Source: Branchiostoma floridae
Lineage: Eukaryota; Chordata; Leptocardii; Amphioxiformes; Branchiostomatidae
DNA: 64,000 nucleotides
Assembly (NCBI RefSeq): GCF_000003815.2
Contig: NC_049988.1
Location: 20,094,679 to 20,158,678 of the forward strand
Direction of reading: 5' to 3'
The notes under the pieces are model-generated. The model saw only the letters and a program-made list of their open reading frames with translations, ran no database searches and was not told the origin of the DNA. A program made the position numbers and the translations under genes. Position 1 is the stretch's first letter. Each line of letters starts with the position of its first letter. Shown here piece after piece: positions 1-64,000 of the stretch.

Positions 1-643
1 CTCTAACTACAGCGCAAGTGTACAATTGTACGTGTGAAGCAGAAGTACACTGTCAGCATCCACCTTATTCAGACATGTAAGACAACACTGTTGTTAGGCC
101 TAGGAAAAAATGTTGTTTCTAGTTACCCGACCAAAACTTAAACCTGCGAACACTGGCCTTTTTTGTCCACAAGGGACATTGGATTTTAACAGTTGTAGCA
201 TTTATACAAACAAAGTCATCTGTTTCAATAAAAAGAAAAGTGACATCAATAGACCCACTGAACATAGGTATGTTGAAACACTGCTAGTACAATTTTACAA
301 AAAAAGAAAAATTTGATGTTGATAATACCAATGCTCTGATGATGATGCGCTTTAATTTTTTGCATCACATCATCTAAAAAAAAGTGTAAGGAAAGCCCTA
401 TCTATAGTGACCCTATTTTTTTTTTCAGGATGTTACAACAATATTTATTTTCTTAGGCCTTAATAAATCTTAACTTAAGTCATCTGTAAATACTTTCACA
501 TCTTGAGTCCGATACCGGGATCCATATGACTTAAGTTAAGACTTATATACCTTAGCAGAGGCTATTGCTGACAATGTACTCACTAGTCAAACCAACTGCA
601 GAATTTTTCATTGCAATTTAATCACTGATTTCAGACTACAGAT
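1..643. other. non-coding, AT-rich sequence
   Basis: I see no exon with convincing splice sites or frame here. The sequence is AT-rich with homopolymer A and T runs. Gene A runs on the minus strand toward this edge, so a further small exon of it could be hidden here, but I cannot point to one. Confidence 0.5.
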
Positions 644-852
644 CAGTTTGATTCAAAATCAGCTCCTTGCAAAAATTTGTCTGATTCAAAATCAGCTCCT
701 AGCAAAAAATCAGTTTGATTCAAAATCAGCTCCTAGCAAAAATCAGTTTGATTCAAAATCAGCTCCTTGCAAAAATCAATTTGATTCAAAATCATCTCCT
801 AGCAAAAATCAGTTTGATTCAAAATCAGCTCCTTGCAAAAATCAGTTTGATT
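644..852. repeat. 33-bp tandem repeat, about six copies
   Basis: A 33-bp unit with the core TTTGATTCAAAATCAGCTCC repeats about six times with few changes. The core contains the palindrome GATTCAAAATC. Because 33 is a multiple of three, the array stays open as an 11-residue peptide repeat (FDSKSAPSKNQ), but nothing around it looks like a gene, so I read it as a minisatellite. Confidence 0.85.
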
Positions 853-1829
853 AAAAGTTTTAAAACCACAGGACGTTGATTCCAAAGCTGATTGCAATTT
901 ATAAAAAAAAAACGAAAAGGCGGCGTCGACACACCAAAAATGACACATAGATAGAAACGTGGCTCTCACACGTACAAACGTGCACTTGACTATCTCGGTG
1001 TGTTCATGAGACCAACTTCGGTCCCGGGTAAACGAGGTTGTGGGTTCGATTCTCGAACCTGCGTTTTTAGAGCTGTGCTTGTTGCTTTTCTTCCTGCCCA
1101 TGAGCTTTGCCTGCAGAGTCTTGAAATAGCAGTCAGTGAATCAGTGGAGGGGTGTAGTCTCATGCCAAGATGTTCAGGGTGGCTGGCTGCTTTTTTGGCT
1201 GCTTTTCTATGTTTTCTGATCACTTGTGCATTTTCATAAGATCAAACTTGTTCAGCATCCCACCACCAGAAGCCATATGCACAGGTCTTCTGAGTGGATA
1301 GCTGTTTTTTTTGGCTGATTTTTTAATGTTTTTTTTTAATGATCACTCTAGAATTTTTAAAAGATATTGTATTATGCCCCGACAGAAGCCATAATCATAA
1401 AAGACCACTGGACAGTCAAAAATGCAAAGATCAGCCAGGAATGAAAAAAAAAACTGCCAGCCACCTAGAAAGTTTGTGCATGAGACTATAGGGGATGGGG
1501 GTTGGGGTGGGATCAAAATTCAAGAAATCTTTTCACCTAATGAAGTTGATTCTTGTGAAAATCTTTACTGGGAAATTTGGATCCTTTTATTTTGTTTTGT
1601 AAATTATACAGCCATTGCTTTGAGAAATCTTCATAGTGTACCGAAATATGTTTATATTACTACAAATGAAACATTTTTATTTGTTGATACATTTTCATCT
1701 GATTACTTTTTGTTGAAGTGTTTATAGCTTTGCGATAGCACAACTTGCCATGATCAACATATTCTACTTTTGATTCAAACAGCGACAGTGTTTACACATA
1801 AACATACTAGTACATGTACATGTACCTAC
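853..1829. other. non-coding; degenerate repeat text
   Basis: No supported gene. Around 1000-1060 a segment with GGGTTCGATTC resembles a Pol III B box, and a phrase about a wasting TTTTTGGCTG motif recurs near 1190 and 1310. Both suggest decayed SINE or MITE sequence. If gene A continues on the minus strand, its next exon or exons should lie here or beyond the edge. Confidence 0.4.
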
Positions 1830-4800
1830 CTCCTGATCGGCTAAGGGATCGTTCGGGAACTCTCTCTCTTCTTCCTGTGAAAACAAAATTTAATTTAAAA
1901 AAATAGATCCCACTGTATTATGATGACCCTGAAACATCACCTGACATTCTATGGTGACAATCCATGCTTGGCAGGACTTTGTGTCACTGTTAAACTTTTT
2001 GAAAAATCCTACATTGAGAAGATGTTTGTACCCAGGGTTGTAGCCAGCACCCGTCCTTCCGTCCTTTGACAGAATTTTGTGACTGGGGACGGAAAAAAAA
2101 TTTGCCCATTCCGTCCGCTGTGAGCAAAATCTAACCCTCAAAATGCAGGAAATAGCGTTTCAGAGGGTCTAGATTTCAAAATTTTCCTTGGGAGCATGCC
2201 CCCGGATCCCCCTAGGAACTCTGCGTCAAAGCCTTTAAAAATCGAGGGGAAGGAAAATGTTTTCTGGCTGGTTACAACCCTGTTTGTACCTACATGTAAG
2301 TAATATATAAATGTAAGTCAGGCGAAGACTTAGATGTATAGTGTACGCCTGTACGGCTATATGATAAGTTAAGGGGAAGCATTAGGTTTAAAGTCTGTAT
2401 ATACATTAATTTTATTATGTACAGCAAACTCGGTAATGTTACATGTAGACTTAGAGAAGAGTGTAACCACTCTAGTTTTCAGTTTAGTCTACACCAGGGG
2501 TCTAGCCAGTGTCCGTTTTTCCGTCAATTGACGGAAATTTGCTGCGTCTGGCGGAAAAATTTTAAAACCAATCCGTCAACCTTGACGGACAAAAATCCTA
2601 GGTGGAAGCTACAGGCGGCTTGGGAACGCCGTCCACGGCCGTAAAAGCCACACACTGTTTGTTTTGCTATTGTTATGATTGTTGACAATGTGTGTCGGCG
2701 CCCTTTCGCATACGATAATCTCATTAAAACCCGTTTTTCAAGGTCTCAGTTCAGTCCTTCTAATTAATTTTCGCGGTTTTCGCGACGATTGTAATTGGCG
2801 GACGGAAAAAAATTTCGAGCTGGCTAAAGCCCTGGTCAGCACATACCTCATAGATGTACAGCGGCCTGTAGACTCAGTAGACTAGAATATATACTCTGTA
2901 TACTATAAGGTTGAGGGACATGTGAAATAAAGTCTGTACATACCTTATAGATATACAGCGGCCTGTCCGGTGATGTGGGGCTTCTGTCCTCATCCCCCAC
3001 CTGCTGCAGCTTGTCCTGTAACAGGTGCACAAAACTCTGGAGACTGGACACAAAACTCGCCATGGTCTGTTCTATATCTGTAATAGACCTGTGCTACTAT
3101 AGTCTGCGTAGCACACCAGCTTCACAGGAACGGGGTAGACATGAAACTCTGGAGACTGGACACAAAACTCGCCATGGTCTGTCTGTTCTGTTTCTGTGAT
3201 AGACCTGTACTACTATAGTCTGGGTAGAACACCAGCTTCACATGAAACCTGTACTGGGCCTGGGGTCTGATTCTGTAGCTGTCTGTGGGTTACACCAGCT
3301 TCACAGGGTAGACACAATACTATGTAGACTGGATACAAAACCTGCCATGTCCTGTCTATTCTGTATCAGACTCTGGGACACACCAGCTTTACACCAAACC
3401 TGTACTCGGGTCTGGTTCTGTACCGGTCCTGCACTAGTCTGTGTACTAGAACACCAGCTTCACACCAAACCTGTACTCGGGTCTGGTTCTGTACCGGTCC
3501 TGCACTAGTCTGTGTACTAGAACACCAGCTTCACACCAAACCTGTACTCGGGTCTGGTTCTGTACCGGTCCTGCACTAGTCTGTGTACTAGAACACCAGC
3601 TTCACACCAAACCTGTACTCGGGTGTGGTTCTGTCCCGGACCTGCACTAGTCTGTGTACTAGCACACCAGCTTCACAGGATCATGGTAGACACGGACCAT
3701 GAAACCTGCCGTAGATTCTAATCCGGACCTGAACTGGTCTGTGGAACATGCCAGCTTCACAGCAACATGGCAGACACTAACCTCTGTAGACTCTAAACCA
3801 AACCTGGCAGGGGTTGTTATTGTATCTATGTGTTACTGTAAATGCAGAAATGTTCGCGGTGGATTAATGTTCGCGGTTTTCGCGGCGGCCGCTTCACCGC
3901 GAATTTAAAACCACCGCGAACATTTTTCCATAACAGTAAGAGACTACAGTGCATGGTGCTACCGCGAAATTAAATCCACCGCGAAAAGTACATTTTCCCG
4001 CTACCGCGAAATTAAATCCCCGCGAACTTAAATGCATTTACAGTACTGTCAGTCAGAGGATAACCTCCTTAACAGGCAAGTGGATGCAGCTGACTAAAAG
4101 ACTTGCAGAACACTCCATGCCCGATCCCAGGCCTCCAAATGCATACAATCTAACATAAAGGTTTGATGGTATATATATAAACATATATGTGCAACATATA
4201 ATGGATAGTTTTGATTGGGAGGGGGCAGTATCTATAATTTTGCAGGGATGAATGCCCTGTTAAGAATCATACTCAAATTCAAAATAATTTAAAATTGTAT
4301 AAAATATGAGATAATGATGATGACTCTGATCATACATGTCATATGTTTATGCTGATCCCTTTCTGTATCTGTATACAACATTGAAGTAAAAGACCGGGTA
4401 CCAGTATAAAGATGATATACAGCAACCTACCCTCCCCTAAAAAGTGGTACAGGCCTGCAGGCGACATTATATATATATAGCCATCCCAAGTTACACATTG
4501 GTATGTTGGGTCAGACATTGGGCATGTCATTTGCATGTCACCATGGGAACAGATTTGATTGACAAGTTGAACACATGTAGTAGAGAGAATAACCATACAA
4601 TTCATGAGATCAAGTTTCAAGACAGAGACTAGAGAAAGCTTGTCTATATTTATATTGTGCTTGTAGTAATGTCAGGCTTATAACTTAAATTACTAATTTC
4701 TGGAACATACAAAGGCCCAGTCTAATTCATTCAAAATCCATCAATGTTTTACAAATCAAAGATACTCTTTCAGTTTTCCATATACGTTGAAAAGCAACAT

Positions 4801-5181
4801 TATTTGATACATATATTGGAGAATTTGCTGCGAAACATCAAAGAGCCTTCGATTTATAAAATTTAGAAAAGGATTAACAAGATAACATAACATTTAGCAT
4901 TTGCAAATCTCAAATGCAGCTGAAGAAATGATAATGTTGCTGTCAAATGGAATACAGCACCTGCAAATAGTAAATATACATAAATATACAGATTAGTGGG
5001 TGTTGCCCCCCCTCCCCATTTATTGACATTACGGGGTCGACCAACTTTCTGACCTTGTTAAAGAAAATAAAATCACTGTAATGATCTCGATCTAGTCCAC
5101 GGATAAACTACATGTCTTACTCTAGCTATCACACGCGTCAAAACTTACCTTCAGCGCCACGAGAGATTTCAATTTCTTCAT
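1830..5181 (-). CDS. gene A, partial: first three coding exons, unrecognised protein
   Basis: I do not recognise this protein. Three coding exons on the minus strand join in one frame, all in phase 0. Exon 1 (5181-5149) starts at an ATG and reads MKKLKSLVALK, then a strong GTAAGT donor. Exon 2 (3066-2944) reads TMASFVSSLQSFVHLLQ and on to PLYIYK, then GTATGT. Exon 3 (1874-1830) follows a TTTTCACAG acceptor, reads EEEREFPNDPLADQE, then GTAGGT. The known part is about 67 residues with a likely helix in exon 2; no signal peptide is seen. The exon 2 acceptor is the weakest call, because its pyrimidine tract is poor and the neighbouring AG would create a stop. Upstream of the ATG is a short upstream ORF (MAAV) on a YY1-like site. 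The remaining exons lie below 1830 or off the window. Confidence 0.55.
2033..2282. mobile_element. hAT-like MITE with 8-bp target duplication
   Basis: The ends are CAGGGTTGTAGCCAG and its near inverse CTGGTTACAACCCTG. The element is flanked by a perfect 8-bp direct repeat, TTTGTACC (2025-2032 and 2283-2290), the hallmark length for hAT transposons. It lies in the intron between exons 2 and 3 of gene A and has no coding capacity. Confidence 0.8.
2495..2834. mobile_element. hAT-like MITE, related to the one at 2033
   Basis: The ends CAGGGGTCTAGCCAG and CTGGCTAAAGCCCTG match those of the element at 2033-2282. The flanking octamers GTCTACAC (2487-2494) and GTCAGCAC (2835-2842) agree at 6 of 8 positions, as expected for an older target duplication. 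It also carries GACGGA-rich inner inverted repeats. It sits in the same gene A intron. Confidence 0.65.
2845..3810. repeat. tandem array built from gene A exon 2 and its flanks
   Basis: The exon 2 donor end is copied at 2848-2871 (CATACCTCATAGATGTACAG against CATACCTTATAGATATACAG at 2939). The exon 2 start (3029-3069) is copied almost exactly at 3141-3180 and again, decayed, near 3325-3355. The middle holds a 71-bp unit (starts 3452, 3523, 3594, plus an older one near 3372) that is nearly identical between copies. The real exon is chosen at 2944-3066 because only it has both an open frame and a good donor. Confidence 0.7.
3835..4044. mobile_element. MITE, ACTGTAAATGC family
   Basis: The terminal inverted repeats are ACTGTAAATGC and GCATTTACAGT. 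The inside is made of several inverted copies of a motif around TTCGCGGTGG and ACCGCGAA. A second member with the same ends and interior is at 57174-57370. No clear target duplication is visible. Confidence 0.75.
4045..5148. other. intron 1 of gene A; no further feature
   Basis: This stretch is AT-rich with a short (AT)n run near 4470-4480 and no open frame with splice signals. I see nothing else in it. Confidence 0.5.
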
Positions 5182-5300
5182 TTTCTGTGTGATTTTCGGA
5201 TTTCTGATATCAGACCGCCGCCATGTTGGATCACGTGACCTGACGTATCTGGTACAGGAACAGGTGTCCCGCGCATGCCCAGTGAGCGTCCCGATAAGTT
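5182..5300 (-). promoter_or_regulatory. 5' region of gene A: YY1-like site and CACGTG box
   Basis: Read on the minus strand, AACATGGCGGCGG (complement of 5215-5227) matches the YY1 consensus that often sits just downstream of animal transcription starts. Beside it, GGTCACGTGATC (5230-5241 region) holds a CACGTG E-box of the USF/TFE type. No TATA box is evident. Both sites are read from sequence and their use is inferred. Confidence 0.45.
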
Positions 5301-6200
5301 ACACCTGTTTAAACTTCACTACATCATTGCAGAGAAAACCACTCCTTCATTGAGACAAAAGAGTATAAAAAGATAACGAATTTCTTTAGATATTACTAAA
5401 GTAGAGTTCCGCGACCTCATACCTTCGCCAAATGACGTAACGGATACATAAACTAGACCACTGATAGTTTGAAACGTTCGCGTTGGTTATAAACAAGGTT
5501 CAGTTTATGGTCTTCTCTACCCTAAATAGCGCAATTTCTTCAAAGGATAAAAGTCTTATCTTAGCAACGCAGGCTATATAAATGAATAAGAAATTGCTTT
5601 CTTATGACTTTAACAAAAATGATTCGTCTTGGTACACAGATAGCACCACTACGAAACTCAAGTTCAAAGAGCAGTCGATCTTTATTCAAGATAAGCTGAA
5701 ACTGCAACATTATCAGAACTTCTTAAGATTCTGATTCATATTTCGTCTTACAAATCGTTAAAGTTGATGGCTTCATAATCATGTTTCTAGCATTTTACCA
5801 ACAGGAAGAATAAACTTTTGTTACCGATTCAAGATGATACAAAGTTTGATACAAAACTATTCTCTTTTAACTGAAGAATTCCAATAGATTGTGCTGCTAT
5901 TGAATGTCATAGATCATGTTTTAATGCAGGGTATGAGATGATCATAAAAGCATATTCTTACATGTCTTGACAAACTTACTAAATTGGAGCTAGGTGTATA
6001 TGCACTAATGAGAAATTGAATAACATTTGCATCAAGAAATTCGAAAATACGCATGTCCTTATTTAATTAATCGTGCTGTGTGCATTTGCGCAATCTAAAC
6101 TGATTGTAGGCTGCTAGATTGTGGGCCTATAGTATGCTCTTTGATTAAAGTTAACATATCACAGCTGTCTCAATTCGTCGGAGACGTAGAAACTTTTCCC
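5301..6200. other. 3' flank of gene B; no other feature
   Basis: AT-rich, non-coding. On the minus strand an AATAAA signal is present near 5690, about 500 bases past the gene B stop, and could serve as its polyadenylation signal. Nothing else is recognised. Confidence 0.4.
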
Positions 6201-9200
6201 TTAGCTGAGTGTGTATCCCGTCTGGATGGCCCCCTTGCCGTTGCACCTAGAAAGGCATGATAGACCACACATTGCAATGATTGTGACTTTGACTTTGACG
6301 ATTGTATTCAGACCTGGTATAGGATAGAATATAGATCACTGAGTTCTGAATTGAAATAAAGTTAAGAAAGCATTCATAAACGGGCTTGGCATTGTACATA
6401 CATTCCTTATTGCCGTTTAACGTCAACTTTAGAAGCTAGACGTATTACTTGTAAAGTATTGAAACAGCCCCAATTCTACTTACCAGTCGCACTTTGTGCA
6501 GAAGAAGCACCGCTGCGTCCGCCTGGCTCGGTGGGGCACCTCGGCCCAGCCTCCCGTGTGCACCGCGCCCCGGCCCCGGCACTGCGCGCACAGCGCCCGA
6601 CCCACGGGCATCACCCCCTTCCCCTCACACGCACAGCAGTCCTCGCACAGGAGACAGCGCACCCTGCCGGTTTGGGTGTGCGCTGCAGGCGAGCCGTGCA
6701 GGAAGCCTTTTCCCTCGCAGCGGTGGCAGATGTTGGAAGCAATGGGTATGATGCCGTTACCTACAAAAAAGACACAAGAACTAGGCGTCACTGTCTACGT
6801 GTAAAAAAACAACAACAAAAGAGCTCACTTCTTTAGCATGACATTGATCTCATGGTGGAGTAATAATCTACCAGGGTCTGCCGTAACATCACTAAGTGAA
6901 ATCAGAGATCGGACAATCATATGTGTGAGCACAAATTGTTCTACGACTACACAGCCACCAATCTTTTCAGAGCTTTACTAAAATTTATTTGGCAACAATT
7001 TCACAAAGTTTGGCAAATTTTCCACTTTTTCATGTTGCCATAACAACTGTTTATACTGGAAATTCGTTGTTCAATGTCAGACCCAGGTGAGCTCATGTTA
7101 CATCTACATTGGCACAACCAGGTGAGCTCATGTTACATCTACAAACATTGGTACACCCAGGTGAGCTCATGTTACATCTACAAACATTGGCACACCCAGG
7201 TGAGCTCATGTTACATCTACAAACATTGGTACACCCAGGTGAGCTCATGTTACATCTACAAACATTGGCACACCCAGGTGAGCTTATGTTACATCTACAA
7301 ACATTGGCACACCCAGGTGAGCTCATGTTACATCTACAAACATTGTCACACCCAGCTGAGCTCATGTTACATCTAAAAACATTGGCACACCCAGCTGAGC
7401 TCAAGTTACATCTAAAAACATTGGCACACCCAGGTGAGCTCATGTTACATCTACAAACATTGTCACAACCAGGTGAGCTCATGTTACATCTACAAACATT
7501 GGCACACCCAGGTGAGCTCATGTTACATCTACAAACATTGGCACACCGAGGTGAGCTCATGTTACATCTACGAACATTGGCACACCCAGGTGAGCTCATG
7601 TTACATCTACAAACATTGGAACAACCAGGTGAGCTCATGTTACATCTACAAACATTTGAACAACCAGGTGAGCTCATGTTACATCTACAAACATTGGCAC
7701 ACCCTGGTGAGCTCATGTTACATCTACAAACATTGGCACACCCAGGTGAGCTCATGTAACATCTACAAACATTGGCACACCAAGGTGAGCTCATGTTACA
7801 TCTACAAACATTGTCACACCCAGCTGAGCTCATGTTACACCTACAAACATTGGCACACCCAGCTGAGCTCATGTTACATCTACATTGTCACAACCAGGTG
7901 AGCTCATGTTACACCTGCCCAACCAACGTTAACTCTACTCTTGTCTTGCCTTTGCAGGTGGTACAGCGGCGGCAGAAGTGGCAGGGGAGCTCACGTGAGG
8001 GTGCCCAGTGCCACGTGTCGTCACTGTGCGTGATGCCGATTCCGTCACACCTGTACAACAACAACGATATTGCCGTAGATGTTAAAGGCCATGAGAAAAC
8101 GGTCGAGCAAGTGGATGGAATTTTGAAACGGTCAGACGTTTCATGTAGCATGCGTTGTCTTTCGTCAGTGGCTGAATGGAAATCTATAGAGGTATCAATT
8201 TTAGCCCAAACTCTAAATCGTTGAAGGAAATAAACTTGATATTTAACAATAGATAATACTAATAGACATTATCATTTATCTACAAGAATTGGAACAGTTG
8301 AATAAATGCATTACGTAAGTAATCAATGTCTATAGTTATGCCTTGATTTGATTTTCTTTCAATACCAATTCTGATGCTTAAGGTTAACATTACAAGCGCT
8401 TTAAGTAATAAATTACCGGTCAAAGGTGATCAGAAGTCTATATCGTCCTCCGTCCCACACACGAAGACGTTCAATCGTAACGCGTACCTGTAGCAGTACT
8501 TGTACTGTGTCGGGTCATAAAGTTGTGACTCCGAGTCGGAGTCCGAGTCGGAATCTTGGTCAGAAATCTCGTCTTCCCAGCCAAGCAGATCTCTCAAGCT
8601 CGTAGCAGACGGCGTCTCCATGGGAACGCTGGTCTCCATGGAAACTTCTGATGACGCAGAACTTGGGGCGTAGGTACTGCCCGCGTGCGAAGACTGGCTG
8701 GGAAACACCGTGGGCCTGTTAGTTGCGAAGTATCCGCTAGAGGGCATGGTTGAGTAGCCTTGTTGCCCTGACTTGGAGGAGGCGCGAATTCCACATGTAA
8801 CATCCGAATCGACGTCCCAGACTTTCGCATCCAACTTGAAGTCGCTCAAACCGGCTTCCGTGGAGCTTCCGAAGGTGACGTCACTCGGATGTAAGGACAT
8901 GGGGAGTGTTTGGCTGGAGGAAACCTGACTGAACGGCGCCATGTTGGAGGGAGCTGGGCAAAATGGCGCCATGTTGGCTGAAGCTGGGCCATATTGCGCC
9001 ATGTTGGATGAAGCCTGGACAAACGGTGCCATGTTGGAACCGTCGACACTTTCAGACGAAGACCGGTGACGGAAACTCCGGAACTTCTTGCGGATGACGT
9101 CCTCAATAGAGCGCAGGTTGATGAGGGAGCGGCGACGGGAGGTACCGGTGGAACCCAGGGTGGAGGAAGATGGCGTCTTCTGGCTCACGGAGGTTTTCGA

Positions 9201-10007
9201 ACTCGACCTTGACGGGAGGTCGCTGTGGGGGATGGTGACCCCGTACCTGTGACTCAAGACGTTCTCCATGGACTGAAGATTAATGGGTGAAGGACGGGAG
9301 CCGAGGGTGGAATAAGACGGAGATTCTTGAGATATTGACGGCCTTGGAGCATCTTCTGCGACCTTGTATCTTTGAGTCTCCACAGATTGAAGGTCAACAG
9401 GTGAGAGACGGGGCCCGTTGTATCTTTGAGTCTCCACAGATTGAAGGTCAACAGGTGAGAGACGGGGCCCGAGGGTGGAGTAAGACGGGGCTTCTCGGCG
9501 GGTCCTGTCATGAGACACCGGCAGCCATGCACTTGACCTTGTAGCCTCTTCTGCGCCCCCATACCTTTGATTTATGATGTTCTCCACAGATTGAAGGTCA
9601 ACTGGCGAGGGACGGGTACCAAGGGTGGAATAAGACGGAGATTCTTCGCTCCATTCTTGAGATACATTTGACCTTAACGTGTCCTCTACGCTGGTCTGTC
9701 CACCACCCGTGGCCCCTTGCGTCGTGACGTCATCCACAGGACGAGAGTTGAGCCCTGACCTGTGACCTACAAACGACCCCAGCTGATCAGGAGAAACTTC
9801 ATACCGCCGATCCCGGCCTGACCTTGACGAGGGAGCGGCTTCGTCGTGACTTTGACCTTCTCGGAGTTTTCGATCTAAGATGTCCTCCACCGACTGCAGG
9901 TTGACGGCCGGATGGTGTTCCCAGAACGACCCCAGAGTAGAGGACGACGGGAATTCTTGGCGACGACGGTCTCCTTTCCGTGACCTTGGGCTGGTTCTAG
10001 ACGCCAT
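6201..10007 (-). CDS. gene B: cysteine-rich protein with three CxxCxGxG modules (647 aa, four exons)
   Basis: Predicted exons are 10007-8488, 8050-7950, 6760-6484 and 6246-6201 (phases 2, 1, 2; 1944 nt in all). Residues 1-330 are Ser/Pro-rich and carry five to six diverged copies of a motif like STLGSRPSPVDLQSVE. Residues around 325-370 hold four copies of SNMAPF-x4, and an acidic (DS)n run lies near 490. The C-terminal 505-647 has three modules starting at C505, C552 and C598. Each is CxxCxGxG-xxH, about 20 residues, then CxxCxxCxxCxGxG. The exon joins restore the motifs exactly (CYR|CDGIG, CKG|NGI, CDW|CNGKG), which is strong support. Six CxxCxGxG motifs recall the DnaJ zinc domain, which has four, so zinc binding and protein-protein contact are inferred. 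I do not know the family. Intron 2 uses a GC donor. The start has a good Kozak context, ACAAAATGG. Confidence 0.8.
7078..7914. repeat. 39-bp minisatellite, 22 units, in intron 2 of gene B
   Basis: A 39-bp unit (GGTGAGCTCATGTTACATCT with ACAAACATTGGCACACCCA) repeats 22 times with only single-base differences; the first and last units are about 4 bp shorter. Fifteen units carry CAGGTG and four carry CAGCTG, both E-box forms. Since 39 is a multiple of three and the unit lacks stops in most frames, long spurious ORFs occur on both strands. The array lies wholly inside the GC-AG intron 2 (7949-6761). Confidence 0.95.
8051..8487 (-). other. intron 1 of gene B
   Basis: Donor CAG|GTACGC at 8487 and acceptor TTGTACAG at 8051. 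If this intron is retained, translation stops at 8430 and gives a 525-residue form that lacks the zinc-type domain. Confidence 0.65.
9360..9472. repeat. 54-bp exact tandem duplication in gene B exon 1
   Basis: Two adjacent identical 54-bp copies encode an 18-residue unit ending in SPVDLQSVETQRY. It keeps the frame and adds one more copy of the N-terminal motif. The lack of differences suggests a recent event. Confidence 0.9.
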
Positions 10008-10490
10008 TTTGTGACCAGATTGTGATACTTGCTACTCATCTATCGTGGGCTATCAAAGAAACAGTTAAAAAACGTTTCCAGCTTCAGCCACGACCATTGT
10101 AAGACGTGGCAAGCAGCTGACGCCGCAGCGTCTACTTTCCGCTTCCTCCTGATACAAGGCGTTCTAGAACACTTGTAAAGTAAACGCTTTTGTCGGTTTG
10201 TTAGTAGGATACCGTGACATCATTTACACTACATTGTTCGACAACAATCGCGTAAATATGGTGTTCCCGTTCGTTTAAATGATTGTTTGGGAGCAATAGC
10301 CAAAGTTTTGAAATGCTCACCTAACGTCACGAAAAGCTTTATGACGTCATTCTGAGGTACAGAGACACGTATTGCAGTCATGGACAACAACAACATTGCA
10401 TTATCAAAACCGGGAAGTAATAAACGTTGAACATGTAACGTGCATGTTTCATTTTTCTATATATAGTTCTTAAGCAATATAGATTTAATA
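10008..10490. other. 5' flank of gene B
   Basis: Upstream, non-coding region of gene B. No TATA box is obvious. GC content rises near 10080-10150, which is compatible with a TATA-less promoter. Nothing firm can be assigned. Confidence 0.35.
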
Positions 10491-10492
10491 CA

Positions 10493-10830
10493 CCAAGTTT
10501 GTCCTGAGCTGAACTGCATATCCGGACAGGTTTATTTCATCCACTCACATCGGGATGTTTTCGATAAGTGTGATGGGATCTTTAACGTGCTCGAGGTGGT
10601 GTGGCTCTCCTCAAACACAGGACCTCCAGTTAACGTCCTATCCGAGGGACGGCTCTAAAAGACGTTAGGTACTCATTTCCACTTGAGTCAAGGGAAGAAA
10701 TAGGCGTAAAGTGCCTTTCCAATGGCACAACTTAGGGACCTGTCAGGGCTGCGAACTCAGTACCTCCAGGTTTTGAGTCAACAAGCCACAAGTCACAAGG
10801 CCACCGTGTCACATCTGCTTGTGCATACAA
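10493..10830 (-). mobile_element. SINE copy (tRNA-type head, antisense)
   Basis: Contains the shared SINE body TTTAACGTGCTCGAGG, then AAAGTGCCTTTCC and an antisense tRNA-like end with GCGAACTCAG (B-box complement). The same parts recur near 14735, 26320, 34980, 37570, 45500, 47470 and 50200, so this is a dispersed family. Confidence 0.55.
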
Positions 10831-12226
10831 GTGAATGCTGCAATTGTATCGACTGGTACACAGTGACACAGACCCACCGAGCCTCAGGGGTTCTAAACAG
10901 AACTTGTCCAACAAGATGCAACAATTATGCTATTCAGACCCGACCACTTCGATGAACGGGGGTATTCTTTTTCCCTGTATTTATTTATATAAAGACTAAT
11001 TGCCTTGTTCAGATTTTGATTCATAGTTGACGTGATTAGCCTTATCCTATACGTTGCTGAGGTTTCATTGCTTTTCAATTAGAAACTAGTCGAATAGCCT
11101 AAAACATTTGCATTAGTTTACGCCTCCCTTTCTTGCCTTTGGCATTTAAAAGGCGCAGCGGTTGTAATATTATCTGGGTCGGGTAGCGCTGGGTTTCAGG
11201 TAGGAGAGTGTTTGTTTTTTCTCGGAGTTTTACAAACATCCAATACTAGTTACTGGAAGGTGGTAGTGTACATAAGTTATGATCAGTGACCATCATTTGC
11301 GTTTCTCTAACAGTGATTTTAAGCCAGCGACCAAAATGTGTATGATATTTGATTGGCCCAACAGGGCCATGTGTATTCTTACATTGATAGGGTTGTTAAA
11401 ATAGTTCTGTATCTAAAAGGAAAACTGGGCATTCGGGAATATTAAATAAATGGACTTTGGTTTCAGACTGCCATACGTCCTAGTCCACCGTTTCCATGTC
11501 GGACGGAGTTGTTAAACAGAAGTTCCACGTCGTCAGAACTTCTAAACAAGCCATTTACCTTGACATGTTAACTGTGCATTTAAGCTTTCAGCCTCGGGCG
11601 GGTCATTGAGCAGGAACAGCCATGTTCCACGGGACGGTGATGGCACTGCGACCACTCTGCGACCTACACTGGTTTTGTGTAACCCCTGTCTTCGTAATAG
11701 AAATATCACGCAAAATGTAAAAATATGATCGAAAAGACAAAAGAATACACAAAGCGTTGAACATATTCAAATATTTGCCTATGGAATTCGTTGATCGCCC
11801 TGTTCTGAGAAGTTTATGTCGTGGCGAGGTTACCGCCCTTGTCGAAGGCACCAGTTTATGCAGAAAGGTACAATGGTGTGGAAGGCGCTGTGAGGAGTTA
11901 ATAACTAAATAAATAGTGGGGCGTTGACACACATGAGGCGCACGCGTGACAAGGAGGTGTTCGGCCATCATAGGCTTGACTTCACCGGAACTGGTTTAAA
12001 AGGAACGTACTCAGCTCACTTGGAGTCAGTCAGTGAAAAGTCTCTGAACATACCCCTGGCTCCGTTGTCGTTGTCGCCCGAATTTACATTGACCACGTTT
12101 TCATAAGCATCAAAAATTGCATGCCACTATTTTCGGATCCCTTCCTTCAACCGCAATGATTTCAGAATAGTGATATTCCCTTGTCGTCTACAGACACCTG
12201 AGACTGTCAGCATTCTAGAGACTACC
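10831..12226. other. intergenic; decayed MITE and possible gene C promoter
   Basis: About 11640-11790 resembles the interior of the GGCGATCGC MITE family (shared phrases around ACACAAAGCGTTGAAC and AAAATGTAAAA). A TTTAAAAGG box at 11994-12002, and a TCTACAG at 12187-12193 that could be a 5'UTR acceptor, lie upstream of gene C and are possible but unproven promoter parts. Confidence 0.35.
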
Positions 12227-14854
12227 ATGGCCGACTTGAAGACCGTCCTGTGTGTCATTGGTGCCCTGGGTGAGTAACGCGGGTTCACCTTTATCCGCAA
12301 GGTAACCTATATCCGCTGTATCTAAAAGCATGCTACATTGTATTTTGGGACCGGGGTAGTTAAACTTGCTGACACTTTTGGTAATTCTCGGGTGTCTTAA
12401 AATGGCTGCAATTTTCATCTGGTCCGCAGGGGGTCTCTTCGTCGTCACCTGTAACGGCTCTGTGGACGTCCCGTGTGACTCCCTCCTGTCGGGCGGTGTT
12501 CCTCTGGAGCAGTGTTTGGGGGAATATGTGTGTCACAACGGGACGTGTGCGTGAGTAAATAAACAACTCCAACTCCTCATTCCTTTTCCTGTCGTTCCTT
12601 CCTTCTTTCGTTCGTTCATTCATTCGTCCCTTCCTTTCTCCTTCCTCCCTTTCCCTTCTGTCATTTCTTCCTCACTCCAATCTTCCCCCTTGCTTCCCTC
12701 CTCCCATCCCCCTCCCTCCCTCCCTCCCTCCCTCCTTCCTTCCTTCCTTCCTTCCTCCTTTCCTTCCTTCCTTCCTTCCTTCCTTCCTTCCTTCCTTCCT
12801 TCCTTCCTTCCTTCCTTCCTTCCTTCCTTCCTTCCTTCCTTCCTTCCTTCCTTCCTTCCTTCCTTCCTTCCCTCCCTCCCTCCCACCTTTCCTCCCTCCT
12901 CCCATCCCTTCTTTCTTCCCTTCTTCTTTCTTTCTTTTTGTTCACAAATGCAAATCATATTTATCATATAATCCTCCCTGGGTGGCCATGTATAAAGTTA
13001 AGCGGTTTTCTCCCCTATTCCCCAGTGAGCGTATGGAGAAATTGATCGCCTGCGTCATGCAGGTTACGACGGACCTGCTCACGCGGTGCTTTCCCGGGCT
13101 GGTAGGTTTGATAATCTGTCATGAAATTTGACAAAATTTGGCTTCATCTGCATTCAAAGAAAGCTGGGATTTTAACAAATACCACCTTCTGAAATATAGT
13201 AATACCTCCATACAGGACCTCCAACAACACGAACTATTATTCAAACATTGTTACTTTTACCAAATGTAGTGGCCGCCAAATGAAGAGTTTGTGTCCTTGT
13301 GTGCTTGTCTGGATATGAGTGTTGGATATTAACTAGAGTGTCATTAGAGTGGTAGGAAGTGATTGGAAATTGGCGTCACCGCAAAGGTCATGACCTGGAA
13401 GTAGAGTTCAAAAGTGGTAGAACTAGCCATTAATCAGATAGGTAGACTGACCCGGCCATGGGGTCAAAGAAAGAGGCTACAACGTATTAGTATATAATTC
13501 ACGGCAGGTGCATTGTATTGTCTTGGTCCTTTCTTTTAACGAATTATATATCGAATGGTTCTCTGCAGTTTTCAATATCCTAGAGTTCGTAGAGTAACAA
13601 GAAGTGATCGCTGGATACATCTCATGTTGATAAAACCTCATTGGTTAATCTGAGTAATTCTTTGAATGATATTAAAGTGAAGTAAATTCAAATAAAACAG
13701 AAACTCTCAATATATCACGAAGAAATGGCACATTACTACGAACTTGTTGTTGTTTGAGTGACATTACTTGCTTCCATGACGTCCTAAGCACGTAAACACA
13801 TTTTCTATCTACTGGCTCTCTCAGGAACTGCCACAAAGCACCTTCACCGACTTAATCCAGTCTGTCAGCTTTCTGAACACCACCTTCTGCAGCGGACAGT
13901 ACTGGAACATCAGCAGTTACGTGGAAAGCCAGCTGAACACCGGAGGGAAATGCACCGAGCGCTTTCACCAGGAGTACGCGGGGTGCTCCGAGACCTTCTT
14001 GCAGAAGTTTCTCGCAGGAACTCCTTCAGCCGACCTACTCTGTAGGTAAGAAACACTATGATGTCTTAGAGACGAAGAAACATCTTTTAAACAACTTTTT
14101 CAACAAGCCTTTTCTTGGTCGTTTCTTTCTCTTTATTCTTTACCCCAAATCCCCTACCAATTGTGACGATCTTCTATGGCTTCATCCTAAGCTACTTTCT
14201 TTCGTTCTTGATATTCTTCTCACCTATCTACACAGAATCTTAGTTCAACCGTCATGTTGTATATTTGCTGGTCAGTATCCACAAAAATGTGACTTAAGAT
14301 AGCAATATAAATCCATATTAACTTAACCGGCCATTTCAAGGTTAATCTAATTCATTCAACATGGCGGTCAACGCCTGTCAACTGTCAACGCCTATGTCAT
14401 GGTCACATGACTGCAAAAAGATGATGTCATAATGACGTAACTGTGAGCCGCGTCATTTTCCCATATTAGGGAATACCAGACGTCTCTGCAGTGCATCACG
14501 CAGTTGGCCCAGAGCGAATGCAGTTTCAACCAATCAGAACAGGCCATACTGTTCGCGGGCACCCAAAGCAACCCCTTCTGCCAATGCAACGCCATGACAA
14601 CAGAAGGCCAGACTACCAAGTCGACTTCATCATCCACCCGAGTCTTTCCTTTTACGCCGTTAATGATTTTTAGTCTGTTTGTTTGTTTGTTTTGCATATC
14701 CGGTAAAACACCTTACGGCGTAACACACCAGGTTTGTACAGAACAGTACAAGCTGCATATACGGACAGATTTATTTGATCCACTCACACAGGGAAGGGCC
14801 CCTTCTCTTTTCGATAAGTGCAGTGCGTACTCTAAGAGAAGGGACCTTCATTGA
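12227..14854 (+). CDS. gene C: secreted cysteine-rich protein (281 aa, five exons)
   Basis: Exons are 12227-12269, 12430-12550, 13026-13101, 13825-14045 and 14470-14854. All introns are GT-AG and the phases close exactly to 846 nt. Residues 1-22 form a signal peptide (ADLKTVLCVIGALGGLFVV). The mature part has about 14 cysteines and five N-glycosylation sequons (N23, N51, N98, N108, N174). A Ser/Thr-rich stretch (202-210) precedes a hydrophobic run VFPFTPLMIFSLFVCLFCIS (212-231), which looks like a GPI-anchor tail or a membrane segment. The 50 residues after it are encoded by SINE sequence, which is odd for a GPI signal. I do not recognise the family. The product is inferred to be extracellular, possibly membrane-tethered. 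Confidence 0.75.
12690..12940. repeat. (CCTT)n microsatellite in intron 2 of gene C
   Basis: About 250 bases of CTTC/CCTT repeats with CCCT interruptions at the ends. It lies within the intron between exons 2 and 3. The long Lys/Gly/Arg/Glu or Pro/Ser ORFs across it are simple-repeat artefacts. Confidence 0.95.
14690..14850 (+). mobile_element. SINE fragment exonised in gene C exon 5
   Basis: TACAAGCTGCATATACGGAC and the following GATCCACTCACACAGGGAAG match the dispersed SINE body seen at 10500-10570 and, antisense, at 34975-35090. It encodes the last 50 residues and the stop of gene C as predicted. Confidence 0.6.
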
Positions 14855-16529
14855 TTTGTCTAGTGTTAATTGTGGTGCTCTGTGGTGCCCTATCCCCACT
14901 TTCAAAATTATCAACATTAACATGCATAAGGTAAGCCTCGTTAGTATTGACTTAGATTAGTTTTTAGGAACTGTTACATATTAACAATACATGTAGTACA
15001 TCTTTCATGTATGTACCGGTTGCCGTACATCGTGTTCTGTTACAATTGTCGCTCAATAAAGTTTCTCTGCTTCTTCTGAGTCCGGATTGTTCCCATACGC
15101 ATGTCGCGACGACATTCAGATTTTTTCTAGCTGGCACAGAATAGCCGCCGATGCGTGACAGACAGCTATATAATACCCGATTAACGTTCCTGTTTTCGCT
15201 TGAGAACGTTTATGGCGTAACAAAAAGACACTGGCGACAGACACAAGCATATACAAGCCGTATATTCTTCCTTCTGGGACGTTTATGGCCTACCAACCTC
15301 GCCAAGCAGTCGTCAAAATACTACTTCGTCTAATGATGTTTGCACAATGTCTGTAAGATACTCTTTCGACTAGATGGCTGCAAGAAAGTTGTGTTTTCGA
15401 TTACGTGTGTCTGTTTGTGCTCTCAAAAGTTGTTGACGCTTTAGTTTTTAGGGGCTAAAAAGGCACACACTGAACGTCAACTGAGAGATTCAAATTGAGC
15501 GAGATTTTTAAAAGGATTTATGGCTCTCTGGCCAGTTAAAGTTTGCAGCGAGTACAAAGGAACATAAAGATAAGGAAGGCGTTCGGAGACGTGGGTGGCA
15601 CTGATCATGATGAGGCAAATCTTGGCTGAGGGTGGAATTTGTTAGGCTAAAGTGTGCAAGATGTTCGGTGAGATAAACCACATACGCAATACAAAACCCT
15701 AGAGATAATACAAAGAGAGGAAACAAGAAAGAAAGGAAAAGAAAAGAAAGATTCTTTATATACATTCACCCATGTATTCTACTATCTTTTCGAATGAGTT
15801 CTTTGGTAATATTATTTATCATCTTTTAAAAGTACCTTTATCCAGTTGCCATCCACTTACCATCCTTGATCCATCATGAGCCCATTCCTTGCCAGAAGCA
15901 GTAAAAATTTTACTAGGCAGTCTATTTAACTAAGACTGGCGTGAGCACGATTTCTCCCGGCACCAATTTCACCCGGGCGGTGACCTGAGACGACCTCGTC
16001 AGTCAAGTTCAGGCCAAGTTTAGACTTGATAAGAAACTTTATCACTCCTTCATTAAACCCTCAGCTCCAGTCTTGGGCAGGTTCAAGCGGGAAGGCGTAC
16101 GGAGATAAATGTCGGGTTTCCAGGTTCGGCACTAAAATAAACTAGTGTTTTTTTTTTCTTTCTCCTTTTTTAATTTTTTTTTTTAGATTTCCACCGAAGT
16201 GATCAAACAAATACCATTTAAAGCTATAAATTGTAATCACTACAACGGTAATTATAACAAGTAGTGTAATAGTGTAATCATACAAATATACATAGAAGAA
16301 GCACAAGTATATCAACAAAGTGGACGAGGAAGTAAGTTTACCACGTTCATGATTACACATTCTTGCGTCAACTGCAAGAATCTGCTAACAGAGTGCGAAA
16401 TACGGGATGACTGTATGGTATTTTATCACTCAGATGTCAGGTATAATGTTCATTGCAAGCGGTTGCCCATGCATACCCCCACCCAAAGACTATAGCTACT
16501 CGAAAGGAATTCGTGGTTCTCTTCAAACT
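14855..16529. other. intergenic, non-coding
   Basis: No supported gene. AATAAA at 15055 with a following T-rich stretch could be the polyadenylation signal of gene C. The rest is AT-rich, with a poly-T/A pair near 16148-16185. Nothing else is recognised. Confidence 0.4.
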
Positions 16530-16709
16530 CACATCGCTATACTGTTCAATTGCCGGTTTCCAAGTCATTCTACAATCTACAGCAACAGTTTCTTTCCCCG
16601 GACAGCTATTATAAGTTTTGGAACTCTCTCGACGACGACTGTTTCCCTCCCAGCCTTCAAAACAAATGTCCACCGCTATCTCCATGCACAGTTATTTCCT
16701 ACTTCTTAG
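16530..16709 (+). pseudogene. LINE reverse-transcriptase ORF, C-terminal remnant
   Basis: Across two frames the text NSFFPRTAI, FWNSL and LPAFKTNVHRYL resembles the usual end of non-LTR retrotransposon ORF2 (fFPRTIrlWNsLP...FK..L). At least one frameshift separates the parts, so it is dead. No 5' portion is visible. Confidence 0.55.
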
Positions 16710-17141
16710 TTCATTTCCTTGAAGTTGTCTCTTGACCTTGCTTTGAACAAGCTCGTTTAAAAAAATTCAGTAGGCTTGGTCTGGCAACAGAAAACAGAAC
16801 GTTTTTCCTAAATTGGCCGCCTTCCTAACCATTGTAATCAACATCCGACCCATCGACACTGGCGTCACTTTTCAAACGGCAGCCGATGGCTTTATTTACC
16901 TCAGTAGCGCTCCGTTGTTCGGGGGGACCAGTTAGCATGAGCGGCTGTTGCAAGGATCAGTTTGGGCAACGGGACATTAAATTCATGGTTGATATCAAGT
17001 AATGCAGTCATGGTACAAAGCAGCTGAAAAATGAACAAGTTTATGGCAAAGGAAATAGGAAATGAACTAAATGATGAAATACCTAGTAAATAAAACGTAC
17101 TGACTCTGTAGTAAACGTACTCCCTATGTTCAGTCATTTGC
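16710..17141. other. intergenic, non-coding
   Basis: I see nothing recognisable in it beyond its position between a LINE remnant and a MITE. Confidence 0.4.
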
Positions 17142-17144
17142 TTA

Positions 17145-17387
17145 TACCCCCTTTCCACTTGGACGGCGCTCTCGCCGCGCTCTCTCTGCGACCTAGTTTT
17201 TGACAGATCGCTCAACGAATTCTATAGAAAAGAAACGAATTTGTTTACACTTTGTGTGTTTTGTTGTCTTCTCAATCACACTTGTACGTTTTGTATGATA
17301 TACCAAGTGTGAAAGCGAAGGGTACACATATCCTATTCAGGTCGCAGTGAGAGCGCAGCGCGATCGCCGTCTAGTGGAAAGTGGGCC
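17145..17387. mobile_element. Harbinger-like MITE, family 1 copy 1
   Basis: The ends are CCCCCTTTCCACTTGGACGG and the inverse of GGCCCACTTTCCACTAGACG, with long inverted repeats around GGCGATCGCGCTGCGCTCTC. A TTA duplication flanks it (17142-17144, 17388-17390), the TWA target of PIF/Harbinger elements. Related copies are at 51912, 54719 and 55388. Confidence 0.8.
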
Positions 17388-17859
17388 TTAGCCTTCCACT
17401 TATCTCATAATCAACTTTTATTTTTCTTTCTCACGCTTGCATCGAATGATGATGATGATGATGATGACATACATATGAAAGGTTCGGCATGGCCTTATAT
17501 GTCGTGTCCAGTGTCAGTCAGGAGAGTGCAAGAAACACGCCTCCAGTGGAGACCATAGGTTTACGTAAGGTCGGCTTAAGGACAACTCTTAGATTTCAGA
17601 AGACGTAAACTTAGACACGTCTTAGTATAACAAGGAGAAGGCTGGGATTAGGGAGGAAAAGGCGCGACTCAGGAGCAGCAGAGAGCCTGCAAGGAAAATC
17701 ACTCAGTTTTCCAGGTAGGAGTGAAAACCTTTAGTTTGTTTCTTTATTGACTTGCAATTGCAACTTAACAACTGAGTGGTGAGTATATTGCGCTGATCGT
17801 TCAGATTCCGATGTTGTGCTGTTGATTTTCTGGCAAGAATTTTGGTAGTATGCAGTAGA
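17388..17859. other. intergenic with (ATG)n microsatellite
   Basis: A short (GAT)n run lies at 17447-17467. Otherwise no feature is recognised. Confidence 0.4.
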
Positions 17860-18045
17860 GTCTTATCATATAATGTTTTTTTTCGTAAGGCGTGGCAAGG
17901 TAGCGTAGGGAAAACTGTCTTATTTACGTAATTCGGAGAGGGTTGACCGAATTTTACCTTCCTTGATTTTAGCGTAGGGGGTCTTTTAAATTCAGCGTAA
18001 ATCGCTGTTGGTAACCCCAATGCCAGAGGGATTGCTAGGGCTTCG
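17860..18045. repeat. dispersed repeat, copy 1
   Basis: Phrases around CGTAATTCG, GACCGAATTT, TAGCGTAGG and TTCAGCGTAAATCG recur at 22400-22670 in the same order. It is an interspersed repeat of unknown class with no coding capacity. Confidence 0.6.
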
Positions 18046-19187
18046 CCGAACCATCGGTAAGTCTTGATTTAATAATATGTTATGTTTTAAGCTTACGTGA
18101 TCAGAGAGTTACGCATTCAGCTCCTGTCTTATTCAGAAAAGCACACTTTGGTGGTTTTACAGCTTGTTTTAACCCCTGCTACGTTAAAAAAAACATCAGT
18201 GTGGAGCAAAACAAGTGTGGTGGATTAAAATCATCCAGACCAAATCCCCATCTGTCATTATAAAACTACTACTGACCATATGGAGCGAAAAGGTTAGACC
18301 TCAATGTTAAACTGTTTAAACAGGCGAAACAATGGTGGTGAATTGAATACTCGTCATATGTGTCAGACAAATCAGACCCATACTCCGGGGTAACTATTAC
18401 CTGTGTCATATCATTAATCGCCAATAATGTACACACAATAATAAAGTTGATTTCTAAGTTACTAACCTGAGTAACACTAGCATTTTGCTGCCAGTAACAA
18501 AAGGAATGGCGTACCTCTAAAGGAAAGGTATCCTGAGCTCGTTTTCGGTTACAGAGAGTTATTTTTCCTTCCCGTAACGGAAATAGGACAGGGATGATGT
18601 ACTTTGTATACCAGGCCTCCGTAAGGGCATGTTGATTTGATTCTATGGATAACATCCACGTGCGTATCAATTTTCGATATTTCCCAGAAAATACAAGGGA
18701 TGTGAGGGTCAAATTGTCTGATCACACTTCACCCCTTTTTCTCGCCACTTACCTTCTAATTCAGAAAAAAACGAATGTCTGGAAAGTAATGACTCCAATG
18801 ATTTGAAATTTGGAGGACATTGATAAAAGGCTTCATACTATGAAGTTGTGCCTCAAAATCTGAGTTGTGCTTGTTATTTCTGTGTCAGGCCGAGAACTTA
18901 TTGATCACCCCTCGTAAGATTTCAACTATGCTTTATATCGTACAAGGCAGCTGTAAAATTGGCAAATATACGCCGGAAATATAAAAGCAATGACAGCGAC
19001 AACTCCAAGGTCAAAGAAGAACTCGTGAAAGAACAAAAATGTTCGGTATCCCATACTCGCATCAGTTTTTGGGTCGCCATGGCCAGAGGATGCCATCCCT
19101 GCAATCAAATGAACGTGGCTTTAACATAAGGGGGAAGTCCTTGACACATTTTTTTTTCATATTTAAACTTCTACTGTTACCAAATTG
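18046..19187. other. intergenic; one unassigned ORF
   Basis: A 147-codon open frame on the minus strand (18712-18269) has no domain I recognise, no signal peptide and unremarkable composition. I judge it likely chance or repeat-derived. Nothing else is seen. Confidence 0.35.
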
Positions 19188-19195
19188 GTTCCCAC

Positions 19196-19599
19196 TAGGG
19201 CTGGGTACCGGTACGGAAAATTCAGGTCCAGAGGATCAGGTCCAGGTCCGGACCTGATGCAGTATGACTCATACCAATGGTCCATTTCATTACAAAGAGA
19301 TCTGTTTGGTGCAGTATTAGACTTACACTGGCGTTTTAAAAACATATAACGCTAACTGCACTTGTACGATTGGCTGTAAAACTTGGTAGAAATTTACTAT
19401 AAACTCTACTCTACTTCACTTTTGTTATTTTCTTCCGCCTGCAAGCGCCAAAACATGTGAATGCCTGATAGAATAATCTGTTGATTTTCTAACCGGTCCA
19501 ACATCCAATTCACCTAATTTTTTCAGGTCCGGTTTTTCTGGACCGGTCCAATAAGAAAAACCGGTTTGTACCGGTACGCTGTACCGATACCCAGCCCTA
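19196..19599. mobile_element. hAT-like MITE, 404 bp, perfect 8-bp target duplication
   Basis: The ends are TAGGGCTGGGTACCGGTAC and GTACCGATACCCAGCCCTA. The octamer GTTCCCAC flanks both sides (19188-19195, 19600-19607). Inner inverted repeats around AGGTCCGGACC support one element. A solo end of the same family lies near 44045-44110. Confidence 0.88.
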
Positions 19600-19609
19600 G
19601 TTCCCACAC

Positions 19610-20053
19610 CCGTCGCGTGTGCTGTAGCGTGCAACAACAGCAGGACGGAGGTTTGACCCCGTGACCCCTCGTCAAGTGTCTTTCCCAATGTGGAGTCGCT
19701 AAACTCGAGGCCACACACGCCACACCTCGACATAAATTTATGGCTACAGAATTCTGCATGACACCGTCGCGGGTGTTACTTCACCTTTGACCCGATCGAT
19801 TACCCATAGTACACCACGGAGAAAACTTTTCTAATAGGGGGAGGGGGGGGGGGGGTCATTGTTGGCTAATTCTATATGATGTAGTTTTCGTGCAACCTCC
19901 ACTGTTACGTGATCCTTGATGGAAATCAACGCTGTCACTGTAGGTACGGCAATATCTTTGTTTCGATGCACAGTACTGTATTGTTTTGCGTAGCATGAGT
20001 CTAGCAATTATGTCACTGAGTTTGTATGGACTGACAGGCAGTAGCAGCAGCAG
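19610..20053. other. intergenic with poly-G tract
   Basis: A G-rich tract lies at 19838-19855 and a (CAG)n-like run near 20040-20053. No gene is recognised. Confidence 0.4.
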
Positions 20054-20058
20054 TAGTA

Positions 20059-20455
20059 TACACCTTTCTCACGCGGCGGCCATGATAGATCGAAGAAGAG
20101 GTCAATGAGGCAAACAGACAAAACTTATTTCTAAAATCAGGTCCCATTTAGTTTTCCCCCAAACCACACAAATTTTCATGATATAAGATAGAATAATAAA
20201 TATTACAAGTAGTGTTATGCACCGAAAGATGTAGCAATTTAGAGTAGTGTAGACTGACCCCATAGTCCCTTAAGAGATGCAAAATAACAACATAATAATG
20301 CAAAATTTTCACGAATTTGCAGCCATTCACTTATTGGTCGATTTCCTAATTGGCAGGCTACCATTGGTCGAACTGCTAATTATGATGGACAGCCTTTTGT
20401 TTGCCACATTGAACTCGTTTTAGATCTATCATGGCCGCCGCGTGAGAAATGTGTA
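20059..20455. mobile_element. inverted-repeat element, about 397 bp
   Basis: Near-perfect inverted ends contain TTTCTCACGCGGCGGCCATG and extend through GATAGATC, about 33 bp. TAGTA flanks both sides (20054-20058, 20456-20460), a possible 5-bp target duplication. The superfamily is not clear. No ORF. Confidence 0.75.
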
Positions 20456-20499
20456 TAGTACTAGTAGTAAGTAACTGTGCTGTGTTGTTTTGATGTACG

Positions 20500-20785
20500 C
20501 ACACACAGACACACACAATAATGAGAGCGTGCTCAACCACACGCACGCAGGCACACACACACACACGTGCACAAACACACACGTACAAACACACATGAAC
20601 ACATGCATGCTCACAAACAGACGCACTCACACACTCGCAAAAACACGCACACACGCGCGCGCAGGCACACAGACATGCACACAAACGCACAGGGATCGAT
20701 AGAGAGGCAGGAGAGACAGAAACACTCACAGACACTGACAAATACGTAATATACTGTACAACACACACACACACACACAGGTATC
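20500..20785. repeat. (AC)n microsatellite
   Basis: An impure CA repeat with CACG and CACT variants, followed by a pure CA run at 20759-20778. The long open frames across it are artefacts of the repeat. Confidence 0.95.
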
Positions 20786-20980
20786 GTTTCTAAAGTTTTC
20801 GATGATCACATGTTATTTTTGGAAAAGAGTTAGATTTCTACCAGTCATGGACGCATGTTCGAACCACCTGATGCCAAGACCATTACCGTTTCCGACTGAG
20901 TGCAGCCGGCAAGTGTTAATGAGTTTGACCTCTACTGGCGTACCTCAAGGTCAAGATGGAGAACGATAAGCCAATCGAAC

Positions 20981-21283
20981 ACAAGTGACGTCATACCCAC
21001 TAAGTGACTACATCAACTTGATTTCATACTCGCCATTCTGCGGAGACATTCAGTCTCTGCATTCTTGCATCCAAAAAGAGCCCCTACTGCGTTGCTTCCG
21101 GAAAGAGACAGAGAAACAAAGAAAGAAACAGACAAGTGACGTCATACCCACTAAGTGGCTACAGCAACTTGATTTCATACTTGCCATTTCTACGTAGAAC
21201 TTTTGTCTCTTCCTCCTTACGTCCTCAAAGAAGTCCTACTACGTTGCTTCCAGAAAAAGAGAAACTAAGAGAGAAACAAAGAG
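20981..21283. repeat. 151-bp tandem duplication with TGACGTCA in each unit
   Basis: Two units start at 20981 and 21132 and share ACAAGTGACGTCATACCCAC and the downstream text, with moderate divergence. Each carries a perfect CRE octamer, TGACGTCA. Regulatory use is not shown. Confidence 0.8.
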
Positions 21284-21386
21284 ACAAGGAAAGAGAGAAG
21301 GAAGGAAGGAAGGAAGAAAGGGAAGAAGGAAAGAAAGAAAGAAAGAAAGAAAGAGAGAAAGAAAGAGAAAGAAAGAAAAAAAGAAA
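21284..21386. repeat. (GAAA)n/(GGAA)n microsatellite
   Basis: A purine-rich simple repeat of about 100 bases follows the duplication at 20981. Confidence 0.9.
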
Positions 21387-22129
21387 TCATTTTGATTCTG
21401 AAAGCAGTCGGCAAATGTTACAATATGAATTTTGATTCGCACCTCTTCTGAGAATTTGAAAATTAACACATATATACGCATTTGCTCCGTTATCTTTAAA
21501 AAAGGGTATGTGTCCGGTTGCATTCGTGTCTTTGTGTTGCTGCGTGTCTGTTAGCAGGATAACTCAAGTATGCATAGATTTTACAGAACGATCCACAAGC
21601 ATTATAGATAGAAAAAATCTTTCTAACGCTTTGTGCGTTTTGTCGTCTTTTCATTCATACTTTAACGTTTTGCATAATATTCCCGTTACTTTAAGGGTTG
21701 TACAAATCAAATCCGTTGAACACCATAACGAACCTCAGTCGAAAACAGGGACAGTAGGACAGAAGCGGTGAAGGAAAAAGGCGAAACCCTCTTTATTAAA
21801 AGTTACACCGACCACTCCGCACATGTTTTGGGCGGAGGTGTTCGAAATAGAACGGGGCGAGGTTAACGCTGTTTTTACGGCAATGGTCTATATGGGTTGC
21901 ATCGTCTAGTGGGATGGGGCCAAAGGCAGAGCTGAACGCCCGCCTGTGAAATACTGCCCATGACAGGTGAGTGTAAGATACTGGCTCTTTTGTCTATAAT
22001 TCTCCAGATCATACTATGTTTTCCTGTATAACTTGATTGAGACTAAAAATTCCGTACGGACCTCATGCGGACTTGACTGTATACGTACGTGTGAACTCGA
22101 CTTAATGGTTTCTGACGAGAACGGTCCAT
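21387..22129. other. intergenic; decayed MITE pieces
   Basis: Phrases at 21600-21700 (GCGTTTTGTCGTCTTTTCATTC) resemble the interior of Harbinger-like family 1. At 22045-22105, CCGTACGGACCTCATGCGGA and ACGTGTGAAC resemble one end of the element at 56263. No gene is seen. Confidence 0.4.
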
Positions 22130-22132
22130 TTA

Positions 22133-22347
22133 GGGCTCGGTTTACATAGGTAGTGCGATTGTCGTACGATCGCTAAACTTCGGGCATTTTGGAGGACAAA
22201 AATGTACCTCTCCTGCAAAGTTCAACTGTCTTGGTACACAAAATGTTGTTTTGGATCCATGTCGGTGGTTGGTTTTGTCATGGCCTGCTGGAAAATCCTA
22301 TGGCATCAAAATCGTACGACCGTCGCACGACCAATGTTACCGTGGCC
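22133..22347. mobile_element. Harbinger-like MITE, family 2, 215 bp
   Basis: Inverted ends share GGTAGTGCGATTGTCGTACG on the left with a mirrored ATCGTACGACCGTCGCACGA on the right. A TTA duplication lies at 22130-22132 and 22348-22350. No ORF of transposase type is present. Confidence 0.65.
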
Positions 22348-22399
22348 TTAGGTTGCAGCGAGGTCGACAACGTAATGATCGCATTTTAGAGGGTCTGCA

Positions 22400-22670
22400 T
22401 GCTCTTTCACGTAAGGCGTAGGCTGACCATTTTTATTTCAAGTAATTCGCAGGGAAAACCATATTTTTCTACGTTTTTTTCTACGTTTTTTTTCATATTT
22501 TTCTATGTTATTTTTCTACAAACAAACAAACAAACAAACAAACAAACAAACGTAATTCGTAGCGAGGCGACCAAATTTAGCGCAATTGCCTTCCCTGATT
22601 TAGCGTAATACGTAGGAGGTTATTTTGACTTCAGCGTAAATCGTTGTCGGGACCCCCCATGCAGACCCTC
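22400..22670. repeat. dispersed repeat, copy 2, with (CAAA)n
   Basis: Same repeat as at 17860-18045, interrupted by a T-rich segment and a (CAAA)n microsatellite at 22523-22551. Confidence 0.6.
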
Positions 22671-22720
22671 ATTTTAGTGGAATGGGACCAAAGCCACCGT
22701 TGAACGCCCGGCGGTGAAAT

Positions 22721-23205
22721 AGTCAAACCTGCCCAAGACGACCACCCGGGGGGACCGGACAAAAGCGGTCGATTTGGACAGGTGGTCGCTGAGAAGAGTA
22801 TCGACTCAAAACATGCCCGATGGAAAGTATAAATGGTTTCCATTGTGCTTAATGGCATAAAGCAAGCACACTGCACGCACGCAAAGAAGCGAGGTCTTTA
22901 ATCTCAAATACAACAGGCACACTGTAAACTGTAAATTTAACCCCAAAATCCGACGAAAACTGGCCGATTTCTGCACAAAATCGTGCTAGTTATCATTAAA
23001 AATCGACGAAAACCTCAATTTTGAAAATGATGCGGTCGTTATGGGTCCCAAATTGGGACGGTCGCGGTCGCGTTGGCCAGGTGGTCGTTGAGAAAAGGTC
23101 GCTTAATGCTTACGTCAATGGGAAAATAAATCGGGACCGAGAAAAAGTGGTCGAAATGGCCAGGTGGTCGCTGAGAAGAGGTGGTCGCTCGGGCAGGTTT
23201 GACTG
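22721..23205. mobile_element. inverted-repeat element with AGTCAAACCTG ends
   Basis: AGTCAAACCTGCCC on the left mirrors GGGCAGGTTTGACT on the right. Inner inverted copies of GGTCGCTGAGAAGAG support one element of about 485 bp. The end motif matches the smaller elements at 29793 and 45601. Confidence 0.75.
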
Positions 23206-25431
23206 TACTGCTGAAAATCGCCGTGACAGGATAGTGTAAGTTATTGGCTGGGATATCGCGTGGTGTCGCCGGGTCGGCTGGCTGTACGCCCAGGCCTGGA
23301 GTCTGATCTGCACAATTAAGAACACGTGTGGGCCCGCGCGTATCCGGACTACCCATAGCAACACGAAAAATCATTAATGATCCTTAATTATTCTTAGGTT
23401 GTTGCCAACTAAATCTTAGAGAACATCAATAGTAACTTTTGTAGTCCTAGCACACGTTGTTTGGCAGTGGTACGAAGTCAAGCATTCATCTGAATTACTG
23501 TGTATGGCTGTACCATATTGCATATAATGCGGGTGTGTTTTTTTGGTCGTGGTGGTGGGGGGTATTTCATGCTAGATGCCAAATTTGGTGCAAAATGTCT
23601 CTCAAATGACTCAATGCGTCACTCCTGATGTGGGAGTGATGATAGTTCAAATTTCTATTTTGGGCCAATTTAAGGACCCCCCCCCCCCCCAACTCCGGTC
23701 AGGTGTAGATAAAGTTGTCCCAGTATAATTTGTCCCTCATAGGGGTCCTCGTGGGAGCAGTGTGTCTCTTTAAATCAATGCCAAGATCAAAGAGTTGTTT
23801 GGGAAACTCAGGTGTCCACTGAATAAGTGCCCGTCGGGTTTGAATGAATGAATGGTTTTTACTTCGCATCGAGCGACAAACAATAACATACAATGGCAGC
23901 CTTTATTTTTTCGGCTGAATTGCAGCATGCTTTACACATGTTACAATTAAAATGAAAAGCAATAGAAGTACACAATCCCAAACATTATAAAACATAACAA
24001 TAATCACTTTTAAAATAATTGTGTATACATCCACAGCGGACAACATGTCCTGTCCCGATGATATGGCGTCGTCGCACCACTGATGAAACGGGAATGAAAG
24101 AACCACACAGTTGCTTGTTTTGACCAATTGTATCTGAAGAGCGAGGATTAGGCAATTTTATATTCTTAAGGTAGCATGCCTTGAATTTTTCTGAGAGTAC
24201 CTATCTTTAATGGTTCAAGATAATACAGTCAAAAAGAAGACGTCATAAACCCGCCATATTAGTTCATGATAGCGTCAAATTTTTGTAAAATCTTTAGATA
24301 TTATGTTTTCATCATTTAATAAAAATTAAGTGGTCGTATAATATGTCGTTAAAGCGTTAGAGGAGTTAGAAGGGGCAGTCCTCAAAAGTACCCCCCCCCC
24401 CCCCCCATCCCGTCCAGGATCGATGGGGATTGACCAAAAAAACCGGTCTGAATAGAGTTAACAGAGAAGGAGGTCACCAAAGACTATCTACAATGTATGA
24501 TCCACTTCTCACAGAGTCACGTTTTATATCTGCAGGACAGAGGCTGTCGCTCGCTCATTCTTTGAGTTGACTGGAGGTCGTCTGTCCAAAACTTGGTAAG
24601 TCCAATTTCTTGAGTTGAAAGTTACAATTTAACTCTGATGCGTGATGATCTAGTCTTACAGAGCAAGATAAAGCATTTTTTTTTAATTTACTCTCGATGT
24701 ACCACAAGAGTAGATAAATGTAAAGCTAGTCCTATGGCATTTGCGAAGCCGTAGGGACATGGTGTTTTTATCAACTGTGTCTAGAGCACAGTATTGGACC
24801 ATATGCCTTGTTTTAGTTGTCTTTTCGACTAATGGGCAATGATACTTCAATTATGGGTAAGGTGATGGTAGTGCCATATCCTACTTTAAGGCTGGAGGGG
24901 TAGTACTTAGGTTGTTATCCACTTTGTCTAGGGCACGGTATTGAAAGTCGAAGCCCAACCCTCTCATTCCACAGTCTATTACCGCTCAACTAAAGCCAGG
25001 TACCCATGTGTACGCCTTGACGGAGTAAAGAAAGTCTTTTGTTTGTTTGAACCTTTATTTATTCATGAAAGCTCAAATCGGCCTGCAGGATGCTCTTCAT
25101 TGAGGCCTTGAGGGAAGAGGCAAAGGGTCGGGCAAAGTATATACAGTTTACATCATTTAAAGTCCTAATGAGTCTTATGACGTAAGTTAATATACACAAA
25201 TTTAACATACATGGTACAAAGTACATGATAGTCAGAGCTGCTACACGATTCGAGTCCGTTCATTTCGGTCGTTTCCGTCGTCAAATCGCCAAGTGTCTTT
25301 CTGAAGGACACAAAATGTCTAGCCAGAAATTCCTGGTCAAATCCTTGACCTGGTGACCTCATGTCCGCAGGCTGACCCCTCTATCGATGTCATGATCATC
25401 GTGACGTAAGAATCTACCCGCTCCTCCATTC
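23206..25431. other. intergenic with antisense retroelement tails and homopolymers
   Basis: Poly-C runs lie at 23680-23690 and 24390-24407. At 23840-24010 and 25045-25175, T-rich starts with CTTTATT on the plus strand look like antisense LINE or SINE 3' tails. No exon could be supported. Confidence 0.4.
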
Positions 25432-25706
25432 GTACCCTGGGAGTCAGGCAGGACCGGGTAGCTAACGAGTTTTGTTCGGGGAGCCAAGGCAGTCAGACCA
25501 CCGATCTCACATTAGCGCTCCGGGGAGTTTCAGCCTGAAGGAGTTATCGCTTCCCTTTACCTTTTTGGGGGGAATAGGACAGGTGGACTATATCGGGCTT
25601 AAACTCCCCTGGGCGTTAATAGGAGATCGGCGGGCCTGACTGACTTGGGCCGCCGACTAAACTGTCCTAGCTGCCCGATCTCGGCTGGCTCCCAGGCCTA
25701 GGGTAC
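25432..25706. mobile_element. hairpin MITE, about 275 bp
   Basis: The whole segment is an imperfect palindrome. TGGGAGTCAGGC on the left mirrors GGCTGGCTCCCA on the right, and CCGATCTC, CGGGGAGTTT and GGCAGTCAG all recur inverted. A target duplication is not clear. Confidence 0.7.
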
Positions 25707-26314
25707 TCGGTTCGCTCGGTTGTGCTCTGCACGCCGTGAGAGACGGGCGCTCGGAAAATGCACTCTCGCGGGTCGGTTGTCATGCGCTCGTAGAAGTAGT
25801 GGTAGTACTTGTACGATGTGAAAGCTTGTCCACTATTTATTGTACTGCCCTAACTACAACCAACTTAGAAAATCCCTTCTCTGCAATCTTCAAGACCTTT
25901 TAGGGTCAACCCTTGATTTGAAAACCTCGTCTGACCCAGCCTTAACCCAACTTTTACTCAGGGGTTCAACCACTTGACCAACAGAAACAAATACCCATAT
26001 TATGCATCTTACACAGACATGCATACTCCAGACCAAACGTTTTCAAATTGATTGAACATTTTTCTTTAAAATATTGTATGTATATATTTTTTGGATCCGT
26101 CACCCCACTTCTGTACTACTATTTTATTTGATCTCACATTGTTTTGTCCTTTATTTATTTTATTTTCAAGTGGTAATGTTAATATTAGCTTTGCTAGAGT
26201 GCATTTAACACTGTGTATTGTCTTATATGCATACCAATAAAAAAAGTAGTGATAGTAGAGTCATACATTGGAGTGATACCTTTACGGGGTGGCATACCCT
26301 TTCTCCTTGCTGAA
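25707..26314. other. intergenic, non-coding
   Basis: No feature is recognised. A retroelement-like stretch near 25830-25990 has no intact frame. Confidence 0.35.
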
Positions 26315-26545
26315 TACAAGACGGGGATGCGCCAGGTCTCCTGTCCGGGTGAATGATATGAATCACTGTGTGGCTGATACGGTATAATAAAGGTACGCCA
26401 GGCCTCCGTCCGGGTGATTTGTAGTGAATCACCAACTCTAAACGGGAGGATTTGCACCATCGCACACCGGGGCATGTCCCTACTCTTTTGGGAAGCATGT
26501 GGTGGGTTCTTTAACGTGCGTGGGGTGTGGTTTTCCCCAAACACG
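26315..26545 (+). mobile_element. SINE fragment
   Basis: Contains a repeated GTCCGGGTGA phrase and TTCTTTAACGTGCGTGGGGT, the same body as the SINE at 10493-10830. Confidence 0.5.
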
Positions 26546-26924
26546 TATAGTTATAATTATAATTATTCACTTTCTTGTATTATAATTACAGCTATTAGGA
26601 GCCCATCTAATTGATACATTGCATATCCTACACTTTGAGTATATACCTTATCATGGTATAATTATCTTTGTCATTTGCAGATAGTGTTAAAGAAGAGTAT
26701 GACTTTCTAGAAATATTGGCCGGCCTATACTGCGGACAGACAAAGATTAGATACAATTGAATGTTATCACATTTTGATTCTAGTACACCCACAACATAGA
26801 AAAACGCAGACATTTTCAATCCAATCGTATCATGTGTCGACTCCATAGTTACGGACATATACACGTCAATGCAAATACAAAAGACAGAACGTTTTGTAAC
26901 AGACAGAAGCACTTAATACACAGT
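26546..26924. other. intergenic, non-coding
   Basis: I see nothing recognisable in it. The 3' end merges into the satellite that follows. Confidence 0.4.
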
Positions 26925-28175
26925 GTCAAATTAAATTACATATGTATATATAGTGAGTTACAAATGACATGATGTTTACAACAGACAGAAGCGCTTAACA
27001 CACAGTGCGTCGACCTGCCACTCAAATTAAATTGCATATGTATATATAGTGAGTTACAAAAGATATGCTGTTTTATAACAGACAGGATCGCTTAACACAC
27101 AGTGCGTCGACCTGCCATTCAAATTAAATTGCATATGTATATATAGTGAGTTACAAATGACATGCTGTTTTATAACAGACAGCATCGCGTAACACACAGT
27201 GCGTCGACCTGCCATTCAAATTAAATTGCATATGTATATATAGTGAGTTACAAATGACATGTTGTTTTATAAGAGACAGAAGCGTTTAACACACAGTGTG
27301 TCGACCTGCCATTCAAATTAAATTGCATATGTATATATAGTGAGTTACAAATGACATGCTGTTTTATAACAGACAGCATCGCGTAACACACAGTGCGTCG
27401 ACCTGCCATTCAAATTAAATTGCATATGTATATATAGTGAGTTACAAATGAGATGCTGTTTTATAACAGACAGAAGCGCTTAACACACAGTGCGTCAATC
27501 AGACATTAAATTGCATATGTATATATAGTGAGTTACAAAAGATATACTGTTTTATAACAGACAGAAGCGCTTAACACACAGTGCGTCGACCTGCCACTCA
27601 AATTAAATTGCATATGTATATATAGTGAGTTACAAATTACATGCTGTTTTATAACAGACAGAAGCTCTTAACACACAGTGTGTCGACCTGCCGTTCAAAT
27701 TAAATTACATATGTATATATAGTGAGTTACAAATGACATGCTGTTTTATAACAGACAGAAGCACTTAACACACAGTGAATCGACCTGCCATTAAAATTAA
27801 ATTGCTTATGTATATATAGTGAGTTACAAATGACATGCTGTTTTATAACAGACAGAAGCGATATATATATAACCACACAGTGCGTCGACTTGCCATTCAA
27901 ATTAAATTGCATATGTATATATAGTGAGTTACAAAAACATGTGTTTTATAACAGACAGAAGCTCTTAACACACAGTGCGTCGACCTGCCACTCAAATTAA
28001 ATTGCATATGTATATATGGTGAGTTACAAAAGATATACTGTTTTATAACAGACAGAAGCGCTTAACACACACTGCGTCGACCTGCCATTCCAAATTAAAT
28101 TACATATGTATATATAGTGCGTTACAAATGACATGCTGTTTTATAACAGACAGAAGCTCTTAACACACACTGCGT
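26925..28175. repeat. 98-bp satellite, about 13 copies
   Basis: The unit includes TGCATATGTATATATAGTGA, GTTTTATAACAGACAGAAGC and ACACACAGTGCGTCGACCTG. Copies differ by a few percent. One unit (near 27860) has an inserted (AT)n run, one (near 27500) lacks part of the CGACCTGCC segment, and the last copies decay. Each unit carries a TATATATAG box. Confidence 0.95.
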
Positions 28176-29790
28176 CGACAAAACACTTTTTTAAAAATCG
28201 CGTATGTATATGAAAAAATGAATGAATGAAATGTATATACACTACATCGACTCACCATTCCCATCATATTCAAGGAGTCATAGATTTTTTATAGTCATAG
28301 TTGTTCAGAATAAACTTCATGATTACTTTGTTATGTATTGCATCGTGTACAACTATCATGCAATTAAGTGCCTTGATTAATTGCTTCATTACAATCATTT
28401 ATGAGTAAAGGGTGTCTATAGCTCAGTTACGTTTTGGATACCTCCCACTTGCGTTAATTACCCACATCACATATTAATGAGGCAGGTATAAAAGCCACTG
28501 AATCAGAAATAAATTGCATTGCATAGTTCTTTCACTGCCGTTGGATTGAATTATGCTGTTCTTAACAGATTTGGTTGGTTGATCAAATGTTTGTTTGTTT
28601 TTGGGATTGTAAATTGCGTTTATGATTGATTGATTTATTATTTCTTATCTTTGTTCAATAGTTTCGTTGGCTGTCAACTGAACAATAGAAATGTTGTTCG
28701 ATGATTGATGGCGTGATCTCAAAGTGCTTAGGTTGAAAGCTTAATACTCGTCACATAATAAACAAATAAAATTAACACCAAACATAACATACAAACTCAC
28801 TCTTTAAAGCAAGTTGAAAGGGGCACCTAAACAAGGGATATGGAAGTAATTGCTAACATACACAGTAATAATGAAATGATAATATATTGGTACTAATTGA
28901 AGCTAGTCATCGAAGATGAACTGTCCATTTCATCAAGCAGGTGCGTAAAGTAAGGGATTTTGCTATTTCTTCGCACAACGTCTAGAGAAGACGTCTGGCT
29001 GTCTGGTTTGTTGATTACCTGGTTGTTTATTTAATTATTCGTATTTTTGTTATTTAATTGCTCGTCTATTTGTTTGACTGATCGATTGACTGTGAGTTAC
29101 TGTTTTTGTTGACGTAATGTTAACTTCGCAGGAATATAAATTTTCATTGCCATTATGAAATGCAAAGCAGGTTTTTTCCCCCTCTAGTTGGTCGTTTTCG
29201 GTACAAGAGAGGTTGTGTTTTTTTCTACAATTCTATTAGTCTGCATACTCTCTAGAGAAACTGACACATGTTTGCAATTCAATACAATCGTTGCACTCTG
29301 TATTTTTAAATGTATGTCGAAATGTTGTGAACCTTATAATTAGAAGATAACCCCAGTTGGGCTAAAAGGTTTCGTAGTAAATGAAATGAAATACAAAATG
29401 TCTTAAGCTTTTTTCTTCATTTTTACATGACATGAAGATAAATTTCTCAATGGTCCCTTTGGTCCCTTAGATGACATTAGGTATTTACGTGTATTCTATA
29501 TCTACCATGACATCAGACATTGTTACCCATTTAAACGTACACTTTATATCATCAGTGTTTTCTATAATTGCCTTGCTATACTGATGAAGGACATGAGGAC
29601 CTTTCCTCTTTCTTTCTGGTCGAAGCCTGGCGCTTTTTCGTCAGTAGAACATAAAACGCGGTACGCTTTAGCCAAGCATGCACCATAATCTTCTAGATAC
29701 ATCTGTTGGGTTCTGCCTGCAACTCTCCTAAACACGGGGCAGCGAGCTTCATGTCTCCATCCGAAGTGACGAAAGCAATTCCTAAATACA
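28176..29790. other. intergenic; isolated TATA-like box
   Basis: GGTATAAAAGCC at 28488-28499 would be a good TATA box, but no open exon follows it. The remainder is AT-rich, with TTTG-rich stretches near 28560-28600 and 28990-29080. Confidence 0.4.
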
Positions 29791-29792
29791 TA

Positions 29793-29962
29793 CAGTCAAA
29801 CCTGTCTATAGCGGCCACTCAAGGGACCGTACAAATTTGGCCACTATAGACAGGTGGCCTCTGTATAGACTTGTAGATAAAATACCCAAGGGACTGACAA
29901 AAAGTGGCCACTATGGACAGGTGGCCCCTCTGTAGAGGTGGCCCCTAATACAGGTTTGACTG
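29793..29962. mobile_element. 170-bp MITE with CAGTCAAACCTG ends and TA flanks
   Basis: The ends CAGTCAAACCTG and CAGGTTTGACTG are perfect inverted repeats, flanked by TA on each side as in Tc1/mariner-type insertions. It is nearly identical to the copy at 45601-45778. Confidence 0.85.
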
Positions 29963-30307
29963 TACATCTTCTAGTTAATAGAAAATAGCAGTGACTTATT
30001 TTAACAGGTAAACACACGTGCCTTATAAATTTCAAATGTACTAAAAGCCATCGAAAATTTGGAGGTACATGTACGTGCTACGCACCGGCAAAAATTCTAT
30101 TAACCGTGTTCATACGTGACTAATGAATCTTCTAGCCTTTGTTAATCTCACATCTACCTACCTAGATTAAACAGACACTTGGTAATCCATCTAAATCCCC
30201 GCTTCAGGTCATCCGTCCATCTAACCTTTGTGGTAGATATAAGTAGGGGAAACTAGGTTACCTGATTGACTAAAATCCTAGAACAAATCCGCTGATCCTA
30301 GTTATTC
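29963..30307. other. non-coding flank of the candidate exon at 30308
   Basis: A TATAAGTA motif at 30237-30244 lies about 65 bases upstream of the candidate start codon. Nothing else is recognised. Confidence 0.35.
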
Positions 30308-30391
30308 ATGTCTTCAAGTGATGTAGCATTTCGATCTGACATTTATGACAAATCGTCCTATGTTCATTATGCAGATGTGGAAAACAAGCAG
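30308..30391 (+). CDS. candidate first coding exon, 28 codons, unrecognised
   Basis: An ATG opens 28 codons (MSSSDVAFRSDIYDKSSYVH, ending ENKQ) that end exactly at a CAG|GTGCGT donor in phase 0. The composition is protein-like, with acidic and tyrosine residues like the cytoplasmic start of a membrane protein. No second exon could be found downstream, and the frame would otherwise run only 69 codons. I do not recognise it; chance remains quite possible. Confidence 0.3.
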
Positions 30392-31289
30392 GTGCGTTTG
30401 TGTTCACTTCATTTGAGTTGCAATATGAAGTTGTTCATTATGTTCCCTTCATTGTTTTCACTTAATTTCTGTTGCAGTATGAAATTGTGCTTGCACAAGG
30501 TATATCAGATTCTATAAGATGTGTTGTTTGAAATAGCAATGTCCTGATGCATTTGAGTTTACAAACAGTACTTGTAAGATTACTTCGGTCAAAATCTGGA
30601 ATAAAAGAGAGACATTTTTTATTCAGAACAAACTTACGTTACAATGTTTGTGGCAAGCCCTATGCACATATGAATTGGATATGAATTGTCTATCTAAAGC
30701 AAAGCAAAGCAACATAAAGTATACAACTGATATGTCTCTAATAAAGTAACAAAACTAAGGTTTTTTTAAGGCTGTCAGCATTCTTGAATATACAATATTT
30801 TGCTTTAAGGACACAATAATTTAGATCAAGCATGCATAGAATACTGGTCAAAATAACCGTACAATATATGATTTTTGTTCAAAGATAAAGATTCAGGGAA
30901 ATTAATTTTCCATCACATACAAACGTCTACTTACAAGGATTGTAAAAAGAAACAATGGCATTTACTGCCCTAGTTTTAACGATTATCTAAGACAACTCGC
31001 AAAATCTGGACCAAAAGAGAGCGAATTTTTACCTGCCGACCTTATTTTCTTCATGTCGGTCAAAATCTGGAATAAAACAGAGAAAATACCTAGTACCAAC
31101 TGACCCATTTTTCTACTAGGACTGTAAAAAGAACGACATTTACTGCCCTAGTTTTAATGATTATCCGCAGCCTGGCTTGCAGCGGTAGCATTAGCGAGGC
31201 GCCCAGGTTAATCATAAAAGTCCGGCAAAGTTATCAACTGTGTTATCGTCCGGCGCCGGCGGTACACTGACGTCAGCGAGCAGACACGT
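30392..31289. other. non-coding with a local duplication
   Basis: The phrase CAAAATCTGGAATAAAA recurs at 30594, 31003 (variant) and 31061. ATTTACTGCCCTAGTTTTAA recurs at 30959 and 31138. This marks an old tandem duplication of about 180 bp. A TGACGTCA palindrome lies at 31268-31275. Confidence 0.5.
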
Positions 31290-32960
31290 TTCTGCGAAAA
31301 GAGAGAGAGGATAATTAGCCTCCAGTATTTGTTTCACGTCCTTTTGTAATGGATAATGGCTTAAGTTAAGCACAGGTTATGTGTAAGTGGAGACTGCAAA
31401 CTTTATCAAACCTTATCTGCCACAGGCTAGACTTTACTACTTGTAAGAAAGAAGATAATTAACCTCATGTATTAGTTTCACGCTAAGTAGTGCCGGGAAA
31501 TGGCTTACGTTAAGTACAAGTAATTTGTTTTAAAAGAAGGCTTCAAACTTTATCATTATCACTATTATCTTGCTACCTACTAGCTTCTTCTAGCCTTTAC
31601 TGTGGCGAAGAAGGAAGATAATTAACCTCCTGTATTAGTTTCACGCTCATTAGTGCTGGGGAAATGGCTTACGTTAAGTACAATTAATTTGTTTTAAAAG
31701 AAGGCTTCAAACTTTATCATTATCACAATTATCTTGCTACCTACTAGCTTCTTTCACAGACAGCCTTTACTGTACACGTCCGTTTGAAATCCCTGGAATC
31801 TAGCATTTGATTTAGAATTTGATTTAGTTCGCGCATGCGCACTACGTCAAATGTTGCCAATGGAAAAGTCACATTTGCGAGAAACTTATGTGGCTAAGTC
31901 GTCTTATTCAAAGCACACAAGAAGTAAAGGAAACAACAGTCATAATAACAACAATATTTCCGCTGAATGAAGCATTTTATTGCACACAAGAAGGTTATTT
32001 AAAAGGACAAATATAGGTGTCATTAATTTTATAATAGTCATACATGTCATTATAAACCTGATTGGCGTATTTAAGAAAGTACTTCGATTTATAAGAAATA
32101 TATAATTTGCAATAGGTTGCCAACAAGACGGTCTGTCAGGAAATCCAATGCAACAGGCGCGATTTCAATGCAACGTTGACCAAAGATCTAAGAATAGCTG
32201 GTTAAACTTAATTGCTGTTAACAAACACACGTATGTAGTAAAGAAGGAAGATAAAGAACATCCTGCATTTGTTTCACGCTTATTAGTGCTGGGAAATGGC
32301 TTAAGCTAAGCACAATTTGTTTAAGTGAAGACTTCAATCTTTATCATTATCACTATTATCTTGCTACCTACTAGCTTCTTCTAGCCGTTACTGTAGCGAA
32401 GAAGGAAGATAATTAACCTCCTATGTTTGTTACATGCTTATTGGTGTTGGGAAATGGCTTAAGCTAAGCACAATTTGTTTAAGTGAAGACTTCAAACTTT
32501 ATCATTATCACAATTATCTTGCTACCTACTAGCTTCTTCTAGCCGTTACTGTAGCGAAGAAGGAAGATAATTAACCTCCTATGTTTGTTACATGCTTATT
32601 GGTGTTGGGAAATGGCTTAAGCTAAGCACAATTTGTTTAAGTGAAGACTTCAAACTTTATCATTATCACAATTATCTTGCTACCTACCAGCTTCTTTCAC
32701 AGACAGCCTTTATTGTAGCAAAGAAGGAAGATAATGAACATCCTGTATTTGTTTCACGCTAATTTGTGCTGGAAACGGCCTAATCTAAGTAGAAGAAAAT
32801 TTGTTTTAAAGGAAAGCGTCGAACTTAATCATCAATCTACCATCTTTTAGGCTTGTATTAGGCAAGTAGCGAAAAAAGAAAAGATAATGAACCTCCTGTA
32901 TTTGCTTCACACTAATTTGTTCTGGGAAATGGCTTTTTAAGAAAATAAGCACAATCATCT
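31290..32960. repeat. ~160-bp tandem array in two blocks
   Basis: The unit carries GAAGATAATTAACCTCCTGT, AAATGGCTTAAGCTAAGCAC and CTTTATCATTATCACAATTA. Three copies lie at about 31290-31790 and five at 32235-32960. They are separated by some 440 bases of unrelated sequence (31800-32230) that presumably inserted or preceded the expansion. The middle copies of block 2 are nearly identical. Confidence 0.85.
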
Positions 32961-33048
32961 TGCCACGTACATCCCATCGCAGACTATCCCCTATTGTAGG
33001 GCCCTGTGTGGCCCAAGGGCTACTAAAGAAAAGATGAGCTGCACCCTA

Positions 33049-33299
33049 TACTCTCAAAGCAGAGGTTTGGCTCCGGCTGTTTTTTTTTTACCTTTTTATG
33101 CGTTTTTATCGGGCTTTCTATCTTATCATTTTCTCCTAGTTTCTTGATCTCTCTCATGCAGTTAATGGCTAATTCTAATGGCAATTCATGGTTAGGCCGC
33201 GAAACATTGATAAAATAGTACAAAATAGAACGTCCGCTAAAAGCGCCTAAAACAAGATTTAAAAAAAAAACAGCCAGAGCCGAACCTCTGACTGGAGAG
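33049..33299. mobile_element. Mutator-like MITE, older copy
   Basis: The ends TACTCTCAAAGCAGAGGTTT and AACCTCTGACTGGAGAG, and inner arms around CGGGCTTTCTAT, match the better preserved element at 44335-44547. The flanks are only loosely similar, so the target duplication has decayed. Confidence 0.65.
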
Positions 33300-33308
33300 C
33301 CCCACCCA

Positions 33309-33490
33309 ATAGTCTCCAAGCAGGCCCTACGGTGCCATAAGATAGTATCAAAGCTGACCAAGGAGTATAGCCGGCCAAAGGAGTCAAACGGGCACCGGTC
33401 GCATACACACTCCTAGGCCGGCTTCATGATCACTCCTCAACTAGCTTTTGATACTATCTTATGCTACCGTAGGATTTGCTTGGAGATTAT
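33309..33490. mobile_element. hairpin MITE, TCTCCAAGCA family
   Basis: Inverted arms carry ATAAGATAGTATCAAAGCT and AGCTTTTGATACTATCTTAT with TCTCCAAGCA/TGCTTGGAGA tips. Relatives are at 46737-46869 and at 52985-53259. It directly abuts the Mutator-like copy. Confidence 0.75.
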
Positions 33491-33819
33491 CACCCCACAC
33501 ACCAAGATCTGTGGGAGATTCCAAAGATTAATGCTGTTGTGTCAGCAAAATATATGTTTCGTATTGATATGCAATGTTAATTAGCAAGTGTCATAGTAGA
33601 ATTTGATGTAGCACTCAATATCCAAGTTGTATCTGATAAGCAACAATTAACATTTTTCATTGGTTGAGATTTGTGATAATCTTTTAGAAAGCTTCACCAT
33701 AACAATCTTCTAAAACGCAAGTAAGGTCTTCATTCATTATTTTTGTTCATTCTGTGATATAACATTTTTGCAACACTGTTTTGATGTTGCTTTCTGTTTC
33801 GTCAATTCCATTTTGCGGT
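33491..33819. other. intergenic, non-coding
   Basis: Nothing recognisable in it. Confidence 0.4.
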
Positions 33820-34290
33820 TCAATAATCGCTACAGGGATGGACGTCATTCTTATTTCCGAGACATATTTTTGTCTGAGAATCCACCTGTAGTTGCGACAA
33901 TGCCGGTGTCGTCTTCAATCTGATCCTGGCAACGGAGATTATCACATCAGCGCTAGCCCGTTTTCTTGCAAAGTGAATCGCCGCATTTCCTGATAATTTG
34001 GTACTTCCTTCTGCAACCGTGTGTGCCACTGTGCTGCCTTTCATTTGAATCCCGGCAACAGAGACTATCACATCAGCGCTAGCCCGTTTTCTTGCTAAGT
34101 GAATCGCCGCATTTCCTGATATAATTTGGAAGTTCCTTCTTCCACCGAGACAATGCCACTGTGCTGCCTTTCATTTGAATCCTGGCAGCAGAGATTGCCA
34201 CAGAAGCCCTTTTTGAGTGAATAACCTCATTAACTGACGATTTGGCGGTTCTTCTGCAACAAATATCAACTCAGCCTTTTTCGCCAAACA
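33820..34290 (-). pseudogene. ~125-bp tandem units with ankyrin-like text
   Basis: Two units (33941 and 34066 landmarks, 125 bp apart) and a weaker third translate on the minus strand to GNAAIHFARKRASADVI and similar, which resembles the GNTALHxAxxxGxxxVV core of ankyrin repeats. The unit length is not a multiple of three and the continuous frame is only 83 codons, so if it was ever coding it is now broken. Confidence 0.35.
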
Positions 34291-34974
34291 CATAGTCCGC
34301 CTCCAGACAACAGTTTCTATCATTTATCTAACGGTAATACGTTGATAATTACATGAAGAAATGCCAGTGGTTGGTTGCGTCCTTTATATCCATGTACATC
34401 AAGAACGTTTCCAATCCAAATTCTCAGATCGTCACTATAGCTCTCTTTGTTGCCAAGTGAATAACCTCATTGCCTTATAATTTGGCGGTTTCTTCCGCAG
34501 CAAAATCAAATCAGCTTTTTCTGTCTCCAGTCTTAGTGGCTATCCTTTATGTCATAGTCATACCGCGATGATTACATGGTAGAAGGTCAGCTTTTTTTAC
34601 TTGTTTCATATTAATGTACATTGTACATCAAAAAACGTCCTAGCTTCGAAATGTACCTTAAAGCAGTGTCGTAAGGAAAGAATAGTCAATTCAAGTTTAT
34701 TGCGCAACGATTGCAACAGGTACAATGTCTGGCAAGTAACATGTATCATTAACTACAAACTATCCACAACTGTATACAACCGTATACTAATCTAGTATAA
34801 CAAAAAATATGGTGTATTTCACATTGTTAGAACACTACTTCTCTTTTGCATAGCATTATGTATATAAATGTAATGGCCTAGGTGAACAGATATGGAGTCG
34901 GGACATGATAGAAGTATATTGAATATTTGTCAGACGTTGAATGTAGGACCCGTGTTTGAGGAGAGTCACATCGA
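34291..34974. other. intergenic with antisense retroelement tail
   Basis: TCAAGTTTATTGCGCAACGA near 34687 resembles an antisense retroelement 3' tail. No gene is recognised. Confidence 0.35.
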
Positions 34975-35110
34975 GCACGTAAAATAACCCACCGCACTTA
35001 TAGAAAATAGTACGGGTCCTTCCTAACGCGAGTGGGTAAAAGATTGTCTGGATATGCAGCTTATACTGTTCAGTCCAACGTAGTGTGGTACAACCTATGT
35101 GCAGATGACG
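34975..35110 (-). mobile_element. SINE body fragment, antisense
   Basis: Its reverse complement holds AACAGTATAAGCTGCATATC and CTATAAGTGCGGTGGGTTAT, matching the sequence exonised in gene C (14735-14835). Confidence 0.6.
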
Positions 35111-35129
35111 CACGTACTGGGTCGAGAAC

Positions 35130-36350
35130 TGATGAGAAATTCTGAAGACGCCCTTGAACCAAGTGACCAGAAAACAGCTGTATTTGAACAGAATACGCTT
35201 CAAGGTACCGAAAATCACGGTTAGCAATGTTCAAACGAAAATCGTGAGCAATTATTAATGTTGAATTATTTGCAATAAACCCCTTGAATGAAGATTTTAT
35301 AAGCACCGACTTCTGTCATCAAGACCTTAAGCATAACTTCAAAGGACCACATGATGCATTAAACTATCTAGGAGAAAGCGCATCCCAGTACCTTTCCTGA
35401 AAACTCATTTTGTGTTTTTCTTGATGAAATTTTAGTTAAAAGCCTCAAGCATACATCTATAGCAACATCAATCGTTGCTTATTCAGGCATGAAAAGCGGT
35501 CTGCATGAATAAAGAAAGTTCACACGAACAAGACACGTATCTGAAATGAGAAATGAAAAGCTTCAAGGTGCCGAAAATCATGGTTAGCAAAGTTCAAACG
35601 AAAATCGTGAGCAACAGCCTTGAGACCAATGGGAATTTTCAAGTGGCACTTTGAAGAAGTTCCTTTCATAACAAAGTGGTTACTGCTCGACACTATTCTT
35701 TTTTATTTGTCCCTTTTCATGTTACTAGAAGCTAGCCCTCAGACAAGAATTTGCAATAAACTATCAACCCCATGAATGAAGATTTTATAAGCACCGACTT
35801 CTGTCATCAAGTCCTTGATCATAACTTTAAAGGACCAATTTGGTCCAATTTTTTAAAAAAGGACCAATTTTTTAAAGGATCATAACTTTAAAGGACCACA
35901 TGATGCATTAAACTATCTAGGAGAAAGCACATCCCAGTACCTTTCCTGAAAACTCTTTTTGTGTTTTTCTTGATGAAATTTTAATTACAAGGCACGTATC
36001 TGAAATGAGAAATGAAAAGCTTCAAGGTGCCGAAAATCATGTTTAGCAAAGTTCAAACGAAAATCGTGAGCAACAGCCTTGACACTAAAGGGAATTTTCA
36101 AAGGGCACTTTGAAGTTCCTTTCGTAACACCGACTTCTGTCATCAAGCCCTTTAAACTATCTAGAAAAAAGCACATCCCAGTGCCTTTCCTGAAAACTCC
36201 TTTTGTGTTTTTCTTGATGAAATTTTAATAAGAAGCCTCAAGCATAAATCTATAGCAACATCAATCGTTGTTTATTCAGGCATGAAAAGCCGCCTGCATG
36301 AATAAAGACAGTTGACTGAGAATTTTCAAGGGGCACTTTGAAGTTCCTTT
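35130..36350. repeat. large direct repeats, three copies
   Basis: Three copies (landmarks 35199, 35563 and 36020) share GCCGAAAATCATGGTTAGCA, GAAAATCGTGAGCAACAGCC and CCTTTCCTGAAAACTC. Copy lengths vary (about 360-460 bp) by internal indels. One copy includes a small local duplication of GGACCAATTTTTTAAA. Confidence 0.75.
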
Positions 36351-36559
36351 CGTAAGAAAGTGGTTTCCTTGATGGGTAACTTTAAGGGCTGAAGATGTCT
36401 AAAATAAGCTTCAAGTTGCGGCAACTAGGTCAGACATAGCCGGCCATGGTATCCCGGCCTTCTAATGTGCAAGTCATTTGCATAAAATTTACAAAAGCTC
36501 TAAATATTTCATGGAGATATGAGGCCGCCGAACTCTAGTTTTCTAAAATATAATGAATT

Positions 36560-36905
36560 AATGAAGACATATGCCTTTATTCATTGTACGTTTTTGCCCA
36601 ACCGAGCTAAGTACAGGTCACAACGTAAATTTAAAGTATCATTGATCTAGTCTAGCATAGAGGTTCCACCAGTGGACTCTTCACGTTTCACGAGCGAGAC
36701 CATCTGTGGTAAAAACCTGTCACATTATCCACGACCTTCGGCACGGCCGTATCGATATGGAAGGTCGGCCATATTTAATATCGACAGAGGGTTGCGTGTA
36801 TGTTTCACCTGAAAACTGTCTCTGTCACATACAAGCCGCACTTTGTACCTTGTACAATTGTTTTACAATAACTGTTTTACAATAAAGTTATTATTATTAT
36901 AAGCG
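36560..36905. mobile_element. two LINE 3' tails in opposite orientation
   Basis: At 36565-36625 the plus strand reads TTTATTCATTGTACG with GAGCTAAGTACAGGTCACAA, an antisense tail like the one at 58300-58350. At 36838-36900 TTTGTACCTTGTACAATTGT then ACAATAAAGTTATTATTATT is a sense tail matching the 3' end of the LINE fragment at 60176-60840. Confidence 0.6.
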
Positions 36906-37440
36906 AGGCTCGGCCGATTGTCGCAGAGTCATCGCCCGATCGATTTTCACCACATGTGACAGGGGTAAAAGGAGTTGGTCGGCGAGGCTGCTGATTAAAA
37001 GTTGTCTGCTGCAGTCAGCTGTAAAAAAATCAGGGGAAAGTCCGATTTTGCTTGGACGCAATCAGAGGAACAAACTAAGAGCTAGAATAGAGTGCCCGTA
37101 CATCAGAACAAGAGGGTCACCCTTCTAGATCAGAAGATGCATCAGACCCATCTACGCTTCTAATAACCCCTTGGGCACACATTGGTGCAAGCACTTCAGC
37201 AGGGGGCTAGTCCACCGGTAGTAATGTGTTAACGCTAGGCTTCCATACTTTTCCTCTTAAAAGAGAAAGTAGTATGTACCATTTTTAAGATGCTTTGGTA
37301 TTCTGCTTAAAATGCGATCAGGGAGGCAAGATGGAGCTAGAATAGAATAGCCAGGCTGATCCCAACACACCTCTGATGACCTCGACTAGGAAGTGCTCGT
37401 GAGAAAAGGTGTGAGAAGGTCCTGAACATGTGACAGGGGC
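36906..37440. other. intergenic, non-coding
   Basis: Nothing recognised with confidence. Confidence 0.35.
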
Positions 37441-37680
37441 TTAAAGCAACCCGTGTCTATGGATTCTCATGTCTTTTCGACAGATGAGTAGGCAAACAGT
37501 CATGCCCGAACATGCCCCTAAGGCCTGCTACTAGCCAAAGCTAGGTACTCATTTTCACATGAGCCAAGTAAGGAAAGTCGTGTTAAGTGCATTTTTCAGA
37601 GCATAAGATCAGTGACATGACAGGATTCGAACTCGGGACCTTTCTTCTTCTTTCGGTTAAGGCAGCCGCCTTCAGCTAAT
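37441..37680 (-). mobile_element. SINE copy, antisense
   Basis: ATGCCCGAACATGCCCCTAA, then an ACTCATTTTCACATGAGCCA-type phrase, then GGATTCGAACTCGGGACC (B-box complement) match the order seen at 45410-45575. Confidence 0.6.
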
Positions 37681-37773
37681 TGAAGATTATGCTGCCTATA
37701 TATTGAAGTCTACTGCGAACCGTGGAGGTAATGGGGTATTGTAATGTGGAGGGAGGAACGGGTGGGGAGGGAG

Positions 37774-37959
37774 CTATATATGTAATTTGAAATTGGCCAG
37801 AGTGGCACTGAGGGCTACCTGTGCTGGGAGTCCAGTCCAGTCCTTCACAGTTCTGGGGAAAAAGGCATACTGCCTGTAGTTGGTTCGGCATGGGGGCATC
37901 TGGTAGTAAGCTGAGTGAGTATAACCCCTCTCCGAACGCCCAATTACGCCACACCTCAA
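37774..37959 (-). pseudogene. LINE reverse-transcriptase ORF, C-terminal remnant
   Basis: On the minus strand YRQYAFFPRTVKDWTGLP followed by SATLANFKLHI fits the terminal motif of non-LTR ORF2 proteins (FFPRTI..WN.LP...FK..L). The upstream frame is not open, so it is a truncated copy. Confidence 0.65.
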
Positions 37960-38058
37960 GCAACCTAATTCATGTACTCTATGATCACTCGCAGACCACT
38001 AAAGTTTTCTTTCTTGCGCGCGTGACCGTCGACCCAAAATTCTTTTCTCATACCCTAA

Positions 38059-38559
38059 GGCCACAGCAAGTAAATTTTATGGATGACATCCGCGCGCTCA
38101 TTAATTTTTGCCTGATTTCAGAAAAAAAACAAGAATTTTTTCTTCTTCAGGGAAGGCCGGATGGACGAAAATGGGTAAAGGTTGTGTTTTAACCTAATCA
38201 TTGAATGTAGAATTGACACTAGAGACTCTGTAGCATTGACTGTAGTTGCAGAGGTGCAACTTGATAGATAGTTGTAAAAGTGGCACAACTATGGAAGCTA
38301 TGAGTGTAGTTGCCAACATGGTTAATGATACCAGTCTACCATACTAGTGTCACTTTAGCTACACTGGTGCACTTCTTAAGTACAGGAATGAATGCCTGGT
38401 TGACTGCGATGCCATATTTTGTCACGTCAAGTCTTGTTACAACGTCTATTTTGAAAATTTGCCATCTTGTTTTTTTTACCCATCTTATTTTTTTTGCGCT
38501 ATCTCATTATTTTTGCAGTCTGCAGAGGATGTCATCCATAAAATTTACTTGCTGTGGCC
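38059..38559. mobile_element. Harbinger-like element, 501 bp, TAA duplication
   Basis: Perfect 32-base-class inverted ends start GGCCACAGCAAGTAAATTTT and continue through ATGGATGACATCC. The left copy is at 38059 and the mirrored right copy ends at 38559. TAA flanks both (38056-38058, 38560-38562). The interior is not palindromic and has no transposase. Confidence 0.85.
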
Positions 38560-38562
38560 TAA

Positions 38563-39249
38563 ATGAAAACCCTGAAAGTACGGCGGAGGCTTTGCGTGGC
38601 TTAAACCGACGATTTCTCAGAACGGCTCTGCCTCAATGCTTTATGACTCGATTTAAATATTTTCTGACACTTTTGGGCCAATTAAGGCCAGAGGAGTGAC
38701 AGCTGTAGCCTTTTTGTTTCACATAATGGATCGAAGACCTTTACATGCGGCTTGGGTCACGATTCCAGCTAAAGGCCACTCACGATGGCATTTGTGCATT
38801 AAAATCTGTGTTAGTTCCGTATTGACATTTGTTTGGCGTTATGTTAAAGTCTGCGACCGAAGAGGTCATTTGTCCGGTTTCATAACACAGCTGCGGGTCA
38901 ACGCAAAAGAAAGAACTGTTAAAAAACTACACCTTTCCCGTAAAGACCCCCCCCCCCCCCAATGGCATTACGCAACCCATAAGAACTTTAACACGTGCAC
39001 AGGTGGGATCAAAGTCTAATTTTGTCATTCATGGAAATCCAATTGACGTGCATCTTACAAACACAGCGGGATACAAATTTGTTACCATAGAAAAAATAGA
39101 ACTTTTTCCCCTGACGCATTGCGGTCATATAGCCACACGTTGCGACCCTGTCCGAATACATGATAAACCAGCGTCAAACGCACGTGTGTTTTAGTCTACG
39201 ACCACGTGTTTAGGCCCCCCTCCGCGTGGTCAGGGTTTCTTGACGCAGT
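38563..39249. other. intergenic, non-coding
   Basis: A poly-C run lies at 38949-38960. Open frames of about 60-107 codons exist but show no family and no splice signals that I trust. Confidence 0.35.
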
Positions 39250-41740
39250 GTTGATGATTAGTCTATAACCACATGCTGCGTTCCTTCACCTTAGAATAGT
39301 TACATGTATTTTGTTTTTGAGTGGAATAACATTTTTTTAATCTTAAAAATTAGGCTTATGTAACAAGACATGATAAAGTAGCATCAAACACACGTCATCT
39401 ATTAGTCCCCGGACATGTATTAATGCCCCCCTCCCTCGTTGTCAGGGTAAACTTAAGTTTCTTGACGTGCGTACGCATTGGGGATGATTACTATATAACC
39501 ACCTGTAGTGTCCTTGCCTCTCACGTCACGTGTACTTTCGCGTGGAATACTAGTAACTTTTTTATAACAAAGATAAGGTTGATCTAACAAGACATGTTAA
39601 AAAAGCATCAAATACACGTATTTTAATTAGTCTACAGTTAAGTGCTATGCCCCCTTCCCTCGTAGTCAGGATCAACTTAAGTTTCTTGGCACATTGTTGA
39701 TGATTAATGTATAACCACCTGTTAGCGTCCTTGCCTCTCGCGTGTACTTTCGCGTGGAATGAATTTTTAACAAATAAAAATTAGATTCTTGTAAACTAGA
39801 CATAATAAAGTATCATCAAACGCAAACTAAAGTTTTCTGATGCATTTTTGATGAATAGTATATAATCACCTGTTGTGTCTCTTCACCTTACATGTACCTT
39901 ATTTTTCTTTCGCGTGGAATAACATTTTGTTTGAATTACAAAAATTAGGTTCTTGTAACAAGACGTAATAAAGCAGCATCAAATGCATACTAAAGTTTTC
40001 TGACGAATTGTTGATGATTAGTATAAAATCACCTGTTGTGTCCCTTCACATTACATGTACCTAATTTTTCTTTCGCGTGGAATAACTTTTTTTAAAATTA
40101 TATTACAAAAAATAGGTTCTTGTACATAATAAAGTAGCATCAAACAAACGCTATTTATTAGTCCCCGGACATGTATTAATGCCCCCCTCCCTCGTTGTCA
40201 GGGTAAACTTAAGTTTCTTTCCGTGCGTACGCATTGGGGATGATTAATGTATAACCACCTGTCGTGTCCTTGCCTCTCACGTGTACTTTCGCGTGGAATA
40301 CATTTTCTAGAATGAAAATTAGGTTCTTGTAACAAGACATAATAAAGTATCATCAAACGCAAACCAAAGTTTTCTTATGCATTTTTGATGATTAGCATAT
40401 AATCACCTGTTGTGTCTCTTCACCTTACATGTACCTTAATTTTCTTTCGCGTGGAATAATTTTTTTTTAATTATAGAAATTAGGCTGATGTAACAATACA
40501 TGATAAAGTAGCATCAAACGCACGTCATCTATTAGTCCCCGCACATGTATTAATGCCCCCCTCCCTCGTTGTCAGGGTAAACGTAAGTTTCTTGACGTGC
40601 GTACGCATTGGGGATGATTAGTATATGACCACCTGTCGTGTCTTTGCCTCTCACGTGTACTTTCGCGTGGTATACTAGTAACTTTTTATTATAAAAATTA
40701 GGTTGATGTAACAAGACATAATAAAATATCATCAAACGCAAACTGTATTTTTCTGACGAATTGTTGATGATTAGTATATAACCAACTGTGGAATAACATT
40801 TTTTTTTAATCATGAAAATTAGGTTGCTGTAACAAGGCATGATAGATTAGCGTCAAAAAGCAGGTATACTAACTAGTCTCTGCCTCTGGCCACGTGTTTA
40901 GCCCCCCTCCCTCGTAGACATGGTTTCTGGACGCATTGTTGATAATAAGTATTTAACCACCTTTCTCTTTCAGGGACCTATTTTTTTCGCTTGGAATAAC
41001 ATTTTTTTCATTAAAAGGTTTAGCTTGATGTAACAAGATGGTGGGAAGGCTGGTCGTAAAAAGACGGCATATAAGGAAAAGGTCACGATTTTTCTCACCA
41101 AGCTCTGCTTGGAGAGTAAATGTAAAGTATACAGTATACAGTAGCATCAAGCACACGTGTTTTAATTAGTCTCCCACCACATGCTTAAGCCCCCCTTCCT
41201 CGTAGCCAGGATCAGCTTAATTTTCTGACGCATTGAGGATGATTAGTTTATCACCACCTGTTGTGTCTCTTCCTCTCACATGTACCTTCGCGTGGTGTAA
41301 CATTTTTATCATACAAATTAGGTGGATGTAACAATACAGTGTACATGATAAACCAGCATCAAACGCACGTGTTTTAATTAGTCTTCTGCCACATGTTTAT
41401 GCCCCCTCCCTCGTAGCCAGGATCAACTGAAGTTTTCTGACACAGTGTGGATGATTAGTATATAACTACCTGTTAGTGTCCCTGCACCTTACATGTACCT
41501 TCGTGAAGAATAACATTTTTATCATACAAAGTTGATGTAACAATACAATGTACATGATGAACAAGCATCAAACGCACGTTTTTTTAATTAGTCTTCGGCC
41601 ACGTTTTAAGCCCCCCTCCCTCGTAGCCAGGATTTTCTAACGCATTGGGGGATAATTAGTATATAACCTTCTAATGTGCCTCTTCCTCTCACATTTTGCG
41701 AATAACAAAAAATCAGGCGGCTGAACCAAGCGTACATTAT
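39250..41740. repeat. higher-order tandem array with long and short units
   Basis: Units share TTTCGCGTGGAATAAC, a TTAGGTTGATGTAACAAGAC-like phrase and TTGATGATTAGTATATAACC. Landmark spacings are 212, 159, 164, 219, 156 and 216 bp. Long units contain an extra AATGCCCCCCTCCCTCGTTG block that short units lack. From about 40860 the units become more diverged. Confidence 0.85.
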
Positions 41741-41829
41741 GGACTAGCGTCAAAATAAACATAAAACGGGGATATTTAGTTTACGTCGATCACCCGCTAC
41801 ATGACATGGTCCCTCCGGTCAGGTCAGAG

Positions 41830-42095
41830 GTCACTGGGAGGTCACTTCGAAGCTCATATAGTATCTCGGTCCCAAAAGCAAGGACCTCCAGACTGCGCAA
41901 CTCATTCCTACACTACACAATCAGACTGTACAACAAATCAATGACTGGTGCCTAAGTGTTTTATTTGTCTCTGTACTGTGTATGTCATGCGTTGTCTAGT
42001 TGTTGTAAGAATTTACTTTGAGTCACATTGTAAGATCAACGGCATTCAGAGGTGCTTCTGCTAAGAATTAATTTCTGTAAGGTTGAATAAAGAAA
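41830..42095 (+). pseudogene. LINE 3' end: ORF2 C-terminus and tail
   Basis: The frame reads VPKARTSRLRNSFLHYTIRL then YNKSMTGA and a stop at 41953, the usual end of CR1/jockey-type reverse transcriptase ORFs. A 3' UTR of about 120 bases ends in GAATAAAGAAAGAAAGAA. Upstream coding sequence is absent. Confidence 0.7.
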
Positions 42096-42189
42096 GAAAG
42101 AAGTTTTTTTTTTTTGCCTTTTTTAAAGTCAGACCCAACTAAAGTTTCTTGTTTTACTCTTGCCCTTTTTTCGCATGTCCCGGATAAAA

Positions 42190-42725
42190 GTCGACTCGCG
42201 ATTTTTACCCGGGAATACGCCGGAAAAGAAAATACGCCGGGAAATGAATATATGCCTGGAAAGGAATACTAGTATATGCTTGGAAGCTTGTATTTTGCCC
42301 CCAGCGATGCTGTGAATTACTACTCGCGTATTAATTAATTGACCTTTGAAAAGACATTCTTAATCATTATTAAAAAATTCACGGGTTTTAGTGGCAAGTG
42401 TGCAGATGTTGACACACTGGCAACACCAAATCCGTAGGTGTTTTTGGCACCTTTAGACAGATTAGCCATGAGGCTCGGTGGGCGTCACTCCACCGTCATG
42501 GGGACAGGGGTATGGCGAGTATCGAACTCAGGACCTACTGATTCTGATTCCAACGCTCTAGCCGTTGCGCCACACAGACACCCCTAATGATCATTATTGC
42601 CTCTGTTAACGCCGAAAGCTCACAGGCCTGATGTGGGCAAGTTTAAGCTTTCCGGCATAAATTCCTTTCCCGGCATATTTTCCTTTCCGGGGTTATTCCC
42701 GGTTAAAAATCGCGAATCGACCCCC
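42190..42725. mobile_element. inverted-repeat element carrying a SINE
   Basis: Left arm GTCGACTCGCGATTTTTACC with GGAATACGCCGGAAA, right arm GGTTAAAAATCGCGAATCGA with TTCCTTTCCCGGCATA. The arms pair over about 100 bases. A solo arm of the same family is at 52640-52785. A tRNA-type SINE (42400-42585) sits inside. Confidence 0.7.
42400..42585 (-). mobile_element. tRNA-derived SINE
   Basis: On the minus strand TGGCGCAACGG (complement of 42562-42572) matches the Pol III A box, and GAGTTCGATAC (complement of 42519-42529 region) the B box, about 33 bases apart. The spacing and T-stem look like a tRNA head; the body toward 42400 is SINE-specific. Confidence 0.65.
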
Positions 42726-42769
42726 TTCAACATCATACGCCCATGATCCCCGGGGTGGCTTGTAAGGCC

Positions 42770-43330
42770 TAGGCTAATCCAATCCGACTAAAGGAGTCAG
42801 TCGACCATGCAAAAAGTCTCCATTCATTGTTTGATAGTGTGGTACTGCTTGAGCTTCTAGTGAATTATGAACATTGTGTGATCGATTATTTCGACGTAAG
42901 AAAAATGTTCATATTTCATGTTCTCTCTGTTTATTATACAAAAAAATATACTTCTTGAGCTGCTAAGCCGGCCAAAGGAGTCGGCCGACCAGGCTTTATT
43001 TATTGTTTGATAGTCTTTTACTTCTTGAAGTTCCTATTTGCTCAGGTAGTTTTACGTCACTTATGAACATTGTGTAATCGATTAATCCATGAACAGAAGA
43101 CCAAAGATAAATTTTCCTATTCCATTTCCTCTCTGATCATAATACAAAAAAAAAAAAAACATTCCTTCATCATTGGATGAACTGCTACCTCTTGAATCTT
43201 CTAAGCAAAAGTAATCAGTGAATGAGCTTTGTGTGATTGATCAGGGAGCAAAAGACGACAAAAGAGACTTTCATCTTTAATCATTTCTTAAGCAAACTGT
43301 AAAAAATTCTTTATTCATCATTTGATAAAC
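42770..43330. repeat. ~186-bp tandem repeat, three diverged units
   Basis: AAAGGAGTCAGTCGACCATG (42790) and AAAGGAGTCGGCCGACCAGG (42971), followed by TTGTTTGATAG and TGAACATTGTGTGATCGATT, recur with a third decayed unit near 43150-43330. No ORF. Confidence 0.65.
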
Positions 43331-43377
43331 TTTCAGATCGCTTCTTGATTTTGCATCCTTTCGTATAAAGCGGATAG

Positions 43378-43517
43378 TGGGCGTAGTCCAGTGGTTAGCG
43401 GTCCTGCCTCTGGTTCGATCCCGGCTGTGCGAACATTTACAGGGCTAGCCATTGATAATAGCCTACGGCTAGTTGGGCAGCCCTGGCTGTTTGTAAACAG
43501 CTGAACAAATAAATAAA
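43378..43517 (+). mobile_element. tRNA-derived SINE with A and B boxes
   Basis: TAGTCCAGTGG (43384) is a perfect A box and GGTTCGATCCC (43413) a perfect B box, set closer than in a real tRNA because the anticodon arm region is shortened. The body AGCCTACGGCTAGTTGGGCA and an AAATAAATAAATGG tail follow. An antisense body copy is at 51548-51610. Confidence 0.75.
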
Positions 43518-43578
43518 TGGATCCTGGCTGTGTTGCTCACCCGACATACACGCTACTGGAAAGGGTTGCAGTCCTTAA

Positions 43579-43637
43579 GACCCCTTTACAAATCAAGAAT
43601 TTAGCTCGGCCGAGTTGCCAGCGAGCTCTACATTACG
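43579..43637. mobile_element. left arm of piggyBac-like MITE, cut by a gap
   Basis: TTAA (43575-43578) then GACCCCTTTACAAATC and TTTAGCTCGGCCGAGTTG match the left end of the complete element at 61634-61821. The right arm is missing because a run of N follows. Confidence 0.75.
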
Positions 43638-43737
43638 NNNNNNNNNNNNNNNNNNNNNNNNNNNNNNNNNNNNNNNNNNNNNNNNNNNNNNNNNNNNNNN
43701 NNNNNNNNNNNNNNNNNNNNNNNNNNNNNNNNNNNNN
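43638..43737. other. assembly gap, 100 N
   Basis: A fixed-length run of N. It begins inside a palindromic MITE, so its true length is unknown and at least the right arm of that element is lost. Confidence 0.98.
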
Positions 43738-44334
43738 CCCAGAGAGCCTGCTATGGAGGCTAAGATCTTCCCGTGTCTGGTGACACATCGGGCAGTAAGT
43801 AGTCTCCATTCGGGACGTTTGGCGCAAGGGTCTCAGATTCCTTCAGACTAATACCCAGTTGGTTATATATAATACCTTTGTAGCATACATGCCTCCAAGT
43901 TATTATTAGTTTTGGTCTCGCCTGCTTTCTTCTACCTTTGTCTGGTAGTCGGCGTAGCGCTTTTTTATCTTTTCGTGTCTTTCCACGTGCATTCTTAGCA
44001 CATGTGCTGCGTAGTATATACCCAGAAAGAAGTTGTTTCTATGCTGGCGGTAGGGGTGGGTACCTGTACGGTGTACCGACACATAAACGTTCGTTGGACC
44101 GATCCGGAAAAAACGGAGCTGAAATAAAAAACAGTGTACCGGATCAATTACAAAATGAACAAATTATACCGTCACTACGGCGGCAGGCGTTCACAGTTTT
44201 GAGGCTTATTGGTCAAAGTGAATAGCAAAAGCAAATTATAGAGTTGATAGTTTTCATGAATATTGAAATAAAGGTTCACAAAAATAAGGCATGTATCTGA
44301 AATCGTCTAATGGAGGCAAAACGATACTCTCCAA
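43738..44334. other. intergenic; solo hAT-like end
   Basis: AGGGGTGGGTACCTGTACGG near 44051 with a GGACCGATCCGG phrase resembles one end of the 19196-19599 hAT-like family. No gene is recognised. Confidence 0.4.
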
Positions 44335-44547
44335 GCAGAGGTTAGGCTCAGGCTGTTTTTTTAACGTTTTTTTAGTCGTTTTTACCGGGCTTTCTATTTC
44401 TTTTTTATACCTTGCTGTGTCAAAACCTAACCTGTTTGGCTGGCGTACTTCAAGAAAAATGACAAAATAGAAAGCCCGATAAAAACGACTAAAAAAACGT
44501 TAAAAAAAAGCAGGGTGAGCCGGAGCCTAACCTCTGCTTGGAGAGTA
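44335..44547. mobile_element. Mutator-like MITE with perfect 9-bp target duplication
   Basis: Inverted ends TACTCTCCAAGCAGAGGTTA extend inward for about 75 bases (through GTCGTTTTTACCGGGCTTTC). The nonamer GCAAAACGA flanks both sides (44326-44334, 44548-44556). Long inverted repeats with a 9-bp duplication are typical of MULE elements. Confidence 0.8.
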
Positions 44548-44556
44548 GCAAAACGA

Positions 44557-45096
44557 TTCTTCCGGGTTCAAGATATCATGAAAAAAAAAAAAAAAACGTT
44601 AAGAGACAAACTTTACCATATCCGCATCATGAATTAAAAAAAGGAAGAGGAAAAGCATTAATAGCTTACGTAGTTCTTACATGCAGCAGGTGACACTGAT
44701 GTCTGGGACCTTTTGTAATATTTGTAGTAGGATTCTCTGGCCCCCCGTGTACAGAACCTATATGTTATTCACCGATAGAAAAAGCAACAAATCTCATCTA
44801 TGGTTACGAAAGTGATACTGTTGGGGATTTATACTGTTTGCAGTGGTACTTGTAACCTTTTAGTTGAAAAGGATGGGATCATATCTACAAGGAGACTGGG
44901 TCAAACCAACAGAGCTTATGCAAAAAAAATTAAGATTGACGTTTATGGCCCCAAATGTATATAGCTTCGGCTAGTACCTTCTCTTTGCATTCGCTTTTAT
45001 TACTTAGATACAAAACAAGTTCCTACACTGGATCAGCCGAGGCGGCTCTCGCTGGGAACGGTTAGCTGACCCACAGAAATACAGACTGACGTAAAA
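44557..45096. other. intergenic, non-coding
   Basis: A poly-A run lies at 44581-44596. Nothing else is recognised. Confidence 0.4.
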
Positions 45097-45590
45097 TTGA
45101 ATACAGTACTTTCTTTTTATTCTTCTGTAGATTCGACAGATGAGCAGGCAGACAGGCATCTGCCAGTGGGCTCGGCAACCTGTTTGCCTGACCTGCGCAT
45201 GACTTTGTATGGTGAAGGAGGGGTATGCAATTCCTTCTCCACCCTCTCGTCTACTGGAGCACTAAGTCTCACAGGGACAGAACTGTATGACACGCATAAG
45301 ACGGCTCCATCAGATGCAGCTTTGTTGTTCGGAGTATCCGTCTCCTAGAAGGACTTCCGAACAAGGATGTGCGGGGTTCCTCCTACCCCGTGTGTCATGG
45401 TGGGTGCGTCATGCCCGAACATGCCCCTAAGGCCTGTCTCAGCCACAAAAGCCTGCCACTACCACGTGCACTAGCCGCAGCTATACTCGTTTACACCCGA
45501 GTCAAGTGAGGAAAGTGCCTTTCCCAGGGGCACAATATTGATGGCACAGCCGGATTCGAACTCATGACCTCTTGGGTCTCACTAACTTGA
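45097..45590 (-). mobile_element. SINE-linked repeat with conserved open frame, copy 1
   Basis: The plus strand from 45130 to 45348 is open (STDEQADRHLP ... LYGEGGVCNSFSTLSST ... ALLFGVSVS, stop). The same protein text occurs at 53937-54176 on the minus strand. It is followed by CATGCCCGAACATGCCCCTA and an antisense tRNA-like GGATTCGAACTCATGACC. I read it as a repeat body plus SINE head; whether the frame was ever translated is unknown. Confidence 0.55.
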
Positions 45591-45600
45591 ATACTTAGTA

Positions 45601-45778
45601 CAGTCAAACCTGTCTATAGCGGCCGCTCAAGGGACCGGACAAATTTGGCCACTATAGACAGGTAGCCTCTGTATAGAGGTGGTAACTTGTAGATAAAATA
45701 CCCAAGGGACCGACAAAAAGTGGCCACTATGGACAGGTGGCCCCTCTGTAGAGGTGGCCCCTAATACAGGTTTGACTG
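45601..45778. mobile_element. MITE with CAGTCAAACCTG ends, copy 2
   Basis: Nearly the same sequence as 29793-29962, with TA at 45599-45600 and 45779-45780. The inner copies of GTGGCCACTATGGACAGGTG are shared. Confidence 0.85.
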
Positions 45779-45780
45779 TA

Positions 45781-46736
45781 CTAGCCTTGCAATAAATGTG
45801 TATGCAAAACATGGACCATTTTATTCCTGCAATCAACACGATGTTTACAGTAATGGCCATTGCATTGTATTTATACAATTAATACAATACAATGGACATT
45901 ATGTAAAATGAAAAAAAATGGACATTGTTACAATACAAAAGTCATTGAAAGAATGAAAAATCGTTTCTGTATCAGGCGATAAACCTCTACAACATGGACG
46001 TGTAAACATCTGTGACATGTGGACACTAGAACCAGATTTTATTGTTCATGTCTACTTTTTGATATGTAACTTTCACCTGTAAATGTACATGAACAACAGA
46101 TGTTAGCAGACAATTGACGTCTTTTATAAAAGAACTTTACTGCACGGCAATTGTACATGATACAATGTATGGCAACAACTATTACACAGAGTACAAAATA
46201 GGGATATAGGATAAAGCTTAACAACATAGTTAACATAATGATAAATGCTAACTTAATTCTTTGATAAAGTATGACAATGGAGTGGGCTAATCATTGGTAT
46301 CGGTATTCTTTCTAATAACAAAGCAGTCCTTGATATATATCAAATTCTGTGAATTTGTTGTGTAATTCAGCCCATCTGGCTGCAATGCATATTCTCTTTT
46401 GAATAAACTCAATGGAACTCAATGAATTGCAGTATACATCAGGGGATCCTAGGCTTAATCTTTCCTGCCCCTTTCACTCTAACGAAATGGCCCTCGCCCT
46501 TTCAAACATAGTCCGCCGTTAAAACAACACTAAAACACTAAGAGCTTTATCCACTGTGTGATTAACCTTTCACGACACACCTTCCAACCCTCGCCTTTTA
46601 TGTTATTGAGGATAATAACACGTGGGTTTACAGGTGTCAGCGTTAATCTTTGAAATGGTGTTCAAAGGATGCCTGGCACCGCGAGCGTATACGTAGCCTG
46701 GAGTCCAGTCGCTACCACTGGGTTGTCGTCTTATCA
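45781..46736. other. intergenic with antisense retroelement tail
   Basis: ATACAATGGACATT-type text repeats at 45860-45930. AACTTTACTGCACGGCAATT with TACATGATACAATGTATGGC (46133-46170) resembles an antisense retroelement tail. No exon is supported. Confidence 0.35.
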
Positions 46737-46869
46737 TGTAATCTTCAAGCAGATCCTACGGTGCCATAAGATAGTATCAAAGCTGGCCAGGGAGTGTAGC
46801 CGGCTAAAGGAGTCATACGGTAAGTTTGATATCATACATTACGCACCGTGGATCTGGTTGGAGACTATG
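46737..46869. mobile_element. hairpin MITE, TCTCCAAGCA family, copy 2
   Basis: TTCAAGCAGATCCTACGGTG, ATAAGATAGTATCAAAGCT and CGGCTAAAGGAGTCATACGG match the left arm of 33309-33490; the right arm GCACCGTGGATCTGGTTGGA is decayed. Confidence 0.6.
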
Positions 46870-47539
46870 TGGCATTACGCAATCGACTAGTTTTGACAAA
46901 CTTGACAAGTTTGATGCAAAATGCACAGGCTTGCAGGATGTCCAGTTGGAAACATCTGAATTGTTCTGAACATCACAACCGATAGCTCCATTGTTATTAC
47001 AATAAAAAAATACTAGGTCACCAATTCATATAAGAAGTCACGTATGCCATTAAATATTTGTAAGCTTTTTCTTAAATATCAGGTAATTCGTGCGGCAGAA
47101 CATCTATGTTCTTTATCTGCTACATGTAAACATTAGAAGAAGAATATGGTACAGGTAAGCTCTAAACACAAATAAAAAGCAAAAACAATATGGGGCGGTG
47201 ACCAGGTAATAATATATCGGTTCAGGAAACCATAATGAGTGTAAAAGTTCAAATATGTATGGAATAGATGAGTTTCTACAACGAGATGTACGACACAACG
47301 GAGGAGTGTTCAGTTTGTTTGAGTTACGGATGTGTCGTTGAGAAATGTCCTGCCGAAGGGGAGGTAGATATTTCCGGAACTCAGAGTTGAACAGAGCCAT
47401 GGGCGAATGAGCGACAAATGAGCGCTTAATAACCCAGAGGTTCTGTGTTCTATGTGCCACCGATCTTGTGCTCTTGGAAAAGGCACTTGACACGGCTTTC
47501 CTCTCTTCATTCAGGTGAAAATGAGTAGCTTCGGTTAGC
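46870..47539. other. intergenic; SINE fragment near the end
   Basis: 47455-47530 carries TTGGAAAAGGCACTTGACAC and CTCTTCATTCAGGTGAAAATG, the sense body of the dispersed SINE. The antisense ORFs over it come from that repeat. Confidence 0.45.
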
Positions 47540-47857
47540 GCTGCTGAAAGTTATGCTCAAGCAAACACCGTTCCTAATTACCGTGACAACACACGTCTGA
47601 CTTTCTTGGCGAAAGCGATTGTCACAACTCTTGACTCGTTTGTAAGTACCTCCTTCTGACAATGGCGGTGTGCTAATTAGTCAAACGGGGACAGGATGTC
47701 AAACGATCGTGTAGCGCAATCGGTAAATAACAGTTTCAAGCAAACGCCGTTACCAATTACCATGACAACACACGACTTTCTTGGCGAAAGCGATTGTCAC
47801 AACTCTTGACCCGTTTGTAAGTACCTCCTTCTGACTATAGCGCTTTGCTAATCAGTC
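47540..47857. repeat. ~181-bp tandem duplication, target of the FoldBack element
   Basis: TTCTTGGCGAAAGCGATTGT and TTTGTAAGTACCTCCTTCTG occur in both units (about 47600 and 47785). The right side of the FoldBack element continues with AGTCAAGATGTCAAACGA, which matches unit sequence at 47680-47705, so the element inserted into this array. Confidence 0.75.
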
Positions 47858-47863
47858 TAACTG

Positions 47864-49397
47864 TACGAAGGACCATTGGGTGAAAACGTGTTTTAGCGAA
47901 GGAGCTGTGTGCTCACAGCTAAGGGGCTGCGTGCTCGGCGAACGAGCTGTGTGCTCACAGCGAAAGGGCTGCGTGCTCGGCGAACGAGCTGTGTGCTCAC
48001 AGCGAAAGGGCTGTGTGCTCGGCAAAGTACATGTGTGCTCACAGCGAAAGAGCTGTGTGCTCACAGCAAAGGGGCTGCATGCTTGGCGAAGGAGGTTGTG
48101 CACCAGGCTGAAGTTGGCCGCTGATTGGTAGCCGCCAATCCAGCCGCCGATTCGTCATTAGACAAAACATAGCATCATTCAGACGCCCATTCGAAGAAAC
48201 TAAAAATTCCTGATATCCTTTAAAAGCTGAAATGGACATCAAGAACTGCTGGATATTGTCTATTACCACCCAATGTATGTGTATATAAACATAAATGATA
48301 ACAGAAAATATTATATCAACGATTAAGCACAAATAATAGGCCCAATCGGCGGCCAACTTCAGGGTCTAAAATCGGCTGCCATACGGTTTGTAGAGCAATC
48401 TGCTACTTATCTAAACGTGGCCCGTGAATTTTGAGACGAATTTAGATAGCGCAAACCCTGACGTATTCAAAACAAGTATCAAATCTTACGGGTCGGATTT
48501 AATTAATGAACTAGAGGGGAATTAACTAATAGGAAATACCCAAGCAAAGGGGGGCTAAAATCGGCTGCCAAATGCAAACGGCTTGTAGGGCAATCTACTG
48601 CGTATCTAAACGTGACCCGTTAACATTTAAGAGGCACTTAAACCTTATATACTAAATAAACTAGAGCTCAGTGCCGATTTCTTATAGACCAAACTGCTTC
48701 AACTCAATAAGCTCCCTTCTAGTTCATCAATTAAATCCGGCCTGTAAGATTTGATACTTGTATTGAAAACGTTGGGGTATATTAAAGCTATCTAAATTCG
48801 TCTTGAAAGTTCATGCACCACGTTTATATAGTAGCAAATTGCTCTTCAAGCCGTATGGCAGCGTATTTTAGCGCCCCCTTTGTTTATTAGTTAATTCCCC
48901 TCTAGTTCATTAATTAAATTCGGCCCGTAAGATTTGATATTTGTTTTGAATACGTTAGGGTATGCGCTATCTAAATTGTCTTAACATCCACGGGCCACGA
49001 TAAGTAGCAGATTGCTCTACAAGCCGTAAGGCAGCCGATTTTAGACCAGCCTGAAGTTGGCCGCCCAATTGGGTCTATTATTTGTGCTTAATCGTTGATA
49101 TAATACTTTCTGTTATTATTTATGTTTATACATACATATATTGGGTGGTAATAGAGTTCTTGATGTCCATTTAAGCTTTTAAAGGAAATTAGGAATTTTG
49201 AATGGGATGCTATGTTTTGTGTAATGACGAATCGGTAACTGGATAGGCGGCTACCAATCGGCGGCCAGCTTCAGCCTGGTGTAACAGCCCCTTCGCTGTG
49301 AGCACACTGCGGAGCTCCTTCGCCGAGCACACAGCCCTTTCGCTGTGAGCACACAGCTCCTTCGCTAAAACACGTTTTGACCCAATGGTCCTTCGTA
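47864..49397. mobile_element. FoldBack-type element, 1534 bp
   Basis: TACGAAGGACCATTGGGT at 47864 is mirrored at 49380-49397, and TAACTG flanks both sides (47858-47863, 49398-49403). Arms carry tandem 42-bp subunits around GAGCTGTGTGCTCACAGC (four to five on the left, about two on the right), a FoldBack hallmark. Inner blocks 48115-48360/49048-49280 and 48365-48560/48830-49045 also pair, so nearly the whole element can fold. No transposase ORF. Confidence 0.85.
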
Positions 49398-49403
49398 TAA
49401 CTG

Positions 49404-50189
49404 AGTCAAGATGTCAAACGACGCTCCATCGTTACCGGTGTAACCTTCAGGACGACACTCCAGCGGTGTTGAATAGGAGTTTTCATGTCGTACAGAACTG
49501 GGACGTGCGTCATCACACCAGGTGTGGAAAAAGGGTTGTCTTCTATCCGGCTCTTGACTTGTCATTTTTGATAAGACACGTGTTTTTAATGAAAAGGTTG
49601 AGTGGACGTATCTTCGCAAATTTGGTCGACTGTACGACTCGTCCCAATTTGTATTTGTATTAACCTTTTTCGTCAAATAAAGATCTACTTTATAAGCATT
49701 TTACAGACGCCATGACATAAATTATTGGTAATCACCATCCTTTTGATGTGAAGGTTCAGTGGATTATTTCTGTTGAATGTACGTCCTGTCCCAAAATGGA
49801 TTTTTACTGATCTTTTTTCATCAAGACAACTTATTTAGCATTTGGCAGACATCATCATCTAAATTGTCGATGATTTACAATTCCTAAAATCTGAAAGTCT
49901 TAACGTTTAAGTCGAATTCGAAAATACAAAGACTATACTCATTTGTATTATTTGTATAGATGATATATACGGACGATTATGAATTCACAACAATCACAAC
50001 AAAAAAAGTTACAGATGCACGCTATGATTTATTTAAGAGCTTTGCTGTGAAGCAGTGGTGCTCTCTGTTCTACATTTTGGCTGTGTGACATAGCTGTTGT
50101 CTTGGGCCTGGTGACGGGCATATTCCTTGATAAATCGAACAATATCCGTGATGTTGAATTATGATTTGAAATTATTTTTAGTCTGTCGG
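49404..50189. other. intergenic; unassigned open frames
   Basis: Overlapping open frames of 92-103 codons exist on both strands at 49365-49676. They start partly within the FoldBack arm and show no known motif. Nothing else is recognised. Confidence 0.35.
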
Positions 50190-50270
50190 GTCAGCCCTTT
50201 GGAAATGCACTTAACATGACTTTCCTCTCTTCACTCGGGTGAAAATGAGTACCTAGCTAGCTTCGATTGT
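50190..50270 (+). mobile_element. SINE body fragment
   Basis: TTTGGAAATGCACTTAACAT then ACTCGGGTGAAAATGAGTAC matches the SINE body at 47465-47525. Confidence 0.55.
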
Positions 50271-50560
50271 GATGCAAAGTGGTGTCCCATGTATTGGAGA
50301 GTTGGAACTACGTGGAGTCCACCCTTCTGGTTTAAGGTGGGGTTGTAGATCCGTTCGTAGATGGCCTCCCTGACTCCCCGTTTGAATTCGTACCACCGTG
50401 GTTCGTGGTCAAGGATGTCTGTAGTATCTAGTCTAAAGGAATGTCCGGAAGTGAATCTCCTTTTTTCTTTTAAAAGTCCAGTTTTAGAGATTGAGCTGTC
50501 CTTGAAAACAGTCCTTTTGTTTTCTTTCGTCTCTAATTGAAATCTAGGGCACACGCACAT
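50231..50560 (-). pseudogene. Penelope-like retroelement, C-terminal fragment
   Basis: The minus-strand frame (109 codons) holds SGHSF, DILDHEPRWYEFKRGVREAI and NPTLNQKGG. The pattern GHxF...kILDrE.RWfeR.vkEAI....PtLNr.GG is the GIY-YIG endonuclease end of Penelope-like elements. The reverse-transcriptase part and the GIY-YIG start are missing, so it is a fragment. Confidence 0.65.
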
Positions 50561-50869
50561 CCTGCGTCAGCACTTTTCTGAAGTATCGTCTTTCGGCTGA
50601 TGAATCGTTCCAATTCCTCTGCAGCCCTCTCGGCCGCGGATGCGTGTCAGACCTCAGGCTGGATAGGATACGTAGGTTTACAATTACACAAGAAACTAGT
50701 AAACAAAAGTAAAAAACCGTCAGATGTTTCGAACAACATCCACTGTCTTTTTTTCTATTATTGCCATTTCGGTACAGTCACTGACAAAATAGTGCGATTT
50801 CTGCTACATGAAATATCAGGAAGGGCGTCATTGGAAACATTTATACGTAATTGATCTGCTATGATAATG

Positions 50870-50940
50870 TTTTAAGGATTCTGATGAAGACTTGTGAATA
50901 AAAGGTCGAAACCGGTAAACCGTTGTGTCTCAGCCGTCAT
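50870..50940 (+). mobile_element. Penelope-like 3' region fragment
   Basis: GATGAAGACTTGTGAATAAA then AGGTCGAAACCGGTAAACCG resembles the tail text of Penelope-like elements. It is on the opposite strand to the ORF fragment at 50231-50560, so the two are separate or rearranged copies. Confidence 0.4.
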
Positions 50941-51547
50941 CTTTCAGACGCCTTATCGACCAATGCATTAAGGCCATATTGACTTCAATTCCCGGTCGTT
51001 TTCAAAGACAAAACGTTTTCAACCATGCCGTATATCGCACAAAGCAGCTGTAAAATGGAAACATATATGCCGTAGATTTAACAAAATAGTAAAATGGATA
51101 CTAATGTCATACAATGTCAAAAAAGAAGATGTGAACGAAAAAAATGAAGACTATTATTTTGCTGAGAGAGAGAGAGACGGAGTGGGTGGGCGCTATCATT
51201 TATCTACACATTATGCAAATGAACGATTGATTTGTCTAACGCTGCCTCAGAAACAGACGTCAAACTTTGCCTAATAATTAAGTTGGAGATTCCGCATTCA
51301 GACTGAAATAATTACATGCTTTAGAATCCTTCACCGTTTGCACGTCATTTCATACATAACCTCTGCGCGGCATTTACAACAGATGTATGCAATGTGTATC
51401 TTACGTAAAAACTCCTTATTCGAACTATAAGGTCAAGGCTTTACGAATGGTAATTCTTCTGAGCGTCACCTCAACCTCATCATATATATGGACCTGGTTT
51501 CTATTTTATGTTTTTTTTTCTTCATTTATTGGTTTGGCTGTTCCGAA
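50941..51547. other. intergenic, non-coding
   Basis: A short (GA)n run lies at 51165-51176. Nothing else is recognised. Confidence 0.4.
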
Positions 51548-51612
51548 CATACAGCCAGGGCTGCCCAACTAGCCTATGGCTATTACAAAGGGCTAGCCCT
51601 GCTGACAAACAC
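51548..51612 (-). mobile_element. SINE body fragment, antisense
   Basis: CAGCCAGGGCTGCCCAACTA and AGGGCTAGCCCTG are the reverse complement of the body of the tRNA-derived SINE at 43378-43517. Confidence 0.6.
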
Positions 51613-51911
51613 ATAGACAATACATTGTTTTTTTCTAGTTATTAGAATGTCATATACATAGAAACAGAGTAACTAAACCTGATATGGTCGCATGCGAAGA
51701 AATTGAATTTGCCAGAAAGGCCTACAAACAACGGCTCACACAAGATCGTCGAACCAAATTTGTTCTACTACAGGGGCTTCCAGGATGTGACAAGTGTAAA
51801 AATTACCCTTGAAACCCACATTTCCCCGACAAAACGGTTCTTCCGCGATATATCCAGTTAAACTATTCTAACCAATCTATACTGTACATGTAGCTTCCAG
51901 TCTGTTACTTA

Positions 51912-52147
51912 TGCCGCCTTTTCACTAGGACGGCGCTCTCGCCGCGCTCTCTCTGAGACCCAAATTTTGACATATCGTTCAACAAATTGTATAGAAAAAG
52001 AAACAAATCTTCTTACACTTTTTGTGTTTTGTTGTTCTCTCAGTGACACTTTTACGTTTTGTATGATACACCCAGGTTAGTAAACACATATTCTAATAAG
52101 GTCGCAGCTAGAGCGCAGCGCGATCTCAGTCTAGTGGAAAAGGGGCC
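51912..52147. mobile_element. Harbinger-like MITE, family 1 copy 2
   Basis: Same ends and inverted arms as 17145-17387 (CACTAGGACGGCGCTCTCGC on the left, AGCGCAGCGCGATCTCAGTC on the right), with TTA at 51909-51911 and 52148-52150. Confidence 0.8.
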
Positions 52148-52393
52148 TTAATAGTTAACCGTAATTCCGTACTTAGACCAGACCTCGCACCCCCCGCCCC
52201 CAACCCACCCCACGAAATCCCAACCTATATAATATTTTTCTTTAGGTTTAATCTTTTTTTAAGTATACGTTAGCCATTTGAGTTAATGATATGTGTTCTA
52301 TGAGATGCATGTGTGATGTGTTGAGTGTTCACACCTAATATCAGCTAAGCTGCCTGGATTTGCCGTGTATTGCATTGTCTGTAGCTTCCTTCA

Positions 52394-52641
52394 AGGAAGA
52401 ACACTAAGAAACAGTCAGAACATCTCAGTGCCATTTGCCAGAACGAAAAGACTGAAGCAGTCTTTCGTGCACTGTGCCCTCAGACTGTTTAACGATTCTG
52501 CATAGCACATAGCGTGTATGTTTAACGTCTTGACTGTGATTGTTTAGTAAATCTATTGTGCATATTGTACCCAATTCAGGGAGGCTTGTATAGCTCCCCC
52601 TGCCTATGTACTTTTGAGGAATGATAATAAATAATTAATTA
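52394..52641 (+). pseudogene. LINE 3' end: ORF2 C-terminus and tail
   Basis: The frame reads GRTLRNSQNISVPFARTKRL, then KQSFVHCALRLFNDSA and a stop at 52502, like the end of CR1/jockey-type ORF2. The 3' region ends near an AATGATAATAAATAATTAATT repeat. The 5' part is absent. Confidence 0.7.
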
Positions 52642-52785
52642 AGGAAAAATGCTGGGAAAGGAATTTTTGCCGGAAACTTGTACTCGCTTCCCGGCAAATA
52701 TTTCTTTCCCGGCATTTGTCCTTTCGCGGAATATTTTCCTTCCCGGCGTATTCTCAGTTACAAAATCACGAATCGACCTAACCAA
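52642..52785. mobile_element. solo arm of the 42190 inverted-repeat family
   Basis: TTCCCGGCAAATATTTCTTT, TCCCGGCGTATTCTCAGTTA and AAAATCACGAATCGACC match the right arm of 42190-42725. Confidence 0.6.
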
Positions 52786-52984
52786 TCCCATCTAACCACA
52801 CACCTCCCCCCCCCCCGAAAAACAACTTCCGCCCATGCCCCCAGAGAGACCGGTGAAGGAGGCTGCATTGTCTGCAATTTTAGTAAATCTAAAGCTTAAT
52901 TGAAAGCTACACTTCATTCCTGTAACTTCACCGTAGCCGTATAAAGTGATGTGGTGTCACCCCGTCTGACGTTGCTTTATGTTT

Positions 52985-53259
52985 TCTCCAAGCAGATTCC
53001 TCCGTGACATAAGACAGTAACATAAGCTGGGGAAGGAGGTTATGGGTCTTTTAATTTTTGGGTGGGTAAGGATGTTTTAAAGGTTATGTTTGTGTATTAT
53101 AAAAGGGAGGAANNNNNNNNNNNNNNNNNNNNNNNNNNNNNNNNNNNNNNNNNNNNNNNNNNNNNNNNNNNNNNNNNNNNNNNNNNNNNNNNNNNNNNNN
53201 NNNNNNNNNNNNAGCTTATGTTACTGTCTTATGTCACGGAGGAATCTGCTTGGAGATTA
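52985..53259. mobile_element. hairpin MITE, TCTCCAAGCA family, with gap at its centre
   Basis: TCTCCAAGCAGATTCCTCCG with ACATAAGACAGTAACATAAG on the left is mirrored after the gap by CTTATGTTACTGTCTTATGT and GGAGGAATCTGCTTGGAGA. Arms pair over about 45 bases. Confidence 0.8.
53113..53212. other. assembly gap, 100 N
   Basis: A fixed-length run of N placed between the two arms of a palindromic element. Confidence 0.98.
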
Positions 53260-53870
53260 CTCGGCGGTGACATTTAGTTGCTTGGGATTGATCCTTGTGA
53301 TATAAATTGCTTTAAAACACATTTCCTTTCCTCTGTACTCTGCCCTTGGGTATCGAAGCGCCAAATTATTGTTACAAAGACGTTATGAAAACAACATTAG
53401 ATACTGTCGTCACGATGCCTCTAATACTAGCAACCCCCGCGGTTAGAGTGAAGTTATGAACGTTATTTCCTGTGCAGCTGAGCCTGAAGCTTCTGTGGTG
53501 TTAATTGATCTTAAGATGAATCGCCTCTGTTTCTATGTGATCTACTCCAGGGTAGCCGATCCTGGATCCATCAAAGAAGTCGATAACAATAACTACTTTA
53601 CTATAATTACACATTTTTATGTAACATTACTGTGACTATATACGGTCTTGTGGTGTTACCCAGGTTGTTGTTTTCCTTCCTCAGAGTGTCAATTGTTTTC
53701 TAAAATTTCCATTTTTTTTTGGTCATTTGTTGTTTCTAAGATAAAGTATTGCATTTTTATGAGTCATCTTCTGCCCGAGGTGAAAACTAATCCCAAAAAA
53801 ATTAGATTCAATCTCAACATTTGTCAAAGAAGTGCATAAAAAAGCTACAATCCCTTATATTTGAGCTAGA
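53260..53870. other. intergenic, non-coding
   Basis: No gene or repeat is recognised. Confidence 0.4.
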
Positions 53871-54176
53871 ATGAAGTCTAGCACGAGTCGGGGGGTAGGA
53901 TCGAGGAACCCCTTACATCCTTGGTCGGAAGTCCTCCTAGGAGACGGATACTCCGAATAACAAAGCTGCATCTGCTGAAGCCGTCTCACACGTGTCATAC
54001 AGTTCTGTCCCTGTGAGACTTCGCGCTACGGTAGACGAGAGGGTGGAGAAGGAATTGCACACCCCTCCTTCACCATAAAAAGTCATGTGCAGGTCTGGCA
54101 AAACAGGTAAATGCCTGTATGCCTGCTCATCTGTCGAATCGACAGGAGAACCATAATAAAATGTATGTTTGTACAC
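53871..54176 (-). mobile_element. SINE-linked repeat with conserved open frame, copy 2
   Basis: The minus-strand frame (DSTDEQAYRHLP ... FYGEGGVCNSFSTLSST ... ALLFGVSVS, stop) matches copy 1 at 45097-45348. A 15-bp deletion relative to copy 1 keeps the frame. Confidence 0.55.
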
Positions 54177-54718
54177 ATATTACAATGCAGGTCTCTCAGT
54201 GTAAACAAAGTGTTTGATTTGCTCTGTGTTATTAATAGTTTCTGGCTTTAAGGTATGACATCTTCTATACCATCTGCCTCTGGCGGCGATTGGCCCAATT
54301 GCAACATCTATATAAGAAAGCAAAAAAGTAATATTCTATCAAGGGCACATTCCCTGCTGTGACGTCACTGTCAATGGAGATCCTAATAAAAAAACAAGCT
54401 GTATCTAAGTTACACTCTGGAACCGTTAGATGTTTTCCAGGAATGTAACAGTAGGTGTTCGATATTACATTTTCATATTGGTAATTGGCGACTTCCTGGA
54501 CTTTACAGCGAACCGCAAACGTTGATATGTAATTAGAAGAAAAAAAAAGACTATGAAACAAGAGTCCGAAAAACACAACCCCCCCGCGAAGTAGCCATAA
54601 ACTTTGAGGTGTGGCGTGGGCTCAGGTGTTTTCCTGTAAATCCTGTTTCCATTTATGCACAGGTGAAACGAGAGTCCGTGAAACACAAACCTCCGTAAAG
54701 TAGTCATAACCTTTGACG
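54177..54718. other. intergenic, non-coding; local duplication
   Basis: GAAACAAGAGTCCGAAAAACACAA (54556) and GAAACGAGAGTCCGTGAAAC (54664), each followed by CCTCCG-like text and AGTAGTCATAA, mark a 108-bp tandem duplication. No gene is seen. Confidence 0.5.
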
Positions 54719-54949
54719 GCCCCCATTCCCCTAGACGGCGATCGCGTTGCGTTCTCACTGCGACCTAAATAAGATACTAGTATGTGTATCCTTCCCTTTC
54801 ACACTGGTCATATGATACCAAATGTATAAGGGTGACTTAGAAGACAAGAAAACACAGAAAGTGTAAAAGATTCGTTTGAGCGATCTGTCAACTTTTTAGG
54901 TCGCAGAGAGAGCGCGGCGAGAGCGCCATCCTAGTGGAAAATTGGGTAT
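54719..54949. mobile_element. Harbinger-like MITE, family 1 copy 3
   Basis: GGCCCCCATTCCCCTAGACG with GCGATCGCGTTGCGTTCTCA on the left and GAGAGCGCGGCGAGAGCGCC on the right match copies 1 and 2. The flanking TTA is not clean. Confidence 0.7.
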
Positions 54950-55387
54950 TACGGCGTGGGCTCAGGTGTTTGACACCGTCTTTTCCAGCAATTACGATTT
55001 CTGTAAATCCTTGTTCCATTTATGCCAAGGTGGTTTTATCTATTTGTCCATTAAGGTTCTCCGATACAGTGCCAGGTAAAGGAGAGATGCAAAGGAGACT
55101 AATGGAATAGCATTGTTTTGAATTGGATAATCTACCACCTTTGATTCGTGTCACAGATACTTCTTTGTCGAATACCCGGAAATCCCAGCTTCCTTCATGC
55201 GCTGGGTAATTCGTGACGCTAACGTGTTCTGCTTGTAGAAAACATTTGATGTGACTAGTTGCTATCTTCGTATTGAGCTTTGAAATCGGAACAAACAGTC
55301 TTTAACAGAGAAACAGGATTTATATCTGAGAGAATATGATACTCATGCTCTCATGTTTGTATACGTCATTTTTTATTTCTATGTTAA
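54950..55387. other. intergenic, non-coding
   Basis: GGCGTGGGCTCAGGTGTTT (54954) repeats text at 54612, so the flanking duplication at 54556 extends past the MITE. Nothing else is recognised. Confidence 0.4.
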
Positions 55388-55680
55388 CTGCCCCCTTTCC
55401 ACTAGACGGCGATTGCGCTGCGCTCTCACTGCACTCTCACTGCGCTCTCACTGCACTCTCATTGCGCTCTCACTACGATCTAAATAGGATATGTGTAACA
55501 TTCGCTTTCACACTGGGTATATCATACAAAACGTAAAATTGTGACTGAGAAGACAACAAAACACACAGAAAAGTGTGAAATGATCCGTTTCTTTTCTATA
55601 CAATTCCTTGAGCGATATGTCAAATGTTAGGTCGCAGGGAGAGCAAGACGAGAGCGCCATTCTAATGGAAAGGGGGTGTA
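55388..55680. mobile_element. Harbinger-like MITE, family 1 copy 4
   Basis: CCCCCTTTCCACTAGACGGC at the left and GAGCGCCATTCTAATGGAAA at the right. The left arm holds an extra five-fold CTCTCACTGC/CTCTCATTGC mini-repeat not seen in other copies. The right tip is altered where the next element inserted. Confidence 0.75.
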
Positions 55681-56014
55681 AAGCTAGGGGCACAACCCAC
55701 CGCACGTGCAATTTGTCCGTACGCTTTTTTGGGGGGCCACGTCCGCCACATATTTTTGAAAACGTGGAGAACGACTGGCAAGAGCAGGGAGGGAGTACGT
55801 CAACGCACGGTTGTGCAAGGTGTCCCGATGGCGCATAAAGTTTTGCCTGCACGTAAAGTTGTACGGTATGTCTGCGTGCTCCAAAATCCGTCAGATTCCC
55901 TACGTGTTCGTACGGAGACGGTACTTACCACTTACGGATCCAAGAAGATGCCCACGTTTTGGCATGTAGACAGCACGCACTTGCAAGTACGGCGGCGGGT
56001 TGTGCCCCTAGCTT
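55681..56014. mobile_element. MITE with AAGCTAGGGGCACAACCC ends
   Basis: AAGCTAGGGGCACAACCC at the left mirrors GGGTTGTGCCCCTAGCTT at the right; TA flanks both (55679-55680, 56015-56016). Inner pairs around GCACGTGCAA/CTTGCAAGT support one 334-bp element nested at the edge of the preceding MITE. Confidence 0.75.
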
Positions 56015-56262
56015 TAGACAACAGGATACGAGTATGTGCGTCTGATTTATTTCCAATCAGACATTACAGTCGGGGATTATAGTGGCATCGATTTCTGTCG
56101 TCTTCAGAGGAAGTAAATGTAGCCAACTAAACAAATCCCAGCAATTACTTGCTCCCATTTCTTGGAATTTTTCACAATTTCCAAGAATCAAGGAAAAGCC
56201 GACGCTTTGTGCTTGAATCGAACTGGCTTAGAAATGCGCGTTTAGTTCTATTTCTATTCCTT

Positions 56263-56581
56263 TAAAGGTTGGTTCACACGTGCGTATATTTTCAAGTCCG
56301 TTTGAGGTCCGTACGGAAGTCTTAGCCTCTACCAGGCTCCACGTGGCATTGGAAAATAGTAGAAACTGGACAAATATAGACAGATAACATGTGAAACGAG
56401 TTAGCTGGGTCACAAACCTTACTCCTCAGCCAACTAACTAACTCGTATGGCATGTTTCTGTATATATCTGTCCCATTTTTACTATTTTCCAAAGTCCTGT
56501 GCAGCCTTGTCGAGACTAAGACCTCCAAACGGGCCTCAAACGGACTTGAACATATATACGCACGTGTGAACCCACCTTAAC
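56263..56581. mobile_element. palindromic MITE, about 315 bp
   Basis: GGTTGGTTCACACGTGCGTA at the left mirrors TACGCACGTGTGAACCCACC at the right. ATTGGAAAATAGTAGAAACT and its mirrored partner, and AACGAGTTAGCTG and its partner, extend the hairpin through almost the whole length. TTAA lies at both tips. A solo end is at 22045-22105. Confidence 0.8.
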
Positions 56582-56689
56582 ACAATATGCGTGTTTATGT
56601 GCGTAAACAATATGCGTATGTTTGTAAGGTAAATTTGTTACAACTTGACTACAAATATTCGGAGACAAAAGTAGACACACATATACTCG

Positions 56690-56745
56690 GACACACACAA
56701 ATACATACACACAGAACGGACGGACACATACACACACAAACATGC

Positions 56746-56782
<37 letters not shown>

Positions 56783-56800
56783 TAACGGACAGACACACAC
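56690..56800. repeat. (AC)n microsatellite
   Basis: Impure CA repeat with a pure run at 56752-56776. The cysteine/valine-rich antisense frames here are repeat artefacts. Confidence 0.95.
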
Positions 56801-57173
56801 ACGCGCGAGCGGAGGCAAGGTGAAGATTGATGAGTAAACGACGTCGACTCCAAATATTTAAAAAAGAGTCATTTGATATCTTATCTTGAATTTGTCTTAA
56901 CCTATATCGGACTAAACTACTAAACTACATTACAGTAGGCTGGATGAGAAGTATAAGCGTGATATTCTAACAATTTGCCTATGTCTACAGTTAATCCTTT
57001 CATCTTTCCCAATTATTCATAAATATTCTACGCGATCGAAAGTAAGCCGCATCGATGAACAATTTTCTGTCTTGTGGAAAATTCCTTATTCATGCGTAAG
57101 CCAGCCGCCAAACGTGTTTAAAACACGTGTTTCAGTATAGCACACAGGTGTAAATAATGTCTATACAGGGGGT
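56801..57173. other. intergenic, non-coding
   Basis: Nothing recognised. Confidence 0.4.
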
Positions 57174-57370
57174 ACTGTAAATGCATTTAGTTTCGCGGGA
57201 ATTTAATTTCGCAGTAGCGGGAAAAAGGGCTTTTCGTGGTGGTTTTAAGTTCGCGGTAGCACAATGCACTGTAGTCTCTTACTGCCATGTAAAATGTTCT
57301 TAGTGGTTTGAAGCGGTCACCGCGAAACCCGCGAACATTAAACCACCGCGAAAGTTTCGGCCTTTACAGT
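57174..57370. mobile_element. MITE, ACTGTAAATGC family, copy 2
   Basis: Ends ACTGTAAATGC and GGCCTTTACAGT with inner GTTCGCGGTAGC and ACCACCGCGAAA match the element at 3835-4044. Confidence 0.75.
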
Positions 57371-57835
57371 ATCTTACTGCACTGCGATATGTTGGTGGCG
57401 TCGCTGCGCGCGATCGAAATCAAATTTGCGTGACTCCTGCCTTTAGCAATGCAAAGGAATATCACACGAAACGTACACGTTTGATTGGGAAAGACAATAA
57501 AACACAGACTTCGTCAAAGGCTTAGTTTTTATCGTTGGGATTTTGTTGCGCGTTCTGTCAAATGGCCACGCGCCTTCAATGAGCTACCTCCCGAGTAGCA
57601 TTCACATTCAATAGGACAGAAACAATATTCATCGATCCGGCCTACTTTCGCTCGCGCAGAAGAATTGCTCATTCCTCTCACATCTTTCTTCTGGCGTAAC
57701 CTAGCAACCACCAATAGCGTGCCCTCAACACGCGTCACCTTCTTTATTAGGATATGTTATTTTCTTTTGAAGCGAAAACATTAAATTTCTCAGAAGTAAT
57801 GATTTGTGGGCAGCGTTATTAATTTGAGTGCACCT
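57371..57835. other. 5' flank of the GPCR gene
   Basis: No coding feature. A short GC-rich patch with GCGCGCGATCG lies at 57405-57415. Confidence 0.4.
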
Positions 57836-57843
57836 TATAAATA
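57836..57843 (+). promoter_or_regulatory. TATA box of the GPCR gene
   Basis: TATAAATA lies 60 bases upstream of the GPCR start codon. A start site about 30 bases downstream would leave a 5' UTR of roughly 30 bases. The spacing is right; use is inferred. Confidence 0.55.
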
Positions 57844-57895
57844 TACAGACCAACAAGAGAGGACCCAGTCGCCTGCGAAGATTGTCTCGAGCAAC

Positions 57896-58100
57896 ATGGG
57901 TGACTACAACTCGTCCGGAGGGCCCTGGGCGGCGACCGAGCCCGACGAGCCCGTGACGGCGGCACCGGACTGGGGAGACCCTCCCCTCGGGCCTGAGGCC
58001 ACTGCTGTCCCGATCGTCTTCGCTCTGATCTGCGTGGTGGGCCTGGCGGGGAACCTCCTGGTCATCTACGTGGTCTGGAAGTACGAGAGGATGAAATCTG
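57896..58100 (+). CDS. gene D, first exon: class A neuropeptide-type GPCR
   Basis: The ATG at 57896 (context AACATGG) opens 68 codons plus one base, ending at a G|GTAGGA donor (phase 1). The extracellular N-terminus is acidic and has one N-glycosylation site (NSS, residue 5). From about residue 38 comes TM1, AVPIVFALICVVGLAGNLLV, then IYVVWKYERMKS. The GN-x-LVI motif is the class A TM1 signature (GxxGN). The VP...GLxGNxLVIYVV pattern is closest in feel to kisspeptin, galanin and allatostatin-A type receptors; which one cannot be decided from TM1. Later exons are outside the window or lost in the repeats that follow. Confidence 0.75.
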
Positions 58101-58763
58101 GTAGGATTCTTTTTTTTTTCTTCGTTTCTTTGTTTGTTTGTTGATGTTTTCTCCTAATCGGTAGACGTATCAATGTTTTAAGGACTCCATTCATGTAATC
58201 TTCTGTCTTTAGTTCATTAACATATCAACTCATAGCACGAGAGAATGAAATCTGGTTGGACTCTTTTTTTGTTAATTTCTTCACTTAATGAATGAATGAA
58301 GACCTTTATTGTACAATTTTGCCCAGCCGGGCTAAGTACAGGTCACAACAAGTCAGGATATATACATACATACAAGTGTCACAAATCTAGTCTAACACAA
58401 AAGTTCGGCTTCTTCTCGCTTCTTGGTAATAGTGAAAATATAGGACTGTATGGGTTTCGCTATTGTCGGTTTGTCAAAACGCATGAGAAATCAGAAGACT
58501 CATCAATGGATTCATTTTGAAAGGTCATCTGTATATCATTTCATAGTTAGGGCATAAAACCTGCTCTTCAAAGGTAGTGGATGTTATCTAACCGTTTCCA
58601 ACATCATGTAGAGTCGTTACAAATGTAGGCATATTCTATTACCTGGATTTTAAACCTTCATTCATGTATGTAATCCTGAATCTTTGCTATATTTCGTACG
58701 GCCCTGGTGAGCCCCTTGCTTGTTTGTTCATTTGTTTGTTCATCTTTTTCTCGTAATGGGTAT
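58101..58763. repeat. GPCR intron made of degenerate ~130-bp units
   Basis: TTTGTTTGTT-rich text followed by CGGTAGACGTATCAATGTTT and a TTCATGTAATCT phrase occurs at 58120-58200, and in changed form at 58705-58800 and 58835-58925. At 58233-58260 ACGAGAGAATGAAATCTGGT repeats the GPCR exon end. At 58287-58400 lies an antisense LINE tail (ACCTTTATTGTACAATTTTG). Confidence 0.6.
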
Positions 58764-61145
58764 GCGCATCAATGTTATAAGGATTTCATTCATGTTATCT
58801 TTCGTTAGACCCTCGCGAAGCTTCGTGTTTGTTTGTTTATTTGTTTGTTTAGCTTTTTTTCACATAAGCGGTAGACCTATCAGTGGATTTATCTTATAAG
58901 AACTTCGTTCAAGAAATCTATCGTTAGCATATCAATTCATAGTTAGGGTATAAAACTAGACTCCACCGGACCTTCCTACTGGCGTACGGCGATAGTGAAA
59001 TATTGCAACAACAAAAAATGGCCTGGGAAGTCAGTCCACGCTGAGGTTATTGCGCGGCCAGCCAACTCCTCTGGTAGCAAAACTCCCCTGGCAAATTACT
59101 TTCCCTATAATAGTCAGCGCAGTCAGTGTGGTAGAGACTATGTATGAAACCTACTCTTCAACAGCTCTGCTCAGTGTCACTAACGACAGGCAATGACTGG
59201 TACCTGAAATGTCCGTTTCCAAAATCATATACATGTACAGTTGCTTGAGTCACTGCTGTTTGGCATATCCATATTGGACATATCGTATTATCTAGATGTC
59301 TAACCGCCATCGATGTATGTAGCCTGAATCTTTGCTCAATTTTGTCTATTTTTTACCTTCTCTCTCGTCACCTTAATAAAAACGGCCTTCAGCCCGATTT
59401 GAGCTTCTTATGAATAACTAAATAAACGTTTCTTCTTAAGCCACACCTGTTTGGTGAGGTAGGTACAAACTGCTCAGGCTTATATTCCGCTCAAACAGGG
59501 ATGAACCTTTACTCTTTAAGTGTGGCAGGTTCCTTAAAATGCTTAACGTGTCACTCTAGCTACTCAAGGACGGAATCTCCGGCTTGGCAGCCCATTTGAG
59601 ATGAAATCTTAAAAGCCCCCCGTTAGGGTTAAGTCCCAGTCGCACCTGTGCCCGTCAGGCCTGTAGCCCCGGTTGGACTCCGAAGCCACAAATTTGTCCC
59701 GGTGTGCTAACAGATACCGAAGGGCACTCCTCGGTATTTTTTTCCCGTGGGTTGTTCGCGGCGACTATTTGTCCGGTCCTTACCTCCTCCCTCATGACTT
59801 TATTACCCTTTTAGTGTGGCGGATTCGTTAACCTGCTTGATGTGTGGCTGTATGTAGCTACTCAAGGACGAAATCTGCGGCTTGGCAGCCCATTCGAGAT
59901 GAAATCCCCCAAGCCCCCAATAGCACCTGTGCCCGTCAGGGATATAACCCCGGTTGGGCTTCGAAGCCACCAATATATGTCCCGATGTACTACCAGATAC
60001 CGAAGGGCAACCCTCAGTATTTCTTTCCCGTGGGTAGTTCGCGGCGACTATAAGTCCCAGTCGCACCTGTGCCCATCAGGTATGTAGCCTCGGTTGGACT
60101 TCGAAGCCACCAATATGTCCCGATAGACTGCCGGATACGGAGGGGGGGGGGGGGTTGTACTTCTCAGTGTTCCCCATGGCTTTGGACACATATGGCTGAA
60201 CCCGAGATCATACCACATAGATACAATCAACACTCAGTTACGACAACGTTTACAAGATATATACGTGCAAAATTGGCATTCCTCTATTCGAACCAATTCT
60301 AAACTCTCCTCTCTTTCTACATTGAATAAGCACTACAAGCAAAAAAATTACATTTCAAACATAAAGAGCCTTGACATTCGTAGGGCAATCACACAACTCA
60401 GAATTAGCTGTCACAAATTAAATATAGAAACCGGGAGATTCAAAAAAATCCCTATCGACCAGAGGGTTTGTCCATTCTGTCCAGAGTTAATTGAAGACGA
60501 ATATCACTTTATGATTGTATGTCCCAAATATTCTGAAATACGCAATTCTCTATACAGAAGGTTGTCATTTTATACACAAGGATTTATCTCAATGGACCTG
60601 AAGTGCAAATTCAAATACATCATGACATGTGACAATCCCTGCATGGCAGATATAGGAAAATATATCAAAGAAGGTTTGGATATTAGAAACTCCTCAACTG
60701 ATTGTAAAAGCTTCCAACGATTGTAAGAAGCTTATCCCATACTACAACTCCTGTATTAGTTAGTTAAGCTATAGAACTGTAGTTATGTAGATGCCATACT
60801 TTGTACCTCGTACAATTGTTGTGCAATAAAGTTATACATGTGTAGTTCACGGCGTCTATTTCTTACCGGGTCTCGGGTTCATTTTTTTAGTCCAACTTTA
60901 GTCCAAAATTCCAGGGAGCTGCAATTCAATGTGTCCCACGGGACCACGTAAGAGCAACGCCAGAAAGTGCACACACACAAAAAAACAGCCCTTGAACTGG
61001 CCGGCTGGGTCCCTTTTTTCCAAATCGGACCTAAACCTTACATATAGCCGAACATGGCTAACGGCCTCAAGCCGACCAAGGTTGACATTAGGTCGGGAGC
61101 AATCTTACTAGTCTACTTTTGACTTCCAAACACGCCCTAACCACT
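58764..61145. repeat. tandem segmental duplication, copy 1
   Basis: Runs parallel to 61229-63974 in the same order, starting ATCAATGTTATAAGGATTTC and ending near AACACGCCCTAACCACT. Inner repeats around CGCACCTGTGCCCGTCAGG occur two to three times in each copy. Subtracting inserted elements leaves about 1.72 kb here and 1.73 kb in copy 2. Confidence 0.88.
60176..60840 (+). pseudogene. LINE fragment: ORF2 C-terminus with zinc knuckle
   Basis: The open frame from about 60180 to 60726 reads LRQRLQDIYVQNWH, then RRAITQLRISCHKL, CPFC ... EDEYHF ... CPKYSEIR and ends at SFQRL. The CxxC-x(n)-HxxxxC zf-RVT motif and its position mark the end of a non-LTR reverse-transcriptase ORF. The 3' UTR ends TTTGTACCTCGTACAATTGT then CAATAAAGTTATA. 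It is absent at the matching place in copy 2 (after CAGTGTTCCC near 63640), so it inserted after the duplication. The frame is still open, so the insertion may be young. Confidence 0.8.
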
Positions 61146-61633
61146 TCGGGCCTACTCCCACTTACCAGACAACCACTGGGCAACCTATTCCAAACCTCAC
61201 GTCCACCGCCGAATGTTTTGAAAACATTGTATCAATGTTATAAGGATTTCATTCATGTTATCTGTCGCTAGACCCTCGGGAAGCTTCGTGTTTGTTCATT
61301 TGTTTGCTTGCTTGCCTTTTTTCACATAACAGGTAGGCCTATCAGTGGATTTATCTTATAAGAACTTCGTTCAAGAAATCTATCGTTAGCTTCTTAGCAT
61401 GTCAATTCATAGTTAGGGTATAACACTAGCCTCCGTCATGCCACCCTACGGGGGTGAAGGGATAGTACAATTCAGCAAAATCTTGGCCAGGAGAGCACGT
61501 GAGGAGAGTCAGTCCACGCTATGGTAAATGCGCGGCCAGCCGACTCCTCTGGTAGCAAAACTCTCCTGGCAGTCAGTCTTGTAGAGACTAGTATAAAACC
61601 GGCTCTTCAACAGCTCTGCTCAGTGTTACTTAA

Positions 61634-61821
61634 GCCCCCTTTACAATTAAAGAATTTAGCTCGGCCGAGTTGTCAGCGAGCTCTAAATTACGATAAGGTA
61701 TGACCCTGATGCCTACGAAGAAACTCTGCCATTAGCTCACAGGAATCAGGCTCATGCCTCCTCGTAATTTAGAGCTCGCTGACAACTCGTTCGAGCGAAA
61801 TTCTTGATTTGTAAAGGGGGC
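61634..61821. mobile_element. piggyBac-like MITE, 188 bp, TTAA target
   Basis: GCCCCCTTTACAATTAAAGA mirrors TTCTTGATTTGTAAAGGGGGC, with TTAGCTCG and GAGCTCTAAATTACG inverted inside. TTAA lies at 61630-61633 and 61822-61825. Copy 1 shows the empty site at 59177-59186 (GTCACTAACGAC). Confidence 0.88.
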
Positions 61822-62378
61822 TTAACGACAGGCAATGACTGGTACATGAAATGTCCGTTTCCAAAATCATATACAGTTGCTAGAGTCACTGATGTTTGGC
61901 ATATCCAAGGAGGTTTATCAAAAACTCCTTGACATATCGTATAATCTGTATGTCTAACCGCCATCGTCGTGTATGTAGCCTGAATCTTTGCTCAATTTTG
62001 TCTATTTTTTACCTTCTCTCTCGTCACCTTAATAAAAACGGCCTTCAGCCCGACTTGAGCTTCTTATGAATAAATAACGGCTCAACTAAATGAACGTTTT
62101 GGCGTAATCCACACCTGTTTGGTGAGGAAGGTACAAGCTGCTCAGGCTTATATTCCGCTCAAACAGGGATGAACCTTTACTCTTTAAGTGTGGCAGGTTC
62201 CTTAAAATGCTTAACTTGTCACTCTAGCTACTCAAGGACGGAATCTCCGGCTTGGCAGCCCATTTGAGATGAAATCTCAAAAGCCCCCGGTTAGGGTTAA
62301 GTCCCGATCGCACCTGTGCCCGTCAGGCATGTAGCCCCGGTTGGGCTCCGAAGCCACAAATTTGTCCCGGTGTGCTAA

Positions 62379-63194
62379 TACCCGCCTCACATTAGGCGCG
62401 ATTCGATCGGAAGACTAGTTTACGAGCTCTAAATGACATTTTCGTGAGTAAGACGTCCGGTGTTCTCACGATCATCTTGCGATTTTTAGGGATCGCCGGC
62501 AATTTTCAGGAGTCTTACGACGGTCGCGGTGCAGCGAAACATGTTCTTAACATAAGCGACAAGTCGCAGGAGATCTCCGAGATCGCAGAGCTCGTTACCG
62601 AGTCGCAGATCGTGCGTGCAAATCGTGCGTACCTCGCAAGGGTATCGGTCAATAGTCTTGCTTCAATCCAACGATTGAAGACCGATAGGCGAGCACAGAC
62701 ATAGTTATTAATCATCGAACGCAAATCGGATAGCGAACGCCCGTTAGTCGGGCGACGTTCGGGCGACGTTCACCCGACTTCCGATTGTTCACAAATATTG
62801 AATTTCTGGGAATGTGAGGGTACTTCTAACATTGTGGCCCCTGTGGCAGTATGTAGGCTGGCTTTGTGACACACTTTCCTTTCTTGTGTCATTTCTATTA
62901 TGCCCGTGCATTCCATTCATTGGTTAAAAAGATTCCGACAACAAAACAAGCAACATTAATTGATCTCTTGCCTTTTTTGAGGAACTTTTTGTGTTCCCTT
63001 GTCCGCGTGCAAGAGGTCATGGGAGGTTCATTATCATAGATTTATTCACCGTCGATCGCACGACGCTCGCTTATATGTAAGGGGAACAGGTTTTGGGCGA
63101 AAAATACGCAAGACCATCTTAAGATCTTAAAATCAGCCGACCTTCCTGCGATCGCGAAGTACGTCCGAAGATCGTATATAATGTGAGGCGGGTA
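62379..63194. mobile_element. Harbinger-like element, 816 bp, TAA target
   Basis: TACCCGCCTCACATTA at the left mirrors TAATGTGAGGCGGGTA at the right. TAA flanks both (62376-62378, 63195-63197), and copy 1 shows the intact target GTGCTAACAGATACC at 59705-59719 with one TAA. An 86-codon frame inside (62444-62704) shows no transposase motif. Confidence 0.88.
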
Positions 63195-63974
63195 TAACAG
63201 ATACCGAAGGGCACTCCTCGGTATTTTTTCCCGTGGGTAGTTCGCGGCGACTATTTGTCCGGTCCTTACCTCCTCCCTCATGACTTTATTACTCTTTGAG
63301 TGTGGCGGATTCGTTAACCTGCTTAATGTGTGGCTGTAGCTACTCAAGGACGAAATCTGCGGCTTTGCAACCCATTCGAGATGAAATCCCCCAAGCCCCC
63401 AATCGCACCTGTGCCCGTCAAGGATATAACCCCGGCCGGGCTCTGAAGCCACAAATTTGTCCCGATAGACTACCAGATACCGAAGGGCAACCCTCAATAT
63501 TTTTTTCCCGTGGATAGTTCGCGGCGACTATAAGTCCCAATCTCACCTGTGCCCATCAGAGATGTAGCCTCGGCCGGGCTCCGAAGCCACACATTTGTCC
63601 CGGTAGACTGCCAGATACCGGGGGTTACCTCTCAGTGTTCCCAACGGGTAGGTCACGGCGTCTATTTCTTACCGGGTCTCGGGCTCATTTTTTCAGTCCA
63701 ACTTGAATCTAACCCGGTGCCCGGCCGGGCTCCAAAATTCCGGGGAGCTGCAATTCAATGTCTCCCACGGGGCCACGTAAGAGTCACACCAGAAAGTGCA
63801 ACAACAAATAAAAACAGCCCTTGAACTGGCCGGCTGGGTCCCTTTTTTCCACATCGGACCTAGACCTTACATATAGCCGAACATGGCTAATGGCCACAAG
63901 CCGACCAAGGTTGACATTAGGTCGGGAGCAATCTTACTAGTCTACTTTTGACTCCCAAACACGCCCTAACCACT

Positions 63975-64000
63975 CATGCCCGTAGCCAGGGGGGGGGGGG
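63975..64000. other. poly-G end of window
   Basis: The window ends in a G run after GTAGCCAGG; nothing can be said about what follows. Confidence 0.6.

Follow-up and report, generated by a model that had tools for sequence, protein, structure and literature searches.

The question raised by this locus is whether a cysteine-rich frame on the minus strand of an amphioxus contig belongs to a genuine multi-exon gene with a repeated, metal-binding C-terminal domain, and whether that domain is kin to the zinc domain of DnaJ. The gene was re-spliced in silico from the window (the whole stretch of DNA analysed, 64,000 nt). Four exons on the minus strand (10007-8488, 8050-7950, 6760-6484 and 6246-6201) gave a protein of 647 residues, and the joins 8488/8050, 7950/6760 and 6484/6246, with the coordinates and residue numbers of the initial annotation, were reproduced exactly. 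Exon 1 (8488..10007, G+C 0.56) begins with the ATG at 10007, the earliest in frame within an open frame of 533 codons and preceded by an in-frame stop 7 codons upstream, and supplies residues 1-506 and 2 bases of codon 507. Residues 508-540 and 542-632 are encoded, together with split codons, by exon 2 (7950..8050, G+C 0.63) and exon 3 (6484..6760, G+C 0.68), respectively. Exon 4 (6201..6246, G+C 0.59) contains the end of the third module described below and the stop codon TAA (6203-6201).

All three introns interrupt a CxxCxGxG motif. Intron 1 (8051..8487, 437 bp, phase 2, G+C 0.36) and intron 3 (6247..6483, 237 bp, phase 2, G+C 0.36) are GT-AG and fall in the codons of R507 (motif 505) and W633 (motif 631), respectively. 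Intron 2 (6761..7949, 1189 bp, phase 1, G+C 0.43) falls in the codon of G541 (motif 536) and is GC-AG, with the non-canonical donor GC (AAAG before the cut, GCAAGA after it). The splicing model was upheld in its joins and in the restoration of the motifs, the GC in place of GT at the intron 2 donor being the point against it. When exon 2 was read into intron 2, a stop was reached 12 codons past CKG. Two one-base variants of the joins were tried; these stopped after 540 and 589 residues and lost motifs. ATTAAA at 6062..6067 (minus strand) matches the polyadenylation consensus and is a possible signal, and a second begins at 5925. Judged from its sequence, the four-exon coding gene is real-looking and is presumably transcribed.

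The initial annotation had held that such a model would be hard to obtain by chance. For each junction, every GT or GC donor lying no more than 60 bases from the model donor was paired with every AG acceptor in the following 4 kb, provided that no stop lay upstream. A CxxCxGxG spanning the junction appeared in only 2 of 2395 pairs for intron 1, 8 of 3713 for intron 2 and 4 of 3139 for intron 3, the model pairs included. These counts depend on one another, since in many cases the first CxxC half is already there. Several of the remaining motif-restoring pairs are poor splice sites. Translated in six frames without splicing, the window contains CxxCxGxG three times, in each case within exon 3. 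Joining 8488 directly to 6246 would keep the frame too and leave a shortened, one-motif tail (CYRCNGKGAIQTGYTLS). The motif is restored there because introns 1 and 3 interrupt it at the identical residue and phase, and joint skipping of exons 2 and 3 therefore preserves the frame.

The tail, comprising the C-terminal 143 residues from C505, was divided into three modules starting at residues 505, 552 and 598 and measuring 47, 46 and 50 residues. Module 1 (residues 505-551; 6729..8495, minus strand) is assembled from the pieces 8495-8488, 8050-7950 and 6760-6729, module 2 (residues 552-597; 6591..6728, minus strand) is uninterrupted, and module 3 (residues 598-647; 6204..6590, minus strand) is assembled from 6590-6484 and 6246-6204. 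The six CxxCxGxG motifs (residues 505, 536, 552, 582, 598 and 631) were all found on the spliced protein where they had been placed. Each of the three modules opens with CxxCxGxGxxH and closes with CxxCxxCxxCxGxG, the CxxCxxCxxC runs beginning at 530, 576 and 625. The interval between the histidine and the next CxxC, previously put at about 20 residues, was corrected to 14, 13 and 16. Eight residues lie between motifs 536 and 552, and likewise between 582 and 598; the spacing of motifs within modules is 23, 22 and 25.

Twelve columns of the module alignment are common to all three modules (six Cys, four Gly, two His), and the BLOSUM62 scores of the module pairs (93, 72 and 80) exceeded those of all 1000 shuffles per pair (maxima 61, 59 and 44). 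The first histidine column (515, 562 and 608) was assessed by holding Cys fixed and shuffling the other residues, with columns counted from the first Cys; any such common column arose in 0.46% of 100,000 trials. The second histidine (521, 568 and 617) lies at offset 17, 17 and 20 counted from the beginning of its module, with CxxCxxCxxC following after 9, 8 and 8 residues. It looks invariant because of an alignment gap and was therefore counted only as a probable conserved ligand; its position varies slightly whichever end it is measured from. The pattern sought in a zinc repeat, four Cys/His ligands recurring as conserved sets, was present, the second histidine being shifted in module 3.

The nearest familiar pattern is that of the DnaJ/Hsp40 type I zinc domain (PF00684), with which the tail shares CxxCxGxG and the 8-residue pair spacing (8, 8 and 9 between DnaJ motifs 1 and 2). 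That domain has four motifs against six here, and the tail adds a CxxC and a His per module. To our knowledge, neither the CxxCxxCxxC blocks nor the module histidines are DnaJ features. A DnaJ protein that lost its J domain and then duplicated its zinc domain might nonetheless be the source of the tail, which might bind unfolded clients or have thiol-disulphide activity in the manner of BSD2/ZnJ2; we regard this as unlikely. PF00684 aligned with tail residues 32-101 over all 65 profile positions at E 3.7e-5, with a score of 24.3 bits that lies below the cut-off of 32.7, and an anti-TRAP model matched the tail at E 1.4e-6. J-less DnaJ-like zinc proteins are described from plants and algae in excerpts of PMC5818400. 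A Pfam scan of the whole 647-residue protein (E up to 10) returned PF23329 at E 0.11 as its sole entry; neither PF00684 nor a J domain was listed in it, and the DnaJ C-terminal substrate-binding domain was not among the matches.

Kinship was at one stage favoured by a first set of Cys/Gly-preserving shuffles of the tail, all five of which failed to match Pfam at E up to 1; it was overturned by more shuffles and an unfiltered local profile. None of four full shuffles had a Pfam match. Ten further Cys/Gly-preserving shuffles included one that matched PF00684 at E 9.1e-8, better than the real tail, leaving 14 of 15 without a PF00684 match. The local profile was built from three solved DnaJ zinc domains and run with filters off. 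The real tail scored 11.7 bits, a value equalled or exceeded by 476 of 1000 Cys/Gly-preserving shuffles and reached by 0 of 1000 full shuffles and 0 of 1000 Cys-only shuffles. The Pfam shuffle count alone leaves some room for kinship; the filter-free test leaves none. As Cys/Gly-preserving shuffles score as well as the tail, the demonstrable resemblance to DnaJ is the CxxCxGxG spacing, which can reflect a shared mode of holding zinc and is not evidence of descent. The protein, which seems to be either a remote relative of the DnaJ zinc region or a look-alike of it, is not a DnaJ protein. A zinc-binding adaptor or chaperone-like role had been proposed at the outset: the ligand pattern speaks for zinc, while the chaperone-like part has little support, given that neither a J domain nor a DnaJ C-terminal domain was found and given the shuffle result.

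Relatives were sought in the 513.4 Mb genome assembly (431 contigs), in which the window lies on contig C10. A six-frame search with the tail (E up to 10) gave four matches: three exons of the gene itself, and a stretch of contig C4 (E 0.008). The latter has two stops and no CxxCxGxG, lies antisense to a 221-codon frame with membrane-like stretches, and was rejected as a paralogue and attributed to chance. Exon 1 (506 residues) matched only itself at E up to 1. The genome search scores the best candidates only, and a single copy therefore holds at that sensitivity. PF00684 had eight matches in the genome, three above cut-off, and the exons of this gene were not among them, which argues against DnaJ descent. 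Five of the loci (L007-L011) read like ordinary DnaJA-type genes; two (L013 and L014) have no CxxCxGxG on either strand. L012 (contig C8, minus strand, near 1543; 19.9 bits, E 0.45) has CICCLGEG followed by CQAC and CAAC, is unlike a DnaJA gene and is possibly another CxxCxGxG-type protein.

Among viral contigs, 12 pattern matches to exon 3 included no relative (0 of 12), and the module alignment gave one confirmed match among 297 (L006; 47% over 30 residues, with an E of 2e-6 that refers solely to the candidates). L006 is a 226-codon viral frame with one CTTCKGNG stretch and was set aside as a chance match over a short stretch. In the genomes of bacteria and archaea, 131 and 276 pattern matches were obtained, none of which was confirmed. 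A PDB sequence search with the tail returned no match; the module profile returned seven weak, short matches (best E 0.24), anti-TRAP and DnaJ included. In the literature, CXXCXGXG together with amphioxus was not found, nor were CXXCXGXGXXH, CXXCXXCXXCXGXG, or five, six or eight CXXCXGXG; 'three CXXCXGXG' does occur, and nothing on this protein was found among the matches listed. The family had been reported as unrecognised, and it stayed so: no Pfam or NCBIfam model scored above cut-off on the tail, and no credible relative was found in the searched collections. The gene is an orphan in the sense of being without a relative in its own genome and in the viral, bacterial and archaeal collections.

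That finding, with the GC donor of intron 2 and the tandem repeats of exon 1 and intron 2, might be taken to indicate a degenerate or lineage-specific gene without maintained function, or a mis-joined model. We consider this improbable, given the length of the open frame, the motifs restored at three junctions and the 12 columns kept invariant across otherwise diverged modules. The searched collections are, the animal's own genome aside, viral and prokaryotic, and the absence of relatives therefore says little.

Three known systems were compared with the tail in addition to DnaJ. Anti-TRAP (RtpA; NF058604 and PF15777) resembles it in having two close zinc-binding CxxCxGxG motifs, and according to excerpts of PMC2896485 its assembly and function need zinc. 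It differs as a 53-residue bacterial protein that forms trimers, and the tail scored 28.3 bits on NF058604 (NCBIfam cut-off 65) and 10.9 on PF15777 (cut-off 32). BSD2, ZnJ2 and J-less plastid proteins (PF25436) likewise have a zinc-binding DnaJ-like domain outside J-domain co-chaperones, as described in the excerpted text of PMC5818400. These have four motifs and occur in plant and algal plastids; BSD2_CRD (PF25436) scored 9.3 bits on the tail against a cut-off of 27. In the same excerpts, the CxxCxGxG domain of ZnJ2 holds one zinc per molecule by assay and its Cys-to-Ser mutant loses zinc. A phage anti-termination protein Q-like family (phrog_127), a viral transcription factor, matched the Cys-rich stretch at tail residues 45-135 (E 0.006, PHROGs, without shuffle control); this match is weak and probably reflects the Cys/Gly scaffold only.

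Residues 1-504 are Ser-rich and of low complexity (20% Ser, two Cys). Within them, a stretch at approximately residues 22-310 (9078..9944, minus strand, boundaries by arithmetic) contains six copies of the motif (V/I)(D/N)L(Q/R)S(V/I/M)E, five of which were seen by inspection to stand shortly after STLG. Two of the six sit in a perfect 54-bp tandem copy (two copies, in frame; 9364..9471, minus strand) inside this stretch. A 30-bp in-frame repeat of approximately 3.5 copies (8935..9038, minus strand) encodes SNMAPF-type decapeptides. A PDB sequence search with exon 1 gave a single match, a phage tail nozzle at E 0.07, which was taken as spurious.

The high Cys content, in which the 18 cysteines common to the modules could form up to nine disulphides, would also be compatible with a secreted or surface disulphide-rich domain. 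This reading is highly improbable: by inspection the protein start (MASRTSPRSRKGDRR) is hydrophilic and has no hydrophobic signal sequence, and other proteins use CxxCxGxG as a metal knuckle. In addition, an acidic run, SDQDSDSDSDSES, lies ahead of the tail domain and is of the kind that the kinase CK2 uses.

The best explanation overall, to which we assign a probability of roughly 0.5, is a real gene for a disordered Ser-rich scaffold joined to a three-repeat, metal-stabilised binding platform. The 647-residue protein would be intracellular, with residues 1-504 mostly disordered and the six LQSVE-type motifs likely forming short helices for a partner. The C-terminal 143 residues would form a three-repeat domain with a fold stabilised by metal. 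In this domain the CxxCxGxG-x8-CxxCxGxG pairs 536/552 and 582/598 would bridge adjacent modules, each holding one zinc in a hairpin of DnaJ/anti-TRAP type, and the first and last motifs (505 and 631) might pair mutually or bind separately. The two histidines and the extra CxxC of each module could form a second zinc site. Taken together, the 18 common Cys and six His provide 24 candidate ligands, enough for six zinc ions at two sites per module; this figure is arithmetic and not a model, and it should be treated with caution, as the four-motif ZnJ2 released a single zinc. The tail domain would act as a binding platform and not as an enzyme, the N-terminal motifs gathering partners on it. Zinc binding by the tail appears well grounded in its ligand pattern; zinc as the metal, the pairing of sites and partner binding are the most likely assignments on the present analysis, and an adaptor role is plausible.

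An iron-sulphur cluster would fit CxxCxxCxxC as well. The four-Cys runs at 530, 576 and 625, with two residues between cysteines, might each hold a 4Fe-4S cluster; they depart from the classical ferredoxin motif, which is CxxCxxCxxxC followed by Pro. The conserved histidines would require another role, and the last two Cys of each run belong to CxxCxGxG, a zinc motif elsewhere in excerpts of PMC5818400 and PMC2896485. An iron-sulphur protein is accordingly rated very unlikely. Within the zinc-stabilised platform that we prefer, a more specific form may be envisaged, in which three CxxCxGxG/His modules adopt a pseudo-threefold arrangement with six zinc ions, cross-border pairs and pairing of the first and last motifs, as a new zinc architecture independent of DnaJ and specific to an animal lineage; this form is put forward tentatively and is somewhat doubtful. 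If six zinc ions are bound as proposed, this would be a chordate example of a DnaJ-like zinc motif put to new use, as a tandem-repeat domain in a protein that is not a chaperone. Such a gene, left blank by the domain libraries searched, would offer a defined test of repeated independent origin of CxxCxGxG domains.

Other features of the window were recorded. A minisatellite (7081..7913, minus strand; 39-bp unit, approximately 21.6 copies) lies wholly within intron 2. Over 22 units on the gene strand, the acceptor-like TTTGTAG occurs 16 times and GAGCTCACCTG 14 times (donor-like CAGGTGAGCTC on the opposite strand), and the first and last spacings are 35 bp, not 39. At 12200-14049 (plus strand), divergent from the studied gene, Cys-containing frame pieces (VTCNGSVDVPCDSLLSGGVPLEQCLGEYVCHNGTC, then LNTTFCSGQYWN...CTERFHQEYAGC) have the look of exons from a small protein that is possibly secreted; Pfam (E up to 1) gave no match for the two larger pieces. 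A first-exon-like frame at 57803-58144 (plus strand) contains GLAGNLLVIYV, which brings to mind the first transmembrane helix of rhodopsin-type receptors; it had no Pfam 7tm match and only a weak phage holin match (0.46). A 199-codon frame at 60127-60726 (plus strand) includes CPFCPELIEDEYHFMIVCPKY, in our view resembling the C-terminal tail of a LINE reverse transcriptase, and had no Pfam match at E up to 1. A satellite-like array with a 97-bp unit (12.9 copies) occupies 26926-28179.
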